Shown one piece after another: positions 1 through 37,923 of a DNA stretch of 37,923 nt. The stretch covers positions 1 to 37,923 of the forward strand of contig JAHWKB010000007.1 of the NCBI GenBank assembly GCA_019348115.1. Reading direction: 5' to 3'. Origin of the DNA: Actinomycetota bacterium. GTDB taxonomy: Bacteria > Actinomycetota > Nitriliruptoria > Nitriliruptorales > Nitriliruptoraceae. The notes below the pieces were generated by a model. That model was not told the origin of the DNA and made no database searches. It saw only the letters and a program-made list of their open reading frames with translations. Position numbers and translations under genes: made by a program. Positions within the stretch are counted from its first letter, which is position 1. Each line of letters begins with the position of its first letter.

Positions 1-392
1 TGCCGGTGCAGAAGGTCGTGCGCGTCGCCGGCGTGAAGGTCGCGCTGCAGTCGCCGCAGCAGCGGTCGGGCCAGCGGGTGCTGTTCCTGTCGCTCGACGA
101 CCGCACGGGCACGACCCAGGCGACGTTCTTCGAGCGGAGCCTCGGCGACAACGCGTGGACGGTGCTGCACGCGTGGCTGCTGGTGGTCGAGGGGCGGGTG
201 AGCCGGCGCGGGGACATGGGCGCGACCGTCAGCGGCACCCGCGCGTGGGACCTGTCGCGGCTGTGGCGGGCGTGGCAGGAGGGCTGGCTCCCCGATGCGC
301 TCGCCGAGCGCGGCACGCCGGCGCCGCACCAGCGCACCACCACCCGCCCCGCCGGGCTCCGGGCCGCGGAGTTCGGACGCGGCTCCGCCTGA
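1..392 (+). CDS. dnaE2: C-terminal end of a DNA polymerase III alpha subunit, DnaE2-like (partial)
   Basis: The reading frame is open at the window edge and ends at TGA 390-392, so only about the last 130 residues are seen. They contain an OB-fold-like segment (VAGVKVALQSP, then GQRVLFLSLDDRTGTTQATFF, then LLVVEGRVSRRG) followed by a W-rich end. This is how actinobacterial DnaE2/DnaE-type replicative or error-prone polymerases finish; the OB fold binds single-stranded template. The catalytic PHP and palm domains lie outside the window, so error-prone DnaE2 cannot be separated from a main DnaE. The nearby dinB with a LexA-type box favours a damage-tolerance role, but this is inference. It converges with the VOC gene, with 20 bp between stops. 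Confidence 0.6.
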   Translation, partial: PVQKVVRVAGVKVALQSPQQRSGQRVLFLSLDDRTGTTQATFFERSLGDNAWTVLHAWLLVVEGRVSRRGDMGATVSGTRAWDLSRLWRAWQEGWLPDALAERGTPAPHQRTTTRPAGLRAAEFGRGSA

Positions 393-412
393 TCCGCCGC
401 GGCGACCGCGCG

Positions 413-1126
413 TCAGCTCGCCACGACGGCCGCGCCGAGCTCCGCGTCCCGGGGGAGCGGCCGCACGCCGTCGAAGCGCAGCCCCACCGGGCCGGCCGTC
501 GGGGCCTGCCGCACGCGGACCTCGAGCGGGGCGCCGTCCCAGTGCGCGACCAGCTCGCCGCCGTCGGGCTCGACCTGCGCGCCGAGGAGCGTCCACAGCC
601 AGGCGGCGTGGTCGAGGTCGGGGTGCTCGAGGAGCGGCCCACGCAGCACGGCCCCGTCCGACGGCGGCTCCTCGGGGCGGAAGTCGTGCGCGGCCGCCCA
701 CTGGGCGTCGGTCTGTCCCGACCACGCGACCTGCACGATCAGCCCCCCGACCTGCGACGGTCGCAGGAAGGACTCCTTCCACGTGTCCCCGGAGAGGTCG
801 ACGTCCACGACGTCGAGGCCCTCGGCCTCGAGCACGCCGATCGCGGCGGGCAGGTCCGGGACCTTGAGGGTGAGGTGGTGGACCTGCGCCCCGAAGCGGT
901 CGAGGTAGCGCCGCACGAACGTGTCCGGCGACGGGTCCGCCTCCGACGGCATCAGGAGCTCGAGCTTGCCGCCACCGCGGAAGCGCAGCTGCCGGCTGCG
1001 GAAGAGCCCGCGGGCGTGGTACCACGCGACCCAGCGGCCACCGAGCTCGTCCCGCCAGCGGGCGTCGGCGACGTCGAAGTCCGGGACGGCGACGGCGACG
1101 TGATCCGGGACGGCGTCGATCGGCAC
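413..1126 (-). CDS. VOC (glyoxalase/bleomycin-resistance fold) family protein
   Basis: About 237 residues. The first module begins DHVAVAVPDFDVADARW and the second VHHLTLKVPDLPAAIGVL, the paired beta-alpha-beta-beta-beta units of the vicinal oxygen chelate superfamily. A third, weaker repeat follows (EHPDLDHAAWLWTLLGAQ). Likely metal-ligand positions are H9, E56, H84 and Q132. Known VOC enzymes use combinations of His, Glu and Gln here, so metal binding is plausible, but the substrate cannot be named. I chose the GTG at 1126 because GAGGAG lies six bases upstream and the conserved module starts directly after it; a longer reading to 1180 adds only a Pro-rich stretch. It is divergent from dinB, and the start regions lie close together. 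Confidence 0.8.
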   Translation of the reverse strand: MPIDAVPDHVAVAVPDFDVADARWRDELGGRWVAWYHARGLFRSRQLRFRGGGKLELLMPSEADPSPDTFVRRYLDRFGAQVHHLTLKVPDLPAAIGVLEAEGLDVVDVDLSGDTWKESFLRPSQVGGLIVQVAWSGQTDAQWAAAHDFRPEEPPSDGAVLRGPLLEHPDLDHAAWLWTLLGAQVEPDGGELVAHWDGAPLEVRVRQAPTAGPVGLRFDGVRPLPRDAELGAAVVAS

Positions 1127-1207
1127 GGGGGGCTCCTCGGGGCTCCTCGGCGGTGGCGGGGACGGACCGTAGCCGCGCACGTCCCCGGGACGGGACGCGG
1201 ACGGCGG

Positions 1208-1230
1208 TACGCTCGCCGAACACGTGTTCG
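1208..1230 (+). promoter_or_regulatory. LexA-type SOS box and overlapping -10-like element before dinB
   Basis: CGAACACGTGTTCG at 1217-1230 is a perfect 14-bp palindrome. It fits the Gram-positive/actinobacterial LexA consensus CGAAC-RNRY-GTTCG exactly (known from Bacillus and mycobacteria). A TACGCT (-10 type TANNNT) at 1208-1213 abuts it, so LexA bound here would cover the transcription start. I see no convincing -35. The site is about 60 bp in front of the dinB start and is absent before the divergent VOC gene's coding start, so damage induction of dinB is the simplest reading. Confidence 0.75.
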
Positions 1231-1290
1231 CCGCGGATCGGGCGCCCGGGCCGGGAGGGCGGGCATGCGTGTGGGCCGGGAGGGAGCGCC

Positions 1291-2529
1291 GTGAGGATCG
1301 AGGTGGCGGAGCCGATCCTGCACGCCGACATGGACGCCTTCTACGCCTCGGTCGAGCAGCGGGACGACCCCGCGCTGCGGGGTCGGCCGGTGATCGTCGG
1401 CGGCGCGGGCAGCCGAGGCGTCGTCGCGGCCGCCTCCTACGAGGCCCGCCGGTTCGGCATCCACTCCGCGATGCCCTCGGTCCGCGCCCGCCGGCTCTGC
1501 CCCGACCTCGTCGTCGTGCCCCCGCGCTTCGACGTCTACCGCGAGGTGTCGTCCCAGGTCATGGGGGTGTTCCGGTCCTTCACGCCGCTCGTCGAGCCCC
1601 TGTCCCTCGACGAGGCGTTCCTCGACGTGCGGGGAGCGGTCCGGCTGTTCGGGCCGCCGCTCGACATCGCGGGACGCATCCGGGCGCGTGTCCGGGACGA
1701 GACGGGGCTGCCGTGCTCGATCGGGGTCGGCCCCAGCAAGTTCATCGCCAAGCTCCTGTCGGGCAAGGCCAAGCCGGACGGCGTCCGACTGCTCCGGGCG
1801 GACGAGGTGGCCGCGACGATCCGCCCGCTCCCGGTGTCGGACCTGTGGGGCGCCGGACCGCGGACGGTGGAGCGGCTCACCGACTACGGCTTCCGCACCA
1901 TCGGGCAGGTCGCCGACGCCGACCGCCGCACCCTCGCCCGCATCGTCGGCGAGGCGCTCGGCGGCCAGCTGCACCGGCTCGCGAACGGGGTCGACGACCG
2001 TTCGGTCACCCCGCACGAGCCGGCGAAGTCGGTGTCGGCCGAGGAGACCTTCGCCGACGACATCGACGACCCCGACGAGCTCGACCGCCACCTGCTGCGT
2101 CTCGCCGAGAAGGTCGGCCGTCGGCTGCGCGCCAGCGGGCACGCCGGTCGCACCGTCCACCTGAAGGTGCGCTTCGCGTCGTTCGAGACCGTGACCCGGT
2201 CGGCCACGCTCGCGCAGCCGACCGACCGCACGCACGATCTCATCGACGTCGCGCGTGACCTCTACGCGGGCCTGCGGCTCGAGCGCGCGCGGGTGCGCCT
2301 CCTCGGCGTCGGCGTCTCGAACCTCACCGAGGGCGAGGCCGCCCGCCAGCTCGCGCTCGACGTCGACCAGCGCTGGGAGGACGTCGAGCGGGTCGCGGAC
2401 CGGGTCGCCGAGCGCTTCGACGGCGTCGGGGTGTCCTACGCCGCGCTCCTCGACGTCGCCGAGGACCCGGGCTGGTACTCGGGCGACGACGTCCGCCGCC
2501 TCGCCGGCGAGGACGGACGCGAGCCCTGA
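1291..2529 (+). CDS. dinB: DNA polymerase IV (Y-family translesion polymerase)
   Basis: 412 residues from GTG 1291, chosen because GGGAGG lies about seven bases upstream and the Y-family signature follows at once (HADMDAFYASVEQRDDP, the first carboxylate motif). Other family marks are YEARRFGIHSAMP (fingers), SLDEAFLD (second catalytic acidic pair) and GVGPSKFIAKLLSGKAKPDG with the downstream helix-hairpin-helix thumb region; a little-finger domain fills the C-terminal third. All catalytic acids are present, so this is an active DinB rather than the degenerate ImuB. It copies past damaged template bases during the SOS response. The LexA-type box upstream supports that regulation. The gene converges on the cysteine-rich gene with 4 bp between stop codons. 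Confidence 0.95.
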   Translation: MRIEVAEPILHADMDAFYASVEQRDDPALRGRPVIVGGAGSRGVVAAASYEARRFGIHSAMPSVRARRLCPDLVVVPPRFDVYREVSSQVMGVFRSFTPLVEPLSLDEAFLDVRGAVRLFGPPLDIAGRIRARVRDETGLPCSIGVGPSKFIAKLLSGKAKPDGVRLLRADEVAATIRPLPVSDLWGAGPRTVERLTDYGFRTIGQVADADRRTLARIVGEALGGQLHRLANGVDDRSVTPHEPAKSVSAEETFADDIDDPDELDRHLLRLAEKVGRRLRASGHAGRTVHLKVRFASFETVTRSATLAQPTDRTHDLIDVARDLYAGLRLERARVRLLGVGVSNLTEGEAARQLALDVDQRWEDVERVADRVAERFDGVGVSYAALLDVAEDPGWYSGDDVRRLAGEDGREP

Positions 2530-2533
2530 CGGC

Positions 2534-3262
2534 TCACACGGTCGGGAGGAACGTGAGCGGCCGGCTCCGCCGCCGGCGCGCATCGAGGTAGTCCGCGAGC
2601 TCGTCGTAGACGGCGTCGCCGACCATCTCGCGGAGCTCGTGCTCCATCGAGACGTAGACCGGCCGATCCGACACGAAGGCCGTGTCGTCGTCCATGCAGT
2701 ACCACCCGAAGTCGGCGCCGCCCTCGCCCCAGTGGCCGCGCTCGAAGGCCGCGATCGTGTGCACCTCGAGGGGGGCGCCGTCGTTCGCGGTGCGCTCCTC
2801 GATGGTCCGGTGCAGCGGCAGCTGCCAGCAGACCACGGGCTTGTGGGTCATGTGGTGCTCGCCACGGCGGTCCGCGAGGTGGTGCAGCGCGCAGCCGATG
2901 CCGCCGGCGAAGCCCGCCCGGTTCTGGAAGATGCAGGCGTCGCGGTGGATGCGGGTGTGGACCTCGCCCTCGTCGTCCTCGGTGAGGACCCCGCCGGCGA
3001 GCGCCTCGGCGTGGAACTGCATCGTCTCCGGCGTCAGCTCCTCCTCGACGAGTCGCGTCAGCTCGGCCGGGTCGTCGTCCTCGTTGAGGTAGGCGCCGTG
3101 GAGGCAGCACCCGACGACCTCGTCCGGCTCCTCGCGGACGCCCTGGCAGCCCGCCCCGTAGATGCAGGTGTAGTCGGACAGCAGGAACGAGACGTCGAAG
3201 GTGTAGTGGAGGTGGTCGTCGTGGGGCGGGACGACGGTCACCCACTCGCGCTGCAGGACCAC
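2534..3262 (-). CDS. Conserved cysteine-rich protein, possibly DUF3109/YkgJ-like metal-binding
   Basis: 242 residues with eight cysteines arranged in clusters: C33 and C39 (CIYGAGC), C52-C53 (GCCLHGAYL), C110 (DACIFQNR), C124 (GIGCALH), C145 (KPVVCWQLP) and one near residue 191 (GWYCMDD). The order CC..GAYL / D.C.F / GC.LH / KP..C...P resembles the pattern of DUF3109 and YkgJ-type proteins thought to bind iron-sulfur or zinc; that match is from memory. There is no signal peptide or membrane segment. The start is GTG 3262 with GAGG five bases upstream. The function is unknown. It is divergent from the crotonase across a 118-bp gap. Confidence 0.75.
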   Translation of the reverse strand: MVLQREWVTVVPPHDDHLHYTFDVSFLLSDYTCIYGAGCQGVREEPDEVVGCCLHGAYLNEDDDPAELTRLVEEELTPETMQFHAEALAGGVLTEDDEGEVHTRIHRDACIFQNRAGFAGGIGCALHHLADRRGEHHMTHKPVVCWQLPLHRTIEERTANDGAPLEVHTIAAFERGHWGEGGADFGWYCMDDDTAFVSDRPVYVSMEHELREMVGDAVYDELADYLDARRRRSRPLTFLPTV

Positions 3263-3308
3263 GGGGACCTCGGGCGGGGACGAGGGAGCGGACGGGCGTG
3301 GACGGGGA

Positions 3309-3333
3309 GCGTAACGACCGTGGTCGCTAGCCT
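3309..3333. promoter_or_regulatory. Divergent start region with inverted repeat
   Basis: Between the cysteine-rich gene and the crotonase there is TAGCCT at 3328-3333 (plus-strand -10 type) and TACGCT on the minus strand at 3309-3314. They flank CGACC-GT-GGTCG at 3315-3326, a 5-bp-arm inverted repeat. The layout suits two back-to-back promoters sharing an operator, but the -35 regions are poor and the repeat is short. Confidence 0.3.
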
Positions 3334-3380
3334 CGGCGCCCGTCCGGACCGAGTCCCGGACCGCAGGCCAGGAGCTGCCC

Positions 3381-4154
3381 GTGGACGCCGTCAGCTACGA
3401 GGTCGTCGACCGTGTCGCGGTCGTCACCATCGAACGCCCCGACCGCCGCAACGCCATGGACCTCGCCGTCTTCGACCAGCTCCGCGAGCGGGCGGTGCAG
3501 GCGGGTGCGGACCGTGAGGTGGGGGCCGTGCTCGTGCGGGGTCGCGGCGGCGTGTTCTCGAGCGGCATCGACACGAGCGTGTTCGGTGGGCAGGCCCAGG
3601 AGGGCATCACGCTGTCGTTCGTCGAGCGGCTCCAGTCGGCGTTCACCGCCTTCGAGGACCTCGACAAGCCGTCCATCGCAGCCGTCGAGGGCCACTGCTA
3701 CGGCGCCGGGCTGCAGCTCGCCCTCGCCTGCCACCTGCGCGTCGCGGCGCCGGACGCGCGCATGTCGCTGATGGAGGCGCGCTGGGGCCTCGTGCCGGAC
3801 CTCGGCGGCACCCATCGCCTGCCCCGGCTCGTCGGCCTGGGGCGCGCCACCGACCTCGCGCTGACGGCGCGGGTCGTCGAGATCGACGAGATCATGACCA
3901 TGGGCCTCGCGGAGCGCCGCCTCGGGGACGACGACCCCGGCGGCGAGGCGCTCGGGCTCGCACGGCAGCTCGCCAACGGTCCCTACGCGCTGCGCGAGAT
4001 CCCGCGGCTGCTGCGGGAGAACCTCGAGCGGGACCGCTCCGGGGCGCTCCAGGCCGAGGCCCTCGCCCAGGTGCGGTGCATCCAGCACCCCGACTTCGCC
4101 GAGGCCGTCACGGCACGACTCGAGGGCCGCGAGGCGCGCTTCTCGGGCGAGTGA
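3381..4154 (+). CDS. Enoyl-CoA hydratase/isomerase (crotonase) family protein
   Basis: 257 residues, full crotonase length. Oxyanion-hole strands are RGRGGVFSSGIDTSVF and GHCYGAGLQLALACHLRVA. The catalytic region MEARWGLVPDLGGTHRLPRLVG has E132 and, eight residues on, D140. This E-x7-D spacing is that of delta3,5-delta2,4-dienoyl-CoA isomerase, while the usual second hydratase Glu is an Asp in RATDLALTA; the third isomerase Asp (in GGGVDL) is replaced by Gln in GAGLQL. It could be a dienoyl-CoA isomerase or hydratase-type enzyme acting on an unknown acyl-CoA. The start is GTG 3381 with AGGAG at proper distance. It stands alone and converges on the sigma gene with 4 bp between stops. Confidence 0.85.
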   Translation: MDAVSYEVVDRVAVVTIERPDRRNAMDLAVFDQLRERAVQAGADREVGAVLVRGRGGVFSSGIDTSVFGGQAQEGITLSFVERLQSAFTAFEDLDKPSIAAVEGHCYGAGLQLALACHLRVAAPDARMSLMEARWGLVPDLGGTHRLPRLVGLGRATDLALTARVVEIDEIMTMGLAERRLGDDDPGGEALGLARQLANGPYALREIPRLLRENLERDRSGALQAEALAQVRCIQHPDFAEAVTARLEGREARFSGE

Positions 4155-4158
4155 GCCG

Positions 4159-5031
4159 TCAGGCGGTCGCGGCCACCAGCGGGCGGTCGGCCTCGTCGAG
4201 CCGGTCGCGCCAGGTGCTGCCACCGTCGATCCCGGCGAGGAAGGCGAGTCGGTTGCGGCGGCCGGGTGCGTCGTCGTCCACGGCCGGGACGCCGTCGAAC
4301 GCGCGGGCGAAGTAGGCGCGGATTGCGGTCAGCCCCTCGGAGCGGATCTGCGACGCCCGGGCCTCGGTCACGCCCAGGGAGTCGGCGATGTCGCGGAGGT
4401 ACTCGCCGCCGAAGTAGTAGCGCGTGACGACCTCTCGCTGGGCCTGCGGGAGGTGGCGGACGGCGAGCCGCAGCGTGCCGGTGAGCTCGCGGTTCTCGAG
4501 CGCGTCGCCGGGGAGGACCGCCTCGTCCTCCTCCTCCACCAGGTCCGCGAGGGTCATCTCGTCGGTGTCGACCGCCCCGACCCGCTGGTCGAGGTGGAGG
4601 AGGGTCGCGTGCGCGGCGGACGAGCGCATCTCGCGCAGCCGGTCGACCTCGATGTCGAGCCGCTCGGCGATCTCGCCCTCGCTCGGGGCACGGCCGTGCT
4701 CGGCGATGAGCGCGTCGGTCGCGTCGCGGATCTCCCGCATGCCGCGGCGGGCGGCGCGGGTGACCCAGTCCCGCGAGCGGGTCGAGTCGATGATCGCCCC
4801 CCGGATGCGGATCATCGCGTAGCGGGGGAACGGGATGCCCTGGGACTCGTCGAAGCGACGCGAGGCGTCGACCAGCCCGTAGGCGCCGGCGTTCCACAGC
4901 TCCTGGCGGTCGACGTGGCGCGGGTAGCGGGCGGCGACCTGGTTCACGACGTGCTGCACGAGCCCCAGGTGCTCCGTCACGAGCCGGTCGGCCTGCTCGC
5001 GCGACGCGGGGGAGGGGGGCGTGGTCGTCAT
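4159..5031 (-). CDS. FliA/WhiG-type (sigma-28) RNA polymerase sigma factor
   Basis: 290 residues. Region 2 spans about 20-95 (EHLGLVQHVVNQVAARYPRH, YGLVDASRRFDESQGIPFPRYAMIRIRGAIID), region 3 about 95-150 (ALIAEHGRAPSEGEIAERL) and region 4 about 185-240 (LPQAQREVVTRYYFGGEYLRDIADSLGVTEARASQI). The RIRGAIID segment with region 3 present is typical of the sigma-28 group (FliA in motility, WhiG in sporulation), not ECF factors. After region 4 there is an unusual tail of about 50 residues (VPAVDDDAPGRRNRL and on). The ATG 5031 start has GGAG six bases upstream. A FlgN-like gene lies upstream on the same strand, so a motility role is the better guess. Confidence 0.88.
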   Translation of the reverse strand: MTTTPPSPASREQADRLVTEHLGLVQHVVNQVAARYPRHVDRQELWNAGAYGLVDASRRFDESQGIPFPRYAMIRIRGAIIDSTRSRDWVTRAARRGMREIRDATDALIAEHGRAPSEGEIAERLDIEVDRLREMRSSAAHATLLHLDQRVGAVDTDEMTLADLVEEEDEAVLPGDALENRELTGTLRLAVRHLPQAQREVVTRYYFGGEYLRDIADSLGVTEARASQIRSEGLTAIRAYFARAFDGVPAVDDDAPGRRNRLAFLAGIDGGSTWRDRLDEADRPLVAATA

Positions 5032-5342
5032 CGGGGGCTCCGTCCGTCGGACCGTCGGCTCTGCGTGGGTCAGATGTCACGCTCCGTGTCCGGTGCAGGT
5101 ATCGCCCTCCCCGCCGTCGATATCAAGAGATATGAAGAGAACCGTGCACAAACCCTCCCGGAGGACTAGTCCGCGGGGCTCGCGACACATCGGCGGGGCG
5201 GCGTGGTGATCCCCCGCGGGGACGCCGGAACGACGGAGAACGGCCCGGGAACGCACGCACGGACGCGACCCGAGGGTGGTGAGCCGGCCCCTGGGCGGGT
5301 GTGGCCCGGACGGGTTGACCCGCTGCGCCGGCCGCCGTGGTC
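5032..5342 (-). promoter_or_regulatory. Gene-free leader of the sigma factor, with A/T-rich dyad
   Basis: These 311 bases hold no credible gene. They include an A/T-rich island, rare in this window: an inverted repeat ATATC-AAGA-GATAT at 5120-5133, AAGAGA repeated 10 bp apart at 5125-5130 and 5135-5140, and the 10-bp palindrome GGACTAGTCC at 5163-5172. A short hairpin TCCCC-CGC-GGGGA sits at 5210-5222 and might end transcription from the small upstream gene. The island is about 90-140 bases before the sigma start, which suits a promoter/operator, but I cannot assign a clear -35/-10 pair. Confidence 0.4.
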
Positions 5343-5597
5343 TCAGGCGAGGAAGTCGACCAGGGACGGCGGCAGCGGACGCGCCATGGCGTGCTCGGCG
5401 GCGGCGTAGCTCAGCCGCTGCAGGCGCAGCTCGCTCACCGCTTCCGGGAGGGCGAGGTCCTCGAGCAGGGCGAGCTCGCCGCGGAGCTCCTCGGCGCGGT
5501 CGGTCTCGCCGGCGTCGACGGCCGCGTCGAGCCGGGTCCGGAGCCCGAACGTGAGGGCGGCGAGGCGGCCCGGATCGGGAGCGGAGGGGGCGGTCAC
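5343..5597 (-). CDS. Small helical protein coupled to the FlgN-like gene
   Basis: 84 residues, no cysteines, no membrane segment, predicted mostly helical (RLAALTFGLRTRLDAAVDAG, AEELRGELALLEDLALPE). I do not recognise the family. The start is GTG 5597 with GGGGAG seven bases upstream; the GTGA at this point overlaps the stop of the FlgN-like gene, so the two are probably translated together. Position between a FlgN-like gene and a FliA-like sigma gene invites comparison with the anti-sigma factor FlgM or the chaperone FliT, which have similar lengths. I see no FlgM motif, so that is only a hypothesis. Confidence 0.65.
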   Translation of the reverse strand: MTAPSAPDPGRLAALTFGLRTRLDAAVDAGETDRAEELRGELALLEDLALPEAVSELRLQRLSYAAAEHAMARPLPPSLVDFLA

Positions 5598-6130
5598 GCG
5601 CCGACTCCCCGTCCCACCACCGCGCCCGTGGGGACGAGCCGGAGGGGCGCGCGCAGCGCCTCGGGGGCGTCCCGCAGGTCGAGCGACCAGCGGGAGGCGT
5701 CGGCGAGGAGCTCGAGGTCGCGGTCGACGTGCGCGAGGGTCGCGGCGCACAACCGCGCGTTCTCGGCGGCCGTCCGTCGGACCTCGGCCAGGAGGAGGCG
5801 CAGGTGGTCACGGTGATCGCTGAAGACCGTGGCCCAGGGCTCGGGGCCGTCGGTGAGGTCCCGCAGCCGCAGCGACGACGGCGGCCGGCCCCAGGCGACG
5901 GCGACGGCGTCGAGCGCGGCCGCGCGTCGCACCTCGACCCGCTCGAGCTGGTCCCAGGCGTCGTCGACCTCGTCGAGGCAGCGTCCCACGTACCGCCGCA
6001 GGTCCGCGGTCAGCACGAGCTCCAGCGCCGCGAGCTTGAACGCGAGGTGCTCCGTGACGGTGCGCTCGACCCACACGACGTCCGCGAGCTCGGCGAGCTC
6101 GGGGTGGGGGATCGGGCGGGCGACGTCCAT
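5594..6130 (-). CDS. FlgN-like flagellar export chaperone (tentative)
   Basis: 178 residues, almost entirely helical. It has long heptad-like helices (VTEHLAFKLAALELVLTADL, LEVRRTAAENARLCAATLAH) and the N-x-L type spacing seen in FlgN, which holds the hook-associated proteins FlgK and FlgL before export. The match is to a general pattern rather than a sharp motif, so a generic coiled-coil protein remains possible. The ATG at 6130 has GGAGG only two bases before it, which is closer than usual; no better in-frame start is nearby. It overlaps the following small gene by GTGA and is divergent from the DUF3040 gene. No other flagellar gene is in the window. Confidence 0.5.
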   Translation of the reverse strand: MDVARPIPHPELAELADVVWVERTVTEHLAFKLAALELVLTADLRRYVGRCLDEVDDAWDQLERVEVRRAAALDAVAVAWGRPPSSLRLRDLTDGPEPWATVFSDHRDHLRLLLAEVRRTAAENARLCAATLAHVDRDLELLADASRWSLDLRDAPEALRAPLRLVPTGAVVGRGVGA

Positions 6131-6235
6131 GTCCTCCGGGTCGGCGGGGCGCCGTGCTTGTTAAGCGCGTTGGCCGTCCGTTGGGCACCCCGGCGCCCCA
6201 TCCGCCGACCAGGCGCCGGAACGCACCCCCCGCCG

Positions 6236-6241
6236 TATACT
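6236..6241 (+). promoter_or_regulatory. -10 element for the DUF3040 gene
   Basis: TATACT is a near-consensus -10 in a region otherwise almost pure G/C, 32 bases before the ATG. No good -35 is seen at 16-18 bp upstream, which is common for actinobacterial promoters. Confidence 0.45.
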
Positions 6242-6273
6242 CGCTTCCGCCAGACCCGCCCCGGAGCCCCGCG

Positions 6274-6597
6274 ATGCCGCTGTCCGAGCACGAGGAGCGC
6301 ATCCTCGCCGAGATCGAGCGGCGCCTGCACGAAGAGGACCCACGCTTCGTCCGGCGGACCCGTCGCGCCACGAGCCGCGACCCGCTGGGCGTCCGCGTCA
6401 GCCTGGCCATCGCGGGGTTCGCCGTGGGCCTGGTGTGCCTGTTCTTCCTGACGTTCCACCTGGCGTTCGGCGCCGTCGGGTTCGCGCTCATGTTCGCGTC
6501 GGTCGTCGCCGGGGTGCGCGCCCTGCGCGGGGACGACGACAGCACGCTCGCGGACCGCGTCCGGCGTGCCTTCGGTGGGAGCCGGTCGGACCGCTGA
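6274..6597 (+). CDS. DUF3040 family membrane protein
   Basis: 107 residues starting MPLSEHEERILAEIERRLHEEDP, the signature start of DUF3040, an actinobacterial family of unknown function. Two hydrophobic segments follow (about 42-62, VSLAIAGFAVGLVCLFFLTF, and about 63-80, LAFGAVGFALMFASVVAG), then a charged cytoplasmic tail. Start ATG 6274 has GGAG seven bases upstream, and the conserved block begins at the second residue. It is transcribed alone and converges on the TgpA-like gene across a strong hairpin. Confidence 0.9.
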   Translation: MPLSEHEERILAEIERRLHEEDPRFVRRTRRATSRDPLGVRVSLAIAGFAVGLVCLFFLTFHLAFGAVGFALMFASVVAGVRALRGDDDSTLADRVRRAFGGSRSDR

Positions 6598-6608
6598 CCG
6601 ACGCCGCT

Positions 6609-6637
6609 CCGGCCGGCCGCGGTGCTCGGTCGGCCGG
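6609..6637. terminator. Hairpin terminator between convergent genes
   Basis: The left arm (6609-6619) and right arm (6627-6637) pair over 11 positions, ten Watson-Crick plus one G-U, around a 7-base loop. It sits 12 bases after the DUF3040 stop and directly after the TgpA-like stop, so it can serve both strands. There is no T-run, as usual for high-GC actinobacteria. Confidence 0.6.
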
Positions 6638-8968
6638 TCAGCCGCGGAGCTCGTCCCGGACGCGCTCGAGGAGCCCGCGGCCCGTGCTGGCGGCGCTGGC
6701 GACGGGGACGCGCACGGGTGCGAGGATGCGGTCGCGGCGCTCCACGGAGGCCCGGAGCCCCGCGGCGAGCTGCGCGGCGAGCGCCTCGGCCTCGCCGCCG
6801 GACTCCTCGTCGAGCTCGCCGCCGAAGGCCGCCGCCTGGACGAGGAGCGTGAAGCGCCCCGCGCGCTCGTCGTCGATCCGGCCCTCGTCGACCCACCGTG
6901 CCAGCACCTCGGCCGTGGTCTCCGACGGGCGCCGTCCCACGCCGTAGCTCCGTGCGGAGGCGTGCAGGTAGCGCTGCGCCGCGAGGATGCGTGACGGCGC
7001 GTCGAGGTCGGGACGGCTCGACCGTCGCACCCGGCCGGCGGCGATGACCGCCGTGACCGCGCCGGCCAGCAGCAGCACCGCCACCACCCCCCACGGGAGG
7101 CCACCCTCGCCGGCGCCGGTCCCGGCGTCCTGGTCGGTTGCGGCGTCCGGCACCGGGGCGTCGGTCGGCGCCGTGGTCGGCGTGTCCGGGACGGGGACGT
7201 CCTCCTCACGACCCTCCAGCTGCTCCTCGAAGGCCTGCAGCTGCTGCTCGCGCTCGGTCATCACGGGGTCGAGGTCCTGCGGCGACGGCTGCAGGGTCGC
7301 GCCGTCGCTGCGCGGGGTGGGCTCGAACTTGATCCAGCCGTACCCCGGGAAGAGCACCTCCACCCACGCGTGCGCGTCCGTCGTCGACACCGTGTAGGTG
7401 TCGAGGTCCTGGCCGGTGGCGGGATCCGCGGGCGACGTCAGCGTGCCCGGGAGGAAGCCGACGGCCACGCGGGCCGGGATGCCCGACGCCCGCAGCATCA
7501 CCGCCATCGCGGTGGCGTAGTACTCGCAGTAGCCCGTCCGGGTCTCGAAGACGAACCGCTCGAGCGCGTCCGAGCCGCGCAACACGTCGACGTCGGTGGA
7601 GTAGACGAACCGGCTGTCGGGTCCGCTGAACCAGTCCTGGAGCGCGAAGGCGCGGTCGACCATCGTCGTCGCACCTGCGGCGGCGTAGACCTCCTCGGCC
7701 TGGGCACCGAGCCGCTCGTACGAGCCGGGCAGCTGCAGCCACGGCGCGACGACCGCCGGGTCCGGCGTCACCTGTCGGAGCTGGTCGATGCCCGGTGAGG
7801 GGACCGTGGCGCGGACGCGGTACTCGAGCCCCTCGGTGACGCCGACCCGGAGGTCGCCACCGACCTGGACCTCGGCGAGGTCACCGGTGGCGACGAAGCC
7901 GCCGACGGTCGAGTACACCATGTCGCCCCGGTCGGGTCCCAGGACCTCGCGGGGCTGGTAGGGGACCGGGACGTAGATGTTGGCGAGGTCGAGCACGGTC
8001 ACGTTGACGAACGCCTCGGACTGCTCGGCGATCGGCGTCTCGGGCGGGAGCGGCCCGTCCACGCTGAACAGCTGGGACGCATCGGGCCGGAAGCTCGGCT
8101 CGTCCGGTGGCCCGAGCCGCCAGGTGTTGTCGTCGAAGGTGTCCAGCGCGGCCAGTCGGAGGTAGGTACGGCGGTCGGCCTGGACCTGGAGGACGTCGCG
8201 GGCCGTGGGGAGCTTGAGGCGGTCGCCGATGTCCACGATCGGCTGGTAGCCCCGCGGATCGTCGCGGCCGGACAGGTCGAGCCACGACGAGCTGCCGTAG
8301 CCAGGGAGGAGGCCCGGCACGACGGCGGCGACGACGAGGGCGAACGCGCCGACGGTCACGCCGGCGCCCGGGACGCGCACCCCGTCGCGGTCGGTGGCGA
8401 AGCCGGCGACGTCGCGGTCGGACTCGAGCAGCAGCACGAGGCCGGCGGCGGCGAGGAACGGCAGCGCCTGCGGCCACGTCCGCCCGGGCGGGAGCGGGAC
8501 GGCCAGCGGCACCACCCACAGGACGGCCGGGACGAGGAGGCCCAGCCCGGCCGAGCGCCAGCGGACGAGCAGCTCGTGGGTGGCGTGGGTGACGAGCCAG
8601 ACCGAGGTCGTGATGATGAGGAGCAGGCCGTCGAGCGGCACCGTCGGCGCCGGCTGGTCGCGGAACTGGCGCAGGCCCTCGCCGAAGAGCGTCGCGGCCT
8701 GACCGAGCTGCTCCGGGCCGGGGAGGAGCGGGCCCGCCGGGAGGTGGACGACGTAGGTGAACACCGTCAGACCGACCAGCGAGCCGACGAGCGAGGCGAG
8801 CATGCCGAAGCCGACCTGGCGGGCGCCGGCGGCGACGGCGAGGGCGAGCAGCACCGCCGCCGCGGTCAGCGGTCGCCACGACGCGTCGGAGAACACCCGC
8901 GTCAGGGACACGAGCGCGGCGGCGACCACGAGGAGGGTGGCCGCGGTGAGGGCGAGCTCGCGCCTCAT
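6638..8968 (-). CDS. TgpA-like membrane transglutaminase
   Basis: 776 residues. Several membrane helices fill the first ~230 residues (LALTAATLLVVAAALVSL and on), then an extracytoplasmic region with a transglutaminase-like core: C481 in TGYCEYYATAMAVMLRASG, H533 in DAHAWVEV and E549 in FEPTPR. The third triad position is Glu where classic enzymes have Asp. A further membrane helix (WGVVAVLLLAGAVTAVIAAG) and a DUF4129-like cytoplasmic tail end the protein. This is the TgpA / DUF3488-transglutaminase-DUF4129 layout known from Pseudomonas TgpA. Substrates are unknown, probably envelope proteins. The ATG 8968 overlaps the DUF58 stop by ATGA and has AGGGG upstream. Confidence 0.9.
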   Translation of the reverse strand: MRRELALTAATLLVVAAALVSLTRVFSDASWRPLTAAAVLLALAVAAGARQVGFGMLASLVGSLVGLTVFTYVVHLPAGPLLPGPEQLGQAATLFGEGLRQFRDQPAPTVPLDGLLLIITTSVWLVTHATHELLVRWRSAGLGLLVPAVLWVVPLAVPLPPGRTWPQALPFLAAAGLVLLLESDRDVAGFATDRDGVRVPGAGVTVGAFALVVAAVVPGLLPGYGSSSWLDLSGRDDPRGYQPIVDIGDRLKLPTARDVLQVQADRRTYLRLAALDTFDDNTWRLGPPDEPSFRPDASQLFSVDGPLPPETPIAEQSEAFVNVTVLDLANIYVPVPYQPREVLGPDRGDMVYSTVGGFVATGDLAEVQVGGDLRVGVTEGLEYRVRATVPSPGIDQLRQVTPDPAVVAPWLQLPGSYERLGAQAEEVYAAAGATTMVDRAFALQDWFSGPDSRFVYSTDVDVLRGSDALERFVFETRTGYCEYYATAMAVMLRASGIPARVAVGFLPGTLTSPADPATGQDLDTYTVSTTDAHAWVEVLFPGYGWIKFEPTPRSDGATLQPSPQDLDPVMTEREQQLQAFEEQLEGREEDVPVPDTPTTAPTDAPVPDAATDQDAGTGAGEGGLPWGVVAVLLLAGAVTAVIAAGRVRRSSRPDLDAPSRILAAQRYLHASARSYGVGRRPSETTAEVLARWVDEGRIDDERAGRFTLLVQAAAFGGELDEESGGEAEALAAQLAAGLRASVERRDRILAPVRVPVASAASTGRGLLERVRDELRG

Positions 8969-10197
8969 CGTCCGACCCCTGCCGCGACCGGCCGGTCCTG
9001 GAGGAGGAGCTGACGCCAGCGCTCGTCGAGCCGGTCGCCGGCCGACACCACCGTGACGCGCCAGCCGGCGATGCGGAGCGCGTCCGCCGTGCGGTCCGCG
9101 TCCCCGGCGGGGCCGCGCCGCCCCGCGAACGTGCCCGCCGCGACGAGCACGGCGAGGCGGGTGCCGAACGACCGGCCGGCACGGACCATGCGTCGGAGCT
9201 CGGCCGGCTCGGGGACGGTCGTCACGGCGATCAGGAGCCCGTCGCCGGCGGCGCCCTGGGCGAGCTGGGTCCACAGCCCGTCGAGGTCGGAGCCGTCGTC
9301 CGGCTCGAGGACCGCGAGCTGCTCGAGCGTCAGCTCCCACGGGACCGCACGCGGCGCGACCGTCAGCGGGCCGGTGACGAGCCGGACGCCGTAGCCGCGC
9401 TCCGAGACGTGGTAGGTCGCCGACGCCGCCGCCGACACGGCCACCTCGAAGGACGAGCTGGGGCCGCTCCCGCGGTGGCTGCCGGCACGCGCGTCGAGCA
9501 CGATCACGGCCTGGGGGGTGGCGCGCGACTCGTCCTGGCGCACCATCAGCTTCCCGCGGTGGGCGGTGGACCGCCAGTGCACCTTCCGGAGGTCGTCGCC
9601 ACGGACGTACTCGCGGATGTTGGCGATCTCGTCGCCGCTGGCCAGCGGACGGGGCCGGCCCTCGCCACCGGAGCCCTGGCTGCCACCGAGCGGGACGGAC
9701 GGCAGCCGCCAGACGGGCGGGTAGACGATGACCTCGTCGGTGACGTCGAACCGGTGCCCGCGGGCGGCGATGCCGAAGGGGTCGCGCAGGCGGACGACGA
9801 GCGGACCGAGGGTGAACCGCCCCCGGTGGCGTCCGTGGAGGCGGTAGCGGACCGACGTCGTCGCGTCGGGCCCGAGCGGGCGCAGCACGAACCGCGGCCC
9901 GTCGGCGATGCCCGTCGGGGCGGTGTCCTCCACCTGCAGGATCGCGGTGGGGAAGCGACCGTTGTTCCGCAGCCGCACCTCGACGACGCCCTCCGCGTCG
10001 TGGAAGAGCCGGGGCGGGTGCACCCCCCGGCGCGCCGTGAGCCGCGCCGACGCGAGCAGCGTGTAGGCGACCGCGAGCCCGACCAGCACCAGCATCGCCA
10101 CGGCGCCCATCTGCAGCTCCGGCACGCCGAAGGCACGCGAGACCCCCCACGCGACGCCGGAGGCCAGCAGGAGGAGACGGCCGCGGTCGGTGAGCAT
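8965..10197 (-). CDS. DUF58 domain protein (MoxR-associated)
   Basis: 410 residues. Two N-terminal hydrophobic segments (LLLLASGVAWGVSRAFGV, MGAVAMLVLVGLAVAYTLL) are followed by a beta-rich region and the DUF58 hallmark REYVRGDDLRKVHWRSTAHRGKLMVRQ, then a von Willebrand A-like end. DUF58 proteins are normally the partner of MoxR ATPases and of transglutaminase-like proteins, exactly the neighbours here. The ATG 10197 is five bases past the MoxR stop and its binding site is weak, so it is likely translated by coupling. Confidence 0.9.
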   Translation of the reverse strand: MLTDRGRLLLLASGVAWGVSRAFGVPELQMGAVAMLVLVGLAVAYTLLASARLTARRGVHPPRLFHDAEGVVEVRLRNNGRFPTAILQVEDTAPTGIADGPRFVLRPLGPDATTSVRYRLHGRHRGRFTLGPLVVRLRDPFGIAARGHRFDVTDEVIVYPPVWRLPSVPLGGSQGSGGEGRPRPLASGDEIANIREYVRGDDLRKVHWRSTAHRGKLMVRQDESRATPQAVIVLDARAGSHRGSGPSSSFEVAVSAAASATYHVSERGYGVRLVTGPLTVAPRAVPWELTLEQLAVLEPDDGSDLDGLWTQLAQGAAGDGLLIAVTTVPEPAELRRMVRAGRSFGTRLAVLVAAGTFAGRRGPAGDADRTADALRIAGWRVTVVSAGDRLDERWRQLLLQDRPVAAGVGR

Positions 10198-10201
10198 CAG
10201 C

Positions 10202-11188
10202 TCACTCGGTCGGTGCGGGGACGCCGTCGACGACGTCCTCGATGACGCCCACGGCGTCGCGGCCACCGAGCTGGGCCTCGGGACGCAGGATCAGCCGGTG
10301 GGGCAGGACGTGCGGCGCGAGCGCCTTGACGTCGTCCGGCACGACGTAGTCGCGCTGCTCGTAGGCCGCGAAGGCCCGCGCGGCGCGCAGCAGCGCGAGG
10401 CTCGCCCGGGGGGAGGCGCCGAGCTCGACGTCCTCGTGCTCGCGCGTGGCACGGCACAGGGCGACGATGTAGCGCTCGACCGACTCGGCCACGTGGACCT
10501 CGCGGACGACCTCGATCATGGCGGCGACGGTCGCGGCGTCCGTGACCGCGCCCAGCTGGGCCAGCCGGTCGCCGTGCCCGTGCGTGCGCAGGATCTCGAG
10601 CTCCGCGTCGACGTGGGGGTAGCCGACCGACAGCCGCATGAGGAACCGGTCGCGCTGCGCCTCGGGCAGGGGGTAGGTGCCCTCGAGCTCGATCGGGTTC
10701 TGGGTCGCCATCACCATGAACGGCATCCCGAGCTCGTAGGTGGTGCCGTCGATCGTGACCGTCCCCTCCTCCATGCACTCGAGGAGTGCGGACTGGGTCT
10801 TGGGGCCGGCCCGGTTGATCTCGTCGCCGAGGACGAGGTTGGAGAACACCGGGCCCGGGCGGAACTCGAAGTCGCCGGTGTCGGGGGAGTAGACGGTCAC
10901 GCCCGTGACGTCCGAGGGCAGGAGGTCCGGGGTGAACTGGATGCGCGAGACCGAGCAGTCGATCGAGCGCGCGAGCGCCTTGGCGAGGAGCGTCTTGCCG
11001 ACGCCGGGCACGTCCTCGATGAGGAGGTGGCCCTCGGCGAGGAGGGCGACGAGGGCCAGCTGCACGACCTCGGGCTTGCCCTCGATGACGGCCTGGACGT
11101 TGGCGTCGATCGCCGTCAGCGTCTCGGTGACCTGGGCCAGGTCGGGACGCGCACGCCGGCGCGTCGAGCGGGAAGCGGTCGTGGCCAA
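10202..11188 (-). CDS. MoxR family AAA+ ATPase
   Basis: About 328 residues. Walker A is EDVPGVGKTLLAKALA, Walker B/sensor region LVLGDEINRAGPKTQSALLE, and sensor 1 ATQNPIELEGTYPLPEAQRDRF with the arginine finger region following. These are typical of MoxR ATPases, which act as chaperone-like factors with DUF58/VWA partners. The start is uncertain: TTG 11188 has GGTGG about seven bases upstream and fits the conserved length, but GTG 11254 and an internal GTG are in the same frame. It is first in the MoxR-DUF58-TgpA operon. Confidence 0.9.
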   Translation of the reverse strand: MATTASRSTRRRARPDLAQVTETLTAIDANVQAVIEGKPEVVQLALVALLAEGHLLIEDVPGVGKTLLAKALARSIDCSVSRIQFTPDLLPSDVTGVTVYSPDTGDFEFRPGPVFSNLVLGDEINRAGPKTQSALLECMEEGTVTIDGTTYELGMPFMVMATQNPIELEGTYPLPEAQRDRFLMRLSVGYPHVDAELEILRTHGHGDRLAQLGAVTDAATVAAMIEVVREVHVAESVERYIVALCRATREHEDVELGASPRASLALLRAARAFAAYEQRDYVVPDDVKALAPHVLPHRLILRPEAQLGGRDAVGVIEDVVDGVPAPTE

Positions 11189-11291
11189 GTTGGTTCCACC
11201 CGGTTCGACAGAGGACTGATGCCGGACGGGCGCCACCGCTGCGCCTCCGAGCACAGGAGGGTACCGACGTCGGCGTCCCCTGAAACGGGCG

Positions 11292-11549
11292 TCAGCCGAG
11301 CCGGGAAGTGAACCCTCCCATGTGCTGGCTGGTGGACTCCTCGTCGGGCATGACGAGGGTCTTGAAGTCCTCGTCGGACCAGGGCGACGGCTCGCCGATG
11401 CGCTCGAAGAGGTCGTCGGCGCACGGCTGGCAGGTCACCCAGCGCTTCGCCACCACGACGTCGACGCCCGACGGATCGGTCGCCTCGGTGCTGAACACGA
11501 CGCGCGCGCCCTCGACCCGCTCCTGGCAGCCATCGCACTCGAACGCCAC
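11292..11549 (-). CDS. Small protein with two CxxC motifs, probable zinc-binding
   Basis: 85 residues with CDGC near residue 5 and CQPC near residue 40, spaced as in a small zinc ribbon. There is no membrane segment. I do not recognise the family. Start GTG 11549 has GAGGAG six bases upstream. It is divergent from the TetR gene, with 85 bp between starts, so the TetR protein might control both; this is only inferred from position. Confidence 0.75.
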   Translation of the reverse strand: MAFECDGCQERVEGARVVFSTEATDPSGVDVVVAKRWVTCQPCADDLFERIGEPSPWSDEDFKTLVMPDEESTSQHMGGFTSRLG

Positions 11550-11574
11550 GTCCGTCTCCTCGGGTCGCCGATAC

Positions 11575-11607
11575 TGACGTCGGTGTCAACCGTACCGGGT
11601 CTACCCT
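11575..11607 (+). promoter_or_regulatory. Possible TetR-gene promoter/operator
   Basis: TGAC-N6-GTCA at 11575-11588 is a short inverted repeat, followed by TACCCT (-10 type) at 11602-11607, 28 bases before the tetR start. TetR regulators often bind a dyad over their own promoter. The arms are only 4 bp, so support is weak. Confidence 0.25.
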
Positions 11608-11634
11608 GACCGCGATGGAGGAAGAGGAGCGCCC

Positions 11635-12252
11635 GTGCCCGACGCACCCGCCGCGACCGCTCCCCGCACGGCCCGGGGCGAGCGGACGGCCGCCCGGCTG
11701 CGCGACGCGGCACGACAGGTGTTCGCTGACCTCGGCTTCGCTGCGGCGCGCGTCGAGGACGTCGTCGAGGTCGCCGGCGTCAGCCACGGCACCTTCTACA
11801 CGTACTACGAGAACAAGGCCGCCGTGCTCGACGCGCTCGTCGACGAGACCGCCGCCGCCCTCCTCGAGGTCGCCGAGGAGCCGTGGGAGGGCGAGGACGT
11901 CGAGGCGACGCTCGAGACCGTGATCGGCCGCTTCGTCGACCTCATCCTCCGCGAGGCAGCCGTGATCGCGACCTGGCTCGAGGCGAGCGCCCACGACCCG
12001 CACTTCCGCGACCGGCTCCGGCTCGTCCGCGGACGGGTGGCGACCCAGGTCGCCGGGCACATCGCGCCGGTCTCCCGCGCGGGCCACGACCCGGAGGTCG
12101 TCGCCGGCGCGCTCGTCGCGATGGTGGAGGGCTACGCGACGCGCGGCCTCCTCACCGCCGCGGACGCCGACCGCGCCGCCGCGGTCCGCACGCTGGCCCG
12201 GTTGTGGGCGGGTGGCCTGCAGCGGGTGGCGGACAGCGGGGGCGCGGGATGA
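11635..12252 (+). CDS. TetR family transcriptional regulator
   Basis: 205 residues. The N-terminal helix-turn-helix is at about residues 16-65 (RLRDAARQVFADLGFAAARVEDVVEVAGVSHGTFYTYYENKAAV as successive segments), with the GTFYTYYENK block typical of the recognition helix. The C-terminal half is a helical ligand and dimer domain whose ligand cannot be guessed. Start GTG 11635 follows GAGGAG at five bases. Its stop overlaps the start of the methionine aminopeptidase gene by ATGA, an unusual pairing for an essential housekeeping enzyme. Confidence 0.92.
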   Translation: MPDAPAATAPRTARGERTAARLRDAARQVFADLGFAAARVEDVVEVAGVSHGTFYTYYENKAAVLDALVDETAAALLEVAEEPWEGEDVEATLETVIGRFVDLILREAAVIATWLEASAHDPHFRDRLRLVRGRVATQVAGHIAPVSRAGHDPEVVAGALVAMVEGYATRGLLTAADADRAAAVRTLARLWAGGLQRVADSGGAG

Positions 12253-13016
12253 TCGTCCGCAAGTCGCAGGCGGAGATCGACGCGCTCCGCGAGGCGGGGC
12301 GCGTCGTCGCCGTCGCCCACGAGGCGATCCGCGAGGCGGCCGTCGTTGGCACCACCCTCCTCGAGCTCGACGCCATCGCCGACCAGGTGCTCCGGGACGC
12401 GGGCGCCACGTCCGCGTTCCGCGGCTACCAGCCCCACTTCGCCCCGTCTCCGTTCCCGGGTGTCATCTGCGCGTCCGTGAACGACGTCGTCGTGCACGGC
12501 ATCCCGGACCACTACGCGCTGCAGGACGGCGACGTCTGCAGCATCGACCTCGGCGCCGTGCTCGACGGCTGGGTCGGGGACGCCGCGGTGACCCATCTCA
12601 TCGGCACGCCGCGCCCCGAGGACGTCGAGCTCGCGCGTCGCACCGACGAGGCGCTGGCCGCCGGCATCGCGGCCGCCGTGCCCGGCAACCGCATCGGCGA
12701 CATCGCCGCCGCGATCGGGGCCATCGCGGCGGCGCACGGCTACGGGACGCCCGCGGGGTGGGGCGGCCACGGTGTCGGCCGCGAGATGCACGAGGACCCG
12801 TCGGTGCCCAACGAGGGCCGCCCGGGGCGCGGGCTGAAGCTCAAGCCGGGGCTCGTGATCGCGATCGAGCCGATGTTCATGGCCGGCGGCGGGCACGACG
12901 TCCGCATCGACGCCGACGGCTGGACGGTGCGCACCGTCGACGGCACCCGCGCCGCCCACAGCGAGCACACCATCGCCGTGACCGAGGACGGCCCCCGGAT
13001 CCTCACCACCCCCTGA
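12249..13016 (+). CDS. map: Methionine aminopeptidase, type I
   Basis: 255 residues. It removes the N-terminal methionine of new proteins in the cytoplasm. The five metal ligands of the family are visible: D100 and D111 (SIDLGAVLDGWVGD), H174 (GGHGVGREMHEDP), E207 (AIEPMF) and E239 (SEHTIAV). The substrate-site His is in FGYQPHF-like form (GYQPHFAPSPFPG). No N-terminal zinc-finger or SH3-binding extension is present. ATG 12249 overlaps the tetR stop, so the two are cotranslated. A hairpin 16 bases after the stop separates it from the dcw promoter. Confidence 0.96.
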   Translation: MIVRKSQAEIDALREAGRVVAVAHEAIREAAVVGTTLLELDAIADQVLRDAGATSAFRGYQPHFAPSPFPGVICASVNDVVVHGIPDHYALQDGDVCSIDLGAVLDGWVGDAAVTHLIGTPRPEDVELARRTDEALAAGIAAAVPGNRIGDIAAAIGAIAAAHGYGTPAGWGGHGVGREMHEDPSVPNEGRPGRGLKLKPGLVIAIEPMFMAGGGHDVRIDADGWTVRTVDGTRAAHSEHTIAVTEDGPRILTTP

Positions 13017-13031
13017 CCCCATCGCGGGTCC

Positions 13032-13066
13032 CGGCCGGGGTACCGGCCGCACCTCGCGACGTCGCG
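13032..13066 (+). terminator. Hairpin(s) after map
   Basis: CGGCCGG-GGTA-CCGGCCG at 13032-13049 is a perfect 7-bp stem 15 bases past the map stop. It is followed by the 12-bp palindrome CGCGACGTCGCG at 13055-13066. No T-run. A transcription end here would isolate map from the division genes. Confidence 0.5.
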
Positions 13067-13252
13067 GGACGGCCAGGCGCTCCACTCCGCGCCACCTCGC
13101 CGGTCTCGGAACGCGGATCTGCGGCGTTCTGGGGCGGATACGTCCGTTCTGCGTGCCCTCTGGCGATGGTGAGCCGGCGGGCACCCGGAGTGACGGCGAT
13201 GGAGTTACACGCGTGTAACCCCCTGAATCTGCCGCTTCTGCGCGGAACATCG
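13067..13252 (+). other. Gene-free region upstream of the dcw promoter
   Basis: No credible gene is seen here. Structures are an inverted repeat GAACGC-N9-GCGTTC at 13109-13129 and the 16-bp palindrome at 13204-13219, annotated separately. Confidence 0.5.
13204..13219. promoter_or_regulatory. Perfect 16-bp palindrome upstream of the mraZ promoter
   Basis: GTTACACGCGTGTAAC is fully self-complementary. It lies 33 bp before the -35 hexamer, roughly -70 to -85 from the likely start, a common place for an activator dimer. I cannot name the protein. Confidence 0.6.
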
Positions 13253-13281
13253 TTGACGGTGGAGCGTCGGGGGCGTACGGT
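13253..13281 (+). promoter_or_regulatory. mraZ/dcw promoter (-35 TTGACG, -10 TACGGT)
   Basis: TTGACG at 13253-13258 and TACGGT at 13276-13281 are separated by exactly 17 bp, the best sigma-70-type pair in the window. Transcription would start near 13288, giving a leader of about 58 bases before MraZ. GTGGAG repeats overlap the spacer, the -10 and the start. Confidence 0.75.
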
Positions 13282-13320
13282 GGAGCGAAGTGGAGGACCT
13301 GCCCATCGATGTGGTGGAGG
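13258..13320 (+). promoter_or_regulatory. Four GTGGAG repeats, candidate MraZ operator
   Basis: GTGGAG occurs at 13259-13264, 13280-13285, 13290-13295 and 13314-13319. The first three are 21 and 10 bp apart, i.e. on one face of the helix; the first two share the longer GGTGGAGCG. MraZ is known to bind short G-rich direct repeats (TGGG-type in E. coli) at its own promoter, so this is most likely the autoregulatory site of the cluster. Confidence 0.65.
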
Positions 13321-13345
13321 CAGGCGGGCGAGCAGGACGGGCCGG

Positions 13346-13768
13346 ATGTTCCTGGGAGAGCACCAGCACACGCTGGACGCGAAGGGGCGCGTGATCCTGC
13401 CTGCGCGCTTCCGCGAGCGGCTCTCGTCCGGGCTCGTGTTCGCGCCGTCGCAGGACCGCTGCATCGACGTCTACCCCCTGACGGGCTTCGAGAAGCGGGT
13501 CGAGGAGCTGCGCTCCCTGCCGCGCGAGGACCTGCGTGCCCGGGGCTACCTCCGGGTGTTCCTGGCCGGCGCGCAGGAGGAGAAGCCCGACGCGCAGGGG
13601 CGCGTGACGATCCCGCCGCGCCTGCGCGAGTACGCCTCGCTCGACAAGGAACTGACCATCAACGGCGCGGACACCAAGCTCGAGATCTGGGACCGCGACA
13701 CCTGGGAGCAGTACCGCACGAACGCCGAGGACGCCTTCGCGAACCTCGACGCCCCGTTCCTGTTCTGA
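13346..13768 (+). CDS. mraZ: Transcriptional regulator MraZ
   Basis: 140 residues, normal length. It has two AbrB-like swapped-hairpin repeats, each with the DxxGRVxxPxRxR motif: DAKGRVILPARFRE and DAQGRVTIPPRLRE. MraZ forms a ring and binds direct repeats in front of its own operon, usually as repressor of the dcw genes. ATG 13346 is chosen because the family begins MFLGEHQHTLD; the binding site AGGA is weak. It heads the cluster directly downstream of the promoter with GTGGAG repeats and is followed after 11 bases by a small unknown gene. Confidence 0.96.
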   Translation: MFLGEHQHTLDAKGRVILPARFRERLSSGLVFAPSQDRCIDVYPLTGFEKRVEELRSLPREDLRARGYLRVFLAGAQEEKPDAQGRVTIPPRLREYASLDKELTINGADTKLEIWDRDTWEQYRTNAEDAFANLDAPFLF

Positions 13769-13779
13769 GGAGAAGAGCC

Positions 13780-13968
13780 ATGCACACGATCAGCGACCTG
13801 CTCCGGGCCATCGACACGCTGCCCGCGCGCGACCGCGACGAGGCGGTGACCGAGCTCGAGTCCATCCTGGAGCTGCAGGAGGGACCGCGTCAGGTCGCGC
13901 TCGGGCTCATGGCGCTCGACCTCGTCACCTTCAGCCCCGAGATCACGTTCCCGGTCCCGTCCGCATGA
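13780..13968 (+). CDS. Unknown 62-residue protein between mraZ and rsmH
   Basis: The sequence starts MHTISDLLRAIDTLPARDRD and is acidic and helical through about residue 45, then ends in a hydrophobic/Pro stretch (TFSPEITFPVPSA). No known family comes to mind; no Cys and no clear membrane helix. It is likely real: AGGAGA lies about eight bases before ATG 13780, and its TGA overlaps the rsmH ATG (ATGATG at 13965-13970), while rsmH itself has no visible binding site, so rsmH translation seems to depend on it. Position suggests a link to mraZ or rsmH function or just translational coupling. Confidence 0.7.
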   Translation: MHTISDLLRAIDTLPARDRDEAVTELESILELQEGPRQVALGLMALDLVTFSPEITFPVPSA

Positions 13969-14933
13969 TGGCGACCGCGAGCCGCCCGCACGTCCCGGTC
14001 CTCCTCGACCGGGTCGTCGCGCTGCTCGCGGACGCCCCCGACGGCATCTACCTCGACGGCACCCTCGGTGCCGCCGGCCACGCGACCGCGGTCCTCGCGG
14101 CGCGCGACGACCGCTACGGCTCGGCCCACCTCGTCGGGATCGACCGTGACCCGACCGCCCTGGCCCTCGCGGCCGACCGTCTCGCCGAGCTCCCCGACAC
14201 GGTGGGCCGCGACCTCGTGGAGGCACGTTTCGATGCTGCACCTGCCGTTCTTGACGACCTGGGTGTCGATCGGGTCGCCGCGGTCCTGCTGGACCTGGGC
14301 ATCTCGTCGATGCACGTCGATCGCGCCGAGCGTGGCTTCAGCTACCGCCAGGAGGGTCCGCTCGACATGCGGATGGGGCCCGACGCGCCCCGCACGGCCG
14401 CTGACGTCGTCAACGGCTACGACCTCCGCGACCTGGCTCTAGTTCTCCGCCGCTTCGGCGAGGAGAAGTTCGCCGACCGCATCGCCCGTGCCATCGTGGA
14501 CCGCCGCGAGGCGCGGCCCTTCGAGGTCACCACCGACCTCGCGGAGGTCGTCCGCGACGCCATCCCGCACGCGGCCCGCCGGACCGGCGGCCACCCCGCC
14601 ACCAAGACGTTCCAGGCGCTGCGCATCGAGGTGAACGGCGAGCTCACGGCCCTCGAGGCCGTGCTCCCCGCACTGCTCGACCGGCTCGCCCCGGACGGCG
14701 TGATGGCCGTCCTCGCCTACCACAGTCTGGAGGACCGCATCGTCAAGCGGGCCTTCGCCGACGCGGCCAACGGGTGCATCTGCCCGCCGGGTTTCCCGGT
14801 GTGCGCCTGTGGCCGCGTCCCCCTCGTCGAGCACGTCGTGCGACGCCCCGAGCGTCCCGACGAGCTCGAGATCGCCGACAACCCCCGCGCGTCGGCGGCC
14901 CGCCTCCGGGCCGTCCGTCGCGCCGCAGCCTGA
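13965..14933 (+). CDS. rsmH: 16S rRNA (cytosine(1402)-N(4))-methyltransferase
   Basis: 322 residues. It methylates C1402 in the ribosomal P site using S-adenosylmethionine. Marks are HVPVLLDRVV at the start, YLDGTLGAAGHA (SAM loop), VGIDRDPTAL, LLDLGISSMHVDRAERGFSYRQEGPLDMRM (as successive blocks), and the late AYHSLEDRIVK followed by a Cys cluster CICPPGFPVCACG. All match the family. The start is ATG 13965, with a second ATG at 13968; no Shine-Dalgarno is seen, so initiation probably follows termination of the small upstream gene. Confidence 0.97.
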   Translation: MMATASRPHVPVLLDRVVALLADAPDGIYLDGTLGAAGHATAVLAARDDRYGSAHLVGIDRDPTALALAADRLAELPDTVGRDLVEARFDAAPAVLDDLGVDRVAAVLLDLGISSMHVDRAERGFSYRQEGPLDMRMGPDAPRTAADVVNGYDLRDLALVLRRFGEEKFADRIARAIVDRREARPFEVTTDLAEVVRDAIPHAARRTGGHPATKTFQALRIEVNGELTALEAVLPALLDRLAPDGVMAVLAYHSLEDRIVKRAFADAANGCICPPGFPVCACGRVPLVEHVVRRPERPDELEIADNPRASAARLRAVRRAAA

Positions 14934-14943
14934 GGACCACCCC

Positions 14944-15390
14944 ATGAGCGCTGTTCCCGCCCCCTCCAGGCGGCCCGTCGCACGTCCGGTCGAGCGCCGT
15001 CGCGCCCACCTGCGGGTCGTGGCGGAGCCGCGACCGCGACACACGCTGCGCTACGCGCTCCTCTACCTCGTCCTCGCCGGCGCGACCGTCTTCGGAGCCG
15101 TGAGCCTCAACGCGCTCGCCGCCGGCGACGCGGTCGCCGCGCACCAGCTCGAGCAGCGCGTCGTCACCGCCGAGCGCGACTACGCCATGCTCGTCGCCGA
15201 GGTCGCGCGCCTCGAGGACCCGGCCCGCATCCGCGCCGCCGCCCTCGAGCTCGGCATGGTCCCCGCCGGTTCCGTCAGGTTCCTCGTCGTCGACCGTACG
15301 CTCCCGGCCGACGGGGTCACGCCCGACCTCGTCGCCACCGGGAACGAGGCCACCGACCCGCTGAAGCCGGTGCTCTCGGTCGAGAAGTAG
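14944..15390 (+). CDS. ftsL: FtsL-like cell division protein
   Basis: 148 residues: basic N-terminal cytoplasmic tail (RRPVARPVERRRAHLRVV), one membrane helix at about 37-60 (ALLYLVLAGATVFGAVSLNAL), then a coiled coil (LEQRVVTAERDYAMLVAEV) ending in the ARIRAAALELGM motif shared by FtsL and DivIC. FtsL joins the FtsQ-FtsB complex and activates FtsWI. The GAGG overlapping the rsmH stop serves ATG 14944. Its place before ftsI is the standard one. No ftsB/divIC gene is in the window. Confidence 0.9.
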   Translation: MSAVPAPSRRPVARPVERRRAHLRVVAEPRPRHTLRYALLYLVLAGATVFGAVSLNALAAGDAVAAHQLEQRVVTAERDYAMLVAEVARLEDPARIRAAALELGMVPAGSVRFLVVDRTLPADGVTPDLVATGNEATDPLKPVLSVEK

Positions 15391-15398
15391 GGGTCCGC

Positions 15399-17336
15399 GT
15401 GACCGGGACGTCGGGACGGCCGCCCTCGCGGGGCACCACCATCGGTCCGCGGCTCCCACGCGACCCGGTCGGCCGCCGGATCAGCAGCATGCTCCTGCTG
15501 TTCGTGCTGCTCTTCGGCATCGTCGGCTGGCGGCTCGTCGACCTCCAGGTGGTGGACGCCGAGGAGCTCGCCGACCGCGGGGTGCGGCAGCGGTCACGGA
15601 CGATCGAGCTCCCCGGCCGGCGTGGCCGCGTCTACGACCGCGAGGGTGACGTCCTCGTGACGTCGGTGGACAGCGCGACGATCTACGCGGACCCCCGCGC
15701 CTACCGGTCGGGCGAGACCCCGGACGGCACGGCCAAGCCGCCGGCAGCCCACGCCGCCGAGGTCGCCGACGTGCTGGCCCCCCTCGTGGGCCGCGACGTC
15801 GCCGACCTCCGCGCGGCCCTCGAGCGCGACGCCCACTTCGTCTACGTCGCACGTCAGCTCGACTGGGAGCTCGGCCAGCGCATCATGGACCTCGAGCTGC
15901 CCGGCATCGGCCTCCTGACCGAGCCCAAGCGGGTCTACCCGGCAGGTCCGCTCGCCGGCCAGATCCTCGGCTTCACGGGCATCGACGGGGCGGGCCTGCA
16001 CGGGCTCGAGCTGCAGCACGACGACATCCTGCACGGCACCCCGGGCCAGCTCGTGATGGAGGGCGCCCCGGGCGGCCTGTCGATCGCGTCGGGGGCGCGC
16101 GAGCTCCGGCCGCCGGTCCCGGGCACGGACCTCGTCCTCACCATCGACCGCGAGATCCAGTCCGCTGCCGAGGCGGCGGCGCTCCGCGCGATCGAGGAGT
16201 TCGACGCCGTGGGGGCGAGCGTCGTCGTGCTCGAGGTCGGGACCGGTGACGTCCTCGCGATGGCGAGCGAGCCCGGCTACGACCCCAACGACGTGAGCGG
16301 CAGCGTCCAGGCCAACTGGCGCAACCGGGCGGTGACCGATGTGTTCGAGCCCGGGTCCGTGCAGAAGGCGCTGACCGCTGCGGCCGCGATCGAGGAGGGC
16401 GTCGTCTCGCCCACCACGCCGATGGTCGTCGACGACCGCATCCAGGTCGGGTCCAAGACGTTCAAGGACTCCCACGACCACCCCGTGGAGCACATCACCT
16501 TCGCCGAGGTGATGGAGACGTCGTCCAACGTCGGGACGATCCAGGTGGCGCAGGCGCTCGGCAAGGAGCGCCTCGACCGGTACCTGCGCGACTTCGGCTA
16601 CGGCAGCCGGCTCGGCACCGGCTTCCCCGGCGAGTCCCACGGGCTCCTCATGCCGGTCGAGTCCTGGTGGAACACCTCGCTGCCGACGATCGCGATCGGC
16701 CAGGGCGTCGCGGTGACCCTCCTGCAGACCGCCCACGCCTACGCGACGATCGCCAACGACGGGGTCGCGACCCAGCCGCGGATCCTGCGCGGCACGGTCG
16801 GCGAGGACGGTCGGCTGACGCCGGCGGACCCGTCACCGACCGAGCGCATCATCTCGAGCGGGACCTCGCGCCAGGTCCGGGAGATGCTCGCCCGGGTCGT
16901 CTCCGGCGAGCGCGGGACCGGCAAGACCGCCCAGGTCCCCGGCTACGCGGTCGCCGGCAAGACCGGGACCGCCCGCAAGCCCAGCGCCGACGCCCGCGGG
17001 TACTCGGGGGAGTACGTCGCCTCGTTCGTGGGCTTCGCACCCGTGGAGGACCCGAAGCTGGTCGTCGCCGTGATGGTCGACGAGCCCTACCCGATCTGGG
17101 GCGGCGTGGTCGCGGCGCCGGTGTTCCAGGAGGTCCTCGAGTTCGCGCTCAAGCACCGCAAGGTCCCGCCCACCGAGCCCAACGCGAGCCTGGCCGACGC
17201 CCTGACCGAGGCGGCGCTGCAGGAGGCGCTCGCCGACGCGCAGCTCGAGGGACCGGCCACGGCGGCGGACGAGCCCGCGTCCCCGCCGGTCGGCGCGGCC
17301 GCGGGCGGCGACGGTGCGCCGGTCGCCGAGCCGTAG
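15399..17336 (+). CDS. ftsI: Septal peptidoglycan transpeptidase FtsI (PBP3 type)
   Basis: 645 residues. Membrane helix at about 30-48, then a pedestal/dimerisation domain and the penicillin-binding domain: catalytic S320 in GSVQK (SxxK), S375-S-N377 (SxN) and K521-T-G (KTG). It cross-links septal peptidoglycan with FtsW. There are no PASTA repeats; instead the end is an Ala/Glu/Pro-rich tail of about 50 residues. Start GTG 15399 lies eight bases after the ftsL stop, with AGGGG overlapping that stop. A 162-bp gap follows before murE. Confidence 0.97.
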   Translation: MTGTSGRPPSRGTTIGPRLPRDPVGRRISSMLLLFVLLFGIVGWRLVDLQVVDAEELADRGVRQRSRTIELPGRRGRVYDREGDVLVTSVDSATIYADPRAYRSGETPDGTAKPPAAHAAEVADVLAPLVGRDVADLRAALERDAHFVYVARQLDWELGQRIMDLELPGIGLLTEPKRVYPAGPLAGQILGFTGIDGAGLHGLELQHDDILHGTPGQLVMEGAPGGLSIASGARELRPPVPGTDLVLTIDREIQSAAEAAALRAIEEFDAVGASVVVLEVGTGDVLAMASEPGYDPNDVSGSVQANWRNRAVTDVFEPGSVQKALTAAAAIEEGVVSPTTPMVVDDRIQVGSKTFKDSHDHPVEHITFAEVMETSSNVGTIQVAQALGKERLDRYLRDFGYGSRLGTGFPGESHGLLMPVESWWNTSLPTIAIGQGVAVTLLQTAHAYATIANDGVATQPRILRGTVGEDGRLTPADPSPTERIISSGTSRQVREMLARVVSGERGTGKTAQVPGYAVAGKTGTARKPSADARGYSGEYVASFVGFAPVEDPKLVVAVMVDEPYPIWGGVVAAPVFQEVLEFALKHRKVPPTEPNASLADALTEAALQEALADAQLEGPATAADEPASPPVGAAAGGDGAPVAEP

Positions 17337-17498
17337 CGCCCCGCCGGAACCACACGCCCCGTCCGGACGACCGCCGGGGCTCCACGGGCCCCAGGACCCC
17401 CACCGTTAGGCTCGCCCCACCCCCCCGACCTCCCGGCTGCCGACCCCGCTGCGCCATCCGGCTGCTGGTCCCGGCGCATCCCCGACAGGGACCGAGAC
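17337..17498 (+). promoter_or_regulatory. ftsI-murE gap with possible internal promoter
   Basis: This is one of only two real breaks in the tightly packed dcw string. TAGGCT (-10 type) at 17407-17412 is 87 bases before murE; no matching -35 is visible. An extra promoter for the murE-ftsQ block is possible but weakly supported. Confidence 0.3.
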
Positions 17499-18995
17499 GT
17501 GAGCACGACCCTCTCCGCCCTCGCCGCGGAGCTGTCCGAGGCGCAGCTCCGGGGTGACGGCGATGCCGAGGTCGTCGACGCGACGCACGACTCACGCCAG
17601 GCGGGTGCCGGCACGCTGTTCTGCGCCGTCCCGGGGGCGACCGCCGACGGCCACGACCACGCCCCGGCCGCCGTGGCCGCGGGCTCGCCGGCGCTCCTGG
17701 TCGAGCGCTGGCTCGACCTCGACGTCCCCCAGCTCCTCGTGCCCTCCGTCCGGGCGTCGATGGGGCACGCCGCGGCCGTGATCCACGGGCGCCCGTCCGG
17801 CGACCTGGCGGTCGTCGGCATCACCGGCACCAACGGCAAGACCACGACGACCTACCTGCTCGAGTCCGCGTTCGGCGCCGCGGGGTGGGGCACGGGCACC
17901 ATCGGCACGGTCGAGACCCGCATCCACGGTGAGGCGCAGCCGGGGGTCCGGACGACGCCCGAGGGCACCGACCTCCAGCGCCTCCTCGCGAGGATGCGCG
18001 ACCGGGGCGTCGATGCCGTCGGCATGGAGGTGTCCTCGCACGGGCTCGAGATGCAGCGCGTCGCCGGGACCCGGTTCGCCGTCGCCGTCTTCACCAACCT
18101 GTCGCAGGACCACCTCGACTTCCACGGGACCATGGACGCCTACTACCGCGCCAAGGCACGCCTCTTCACGCCCGAGCTCGCCGAGGCCGCGGTCGTCTGC
18201 GTGGACGACGAGTGGGGTCGGCGCCTCGCGTCGGAGGCGTCCGTCCCCGTGTCCACCTTCGGCCGCGCCACCGACGCCGACCACCGCATCGTGGACGTCA
18301 CCGTCGAGCTCGCCGGCTCGACGGCGCGCGTCGCCGGTCCGGACGGGGACGTCGAGGTGCGGACCCGGCTCGTGGGCGACCACAACGTGACCAACGCCGT
18401 CGGGGCCTACCTCGCCGCCGTCGCGGCGGGGGTGGAGCCGGCGGCGGCCGCCGCCGGCGTCGCCGCCTGCGCCGGCGTCCCCGGCCGCCTCGAGCGGGTC
18501 GAGCGGGGCCAGCCGTTCGCGGTGCTCGTCGACTACGCCCACACCCCGGACGCCCTCGAGCACGTCGTCCGCTCCACGCGACCGCTCCTCGAGGAGGGCG
18601 GCCGGCTGCACGTCGTCATCGGTGCCGGCGGCGACCGCGACCGCGGCAAGCGCCCCCTCATGGGCGCCGTGGCCGCCCAGGCCGACGTCGCCGTCCTGAC
18701 CTCCGACAACCCCCGCTCGGAGGACCCGACCGAGATCCTCGACGCGATCGTCGCCGGCGCCCGCGAGGCCATCGACGGCGGTGCGCCGGCCGAGCTCGTC
18801 GTCGAGGTCGACCGCCGCGAGGCCATCGCCCGCACGCTCGCGGACGCCCGCCCGGGAGACGTCGTCGTCATCGCCGGCAAGGGACACGAGACCACCCAGG
18901 AGTTCGCCGACCGCACCCTGCCCTTCGACGACCGGCTGGTCGCGGCCGAGCTCCTCGAGGCGGCCGGCGCCGAGGACGCGGAGGTGGGCGCGTGA
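17499..18995 (+). CDS. murE: UDP-MurNAc-tripeptide ligase MurE, meso-DAP type
   Basis: 498 residues. It adds the third stem-peptide residue in the cytoplasm. ATP loop GITGTNGKTTTT with K114; TTPE in GVRTTPEGTDL; carbamylated-Lys region YYRAKARLF; C-terminal DYAHTPDALE. The amino-acid selector is D403-N-P-R406, the form used for meso-diaminopimelate, rather than DNPA/DDPN for lysine types, so the wall is A2pm-based. Start GTG 17499, with AGGG and GAG upstream. Its last bases overlap murF by GTGA. Confidence 0.97.
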   Translation: MSTTLSALAAELSEAQLRGDGDAEVVDATHDSRQAGAGTLFCAVPGATADGHDHAPAAVAAGSPALLVERWLDLDVPQLLVPSVRASMGHAAAVIHGRPSGDLAVVGITGTNGKTTTTYLLESAFGAAGWGTGTIGTVETRIHGEAQPGVRTTPEGTDLQRLLARMRDRGVDAVGMEVSSHGLEMQRVAGTRFAVAVFTNLSQDHLDFHGTMDAYYRAKARLFTPELAEAAVVCVDDEWGRRLASEASVPVSTFGRATDADHRIVDVTVELAGSTARVAGPDGDVEVRTRLVGDHNVTNAVGAYLAAVAAGVEPAAAAAGVAACAGVPGRLERVERGQPFAVLVDYAHTPDALEHVVRSTRPLLEEGGRLHVVIGAGGDRDRGKRPLMGAVAAQADVAVLTSDNPRSEDPTEILDAIVAGAREAIDGGAPAELVVEVDRREAIARTLADARPGDVVVIAGKGHETTQEFADRTLPFDDRLVAAELLEAAGAEDAEVGA

Positions 18996-20440
18996 TCCCG
19001 CTCCGCCTCGAGGACGTCGCCCGCGCGACGGGCGGACGGATCGCGTCCGGCGCCGGCGACCTCGTCGTCGACGCGGTCACGACCGACTCGCGCGAGGTCC
19101 CCGACGGCCGTGCCCTCTTCGTCGCCATCCGCGGCGAGCACGCCGACGGCCACGACCACCTCGCCGGCGCGGTCGAGCACGGTGCCGTCGCGGTGCTGTC
19201 CGAGCGCGAGGTCGACCTCGGCGCGGACGTCGGCGTGGTCGTCGTCGAGGACACCTGGACGGCGATCGCGCGGCTCGGTGCCGAGGTGCGCGACCGCGTC
19301 GACCCGTTCGTCGTGGCCATCACGGGATCGGTCGGCAAGACCACCACCAAGGACCTGACCGCCGCCGCGCTCGGGGCCGGGCGCCGGACGGTCGCCGCCG
19401 TCGGGTCGTTCAACAACGAGCTCGGGGTCCCCCTCACGCTGCTGTCGCTCGAGGAGGACAGCGAGGCGCTGGTCGTCGAGATCGGGGCCCGCGGGGTCGG
19501 CCACGTCGCCGAGCTCGTCCCGTACGCCCGCCCCGACGTCTCCATCGTGACCGCCGTCGCCGGCGTCCACCTCGAGCTCTTCGGCGACATCGACGCCATC
19601 GCGCAGGCCAAGGGCGAGCTCGTCGAGGGTCTCGCCGGCGACGGCACCGCGGTGCTGAACGCCGACGACGAGCGCGTCGCCGCCATGGCCGCCCGCGCCC
19701 CGGGCGCGGTCCTCCGCTACGGCCTCGCCGACGGGCCCCGTGGGGACGGCGCCGCCGCGCCCGACCTCGTGGCCTCCGACGTCCGCCTCGACCGCCTGGC
19801 ACGTGCCTCGTTCGCCGCCTCGACCCCGTGGGGCGACGTCGACGTGACGCTCCCCGTCGCGGGCCGCCACCACGTCTGGAACGCACTGGCCGCGCTCGCG
19901 GCCGCCGGCGTCGCCGGCGTACCGACCCACGACGCGGCCGCGGCGCTGGCGACGGCTCGGATCAGCGACTGGCGGGGCGAAGTCACCGAGCACGACGGGC
20001 TCGTCGTCCTGAACGACGCCTACAACGCGAACCCGACCTCCGTGATCGCCGCGCTCGACATGCTCATGACGGTGGAGCGCACCGGGCGCGCCGTCGCCGT
20101 GCTCGGTGTCATGGCCGAGATCGGCCCCACCGCCGAGGCCGAGCACGAGCGCGTCGGACGCCGCGCCGCCGAGCTCGGCGTCGACCTCGTGATCGCGGTC
20201 GGCGACGACGCCGAGGGCATCGCCCGTGGCGCGCGCGCCGGCGGCCTGCCGGAGGACCGCGTGGCCGCGGTCGACGACGCCGCCGCCGCGAGCGCGCTGC
20301 TGGCCGGTGACGTCGGTCCCGGCGACGTGGTCCTCGTCAAGGCGAGCCGCGTCGGCGGGCTCGAGGCGGTGGCCGACGACCTCCTCGCCGACGGGCGGTC
20401 CGGGACCCGGGGTGCCGGAGCGGACGGAGCCGTCCAGTGA
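18992..20440 (+). CDS. murF: UDP-MurNAc-tripeptide-D-Ala-D-Ala ligase
   Basis: 482 residues. It adds D-Ala-D-Ala to finish the UDP-MurNAc-pentapeptide. ATP loop AITGSVGKTTTK with K116, the FNNELGVPLTLL block, and LNDAYNANPTSV near residue 340, all MurF-specific. N-terminal Mur fold has TDSREVPDGRALFVAI. Start GTG 18992 overlaps the murE stop, GTGA style. It again overlaps mraY by GTGA at the end. No ddl for the D-Ala-D-Ala substrate is in the window. Confidence 0.97.
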   Translation: MIPLRLEDVARATGGRIASGAGDLVVDAVTTDSREVPDGRALFVAIRGEHADGHDHLAGAVEHGAVAVLSEREVDLGADVGVVVVEDTWTAIARLGAEVRDRVDPFVVAITGSVGKTTTKDLTAAALGAGRRTVAAVGSFNNELGVPLTLLSLEEDSEALVVEIGARGVGHVAELVPYARPDVSIVTAVAGVHLELFGDIDAIAQAKGELVEGLAGDGTAVLNADDERVAAMAARAPGAVLRYGLADGPRGDGAAAPDLVASDVRLDRLARASFAASTPWGDVDVTLPVAGRHHVWNALAALAAAGVAGVPTHDAAAALATARISDWRGEVTEHDGLVVLNDAYNANPTSVIAALDMLMTVERTGRAVAVLGVMAEIGPTAEAEHERVGRRAAELGVDLVIAVGDDAEGIARGARAGGLPEDRVAAVDDAAAASALLAGDVGPGDVVLVKASRVGGLEAVADDLLADGRSGTRGAGADGAVQ

Positions 20441-21477
20441 TCGCGATCCTCGTCGCGGCCACGGTGGCCATGCTCCTGTCGCTGGTGGGCACGCCGGCGG
20501 TCATCCGCTACTTCCGCCGCCACGGCTTCGGCCAGCCCATCCGCGAGGAGGGCCCCGAGTCCCACCAGACCAAGGCCGGCACCCCGACGATGGGCGGCGC
20601 GGCCATCGTCATCGCCGCGGTCGCCGGCTACCTCGTGGCCCACCTCGGCAGCCTCGAGTTCACGTGGCGCGGCGCGGTCGTGATGGGCACGTTCGTCGGG
20701 ATGGCGGTCGTGGGCTTCGCCGACGACTTCATCAAGCTCCGGGCCCAGCGCAACCTCGGGCTCAACAAGACCGCCAAGTTCGGCGGCCAGGCCATCATCG
20801 CGCTGCTCTTCGCCTTCCTCGGCCCGACCTACGCCGGCATCCCGCGGAACCTCTCCATCGTGGGGGAGATCGAGATCGGCCTGCCGACCGCCGTGTTCTT
20901 CGTATGGATCTTCATCCTGCTGGCGGGCGCGTCCAACGCGGTCAACCTCACCGACGGCCTCGACGGCCTCGCCGCGGGCTCGGGGACGCTGGTCTTCGGC
21001 GCCTACACGCTGATCGCGTTCTGGCAGTTCCGCAACCCGACCGCGTACGACTTCCTGACCGCCGGCGACGCGCTCGACATGGCCGTCATCGCGGCCGCGG
21101 TCATGGCGGCCTGCGCGGGCTTCCTGTGGCACAACGCCCCGCCGGCGAGCATCTTCATGGGTGACACCGGCTCGCTCGCCCTCGGGGGCCTGCTCGCCGC
21201 GCTGGCCGTCGCGACCAACACCCAGCTGCTCCTGGTGCTCCTCGGGGGCCTCTACGTCGTCGAGACCCTGTCCGTGATCGTGCAGGTGTTCTTCTTCCGC
21301 GTGTTCGGACGGCGCATCTTCCGGATGACGCCCATCCACCACCACTTCGAGCTGGTCGGCTGGCAGGAGACCACGATCATCGTGCGGTTCTGGATCATCT
21401 CCGGCATCGGGATCGCGGCGGGCCTGGGGCTGTTCTACGCCGAGTCCGTCAGCCGGGTGGTCCTCCAGCGTGGCTGA
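20437..21477 (+). CDS. mraY: Phospho-MurNAc-pentapeptide transferase MraY
   Basis: 346 residues, polytopic (about ten membrane helices). It moves phospho-MurNAc-pentapeptide to undecaprenyl phosphate to give lipid I. Motifs: GPESHQTKAGTPTMGG, FADDFIKL (Mg/Asp pair), NAVNLTDGLDGLA, and MTPIHHHFELVGWQE near the end (HHH motif). Start GTG 20437 overlaps murF; GGAG stands six bases before. The end overlaps the murD start by 8 bp. Confidence 0.98.
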   Translation: MIAILVAATVAMLLSLVGTPAVIRYFRRHGFGQPIREEGPESHQTKAGTPTMGGAAIVIAAVAGYLVAHLGSLEFTWRGAVVMGTFVGMAVVGFADDFIKLRAQRNLGLNKTAKFGGQAIIALLFAFLGPTYAGIPRNLSIVGEIEIGLPTAVFFVWIFILLAGASNAVNLTDGLDGLAAGSGTLVFGAYTLIAFWQFRNPTAYDFLTAGDALDMAVIAAAVMAACAGFLWHNAPPASIFMGDTGSLALGGLLAALAVATNTQLLLVLLGGLYVVETLSVIVQVFFFRVFGRRIFRMTPIHHHFELVGWQETTIIVRFWIISGIGIAAGLGLFYAESVSRVVLQRG

Positions 21478-22867
21478 GCGCCACCCCGCCCTCCGCGACG
21501 TCGGACGCGCGCTCGTCATCGGGACGGGCCGGTCCGGGCTCGCCGCCACCCGCGCGCTGGTCGACGCCGGCGTCGAGGTCCTGGTCGTCGACGAGGCGGC
21601 CGAGCCGGCGGGCGCGGCCGACGTGCGTGCCACCGGGGCCGAGCTCCGCGCCGGTGAGGACCCCGCCGACCACCTCGCCGGCGTCGACCTGGTCGTCCCG
21701 TCGCCCGGCGTCCCGGAGCACGCCCGCGTGCTGGTCGCGGCCGTGGACGCCGGCCGGCGGGTCTGGTCCGAGCCCGAGCTGGGCGCCCGCCTGCACCCGC
21801 GCCGGCTCGTCGCGGTCACCGGTACCAACGGCAAGACGTCGGTGACCGAGCTGACGACGGCCGTCCTCGCGGCCGGCGGGCTCGACGCCGTCGCCTGCGG
21901 GAACATCGGTACGCCCTTCACCGAGGCGGCCGCCGCGTCGGCACCGGACGCGGTGCTCGTGGCCGAGCTCTCGTCCTTCCAGCTGCGCTTCTGCAGCGAG
22001 CTCCGCCCCGAGGTCGGCCTGCTCCTGAACCTCGCGCCGGACCACCTCGACTGGCACGGGGGCTTCGAGGCGTACGGTGCGGCCAAGGCGCGGCTGTGGC
22101 AGGCGCAACGGGCAGGGGACTGGGCGGTGCACAACGACGACGACGCGACGACGGTCGCGCTGGCGGACGCCTCGGCGCCCGCGGGGCGCGCCGCGTTCTC
22201 GGCCGTCGCCGTGCCGGACCACGGCGTCGGCGTCCGCGACGGCATGCTCGTGTCGAGCATCGGCGGGAGCATCGAGCGCCTGCTGTCGCTCGACGAGCTG
22301 CCCCTGCGTGCGCCCCACCACGTCGCCAACCTCGCTGCGGCCGCGACGACCGGGCTGCTCCTCGACCTGCCGGCGGGGCGGATCTCGGAGGTCCTGGTCG
22401 ACTTCCGGCCGGGCCGGCACCGCGTCGAGCACGTCGTCGAGGTCGACGGCGTCGCCTACGTGGACGACTCGAAGGCCACCAACACCCACGCCGCGGCCGC
22501 GGCCCTCGCGAGCTTCGACCGGGTGGTGTGGATCGCCGGCGGGATCGCCAAGGGCGTGGACCTGTCCGTGCTCGCCGACGCCCTCGAGCGCGTGACGGCC
22601 GCCGTGGTGATCGGCGAGGCCGCCGACGAGCTCGCGGCCGTGTGCGCGAGCGCCGGTGTCGAGGCGCAGCACGCCGGCTCCATGGAGGACGCCGTGGTCG
22701 CCGCGGCGCGGCTCGCGCACCCGGGCGACACGGTCCTGCTCGCGCCGGCGTGCTCCTCGTTCGACATGTTCCGGGACTACGCCGACCGCGGGGAGCGCTT
22801 CGCCGCGGCCGCCCGCGCGCTCGCATCCGGCCGCACATCCGGGGAGGTCGCCCATGACCGTCCGTGA
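21470..22867 (+). CDS. murD: UDP-MurNAc-L-alanine:D-glutamate ligase
   Basis: 465 residues. It adds D-Glu to UDP-MurNAc-Ala. The N-terminal Rossmann fold starts ALVIGTGRSGLAATRALVDAG; ATP loop AVTGTNGKTSVTEL with K122; LNLAPDHLDWHG; and the C-terminal VDDSKATNTHAAAAAL block. The order of these is diagnostic. Start GTG 21470 lies inside the mraY end. Its own stop runs 14 bp into ftsW. Confidence 0.97.
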   Translation: MAERHPALRDVGRALVIGTGRSGLAATRALVDAGVEVLVVDEAAEPAGAADVRATGAELRAGEDPADHLAGVDLVVPSPGVPEHARVLVAAVDAGRRVWSEPELGARLHPRRLVAVTGTNGKTSVTELTTAVLAAGGLDAVACGNIGTPFTEAAAASAPDAVLVAELSSFQLRFCSELRPEVGLLLNLAPDHLDWHGGFEAYGAAKARLWQAQRAGDWAVHNDDDATTVALADASAPAGRAAFSAVAVPDHGVGVRDGMLVSSIGGSIERLLSLDELPLRAPHHVANLAAAATTGLLLDLPAGRISEVLVDFRPGRHRVEHVVEVDGVAYVDDSKATNTHAAAAALASFDRVVWIAGGIAKGVDLSVLADALERVTAAVVIGEAADELAAVCASAGVEAQHAGSMEDAVVAAARLAHPGDTVLLAPACSSFDMFRDYADRGERFAAAARALASGRTSGEVAHDRP

Positions 22868-24077
22868 CCTGCCGGCGCTGCGCGGCGTGCGGCTCCCGAC
22901 CGGACGGCGGCTCCGTTCGCTCCTCGAGCGCCGGCACGCCGGCGCGTGGACACGTGAGGCGACGCTCCTGACCGCGTTGACCGCGGCGCTCCTCGTGCTC
23001 GGGCTCGTGATGAGCTTCTCCGCCTCGATCGTCGACGCGGCCGAGAACGGCGACGTGTTCGGGATCTTCCGTCGCCAGCTCGCCTGGGCGCTGATCGGGG
23101 CGCCCGCGTTCCTGTTCGTGTCCTCCCTCGACCACCGCGTGTGGCGGCCGCTGTCGTGGGTGCTCATCATCGTGTCGTTCGTCCTGCTCGCGATCGTGCT
23201 CACGCCGGTCGGGCTGACACGGTTCGGCTCGTCGCGCTGGATCGGCGTCGGGCCGCTCGTGATCCAGCCGTCCGAGATCGCCAAGCTCGCGGCCCTCCTC
23301 TGGCTCGCCGACGTGTTCGCACGCAAGCGCGAGAAGGGCATCGACCTCACCGACCTCACGCACCTGCTCGTGCCCGCCATCCCGCTGCTCGGGGTCTTCG
23401 GCCTGCTGATCATGCTCGAGCCGGACCTCGGCACGACCATCATCCTCGGGCTCATCATCGCCCTCGTCCTCTGGATCGAGGGTCTCCCGATGCGGTGGTT
23501 CGGTGCCGGCGGGATCCTCGCCGGCCTCGCGGTGACCGCGTTGGCCCTCGGCGCGTCGTACCGCGCCGCCCGCATCCAGGGCTGGCTCCACCCCGAGGAG
23601 TTCGCCGACTCGGCCGGCTTCCAGCTGCTGCAGGCCAAGTTCGCGATGGCCGACGGCGGCGTGTTCGGTCTCGGCCTCGGGGCGAGCCGGGGCAAGTGGA
23701 ACTACATCCCGAACCCCGAGACCGACTTCATCTTCGCGATCATCGGCGAGGAGCTGGGGCTCGTCGGCGCGATGTTCGTGATGCTCCTCTTCGCCGGCAT
23801 CCTCGTCCTCGGTCTGCGCGTCGCACGCTCCGCCGAGGACGGGTTCGCACGGACGGTCGCGTTCGTCATCACCTGCTGGATCGTGGGGCAGGCGCTGATC
23901 AACGTCGGCACCGTCACGGGCCTCCTCCCCATCACGGGGGTGACGCTGCCGCTCGTGTCCGTGGGTGGCTCCTCGCTCGTCTCCACGCTGGTGGCGCTCG
24001 GGATCGTCGTCAGCATCTCGCGCCGGCAGGAGCCGGTCCTCGGGTCCGCGCCCCGGGCCGGGGGAGGGCGCCCGTGA
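22854..24077 (+). CDS. ftsW: Septal peptidoglycan polymerase FtsW (SEDS family)
   Basis: 407 residues, about ten membrane helices after a basic cytoplasmic tail. SEDS marks: IQPSEIAKLA, LEPDLGTT, PNPETDFIFAIIGEELG (with the conserved catalytic-region Asp) and GLLPITGVTLPLVSVGGSS. It polymerises lipid II at the septum together with FtsI. Start ATG 22854 has an excellent GGGGAGG at proper distance inside the murD end. It overlaps murG by GTGA. Confidence 0.97.
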   Translation: MTVRDLPALRGVRLPTGRRLRSLLERRHAGAWTREATLLTALTAALLVLGLVMSFSASIVDAAENGDVFGIFRRQLAWALIGAPAFLFVSSLDHRVWRPLSWVLIIVSFVLLAIVLTPVGLTRFGSSRWIGVGPLVIQPSEIAKLAALLWLADVFARKREKGIDLTDLTHLLVPAIPLLGVFGLLIMLEPDLGTTIILGLIIALVLWIEGLPMRWFGAGGILAGLAVTALALGASYRAARIQGWLHPEEFADSAGFQLLQAKFAMADGGVFGLGLGASRGKWNYIPNPETDFIFAIIGEELGLVGAMFVMLLFAGILVLGLRVARSAEDGFARTVAFVITCWIVGQALINVGTVTGLLPITGVTLPLVSVGGSSLVSTLVALGIVVSISRRQEPVLGSAPRAGGGRP

Positions 24078-25228
24078 GCGACGAGCGGCGCACCGTCCTC
24101 TTCGCGGGCGGCGGCACGGCGGGCCACGTGTTCCCGGCGCTCGCCGTCGCGCGCGAGCTCGAGCGCCTCGACCCCACGGTCGAGCCCGTGTTCGTCGGCA
24201 CGGAGGACCGGCTCGAGGGACGGCTCGTCCCCGAGGCCGGCTTCCGGCTCCACCACATCGACGTGCTGCCGGTCCCACGACGCCTGTCGCTGGGCCTCCT
24301 CAAGGTGCCGTCCGCCCTGCGGTCGTCGGTGCGTGCCTGCGTCGACATCGCGACCGCGGAGCGCGCCCTCGGGGCCATCACGTTCGGTGGGTACGTGAGC
24401 TTCCCGCTCGACTGGGCGTCCGCGCGGCTGCAGCTCCCGCTCGTCATCCACGAGCAGAACTCCGTGCCGGGGCTCGCCAACCGCTTCGCCTCGCGCTGGG
24501 CGGACCGGATCGCGGTGACGTTCCCGGGCTCCGCCGACCGCTTCCGCCACCCCGAGAAGGTGGCCGTCACGGGCAACCCCGTGCGCGAGGAGATGCTCGC
24601 GCTCGACCAGGACGCGCGCCGCGAGGAGGCGCGCCGCCACTTCGGCCTGCGGCCGGACCGGGCGACGCTGCTCGTCTTCGGCGGCTCGCAGGGCGCCCGG
24701 GCCATCAACCAGGCGGCGGTCGGGAGCTACGGCCGCTGGTCCCAGCCCGAGCGCATCCAGATCCTCCACGCCGCGGGGCAGAACCTCCACCGCGAGGCCG
24801 CCGCCGGCTGGGAGAAGGCGCGCGCCGCGGGACCGGGCCCGCTCGTCCGGTGCGTCGACTTCATCGACGACATGGCCGCCGCCTACGCGGCCGCGGACGC
24901 GGTCGTGTGCCGTGCCGGCGCCACCTCGATCGCCGAGCTGACCGCGCTCGGCAAGCCCGCCGTGCTGGTGCCGTACCCGCACGCGACCGCCGACCACCAG
25001 CTGCACAACGGCCGCGCCCTCGAGCAGGCCGGCGGGGCGACCGTCATCGAGGACGACGACCTCGATGCCGCCCGGCTCGTCGCCGCCGTCGAGCCGTGGC
25101 TCGTCGACGAGGCGTCCGGCGGCGCCGTCGCCGCGGCCTCCCGCGCCTTCGGGCGCCGCGACGCCGCCACCAACGTCGCCACCCTCATCCTGGATCTCCT
25201 GCCCCCGCACCGACGGAGCACGTCGTGA
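24074..25228 (+). CDS. murG: Lipid II synthase MurG (GlcNAc transferase)
   Basis: 384 residues, GT-B fold. It adds GlcNAc to lipid I on the inner membrane face. Motifs: AGGGTAGHVFPALAVA, IHEQNSVPGLANR, FGGSQGARAINQA and the UDP-sugar site RAGATSIAELTALGKPA with DHQLHNG. Start GTG 24074 shares GTGA with the ftsW stop; GGGGAGGG is just upstream. It overlaps murC the same way. Confidence 0.97.
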   Translation: MSDERRTVLFAGGGTAGHVFPALAVARELERLDPTVEPVFVGTEDRLEGRLVPEAGFRLHHIDVLPVPRRLSLGLLKVPSALRSSVRACVDIATAERALGAITFGGYVSFPLDWASARLQLPLVIHEQNSVPGLANRFASRWADRIAVTFPGSADRFRHPEKVAVTGNPVREEMLALDQDARREEARRHFGLRPDRATLLVFGGSQGARAINQAAVGSYGRWSQPERIQILHAAGQNLHREAAAGWEKARAAGPGPLVRCVDFIDDMAAAYAAADAVVCRAGATSIAELTALGKPAVLVPYPHATADHQLHNGRALEQAGGATVIEDDDLDAARLVAAVEPWLVDEASGGAVAAASRAFGRRDAATNVATLILDLLPPHRRSTS

Positions 25229-26619
25229 CCCCCCCGTCCGACCCGCTGGCCGACCCCCTCGACCTCACCCGGCCGACCGCGGTCCACCTCGTGGGCGTCG
25301 GCGGTGCCGGCATGTCCGGCATCGCCCGCATCCTCCTCCAGCGCGGTCACCGGGTCACCGGCTCGGACCTGCAGGAGGGACGCGCCCTCGACGAGCTGCG
25401 CGCCATGGGGGCCGACATCCGCATCGGGCACGAGGCCGAGGCCGTCCGCGACGCCGAGGTCGTCGTGCTCTCCTCGGCCGTCCCGCGGACGAACCCCGAG
25501 ATCACCGCCGCCGAGGAGGCCGGCCTGCTGGTGCTCCGTCGCGCCGAGATGCTGGCGGCGCTGATGCGGGGGGACCGGGCCGTGCTCGTCGCCGGCACCC
25601 ACGGCAAGACCACCACCACCTCCATGGCGGTCGTCGCGCTGCAGGCCGGAGGCGCCGACCCGAGCTTCGCGATCGGCGGCTCGCTCAACGAGTCCGGGAC
25701 GAACGCGCACGCCGGCGTCGACGACGTGTTCGTGTCCGAGGCCGACGAGTCCGACCGGTCGTTCCTCGCCTACGCCCCGGACCTCGCCGTCGTCACCAAC
25801 CTCGAGCTCGACCACCCCGACGAGTTCGCCTCCGACGAGGACGTCGCGCAGGCCTTCCTCGCGTTCCTCCGGCGCCGCACCCCGGGGGCGCCCGTGATCG
25901 TCTGCCTCGACGATCCCGGCAGCGCCGCCCTGGTCGACGCGGTCGAGGACGTGATCACCTACGGCACCGACCCGCGCAGCGACATCCGGCTGCTCGTGGA
26001 GGAGGACGGCGGCGCCCGGCTGCGCAGCGACGGCGAGGACGTCGTCGCGTTCCGCCTCGGCGTCCCCGGTCACCACAACCTCCTGAACGCGACGGCGGCG
26101 CTGGCGGTCGCCCGCTGGGTGGGGGTCGACCTCGAGGCCGCCGCGGCCGGCCTCACCGCGTTCACCGGCGCGCTCCGCCGCTACCAGCGGCTCGGCTCGG
26201 CCGGCGGGGTCGAGGTCATCGACGACTACGCCCACCACCCGACCGAGCTCCGCACCACCCTCGCGGCTGCGCGGTCCGAGGCCGAGGGCCGCGTCGTCCT
26301 CGTCGTGCAGCCCCACCGGTACTCACGCACGAAGGTCTTCGGGGCCGAGCTGGGACGCGCCGCGGCCGCGGCCGACGTCGTCGTCGTCACGGAGGTCTAC
26401 GCCTCGTCGGAGGAGCCGGTCCCCGGCGTCTCCGGACGCATCGTCGCCGAGGCCGCCGAGCAGGCGGGCGCGAAGGTGGTGTGGCAGCCGCATCTCGGCT
26501 CCGTCCCGGACGAGCTCCTCGCGGTGGTCGAGCCCGGCGACGTCGTGCTGGTGACCGGTGCCGGCGACGTGACCCAGGTCGGGCCGGCGCTCCTCGAGCT
26601 CCTGCGGGACCGCCCGTGA
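25225..26619 (+). CDS. murC: UDP-MurNAc:L-alanine ligase
   Basis: 464 residues. It adds the first stem-peptide residue. N-terminal VHLVGVGGAGMSGIA and GSDLQEG, ATP loop AGTHGKTTTTSM with K128, NLELDHPDEF, DDYAHHPTEL and QPHRYSR are all typical. The start is taken as GTG 25225, overlapping murG; it gives a ~15-residue tail before the conserved fold, with GGAG upstream. The end overlaps murB by GTGA. Confidence 0.97.
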   Translation: MTPPSDPLADPLDLTRPTAVHLVGVGGAGMSGIARILLQRGHRVTGSDLQEGRALDELRAMGADIRIGHEAEAVRDAEVVVLSSAVPRTNPEITAAEEAGLLVLRRAEMLAALMRGDRAVLVAGTHGKTTTTSMAVVALQAGGADPSFAIGGSLNESGTNAHAGVDDVFVSEADESDRSFLAYAPDLAVVTNLELDHPDEFASDEDVAQAFLAFLRRRTPGAPVIVCLDDPGSAALVDAVEDVITYGTDPRSDIRLLVEEDGGARLRSDGEDVVAFRLGVPGHHNLLNATAALAVARWVGVDLEAAAAGLTAFTGALRRYQRLGSAGGVEVIDDYAHHPTELRTTLAAARSEAEGRVVLVVQPHRYSRTKVFGAELGRAAAAADVVVVTEVYASSEEPVPGVSGRIVAEAAEQAGAKVVWQPHLGSVPDELLAVVEPGDVVLVTGAGDVTQVGPALLELLRDRP

Positions 26620-27575
26620 GCGACACGACCACCGGGCACACCGACGATCCCCTCATCGCCGAGCTCCGCGCCGCGTGCGAGGGCGAGGTCACGGCGGGGA
26701 TGCCGATCGCCGAGCTGACGACGCTCAAGGTCGGCGGACCCGCCCGCGCGCACGTCGAGGCGATGCGCGACGAGGACCTCGCGGCGGTCGGTCGGGCCTG
26801 CCGCGAGCACGGGCTGCCGTGGCTCGTCGTCGGGCGCGGCTCCAACCTGCTCGTCGCCGACGCCGGCTGGCAGGGCCTGGCGATCTCGCTCGGCCGCGGC
26901 TTCCGTGGCTACGAGGTCGACGGCGACCTCGTCACCGCCGGCGCGGCCGAACCGCTACCGAGCCTCGCGGTCAAGCTGGCCAACGAGGGCCTCAGCGGCT
27001 TCGCGTGGGCCGCGGCGGTCCCGGGCAGCCTCGGTGGCGGCGTCCGGATGAACGCCGGCGCCCACGGCAGCGAGATGGCGGACCACCTCGTGTCCGCGGA
27101 GCTCTTCCGGCTGTCGTCGGGCGTGCGCGAGACGTGGCCGGTCGACCACCTCGGTCTCCGCTACCGCCACAGCGACCTGCCGAGCGACGCCGTCGTCGTC
27201 GCCGCCACGCTGCGGCTCGCGCCGGGCGACACCGACGCCGTCCGCGACGAGATCTCCGAGATCAAGCAGTGGCGGCGCGACCACCAGCCGATCAACGAGC
27301 CCAACTGCGGCTCCGTGTTCACCAACCCCGAGGGCGACTCGGCCGGACGGCTCGTCGAGGCCGTGGGCGGCAAGGAGCTCACCGTCGGCGGGGCGCGCGT
27401 CTCGGACCTCCACGCCAACTTCATCATCACGACGCCCGGGGCGACGGCCGCCGACGTGCGTGCGCTCATCCGCACCCTGCGCCAGCGCGTCGCCGACGAG
27501 TTCGGCATCGACCTGCGCCCGGAGGTGCAGATGGTCGGCGACTTCGACGACGCACCGCCCGGTGCGGAGGGGTGA
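26616..27575 (+). CDS. murB: UDP-N-acetylenolpyruvoylglucosamine reductase
   Basis: 319 residues, FAD/NADPH enzyme making UDP-MurNAc. FAD-binding blocks: TLKVGGPARA, VVGRGSNLLVAD, GLSGFAWAAAVPGSLGGGVRMNAGAHG; catalytic-site block EPNCGSVFTNPEGDSAGRLVE. Start GTG 26616 overlaps murC. Having murB between murC and ftsQ is common in Bacillota and some Actinomycetota; in many model actinobacteria murB sits elsewhere. Confidence 0.97.
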   Translation: MSDTTTGHTDDPLIAELRAACEGEVTAGMPIAELTTLKVGGPARAHVEAMRDEDLAAVGRACREHGLPWLVVGRGSNLLVADAGWQGLAISLGRGFRGYEVDGDLVTAGAAEPLPSLAVKLANEGLSGFAWAAAVPGSLGGGVRMNAGAHGSEMADHLVSAELFRLSSGVRETWPVDHLGLRYRHSDLPSDAVVVAATLRLAPGDTDAVRDEISEIKQWRRDHQPINEPNCGSVFTNPEGDSAGRLVEAVGGKELTVGGARVSDLHANFIITTPGATAADVRALIRTLRQRVADEFGIDLRPEVQMVGDFDDAPPGAEG

Positions 27576-27580
27576 GCCCC

Positions 27581-28348
27581 GTGGCCGTCGACGAGCGCAT
27601 CGCCGAACGGCGACGCGAGGTGCGCGACGAGGCCCGGCGGGCCCGGCTGCGTCGCACCCTCACCGTGCTCGGGCTCGCCGCGCTCCTGGCCGCGGGCTAC
27701 GCGGTCGAGCGCTCGAGCCTCGTCGCGCTGTCGGAGATCCAGGTCGGCGGCACCGACCGGCTCGACCCCGACGCGGTCATCGCGGCCGCCGACCTCGAGC
27801 TCGGCACCTCCACCCTCCGGCTCGATCTCGGCGAGGCGGAGCGGCGGGTGCGGGCGCTGCCGGTCGTGGCCGACGTCGAGGCGAGCCGCGTCGATCCGCT
27901 GACGGTCCGCATCACGGTCGTGGAGCGCGAGCCGCTCCTCGTCGTCTCGAGCGGATCGGGCGGTGTGCTCGTCGACGGCGACGGCGTCGTGATGGCCGAG
28001 GGCAGCGAGGACGGGCTCGTGCCGGTCCTGTTGCCGACGGGGACGACGCTGCCGGCCCCGGGGGAGCGGGTGGGCGAGGTGCCGGCGCTCGCGGCGGCGC
28101 ACCGCATCCACCGCCAGCTCCCCACTGAGCTCCGCCAGCGGATCGCACGGATCGAGGCGCACAGCGCGGAGGAGGTCGACGTGCGGCTGCGCATGCCCGT
28201 CGGCGATCCCGTGCTCGTCCACCTCGGCCGCGCGGAGCGCATCGACGAGAAGGCGCGCGCCCTCCACGCGGTGCTCGCGGACATCGGCGACGTGGCGGTG
28301 TCGTCGATCGACGTGCGCGCCCCGGCCACCCCGGTCGTGCGTTCCTGA
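27581..28348 (+). CDS. ftsQ: Cell division protein FtsQ
   Basis: 255 residues: highly basic cytoplasmic tail (ERRREVRDEARRARLRR), one membrane helix at about 27-43 (LTVLGLAALLAAGYAVE), a POTRA domain at about 50-118 (LSEIQVGGTDRLDPDAVIAAA, RITVVEREPL) and an FtsQ beta domain. It anchors FtsL/FtsB in the divisome. Start: GTG 27572 would continue the GTGA overlap with murB, but its GGAGG is only one base away; GTG 27581 has GGAGGGG at a workable distance, so I prefer 27581. Confidence 0.92.
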   Translation: MAVDERIAERRREVRDEARRARLRRTLTVLGLAALLAAGYAVERSSLVALSEIQVGGTDRLDPDAVIAAADLELGTSTLRLDLGEAERRVRALPVVADVEASRVDPLTVRITVVEREPLLVVSSGSGGVLVDGDGVVMAEGSEDGLVPVLLPTGTTLPAPGERVGEVPALAAAHRIHRQLPTELRQRIARIEAHSAEEVDVRLRMPVGDPVLVHLGRAERIDEKARALHAVLADIGDVAVSSIDVRAPATPVVRS

Positions 28349-28355
28349 CGGGCGC

Positions 28356-28377
28356 CGTGCCGCACCCGGCGGGCACG
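28356..28377 (+). terminator. Possible hairpin after ftsQ
   Basis: CGTGCC and GGCACG (6-bp arms, 10-base loop) lie just past the ftsQ stop and directly before the candidate ftsZ -35. There is no T-run, so partial termination only is plausible. Confidence 0.3.
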
Positions 28378-28378
28378 C

Positions 28379-28407
28379 TTGCGTCCCCCCGGGGCGACGT
28401 CTACCTT
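28379..28407 (+). promoter_or_regulatory. Candidate ftsZ promoter (-35 TTGCGT, -10 TACCTT)
   Basis: TTGCGT at 28379-28384 and TACCTT at 28402-28407 are 17 bp apart. Transcription from about 28414 would place the AGAGGT repeats at the very start of the leader. An alternative pair is TTTACA 28424-28429 with TAGAGG 28447-28452, also 17 bp apart but with a worse -10. Confidence 0.45.
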
Positions 28408-28418
28408 CACGCGCCACC

Positions 28419-28454
28419 AGAGGTTTACATAAGTATACACCTCTACTAGAGGTT
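28419..28454. promoter_or_regulatory. Three AGAGGT half-sites in the ftsZ leader
   Basis: AGAGGT at 28419-28424 and 28448-28453 on the plus strand and its complement ACCTCT at 28439-28444 form two overlapping dyads. One is tight, ACCTCT-ACT-AGAGGT, perfect arms. The block is A/T-rich against its surroundings. It looks like a dimer-binding operator of MerR type or an RNA hairpin in the leader. Confidence 0.6.
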
Positions 28455-28527
28455 GAGACAACCCGCACGGTGCAGGGACCGGGACGACCGCCCCGCCCAC
28501 CCGGTGCGCGAACCGAGGAGAGCGCCC

Positions 28528-29691
28528 ATGTCGGCGAACCCGACCAACTACCTGGCCGTCATCAAGGTCGTCGGCATCGGCGGCGGCGGCGTCAACGCGG
28601 TGAACCGCATGATCGACGCCGGCCTGCGGGGGGTCGAGTTCATCGCGATCAACACCGACGCCCAGGCCCTGCTCATGTCGGACGCCGACGTGAAGCTCGA
28701 CATCGGGCGCGACCTGACCCGCGGTCTCGGCGCCGGCTCGGACCCGTCGGTGGGCCGGCAGGCCGCCGAGGACCACCGCGACGAGATCGTCGAGGTCCTG
28801 AAGGGCGCCGACATGGTGTTCGTCACCGCCGGCGAGGGCGGTGGCACCGGCACCGGCGGTGCGCCCGTCGTGGCCGAGGTCGCCAAGGAGCTCGGCGCGC
28901 TGACGATCGGCGTGGTCACCCGCCCGTTCACCTTCGAGGGCCGCAAGCGCAGCCTCCAGGCCGAGGAGGGGATCGCGGGTCTCAAGGACAAGGTCGACAC
29001 GCTCATCATCATCCCGAACGACCGGCTGCTGCAGATCGCCGACGGCGAGACCTCGGTCGTGCAGGCGTTCCGGCTCGCCGACGACGTGCTGCTCCAGGGC
29101 GTGCAGGGCATCACCGACCTCATCATGACGCCCGGCCTGATCAACCTCGACTTCGCCGACGTCCGCACGGTGATGAAGGACGCCGGGTCCGCGCTCATGG
29201 GGATCGGCAAGGCGCGCGGCGAGAACCGCGCGCTGGAGGCCGCGAAGTTCGCCATCAGCTCGCCGCTGCTCGAGGCGTCCATCGACGGCGCGCGCGGCGT
29301 CCTCCTCATGCTCGCCGGCGGCAGTGACCTCGGCCTGTTCGAGGTCAACGAGGCCGCCGACGTCATCACGAAGGCGGCGCACGCCGACGCCAACATCATC
29401 TTCGGTGCCGTGATCGACGACTCGCTGGGTGACGAGGTCAAGGTCACCGTGATCGCCGCCGGCTTCGACAAGTACGAGCCGCTCGAGCAGGAGGGCGCGT
29501 TCGTCTCCGGCCAACCGGCGGACGAGGGTCGCCACCTCGCGCCCGCCGCTCCGTACCTCGACGAGGACGACGAGGACGACGAGGACGACGTCTTCCGCTC
29601 GTCCGGCCCGAACGACGCCGAGCGCCGTCCGTCGGTCGTCATCGACGCCGAGACGGACGACGACCTGGACATCCCGTCGTTCCTGCGGTGA
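28528..29691 (+). CDS. ftsZ: Tubulin-like division GTPase FtsZ
   Basis: 387 residues. It forms the Z-ring. GTPase domain: [16 protein letters not shown], tubulin signature [15 protein letters not shown]7-loop region DFADVRTVM. After about residue 316 comes a short variable linker with an acidic run D345-D354 encoded by a 9-bp tandem repeat, then the conserved C-terminal peptide [10 protein letters not shown] that binds SepF. Start ATG 28528 has GAGGAG seven bases upstream. It is the first gene after a 179-bp gap with its own likely promoter, and overlaps pgeF by GTGA. Confidence 0.98.
29560..29589 (+). repeat. 9-bp tandem repeat (GACGAGGAC) inside ftsZ
   Basis: Three full copies and a third of a fourth encode the D/E run in the FtsZ linker. 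Units keep the frame, so copy-number change would alter linker length without breaking the gene. Confidence 0.8.
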
Positions 29692-30497
29692 CCGCCGTCG
29701 ACGACCGCGACGCCGCGCCGGCGGGAGCCGACGGGCACGCGCCGCTGGTGCTGCCCGTCTCCCTCGGACCCGGTGTGGACGGCTGGTTCACCGGCCGTGC
29801 GCCGGCGGATGCGCCGCCGCCGGCCGTGGGCGCCGCCGGGAACCTCTCCCACCGCCGACCGCACGAGCCCCCCCGTCTCGCCGCCGACCGGCGTGCGGCG
29901 TTCGGCCGCATGGGCCTCGACGCAGGCGACGTCGTCTGGATGCAGCAGGTCCACGGTGCCGAGGTCGCCGTCGTCGACGAGCACACGCCGCGGGGCGCCG
30001 AGGTCCGCGGGGTCGACGCCCTCGTCACCGTCCAGGCCGACCGGCCGATCGCCGTCCAGGTCGCCGACTGCGTCCCGGTCCTGCTGTCCTCGCCCGCCGG
30101 GGTGGTCGCGGTGGCCCACGCGGGCCGTCGCGGTGTCGAGCTCGGCATCGTGCCGGCGACCCTCGCGGCGATGGAGGATCTCGGGGCGGAGCGGGCGTCC
30201 GTCGCCGCGGCCATCGGGCCCGCGATCGGTGGCTGCTGCTACGAGGTCCCGTCCGAGATGCGCGAGGACCTCTCCGACGACCACCCGGTCGCGAGCGGCA
30301 CGACGAGCTGGGGCACCCCGTCGCTCGACCTCCCTGCCGCCGTCGCGGAGGTCCTCCGCGACGCCGGCGTCGGCGACGTGGCGCGCGTCGGCTCGTGCAC
30401 CCGCTGCGACGACGAAGACCGCTGGTTCAGCCATCGGGCCGATCCCACGACGGGCCGCCAGGTCGGGGTCGTGGTGCGCCGCGGGGGCCAGGCATGA
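29688..30497 (+). CDS. pgeF: PgeF/YlmD-type laccase-domain protein
   Basis: 269 residues. The three metal/active-site positions of the family are seen: His in QQVHGAEV, Cys in VADCVPVLL and His in VAHAGRRG, plus [11 protein letters not shown]. The family (YfiH, YlmD, LACC1) has purine-nucleoside phosphorylase/adenosine deaminase activity, and in E. coli PgeF (YfiH) is reported to edit wrong residues in peptidoglycan precursors, which would suit this location. Start GTG 29688 overlaps the ftsZ stop and has no good binding site, so it is coupled to ftsZ. Confidence 0.92.
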
Positions 30498-31255
30498 CGA
30501 CCGCCACGTCGACGGGTCCCGACGCGGTCGCCGCCCGCGTCGACGAGGTCCGCGCCCGCATCGCGCGGGCGTGCGCCGCCAGCGGCCGGCGGCCGGCCGA
30601 CGTGCAGCTGGTCGCGGTGTCGAAGACCCACCCGCCGGCTGCCGCGCAGGCGATGGTCGACGCGGGCGTGGCCGACCTCGGCGAGAACCGGGTGCGCGAG
30701 CTCCTCGACAAGCGGCCGCACGTGACCGGGGCGCGGTGGCACTTCGTCGGCCAGCTCCAGTCCCGCAAGGCACGCGACGTCGTCGGGGCCCAGGTCCTCG
30801 TCCACTCGGTCGACCGCCGCTCGCTGGCGGATGCGCTGTCGCGGCGTGCCGGGGACGCCGGCGCGGTCCAGCGGATCCTCGTGCAGGTCAACGTCGGCGA
30901 CGACCCCGCGAAGGGTGGGTGCGACGTCGACGGATGCCTCGACCTCGTCGCGTACGCTCGCGACCTGCCGAACCTCGCGGTGGAGGGACTGATGACCGTG
31001 CCGCCGCTCCCGCCCGGACACGCGGACGGGGACGTGGACGAGGACGAAGGCTGGGGCGAGGCGGCGAGGCCGCACTTCGCGCGGTTGCGGAGGCTGCGGG
31101 ACGACGCACGAGCACGGTGGCCGGAGGTCGTCCACCTCAGCATGGGGATGAGCGCGGACCTCGAGGTGGCCATCGCCGAGGGGGCGACGATGGTCCGGGT
31201 CGGGACGGCGCTGTTCGGTCCCCGGGGTGACAGCGCGTGGACCTCCCACCGGTGA
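30494..31255 (+). CDS. yggS: YggS/PLPBP-type pyridoxal phosphate homeostasis protein
   Basis: 253 residues, alanine-racemase-like barrel without the racemase C-domain. The PLP lysine is in VAVSKTHPP; LGENRVREL, WHFVGQLQSRK, LVQVNVGDD and LSMGMSADLEVAI follow the family. It buffers free PLP. There is an acidic Pro-rich insert (PPLPPGHADGDVDED) where most members are short. Start ATG 30494 overlaps the pgeF stop. The ftsZ-pgeF-yggS-sepF-yggT-divIVA order is widely conserved in Gram-positive bacteria. Confidence 0.95.
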   Translation: MTTATSTGPDAVAARVDEVRARIARACAASGRRPADVQLVAVSKTHPPAAAQAMVDAGVADLGENRVRELLDKRPHVTGARWHFVGQLQSRKARDVVGAQVLVHSVDRRSLADALSRRAGDAGAVQRILVQVNVGDDPAKGGCDVDGCLDLVAYARDLPNLAVEGLMTVPPLPPGHADGDVDEDEGWGEAARPHFARLRRLRDDARARWPEVVHLSMGMSADLEVAIAEGATMVRVGTALFGPRGDSAWTSHR

Positions 31256-31280
31256 CGGTGCGGGGAAGAGGAGACGACAG

Positions 31281-31796
31281 ATGAGCGGTGTGTGGCGCAA
31301 GACCCTGGTCTACCTGGGTCTCGTCGAGGAACCGGACGAGCACGACGACCTCCCCGAGCAGTTCGGCGGCGGGTACGCCGGCGAGCCCGACGAGGGCGAC
31401 CCGCGCCAGCCGGCACGGACCGCGGCGCGTCCCGCCGAATCCCCGGGCAACGTCCGGCGGCTGCCCGTGCCCGAGTCGGGCAGCCCGCACGTGCGCGCCA
31501 TGCAGGGCAACGTCCGCGTGGCGGTCCTGCCGATCACGGCCTTCGAGGAGGTCGAGCGCGTCGGCGAGCGCTACCGCCAGGGCCAGCCGGTGCTGTTCGA
31601 CCTGCGCGACGCGGACGGCACCGTCGCTCGCCGGGTCCTCGACTTCGTGAGCGGCGTCACGTACGCGCTCCGCGGCCGGCTGCTGCCGGCGGGCAACCGC
31701 TGCTTCCTGCTCGTGCCGGACGGCGTCGACATCCCGCTCGACGAGCGGCACCGCCTGTCCGACATGGGCTACCGCGTGTCGGGTCGGGACGCCTGA
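31281..31796 (+). CDS. sepF: FtsZ membrane anchor SepF
   Basis: 171 residues. The N-terminal amphipathic helix MSGVWRKTLVYLGLVE binds membrane; an acidic/Pro linker of about 60 residues leads to the SepF core (VAVLPITAFEEVERVGERY, VLFDLRDADG, VARRVLDFVSGVTYAL), which binds the FtsZ tail. SepF replaces FtsA as Z-ring tether in Actinomycetota. ATG 31281 has AGAGGAG seven bases upstream. Confidence 0.96.
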   Translation: MSGVWRKTLVYLGLVEEPDEHDDLPEQFGGGYAGEPDEGDPRQPARTAARPAESPGNVRRLPVPESGSPHVRAMQGNVRVAVLPITAFEEVERVGERYRQGQPVLFDLRDADGTVARRVLDFVSGVTYALRGRLLPAGNRCFLLVPDGVDIPLDERHRLSDMGYRVSGRDA

Positions 31797-31800
31797 GCCG

Positions 31801-32055
31801 ATGACCCTCGTCCTCTGTCTCCTCCTGCAGGCGTACTGGCTGGTCCTCTTCCTGCACGTGATCTTCTCGTGGGTCCCACGGCCGCCCGAGCCGATCCTCC
31901 CGGTCGTCCACGGGGTGCGGGCGCTCGTCGAGCCGCTCGCCGCCCCGCTGCGGCGGACGATCCCGCCGCTCCGGCTCGGCGGCATCGGCCTCGACCTGTC
32001 CATCATCGTGCTGTTCCTGGCCATCTGGATCCTCCAGATCGCCCTCTGCCGCTGA
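31801..32055 (+). CDS. yggT: YggT family membrane protein
   Basis: 84 residues with two hydrophobic helices (LLLQAYWLVLFLHVIFSW and LSIIVLFLAIWILQIAL) around a Pro/Arg-rich loop (VEPLAAPLRRTIPPL), the YggT pattern. The role is not settled; linked genes suggest division or envelope functions. ATG 31801 is four bases after the sepF stop with a weak binding site, so coupling is likely. Confidence 0.92.
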   Translation: MTLVLCLLLQAYWLVLFLHVIFSWVPRPPEPILPVVHGVRALVEPLAAPLRRTIPPLRLGGIGLDLSIIVLFLAIWILQIALCR

Positions 32056-32068
32056 CAACGGAGCCCCG

Positions 32069-32863
32069 ATGGGTCTCACGCCCGACGACATCATCAACTA
32101 CCCGCTGAAGCAGGCGGTGCGGGGCTACTCGGTCCCCCAGGTCGACCAGCTGCTCGACCAGGTGGCCGACACGGTCGAGAAGCTGAGCACGGAGGTGGAG
32201 GACCTCCGGCGCCGGCTGCGTCAGTCCGAGGACCGCCTCGCGGCGTCCTCCGAGACCGAGACGACCCTGAAGCGGACGCTCGTCACGGCTCAGCGCGCGG
32301 CCGAGCAGTCGCTCGAGGAGGCGCGTGAGGAGGCGGCCGGGATCGTCAGCAGCGCGCGCCGGGAGGCGGCGAGCGTGCTCGAGGAGGCACAGCTCGACGC
32401 CGAGGAGCTGCGGGTCGAGGCGCTCAAGGCGGCGCGTGCCGAGGAGGCCGAGATCCGCCGTCGCCGCCAGTCCCTCGAGGGCCACATCGAGGCGCTGCGG
32501 ATCTTCGAGCGCGAGTACCGGGCGCGGCTGCGCGGCCACCTCGAAGAGCAGCTGCGCACCCTCGAGGAGGTGCAGGGCGACCGGCCCGACGGCGGCCGGG
32601 GGGCGCCCCGGCTCGACGACGGCGAGGACCTCGACGGTGACCTGCCGGTCGAGCCCTCGCACCTCGGTGGCGTGAGCATCCCCGACGAACCGGAGCTGCG
32701 CGTGCGCGTGCGCGGTCGTGGCGACGACCGGCCCGAGGACGGGGCGTCGACGGACCGGGACGATGATCCGTCCGACGACGGCGGTGAGGTAGGGTCCCGC
32801 CCGTCCGAGGACGAGCCGGACGAGACGGACGGTCGTGCCAAGCGCCGCCGCTCCGTACCGTAG
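32069..32863 (+). CDS. divIVA: DivIVA/Wag31-type polar and septal protein
   Basis: 264 residues. The membrane-binding N-domain is MGLTPDDIINYPLKQAVRGY with V17-R18 at the curvature-sensing tip, followed by YSVPQVDQLLDQVADTVEKL. A long coiled coil covers about 30-165, and the last ~95 residues are acidic and probably disordered, ending in a basic RAKRRRSVP. It scaffolds polar growth or division machinery by sensing negative curvature. ATG 32069 has GGAG at five bases. It is the last conserved gene of the dcw string. Confidence 0.95.
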   Translation: MGLTPDDIINYPLKQAVRGYSVPQVDQLLDQVADTVEKLSTEVEDLRRRLRQSEDRLAASSETETTLKRTLVTAQRAAEQSLEEAREEAAGIVSSARREAASVLEEAQLDAEELRVEALKAARAEEAEIRRRRQSLEGHIEALRIFEREYRARLRGHLEEQLRTLEEVQGDRPDGGRGAPRLDDGEDLDGDLPVEPSHLGGVSIPDEPELRVRVRGRGDDRPEDGASTDRDDDPSDDGGEVGSRPSEDEPDETDGRAKRRRSVP

Positions 32864-32869
32864 GCTCCG

Positions 32870-32975
32870 GGAGACGAGCGTCCTCGGGCGTTGCAACCGC
32901 CGGTCCGGCGGGGGAGTACCGCGCCGTGGAGACCACGGCCGGCAGTGACGAGGGGTCGCTGCCCGAAGTCCGAGC
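32870..32975 (+). ncRNA. Hairpin-rich gap between divIVA and the HhH membrane protein
   Basis: The 136-base gap has three strong successive stems: CCGCCG-GTC-CGGCGG at about 32898-32912, GCCGTGG-AGA-CCACGGC near 32922-32938, and GGCAGTGAC-GAGGG-GTCGCTGCC near 32940-32962 (one G-U pair). A less structured stretch with CCGAGCAACCGACAAACAGGGG runs up to the start codon. It may be a divIVA terminator plus leader, or a cis-acting RNA. I match it to no known riboswitch class. Confidence 0.4.
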
Positions 32976-32999
32976 AACCGACAAACAGGGGTATGACCG

Positions 33000-33935
33000 G
33001 TGATCGTGCTGAGCCTGGTCCTGGTGATCGTCGCCGCGGTGACCCTCATCGCCGGCTTCTTCCAGGATGAGAGCCTGACCCTCATCTACGTGGCGATCGT
33101 GTCGTGCGTGCTCGCGATGGCGTTCCTCGGTATCGGGGTGCTCCAGCGCAAGCGCAGCGGCAAGCCGTCGACCTCTGGCGCGTACGGATCGGGGGGCTCG
33201 TCGTCGAGCGCGTCCGCGTCCTCCGCCTCGACGTCGTCCGCGCCCGCACGCGGCTCCTCGTCGTCGATCGCGCCGGTCCGCCCGAAGGAGCCCATCGGCT
33301 CGGCGACCGGCTCCGGTGACACCGCCGGCTCGGACGACGGGAGCACGCAGGTGATCGTCCGCAAGACCGCGGCGGCCGATGCCGCCAAGCGCGGTTCGGG
33401 CGCGACCAAGAAGAAGGCCGTCGTCAAGAAGGCCGTCGCCAAGAAGTCCACCGCGCGCGCCGCCAGCTCCGAGCCGCCGTCGGCGGAGGCCGTGGCCGAG
33501 CGCCAGGACGACGCGCCGGCGAAGAAGACCGCGGGCACCAGGAAGGCGAGCGCGGCGAAGAAGGCCTCGACGAAGGCTGCGGCCGCGAAGAAGTCGCCGC
33601 GCGCCGGCGCCAGGAAGACGACCGCGAAGACGTCCTCGACGAAGAAGTCGACGGCCAGGAAGGCGACGGCGAAGCAGTCGACGGCGAAGAAGGCGCCCGC
33701 GAAGAAGTCGCCGGCGAAGAAGTCGCCGGCGAAGAAGGCCAGCGCCGGTGGCGGCAAGGCCGAGGCGCGCGCGATCCTCGCGGGCATCAAGGGCCTCGGC
33801 CCCGCCAAGCAGGACGCCGTCCTCGCCGAGTTCGGCTCCGTCGCTGCCCTCCGTCAGGCGAGCGAGGAGCAGCTCGCCGACATCAAGGGCGTCGGTGCCG
33901 GCCTCGCGTCGTCCATCAAGGACGCGGTGCGCTGA
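33000..33935 (+). CDS. Membrane-anchored helix-hairpin-helix protein with histone H1-like tail
   Basis: 311 residues in four parts. (1) Two membrane helices, about 2-21 and 27-48, followed by QRKRSGK, which puts both ends in the cytoplasm. (2) A Ser/Gly-rich linker, about 53-115. (3) A Lys/Ala-rich tail of about 135 residues with many AKK(S/A)(T/P)A repeats like the C-terminal tails of histone H1 or mycobacterial HupB. (4) A UvrC/RuvA-type double helix-hairpin-helix at 258-311 (ILAGIKGLGPAKQDAVLAEFG, then LADIKGVGAGLASSI). Parts 3 and 4 should both bind DNA without sequence preference, so it may tie nucleoid to membrane. Start GTG 33000 has AGGGG about eight bases upstream. Its tail overlaps the convergent peptidase gene by 20 bp. 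Confidence 0.85.
   Translation: MIVLSLVLVIVAAVTLIAGFFQDESLTLIYVAIVSCVLAMAFLGIGVLQRKRSGKPSTSGAYGSGGSSSSASASSASTSSAPARGSSSSIAPVRPKEPIGSATGSGDTAGSDDGSTQVIVRKTAAADAAKRGSGATKKKAVVKKAVAKKSTARAASSEPPSAEAVAERQDDAPAKKTAGTRKASAAKKASTKAAAAKKSPRAGARKTTAKTSSTKKSTARKATAKQSTAKKAPAKKSPAKKSPAKKASAGGGKAEARAILAGIKGLGPAKQDAVLAEFGSVAALRQASEEQLADIKGVGAGLASSIKDAVR
33701..33738 (+). repeat. 15-bp tandem repeat in the Lys/Ala tail
   Basis: GAAGAAGTCGCCGGC occurs twice in tandem (33701-33715, 33716-33730) with a partial third copy. It encodes the KKSPA units and lies in a longer run of degenerate GCGAAGAAG repeats from about 33540. Confidence 0.75.
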
Positions 33936-34541
33936 CCGAGCCGGCGTCGAGCCAGCGGCGGGCGGCCAGCCGCGCGCCGCGCTCGATGGGGTTGTCGCGG
34001 TAGCCGTAGCGCGCGGCCGACCAGACGTAGACGGGGAAGAGCAGGGGACCGAGGCGCTCGGCCTGGCGGACGTGCCCGGCCTCGTGCGCCAGCACGACCG
34101 GCGGCGTCCGCCCGTAGGTGCTGACCACCACGTGGCCCATCGCGTTCGCGCCGGCGCCGACGACCCGCAGGAGGCGTGCCGAGCCGGCCCGGGCACCCTC
34201 GATCACGAGGCAGCCGTGCTCGTCGTCCCACCGCGCCCGACCGCCGGTCGTCGCGCCGAGGGCGAGGCCCACCGCCGTCAACGGTGACGCCCAGGCCATC
34301 GCGGCGACGCGCCCGAGCGCGCTGGTCGGGGCGGCAGGCGTCCAGGTCGCGAGCCGGCGCGCGAGCGCGCCCTCGGGGGAGGACGGGAGGATCACGGCGG
34401 CCGCGCCCGCGCGCGGCAGCGCTCCCGCACGGATCCGTCGCGCCTCCCGGCGCTGGCGGATCGCCCCGACGAGCCCCGCCCCGAGCGTCGCCGTGAGCGC
34501 CACCCAGGCGAGCGTGGCGCTCCGCGGCGCGGATCCGCCGC

Positions 34542-34545
<4 letters not shown>
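33916..34545 (-). CDS. HEAGH zinc-metallopeptidase-like membrane protein
   Basis: 209 residues. N-terminal hydrophobic segment at about 9-28, a second at about 87-103, then a core with H154-E-A-G-H158 (zincin HExxH) and a possible third ligand E188 in YRDNPIERGA, 30 residues later. The LAHEAGHVRQAERLG ... NPIE layout recurs in uncharacterised bacterial proteins and is distantly like DUF4157/M48-type zincins; activity is not proven. Start GTG 34545 overlaps the ileS stop by GTGA, so it is probably expressed with ileS. It converges on the HhH gene. Confidence 0.75.
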
Positions 34546-37739
<3,194 letters not shown>

Positions 37740-37740
37740 G

Positions 37741-37923
37741 GGGATGTCCTCGGGGCCGCCGTCTCCCGGACGGCGCGGTGTCGCGCTCCGCCCGAGGGAC
37801 GACATCGCCGGGACGACGCCGCGGTACCACCCTCGTTGACCGGTCGCTGACCGGCCCTCTTCGTCGAGCCGCGTGCCGTGCGGCGCCCGTCCGGCCCTAC
37901 CGGACACCGCGGGTGTCGTTCGG
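37741..37923 (-). promoter_or_regulatory. T-box riboswitch of ileS, translational type (5' end outside window)
   Basis: On the minus strand AGGGTGGTACCGCG (37833-37820) is the conserved T-box, and GTCCCT (37800-37795) its pairing partner. The bulge TGGT fits an acceptor end with discriminator A, as in tRNA-Ile. Stem III is CCGGTC-GCT-GACCGG at 37840-37854, with a purine-rich linker before it. CCTCGGG (37797-37791) can pair with CCCGAGG (37754-37748), covering the Shine-Dalgarno GAGGA (37751-37747); it shares bases with the T-box helix, so uncharged tRNA would free the binding site. No T-run is present. Stem I with the Ile specifier lies beyond 37923. Confidence 0.88.

Follow-up and report, generated by a model that had tools for sequence, protein, structure and literature searches.

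The window analysed here is a 37,923-nucleotide stretch of DNA from a bacterium of the Nitriliruptoraceae (contig JAHWKB010000007.1). Its plus strand carries ftsZ, which encodes 387 amino acids (28528..29691; TIGR00065, 418.5 bits against a cut-off of 295.2). In the leader of this gene three hexamers can be read directly: AGAGGT at 28419-28424, the inverted ACCTCT at 28439-28444, and a second AGAGGT at 28448-28453. They lie downstream of a predicted promoter on the plus strand, P_up (28379..28407), which consists of TTGCGT (28379-28384), a 17-nt spacer and TACCTT (28402-28407), and from which RNA is predicted to start at about 28413-28416. P_up was not listed by a promoter scan, because the thresholds of the scan lie near the E. 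coli consensus. The G+C content is 39% over 28416-28461, compared to 74% window-wide. AGAGGT occurs 13 times in the window, counted on either strand, and a triple within 40 bp just once; no such triple arose in 200 first-order Markov simulations of the window. Direct reading, base composition and simulation thus agree that the three half-sites in an A/T-rich block below TTGCGT-N17-TACCTT, first pointed out in the sequence-only reading, are real. The range given there, 28379-28454, contains the half-sites but stops short, as conservation extends to about 28461.

Of the 61 genomes in the set of relatives, the window's own genome included, 58 yielded an FtsZ, and 56 ftsZ leaders were read, those of G060 and G049 having been left out. 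The conserved part of the leader is a composite element of 42 bp on the plus strand (28420..28461), which is ungapped in the relatives; position p of the element corresponds to window position 28419+p. It was recognised in 49 of the 56 readable ftsZ leaders of Nitriliruptoria, again with the own genome included, and its consensus in Nitriliruptoria is GAGGTTkACATAAnTATAAnCCTCTACTTGAGGTTGAGGGTn. In these 49 leaders the element scored 43-71 with a position weight matrix, compared to -8.7 for the best shuffled sequence. Mean column identity was 0.85 in one half of the element and 0.79 in the other, compared to about 0.42 for the flanking sequence. When the own genome was searched with the element profile, the ftsZ leader was found with an E-value of 5.9e-11, and the next best match had an E-value of 0.036. 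The case first made from the sequence had been staked on conservation of the half-sites in relatives, and the alignment of ftsZ leaders finds the site kept at the frequency given above.

The element was not found in seven of the 56 leaders (G003, G005, G006, G011, G022, G027 and G032). The leader of G003 is rearranged and lacks it. In G005 and G006 the readable stretch of leader is short, and G005 has a pattern match on another contig. The other four belong to one small-genome genus of the same family (L051, L040, L041 and L052, for G011, G022, G027 and G032). There TTkACATAA has been lost before ftsZ, and P_up and a dyad of the CCCTC/GAGG type are retained.

The element extends beyond the class. 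A pattern allowing up to three mismatches matched in 60 of 396 genomes of the phylum, compared to a single match for the reversed control. At 27 of 30 loci inspected the match was immediately upstream of ftsZ; the three exceptions belong to families f16 and f28. An exact 29-bp pattern taken from the element was also scanned over 257 Gb of genomes and matched at least 119 stretches. Among the 119 matches listed, 118 are in ftsZ leaders, 90-251 nt before the KVVG codons of ftsZ, and the remaining one is at a locus edge. The hosts among the matches listed include Mycobacterium, Mycolicibacterium, Nocardia, Rhodococcus, Tsukamurella and Williamsia, and also Micromonospora, Salinispora, Actinoplanes and Nocardioidaceae. 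In mycobacterial ftsZ leaders TTGACATAA precedes the FtsR site, and in genomes of the genus Mycobacterium the leader reads TTGACATAACTCTAAGCCTATGGTTGAGGTTTAGGGTT. A Streptomyces-size genome keeps AACCCT-N13-AGGGTT and lacks the TTkACATAA part.

The right part of the element has the symmetry expected of an operator. Positions T17, T23, A31 and A37 are invariant and CCT at 21-23 and AGG at 31-33 are nearly so, all symmetric about position 27, which places the predicted FtsR operator core, TNNNCCTN7AGGNNNA, at 28436..28456, with no strand assigned and the dyad centre at 28446. In Corynebacterium glutamicum, ftsZ is activated by FtsR, which binds AACCCTAAAGTAAAGGTTGAGGGTA in front of the gene; relative to the mapped start this site is reported to span -61 to -85, and similar sites have been proposed in other genera (PMC6683498). 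Comparison with the published motif had been proposed along with the FtsR link. When the C. glutamicum 25-mer was slid along both strands of the window, the best match was at 28437-28461, with 16 of 25 bases identical. The runner-up (15/25, 28402-28426, minus strand) overlaps the left end of the element, and unrelated places in the window reached up to 14/25. The predicted 25-bp FtsR box (ACACCTCTACTAGAGGTTGAGACAA) is therefore drawn at 28437..28461, without strand, in the register of the published site. Comparison of the Streptomyces-size sequence with that of C. glutamicum set the published motif at element positions 18-42 rather than 12-36. Between the box and the ATG at 28528 there are 66 nt, which is inside the range of 41-193 bp reported in PMC6683498.

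The C. glutamicum operator likewise stands before ftsZ, with CCT-N7-AGG arms followed by GGTTGAG. It differs in the right outer arm, which is AGGGTA there and AGACAA in the window, and in its surroundings, since the window has P_up upstream and TTTACATAA abutting the box. The mycobacterial Rv1828/FtsR site of promoter P1 is arranged like that of the window, TTGACATAA-N3-TAA-N-CCT-N7-AGG in the same register, and an upstream TAnnnT is also present at a fixed distance. From the upstream -10 to TTGACA there are 24-25 nt in mycobacteria compared to 22 in the window, and the right end is GAGGGTT or TAGGGTT compared to GAGACAA. In mycobacterial ftsZ leaders such as L254-L257, the published 25-mer of M. 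tuberculosis starts with AACTCTAAG, but AAGCCT-N13-AGGGTT is the register suggested by the alignment across the phylum, and the published 25-mer may have been placed 6 bp too far upstream. The exact M. tuberculosis 25-mer, searched in its genus, matched four other genomes.

The FtsR link could also have failed for want of the protein, and an FtsR homologue is present. The own genome has an FtsR equivalog on contig C397 (NF050798, 219.7 bits, cut-off 150), the start of its gene being cut off by the contig end. It matches 5ydc, the C-terminal domain of Rv1828, with an E-value of 1.4e-9. Compared with FtsR of the Streptomyces-size genome, 95 of 204 aligned residues are identical, most densely in the DNA-binding part. 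In the known cluster, FtsR is flanked by garA/odhI, a bifunctional nuclease gene and a second MerR gene. Part of this neighbourhood is seen on C397: downstream of FtsR are a bifunctional-nuclease-like gene and a second MerR gene, with one further gene between, and the garA side lies past the end of the contig. Among 396 phylum genomes, 344 have an FtsR above the NF050798 cut-off, and because FtsR is nearly universal, its co-occurrence with the element discriminates weakly. In family f24 the genomes sampled gave only weak FtsR hits, and the element is in none of them, which fits the link and is weak evidence. Taken together, site conservation, the equivalog and the match to the published motif support the regulator suggested at the outset, and 28420-28461 very probably contains the FtsR operator of ftsZ.

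Box-like sites were also seen before the second MerR gene of this cluster. The weak profile match in the own genome (C397:447-469, L006; E 0.036) lies there, and several relatives (L267, L268, L271, L282, L270, L283) share with the own genome a dyad resembling the FtsR box, without TTkACATAA, in front of this gene. Such sites scored 25-31 in G022, G028 and G007 and 11-18 in G005, G011, G012, G023 and G044, with shuffled maxima of 2-13. No convincing box was found before this gene in G003, G017, G019, G035 and most of the other-family genomes examined. From these dyads, FtsR may regulate the neighbouring second MerR gene. Many relatives also have a conserved GTTCCAC-N2-3-GTGT-like stretch after the -10 of this gene (L006, L265-L284), possibly the second MerR regulator's own site. 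A palindromic profile match of 12.3 bits elsewhere in the own genome (C267:4447-4469, L262), before an uncharacterised membrane-protein-like gene, was judged a probable chance match.

The promoter proposed for the window, TTGCGT-N17-TACCTT, has an equivalent in every Nitriliruptoria leader with the element. The pattern TTG-N17/18-TAnnnT lies 15-25 nt before TTKACA in all 49 element-bearing leaders. When only leaders with TAnnnT at 18-28 nt were considered, the P_up pattern was present in 38 of 38, compared to 0.3% of shuffles. TAnnnT is also found 24-26 nt upstream in most mycobacterial and Micromonospora leaders. Inside the element, the TTkACATAA block, TTTACATAA in the window (28424..28432, plus strand), is nearly invariant in the 49 Nitriliruptoria leaders, and TTTACA at 28424-28429 resembles a -35 hexamer, here assigned to a proposed second promoter, P_dn. 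No good TAnnnT -10 was found in the window 16-18 bp after TTTACA. The candidates in the window are GAGGTT at 19 bp (28449..28454, plus strand), a weak and tentative -10, and GAGACA at 25 bp. At the offset of GAGGTT, nAnnnT is present in 67% of Nitriliruptoria leaders and in 100% of mycobacterial and Micromonospora leaders, with the first T of TAnnnT almost never present. In G001 and G047 only 17-20 nt separate the element from the start codon, which makes a further promoter downstream of the element unlikely there.

The proposed mechanism has two starts. P_up, a conserved promoter of sigma-A type, would give basal, FtsR-independent transcription through the operator. A dimer of FtsR, a MerR-family protein, would bind the dyad centred at 28446. 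TTTACATAA would provide the -35 region of P_dn, the -10 would fall within the FtsR box or at its end, and binding of FtsR would activate this inner start. The supply of FtsZ would then track FtsR activity. Activation of the inner start is favoured on the precedent of C. glutamicum, where ftsZ is activated by FtsR. For the exact layout, P_up followed by an FtsR-controlled P_dn inside the element, the balance of the sequence evidence is about even.

Classical MerR-type promoters, such as those of MerR, SoxR and BmrR, have a spacer of 19-20 bp with the dyad in its middle. The window shares with them a MerR-family dimer (predicted), a dyad, the -35-like TTTACA and a possible -10 at 19 bp. The resemblance to MerR-family operators that had been seen in the half-sites holds for the dyad, which is very probably of the FtsR type, but not for its placement: the centre, 28446, lies 17 nt downstream of TTTACA, late in the 19-bp spacer (28430-28448) and close to the putative -10. 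With a -10 at 19 bp the spacer would be MerR-like and the dyad off-centre; with a -10 at 25 bp the dyad centre would precede the -10 by 9 bp, as in MerR promoters, and the spacer would be very long. It is tentatively suggested, with less confidence than the two-promoter layout, that the geometry (17 bp from the -35 to the dyad centre, with the -10 beneath the box or immediately past it) is unlike that of classical MerR promoters. We would give the same guarded standing to the wider proposal of a composite switch, widespread and nearly confined to ftsZ, in which a TTkACATAA -35 and the operator are held in fixed register with a constitutive promoter just upstream.

The main rival to activation of the inner start is a roadblock to P_up. 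FtsR bound at about +21 to +44 would stop RNA polymerase and repress ftsZ, and TTkACATAA would be an extra protein contact rather than a -35. In all 49 leaders the operator lies downstream of a conserved P_up, TTkACA is not followed by a consensus -10, and repression of cop1 by FtsR, through a site that overlaps the -10, has been suggested (PMC6683498). Repression is hard to reconcile with the activation of ftsZ by FtsR in C. glutamicum and with P1 of M. tuberculosis, which is reported with the FtsR site between its -35 and -10 (PMC6683498), and we consider it unlikely. A different arrangement, in which two FtsR dimers occupy overlapping dyads, AGAGGT (28419) with ACCTCT (28439) and ACCTCT with AGAGGT (28448), is a good deal less probable. 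Both dyads are present in the window, as had been described, and GAGG is common before TTkACA in the window's own family. Outside that family GAGG is variable, being replaced by TAGG, CAGG, CTGG or GAAG, and it is also replaced in mycobacteria and Micromonospora, while TTkACATAA stays, nearly invariant; the pairing of the first dyad shows no covariation. The second, tight dyad is therefore retained as the predicted operator, and the first AGAGGT is family-specific.

That the dyads act in RNA, through competing leader hairpins that pair arm 1 with arm 2 or arm 2 with arm 3, is very improbable. The leader does fold somewhat better than its shuffles (z -2.07), with the first hairpin formed. Against a hairpin, which had been offered as an alternative, covariation counts covering the first hairpin and the outer arms gave nothing above shuffles for the first hairpin, no Rfam family exceeded its threshold, and no terminator-like site was found. 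The mycobacterial CCTATGGTTGAGG cannot form the tight hairpin, and the DNA motif is kept nonetheless. Short hexamer repeats are by themselves weak evidence, and a chance or low-information A/T-rich patch might have been suspected; conservation and specificity for ftsZ leaders refute this, and virtually no weight is left to it.

FtsR is already a known regulator. Its reach into Nitriliruptoria, an early actinobacterial branch, and the composite element are not described in the text of PMC6683498, where the mechanism of activation in C. glutamicum is left open. Across the range from Nitriliruptoria to mycobacteria, a nearly invariant block keeps a fixed distance to the FtsR dyad and is nearly confined to ftsZ, which lends this question a concrete geometry. 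The dose of FtsZ sets division, and to our knowledge little is known of the control of ftsZ in actinobacteria. The fixed geometry bears on which start FtsR uses and on whether it acts as a classical MerR activator.

Follow-up and report, generated by a model that had tools for sequence, protein, structure and literature searches.

Proteins that tether DNA to the membrane, or that anchor the chromosome with a link to DivIVA, are already known; the hairpin family described here has no name. In Mycobacterium tuberculosis (Mtb), the KAAK/PAAK-repeat NAP Rv3852 carries a TM anchor, binds the N-terminal region of Wag31 (DivIVA) and affects the polar position of Wag31 (PMC8233713). In B. subtilis the DNA-binding protein RacA is described as fastening the chromosome to the pole marked by DivIVA (PMC8233713). 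GlpR combines TM helices with oppositely charged disordered regions, of which the tail is basic; its apparent Kd is 43 μM for Wag31 and 15 μM for the DivIVA domain of Wag31 (PMC10522489). SepG, from the same operon as the gene studied here, affects nucleoid compaction (PMC4852450). By analogy, Rv3852, RacA, GlpR and SepG make a tether role plausible for the protein that we describe here, the product of gene X in an actinobacterial contig; the 37,923-nt stretch analysed is called the window throughout.

X resembles Rv3852 in its basic region of the DNA-binding KAAK/PAAK type, its predicted membrane anchoring and its proposed link to DivIVA/Wag31 (for Rv3852, PMC8233713). However, Rv3852 is anchored by a single C-terminal helix, has no HhH and is restricted to slow-growing mycobacteria. 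X has an N-terminal hairpin and a C-terminal (HhH)2 domain instead of that anchor, and it scored 20.9 bits against the Rv3852 family (NF050153, ‘H-NS’ of M. tuberculosis; cut-off 100), through its Lys repeats only. GlpR/SepX is likewise an actinobacterial membrane protein with helices and a basic disordered C-terminal tail (IDR2 in GlpR), but it differs from X by three TM helices, a long acidic first disordered region, another locus and the absence of a DNA-binding domain; the window protein gave no match to the GlpR/SepX profile NF050099 (cut-off 150 bits) in a search to E 1. RacA is soluble, built of an HTH and a coiled coil, and specific to sporulation; its likeness to X concerns the hypothetical mode of working only, and we regard X as a member of neither the RacA nor the Rv3852 family. 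To our knowledge many actinobacteria lack recognisable Min and Noc systems, and X is a testable candidate for the coordination, in these bacteria, of where the chromosome lies with the septum and the pole marked by DivIVA.

Gene X at the end of the dcw cluster

Gene X (33000–33935, +) encodes 311 aa from a GTG start and closes a complete dcw cluster composed of rsmH, an ftsI-type PBP gene, murE, mraY, murD, ftsW, murB, ftsQ, ftsZ, pgeF, yggS, sepF, yggT and divIVA. A first-pass annotation had read the gene as following ftsZ-sepF-yggT-divIVA; profile matches agree with this order and insert pgeF and yggS. The features of the locus are:

28528–29691, +, ftsZ (profile match)
29688–30497, +, pgeF/ylmD (profile match)
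30494–31255, +, yggS, PLP-binding (profile match)
31281–31796, +, sepF (profile match)
31801–32055, +, yggT/ylmG/sepG (profile match)
32069–32863, +, divIVA (PF05103, E 4e-26), 136 bp upstream of X
32987–32991, +, AGGGG, likely ribosome-binding site by sequence, 8 nt ahead of the GTG
33000–33935, +, gene X, hairpin + Lys/Ala tail + (HhH)2 (ORF, domains, orthologue L068)
33916–34503, −, convergent gene with HEAGH motif, sharing 20 bp with the 3′ part of X; neighbourhood conserved throughout the class
34542–37691, −, ileS, downstream of X

The GC3 of X (0.955) is like that of the neighbouring genes. X is not a chance ORF, because a same-genus genome carries a 276-aa orthologue (L068) in the same place, 73% identical in the family alignment and with an intact frame. 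The HEAGH gene between X and ileS, which gave no Pfam match, is a possible metallopeptidase remnant. Promoter and terminator scans found no signal, a plasmid search gave no match and a PHROGs search nothing useful. A 25-codon GTG ORF (window 32926–33003, +) has its TGA overlapping the GTG start of X; it may be a chance ORF or a leader for translational coupling.

The combination of two N-terminal membrane helices, a Lys/Ala tail and a C-terminal (HhH)2 domain in 311 aa, which had been proposed from the letters of the sequence, is borne out by hydropathy, composition, Pfam and AF2. Residues 1–20 and 26–48 are strongly hydrophobic (Kyte–Doolittle up to 3.0 and 2.5) and are followed by QRKRSGK. 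Along the gene the predicted parts are:

33000–33059, +, TM helix 1, residues 1–20, conserved family N-terminus (hydropathy, AF2, alignments A1/A3/A5/A7)
33060–33074, +, short acidic extracytoplasmic loop, residues 21–25, FQDES (loop charge, 69 homologues)
33075–33143, +, TM helix 2, residues 26–48, then QRKR, positive inside (hydropathy, charge, AF2)
33156–33353, +, Ser/Gly/Ala-rich disordered linker (composition, AF2)
33354–33365, +, IVRK short linear motif, copy 1 (motif count in f1 linkers)
33408–33761, +, Lys/Ala-rich H1-like basic tail (composition; PF07382 sub-threshold)
33420–33431, +, VVKK short linear motif, copy 2 (motif count in f1 linkers)
33614–33737, +, tandem repeats of 15 bp, in frame and encoding Lys/Ala units (repeat analysis)
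33750–33932, +, (HhH)2 domain, residues 251–311, hairpins IKGLGPAK and IKGVGAGL (Pfam, AF2, Foldseek)

AF2 gave a poor model from the single sequence, whereas a 10-sequence alignment yielded helices at 2–20 and 26–52 and, beyond a disordered central part, a compact (HhH)2 of five helices at 251–310 with pLDDT 92–94. The region of residues 119–254 (136 aa) is predicted to be disordered and contains 24% K and 29% A with a net charge of +34. The tail had been called H1- or histone-like: its Lys/Ala richness and charge stand, but PF07382 HC2 reached only 20.1 bits against a gathering score of 40, and ‘histone-like’ denotes no more than a resemblance. The 15-bp tandem repeats are the likely source of tail length variation. 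All seven f1 (home-family) members with a linker, including those without a Lys tail, carry a VV[RK][RKP] or IVRK motif, which is absent from the f2 member. The motif occurs in shuffled linkers with about 1–6% chance each and was noticed post hoc, so that these numbers are indicative only; it could be a partner-binding motif.

The C-terminus matches PF14520 HHH_5 (34.6 bits, cut-off 27; E 2.7e-8), PF12826 HHH_2 (30.1 bits, cut-off 27) and PF00633 HHH. The description of this domain as UvrC-type holds, with the UvrC C-terminus as nearest NCBIfam relative and UvrC, DisA, XPF and Hef as best Foldseek matches (for UvrC, XPF and DisA probability 1.00, rmsd 1.1–2.1). With a largely disordered query the Foldseek E-values stay modest and go no lower than 0.0088. 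The whole-protein UvrC equivalog gave 38.4 bits, far below its cut-off of 451. From what is known of these families, the Lys/Ala tail and the (HhH)2 domain would both bind DNA without sequence preference; HhH domains and Lys tails have other possible ligands as well, among them RNA, polyphosphate and acidic proteins. The fold would also suit a membrane-attached factor for DNA repair or DNA uptake, with an (HhH)2 that recognises DNA when it is damaged or being taken up, after the manner of UvrC, DisA or ComEA. UvrC, XPF and DisA share the (HhH)2 fold and family with X, and ComEA joins a TM segment to HhH as X does. However, in X the domain sits on a membrane hairpin without a nuclease or other catalytic domain, its HhH is predicted from the charges of 69 homologues to lie on the cytoplasmic side, opposite to that of ComEA, and the gene keeps a constant place behind divIVA rather than near repair or competence genes. 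We therefore consider this explanation very improbable.

A membrane hairpin family behind divIVA

Relatives were searched with the hairpin as query, since the Lys tail hampered whole-protein searches, using profiles from alignments up to A7. A search with HhH only mostly returned UvrC, and a contig scan with the full-length X protein had a UvrC (L005) as its only match. Within the order (36 genomes) the hairpin was matched in 10 genomes from two families, in every case directly behind sepF-yggT-divIVA. The hairpin profile matched 23 of 66 genomes in the class and, in a sample of 397 genomes of the phylum Actinomycetota, 69 genomes from 47 of 237 genera. The match of the window hairpin to the A7 profile (E 6.8e-20) is strong by construction, the window being a row of A7. 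X combines the profile match with a place between divIVA and ileS, which together define the divIVA-locus hairpin family.

Homologues scattered away from division genes had been named as an observation that would refute the tether hypothesis. Instead, of the 59 genomes among the 397 that reach E ≤ 1e-5, 56 carry the hairpin gene between divIVA and ileS; two of the 56 (G287 and G071) were placed by the downstream ileS only, as the contig begins just upstream. The other three comprise two off-position matches (G109/L179, G328/L235) and one at a contig edge (G249/L182). The chance that a random match falls in this few-kb stretch of a 2–6 Mb genome is well under 1%, the profile search being blind to position. 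Hairpin matches with E between 1e-5 and 1e-3 lay mostly elsewhere and are probably due to chance. Weak off-divIVA matches (L179, L190–L193, L235, L236, L238, L240–L244) were treated as chance or unrelated and excluded from the tail counts below; taken by itself, L179 4483–4674 (G109), about 63–70 aa long and away from the divIVA locus, looks clearly related to the hairpin (E 2e-13). Over 65 loci, X starts a median of 71 bp after the stop codon of divIVA; the gap is below 150 bp at 63 of them, and four pairs overlap by 4 bp. This spacing looks like that of an operon. Operon neighbourhood alone is no proof that X binds DivIVA.

The hairpin is the most conserved part of the family (alignments A1, A3, A5 and A7). 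A non-membrane N-terminus, the second observation that would have refuted the hypothesis, is not what we found: over 69 homologues the loop between the helices holds 8 positive and 74 negative residues and the stretch after TM2 249 positive and 81 negative ones, in keeping with the positive-inside rule. We infer from this charge pattern an N-in/C-in topology, which agrees with the earlier expectation that the C-terminal parts face the cytoplasm. Neither Pfam nor NCBIfam yielded a family for the hairpin in profile searches, in line with the earlier view that the architecture has no named family, and no paper on it was found in a literature search that covered mainly open-access journals. Judged by sequence, the hairpin is an unnamed, actinobacteria-wide family in which hairpin and position are conserved and the tail is not.

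Many relatives in the home family-level group have divIVA without X, and X is therefore dispensable. In two genera of the home family, g11 (L080, L083, L084, L093) and g3 (L094, L096), the sepF-yggT locus lacks both divIVA and X, and no surveyed locus that had clearly lost divIVA carried X. At L187, sepF and yggT are present and divIVA was not detected by tblastn. Class members outside the home order (L115, L117, L118, L121–L125) show a short W[SKRA]GA-type motif (for example ATWKGA or ASWSGA) just past the hairpin; in the home order, residues resembling GYGPGA stand near this position.

Nine f29/g69 genomes carry a Mycobacterium-like version of X, a protein of 107–140 aa with a strongly acidic tail and no tail of the DNA-binding type. 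A 118-aa X of this kind stands next to a DivIVA recognised by the Wag31 equivalog; the DivIVA of L176 scores 382 bits against its cut-off of 260. The place of this version beside Wag31 is presumably that of Rv2144c. Rv2144c of M. tuberculosis is thus probably the mycobacterial member of the hairpin family; it is likely to share its hairpin and its place beside DivIVA with the window protein, but it differs in its acidic tail and lacks a DNA-binding module. It has been listed among exported TM proteins of unknown function (PMC5405230), and a near-unstudied Mycobacterium gene beside wag31 hereby gains a family context.

Exchangeable tails and the proposed role of X

Tail modules were counted over 69 loci, with overlapping totals: (HhH)2 occurs in 12 and Lys/Ala in 17, while 9 loci have a Cys domain of the Ada-like kind and 5 a GRP motif resembling an AT-hook. 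As exclusive classes these are Lys/Ala with (HhH)2 (6, window included), (HhH)2 without Lys (6), Lys/Ala alone (7), Ada-like (5), Lys with Ada-like (3), AT-hook-like (3) and mixed with AT-hook-like (2). The DNA-binding-type tails are spread over 10 family-level groups (f1, f2, f3, f6, f11, f14, f44, f57, f67 and f74). No recognisable tail of this type was found in 37 of the 69 loci, 12 of them f29 with mostly acidic tails. Four of the 37 are incomplete: L116, L125 and L178 are open-ended, and G009 L079 is the N-terminal half of a contig-split gene, whose other half (in L097) holds a Lys tail and HhH.

The Cys domain has the consensus VVxxPxRxxFHxxxCRYA...GYxPCxxCKP with the spacing HxxxC...CxxC, which is similar to the zinc site of Ada, CxxxC...CxxC. 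Pfam Ada_Zn_binding was hit below threshold in 5 of 8 Cys-domain members (best E 0.0043; first member 15 bits, cut-off 23), a PDB profile search with the domain found nothing, and the relation to Ada is tentative. The ends in f44 (RRGRPPKPKP) are called AT-hook-like from this short motif only. L166 passes the PF07382 HC2 gathering score (44.8 versus 40). In L167 and L232 two repeats precede the Lys tail; those of L167 are similar to part of the Rv1109c lipid-droplet family. The g33 proteins (L118, L121, L122, L124) end in a proline run (PPPPPPPPA or similar) without HhH or Lys tail, and f4/g33 relatives have a Pro-rich tail and none of the DNA-binding type.

In the home family the folded (HhH)2 domain is more conserved than the Lys tail, because G012 and G029 (L075/L086) keep it after the Lys tail is gone; elsewhere the Lys tail varies in length. 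Two points thus go beyond the first-pass annotation: the Lys tail is dispensable, and the family is phylum-wide. In L073 (G007) the tail is made of some 20 near-perfect AKKAT units, which suggests that its length changes rapidly by slippage. Home-family stubs of 70–86 aa occur in G027, G017 and, by position, G016. Losses, stubs of 51–94 aa in several lineages and the tandem 15-bp repeats would suit a relic, a hairpin once needed whose tails are drifting, functionless low-complexity additions in high-GC genomes. Such decay is improbable: the hairpin motif, the operon spacing and the (HhH)2 residues are conserved across families, and the same-genus orthologue keeps its frame intact at 73% identity.

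We rate the chances as about even that X is a membrane hairpin at DivIVA sites whose tail serves as a DNA tether in the window protein and in about half of its relatives. The two TM helices would anchor X in the cytoplasmic membrane and leave both termini in the cytoplasm, as the charge pattern suggests. Made beside DivIVA, the protein could be concentrated at the DivIVA-marked pole or septum, where its tail would hold the nearby chromosome to the membrane, or sense the chromosome and tune DivIVA. The Lys stretch would provide a weak, long-reach electrostatic contact and (HhH)2 would grip the DNA backbone; either may be lost. DNA binding, DivIVA contact and localisation of X are all read from sequence and context, and the recurrence of unrelated DNA-binding-type tails (HhH, Lys/Ala, Ada-like, AT-hook-like) on the same hairpin favours DNA binding. 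The nucleoid–membrane tether of the first-pass annotation thus keeps the support of position and of the conserved hairpin, but about half of the relatives lack a DNA-binding-type tail. Since these include all Mycobacterium-like proteins, with acidic tails, and the f4/g33 proteins with Pro-rich tails, tethering of the nucleoid cannot be the core function across the whole hairpin family.

The main rival explanation is that the hairpin is a regulator of DivIVA or the divisome like GlpR/SepX: both the membrane part and the charged disordered tail would contact DivIVA, FtsZ or others, the tail would act by its charge, and DNA binding would be incidental or absent. The hairpin alone is common to all members, and tails may be acidic, Pro-rich (f4/g33) or missing; the Mycobacterium-like X matches the SepX/GlpR profile, weakly (20.6 bits, cut-off 150), and GlpR with its oppositely charged disordered regions binds the DivIVA domain of Wag31 (PMC10522489). 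However, charge alone cannot explain why a folded (HhH)2 is kept without a Lys tail (L075, L086, L123, L115), nor why modules of the DNA-binding type, unrelated to one another, appear repeatedly at this end. The acidic and Pro-rich tails favour the regulator for the family, whereas (HhH)2 and the recurring modules favour the tether for X, and we regard the regulator as the less likely explanation here. Regulator and tether are compatible, with a common DivIVA-site hairpin whose tail was recruited to DNA in some lineages. For the phylum as a whole we tentatively propose, with somewhat less than even confidence, that the Actinomycetota hairpins behind divIVA, Rv2144c included, are DivIVA partners with an exchangeable socket at the cytoplasmic end, forming a modular tether from chromosome to pole or septum. 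The socket would hold unrelated modules by lineage, namely (HhH)2, Lys/Ala H1-like, Ada-like metal-binding or AT-hook-like ones.

Other (HhH)2 proteins

A Lys/HhH protein of the same assembly (L002/L099) was considered as a paralogue of X and rejected, its sister-genome counterpart in L098 being the C-terminus of a coiled-coil protein. This protein (L098, reverse complement 1–2751) has at least 916 aa and ends in a Pro/Ala/Lys linker and (HhH)2; its gene lies directly upstream of whiB and of a 1016-aa glycosyltransferase-like gene. The contig of the window's own assembly (L099/L002 3–428) has the C-terminus only of the coiled-coil (HhH)2 protein. A 471-aa protein (L100 4147–5562, −, G002:C1) has an ectodomain-like N-terminal part, then a TM helix, and (HhH)2 at its C-terminus (HHH_5, 51 bits); by these predicted features it represents another type of membrane protein with a terminal (HhH)2.
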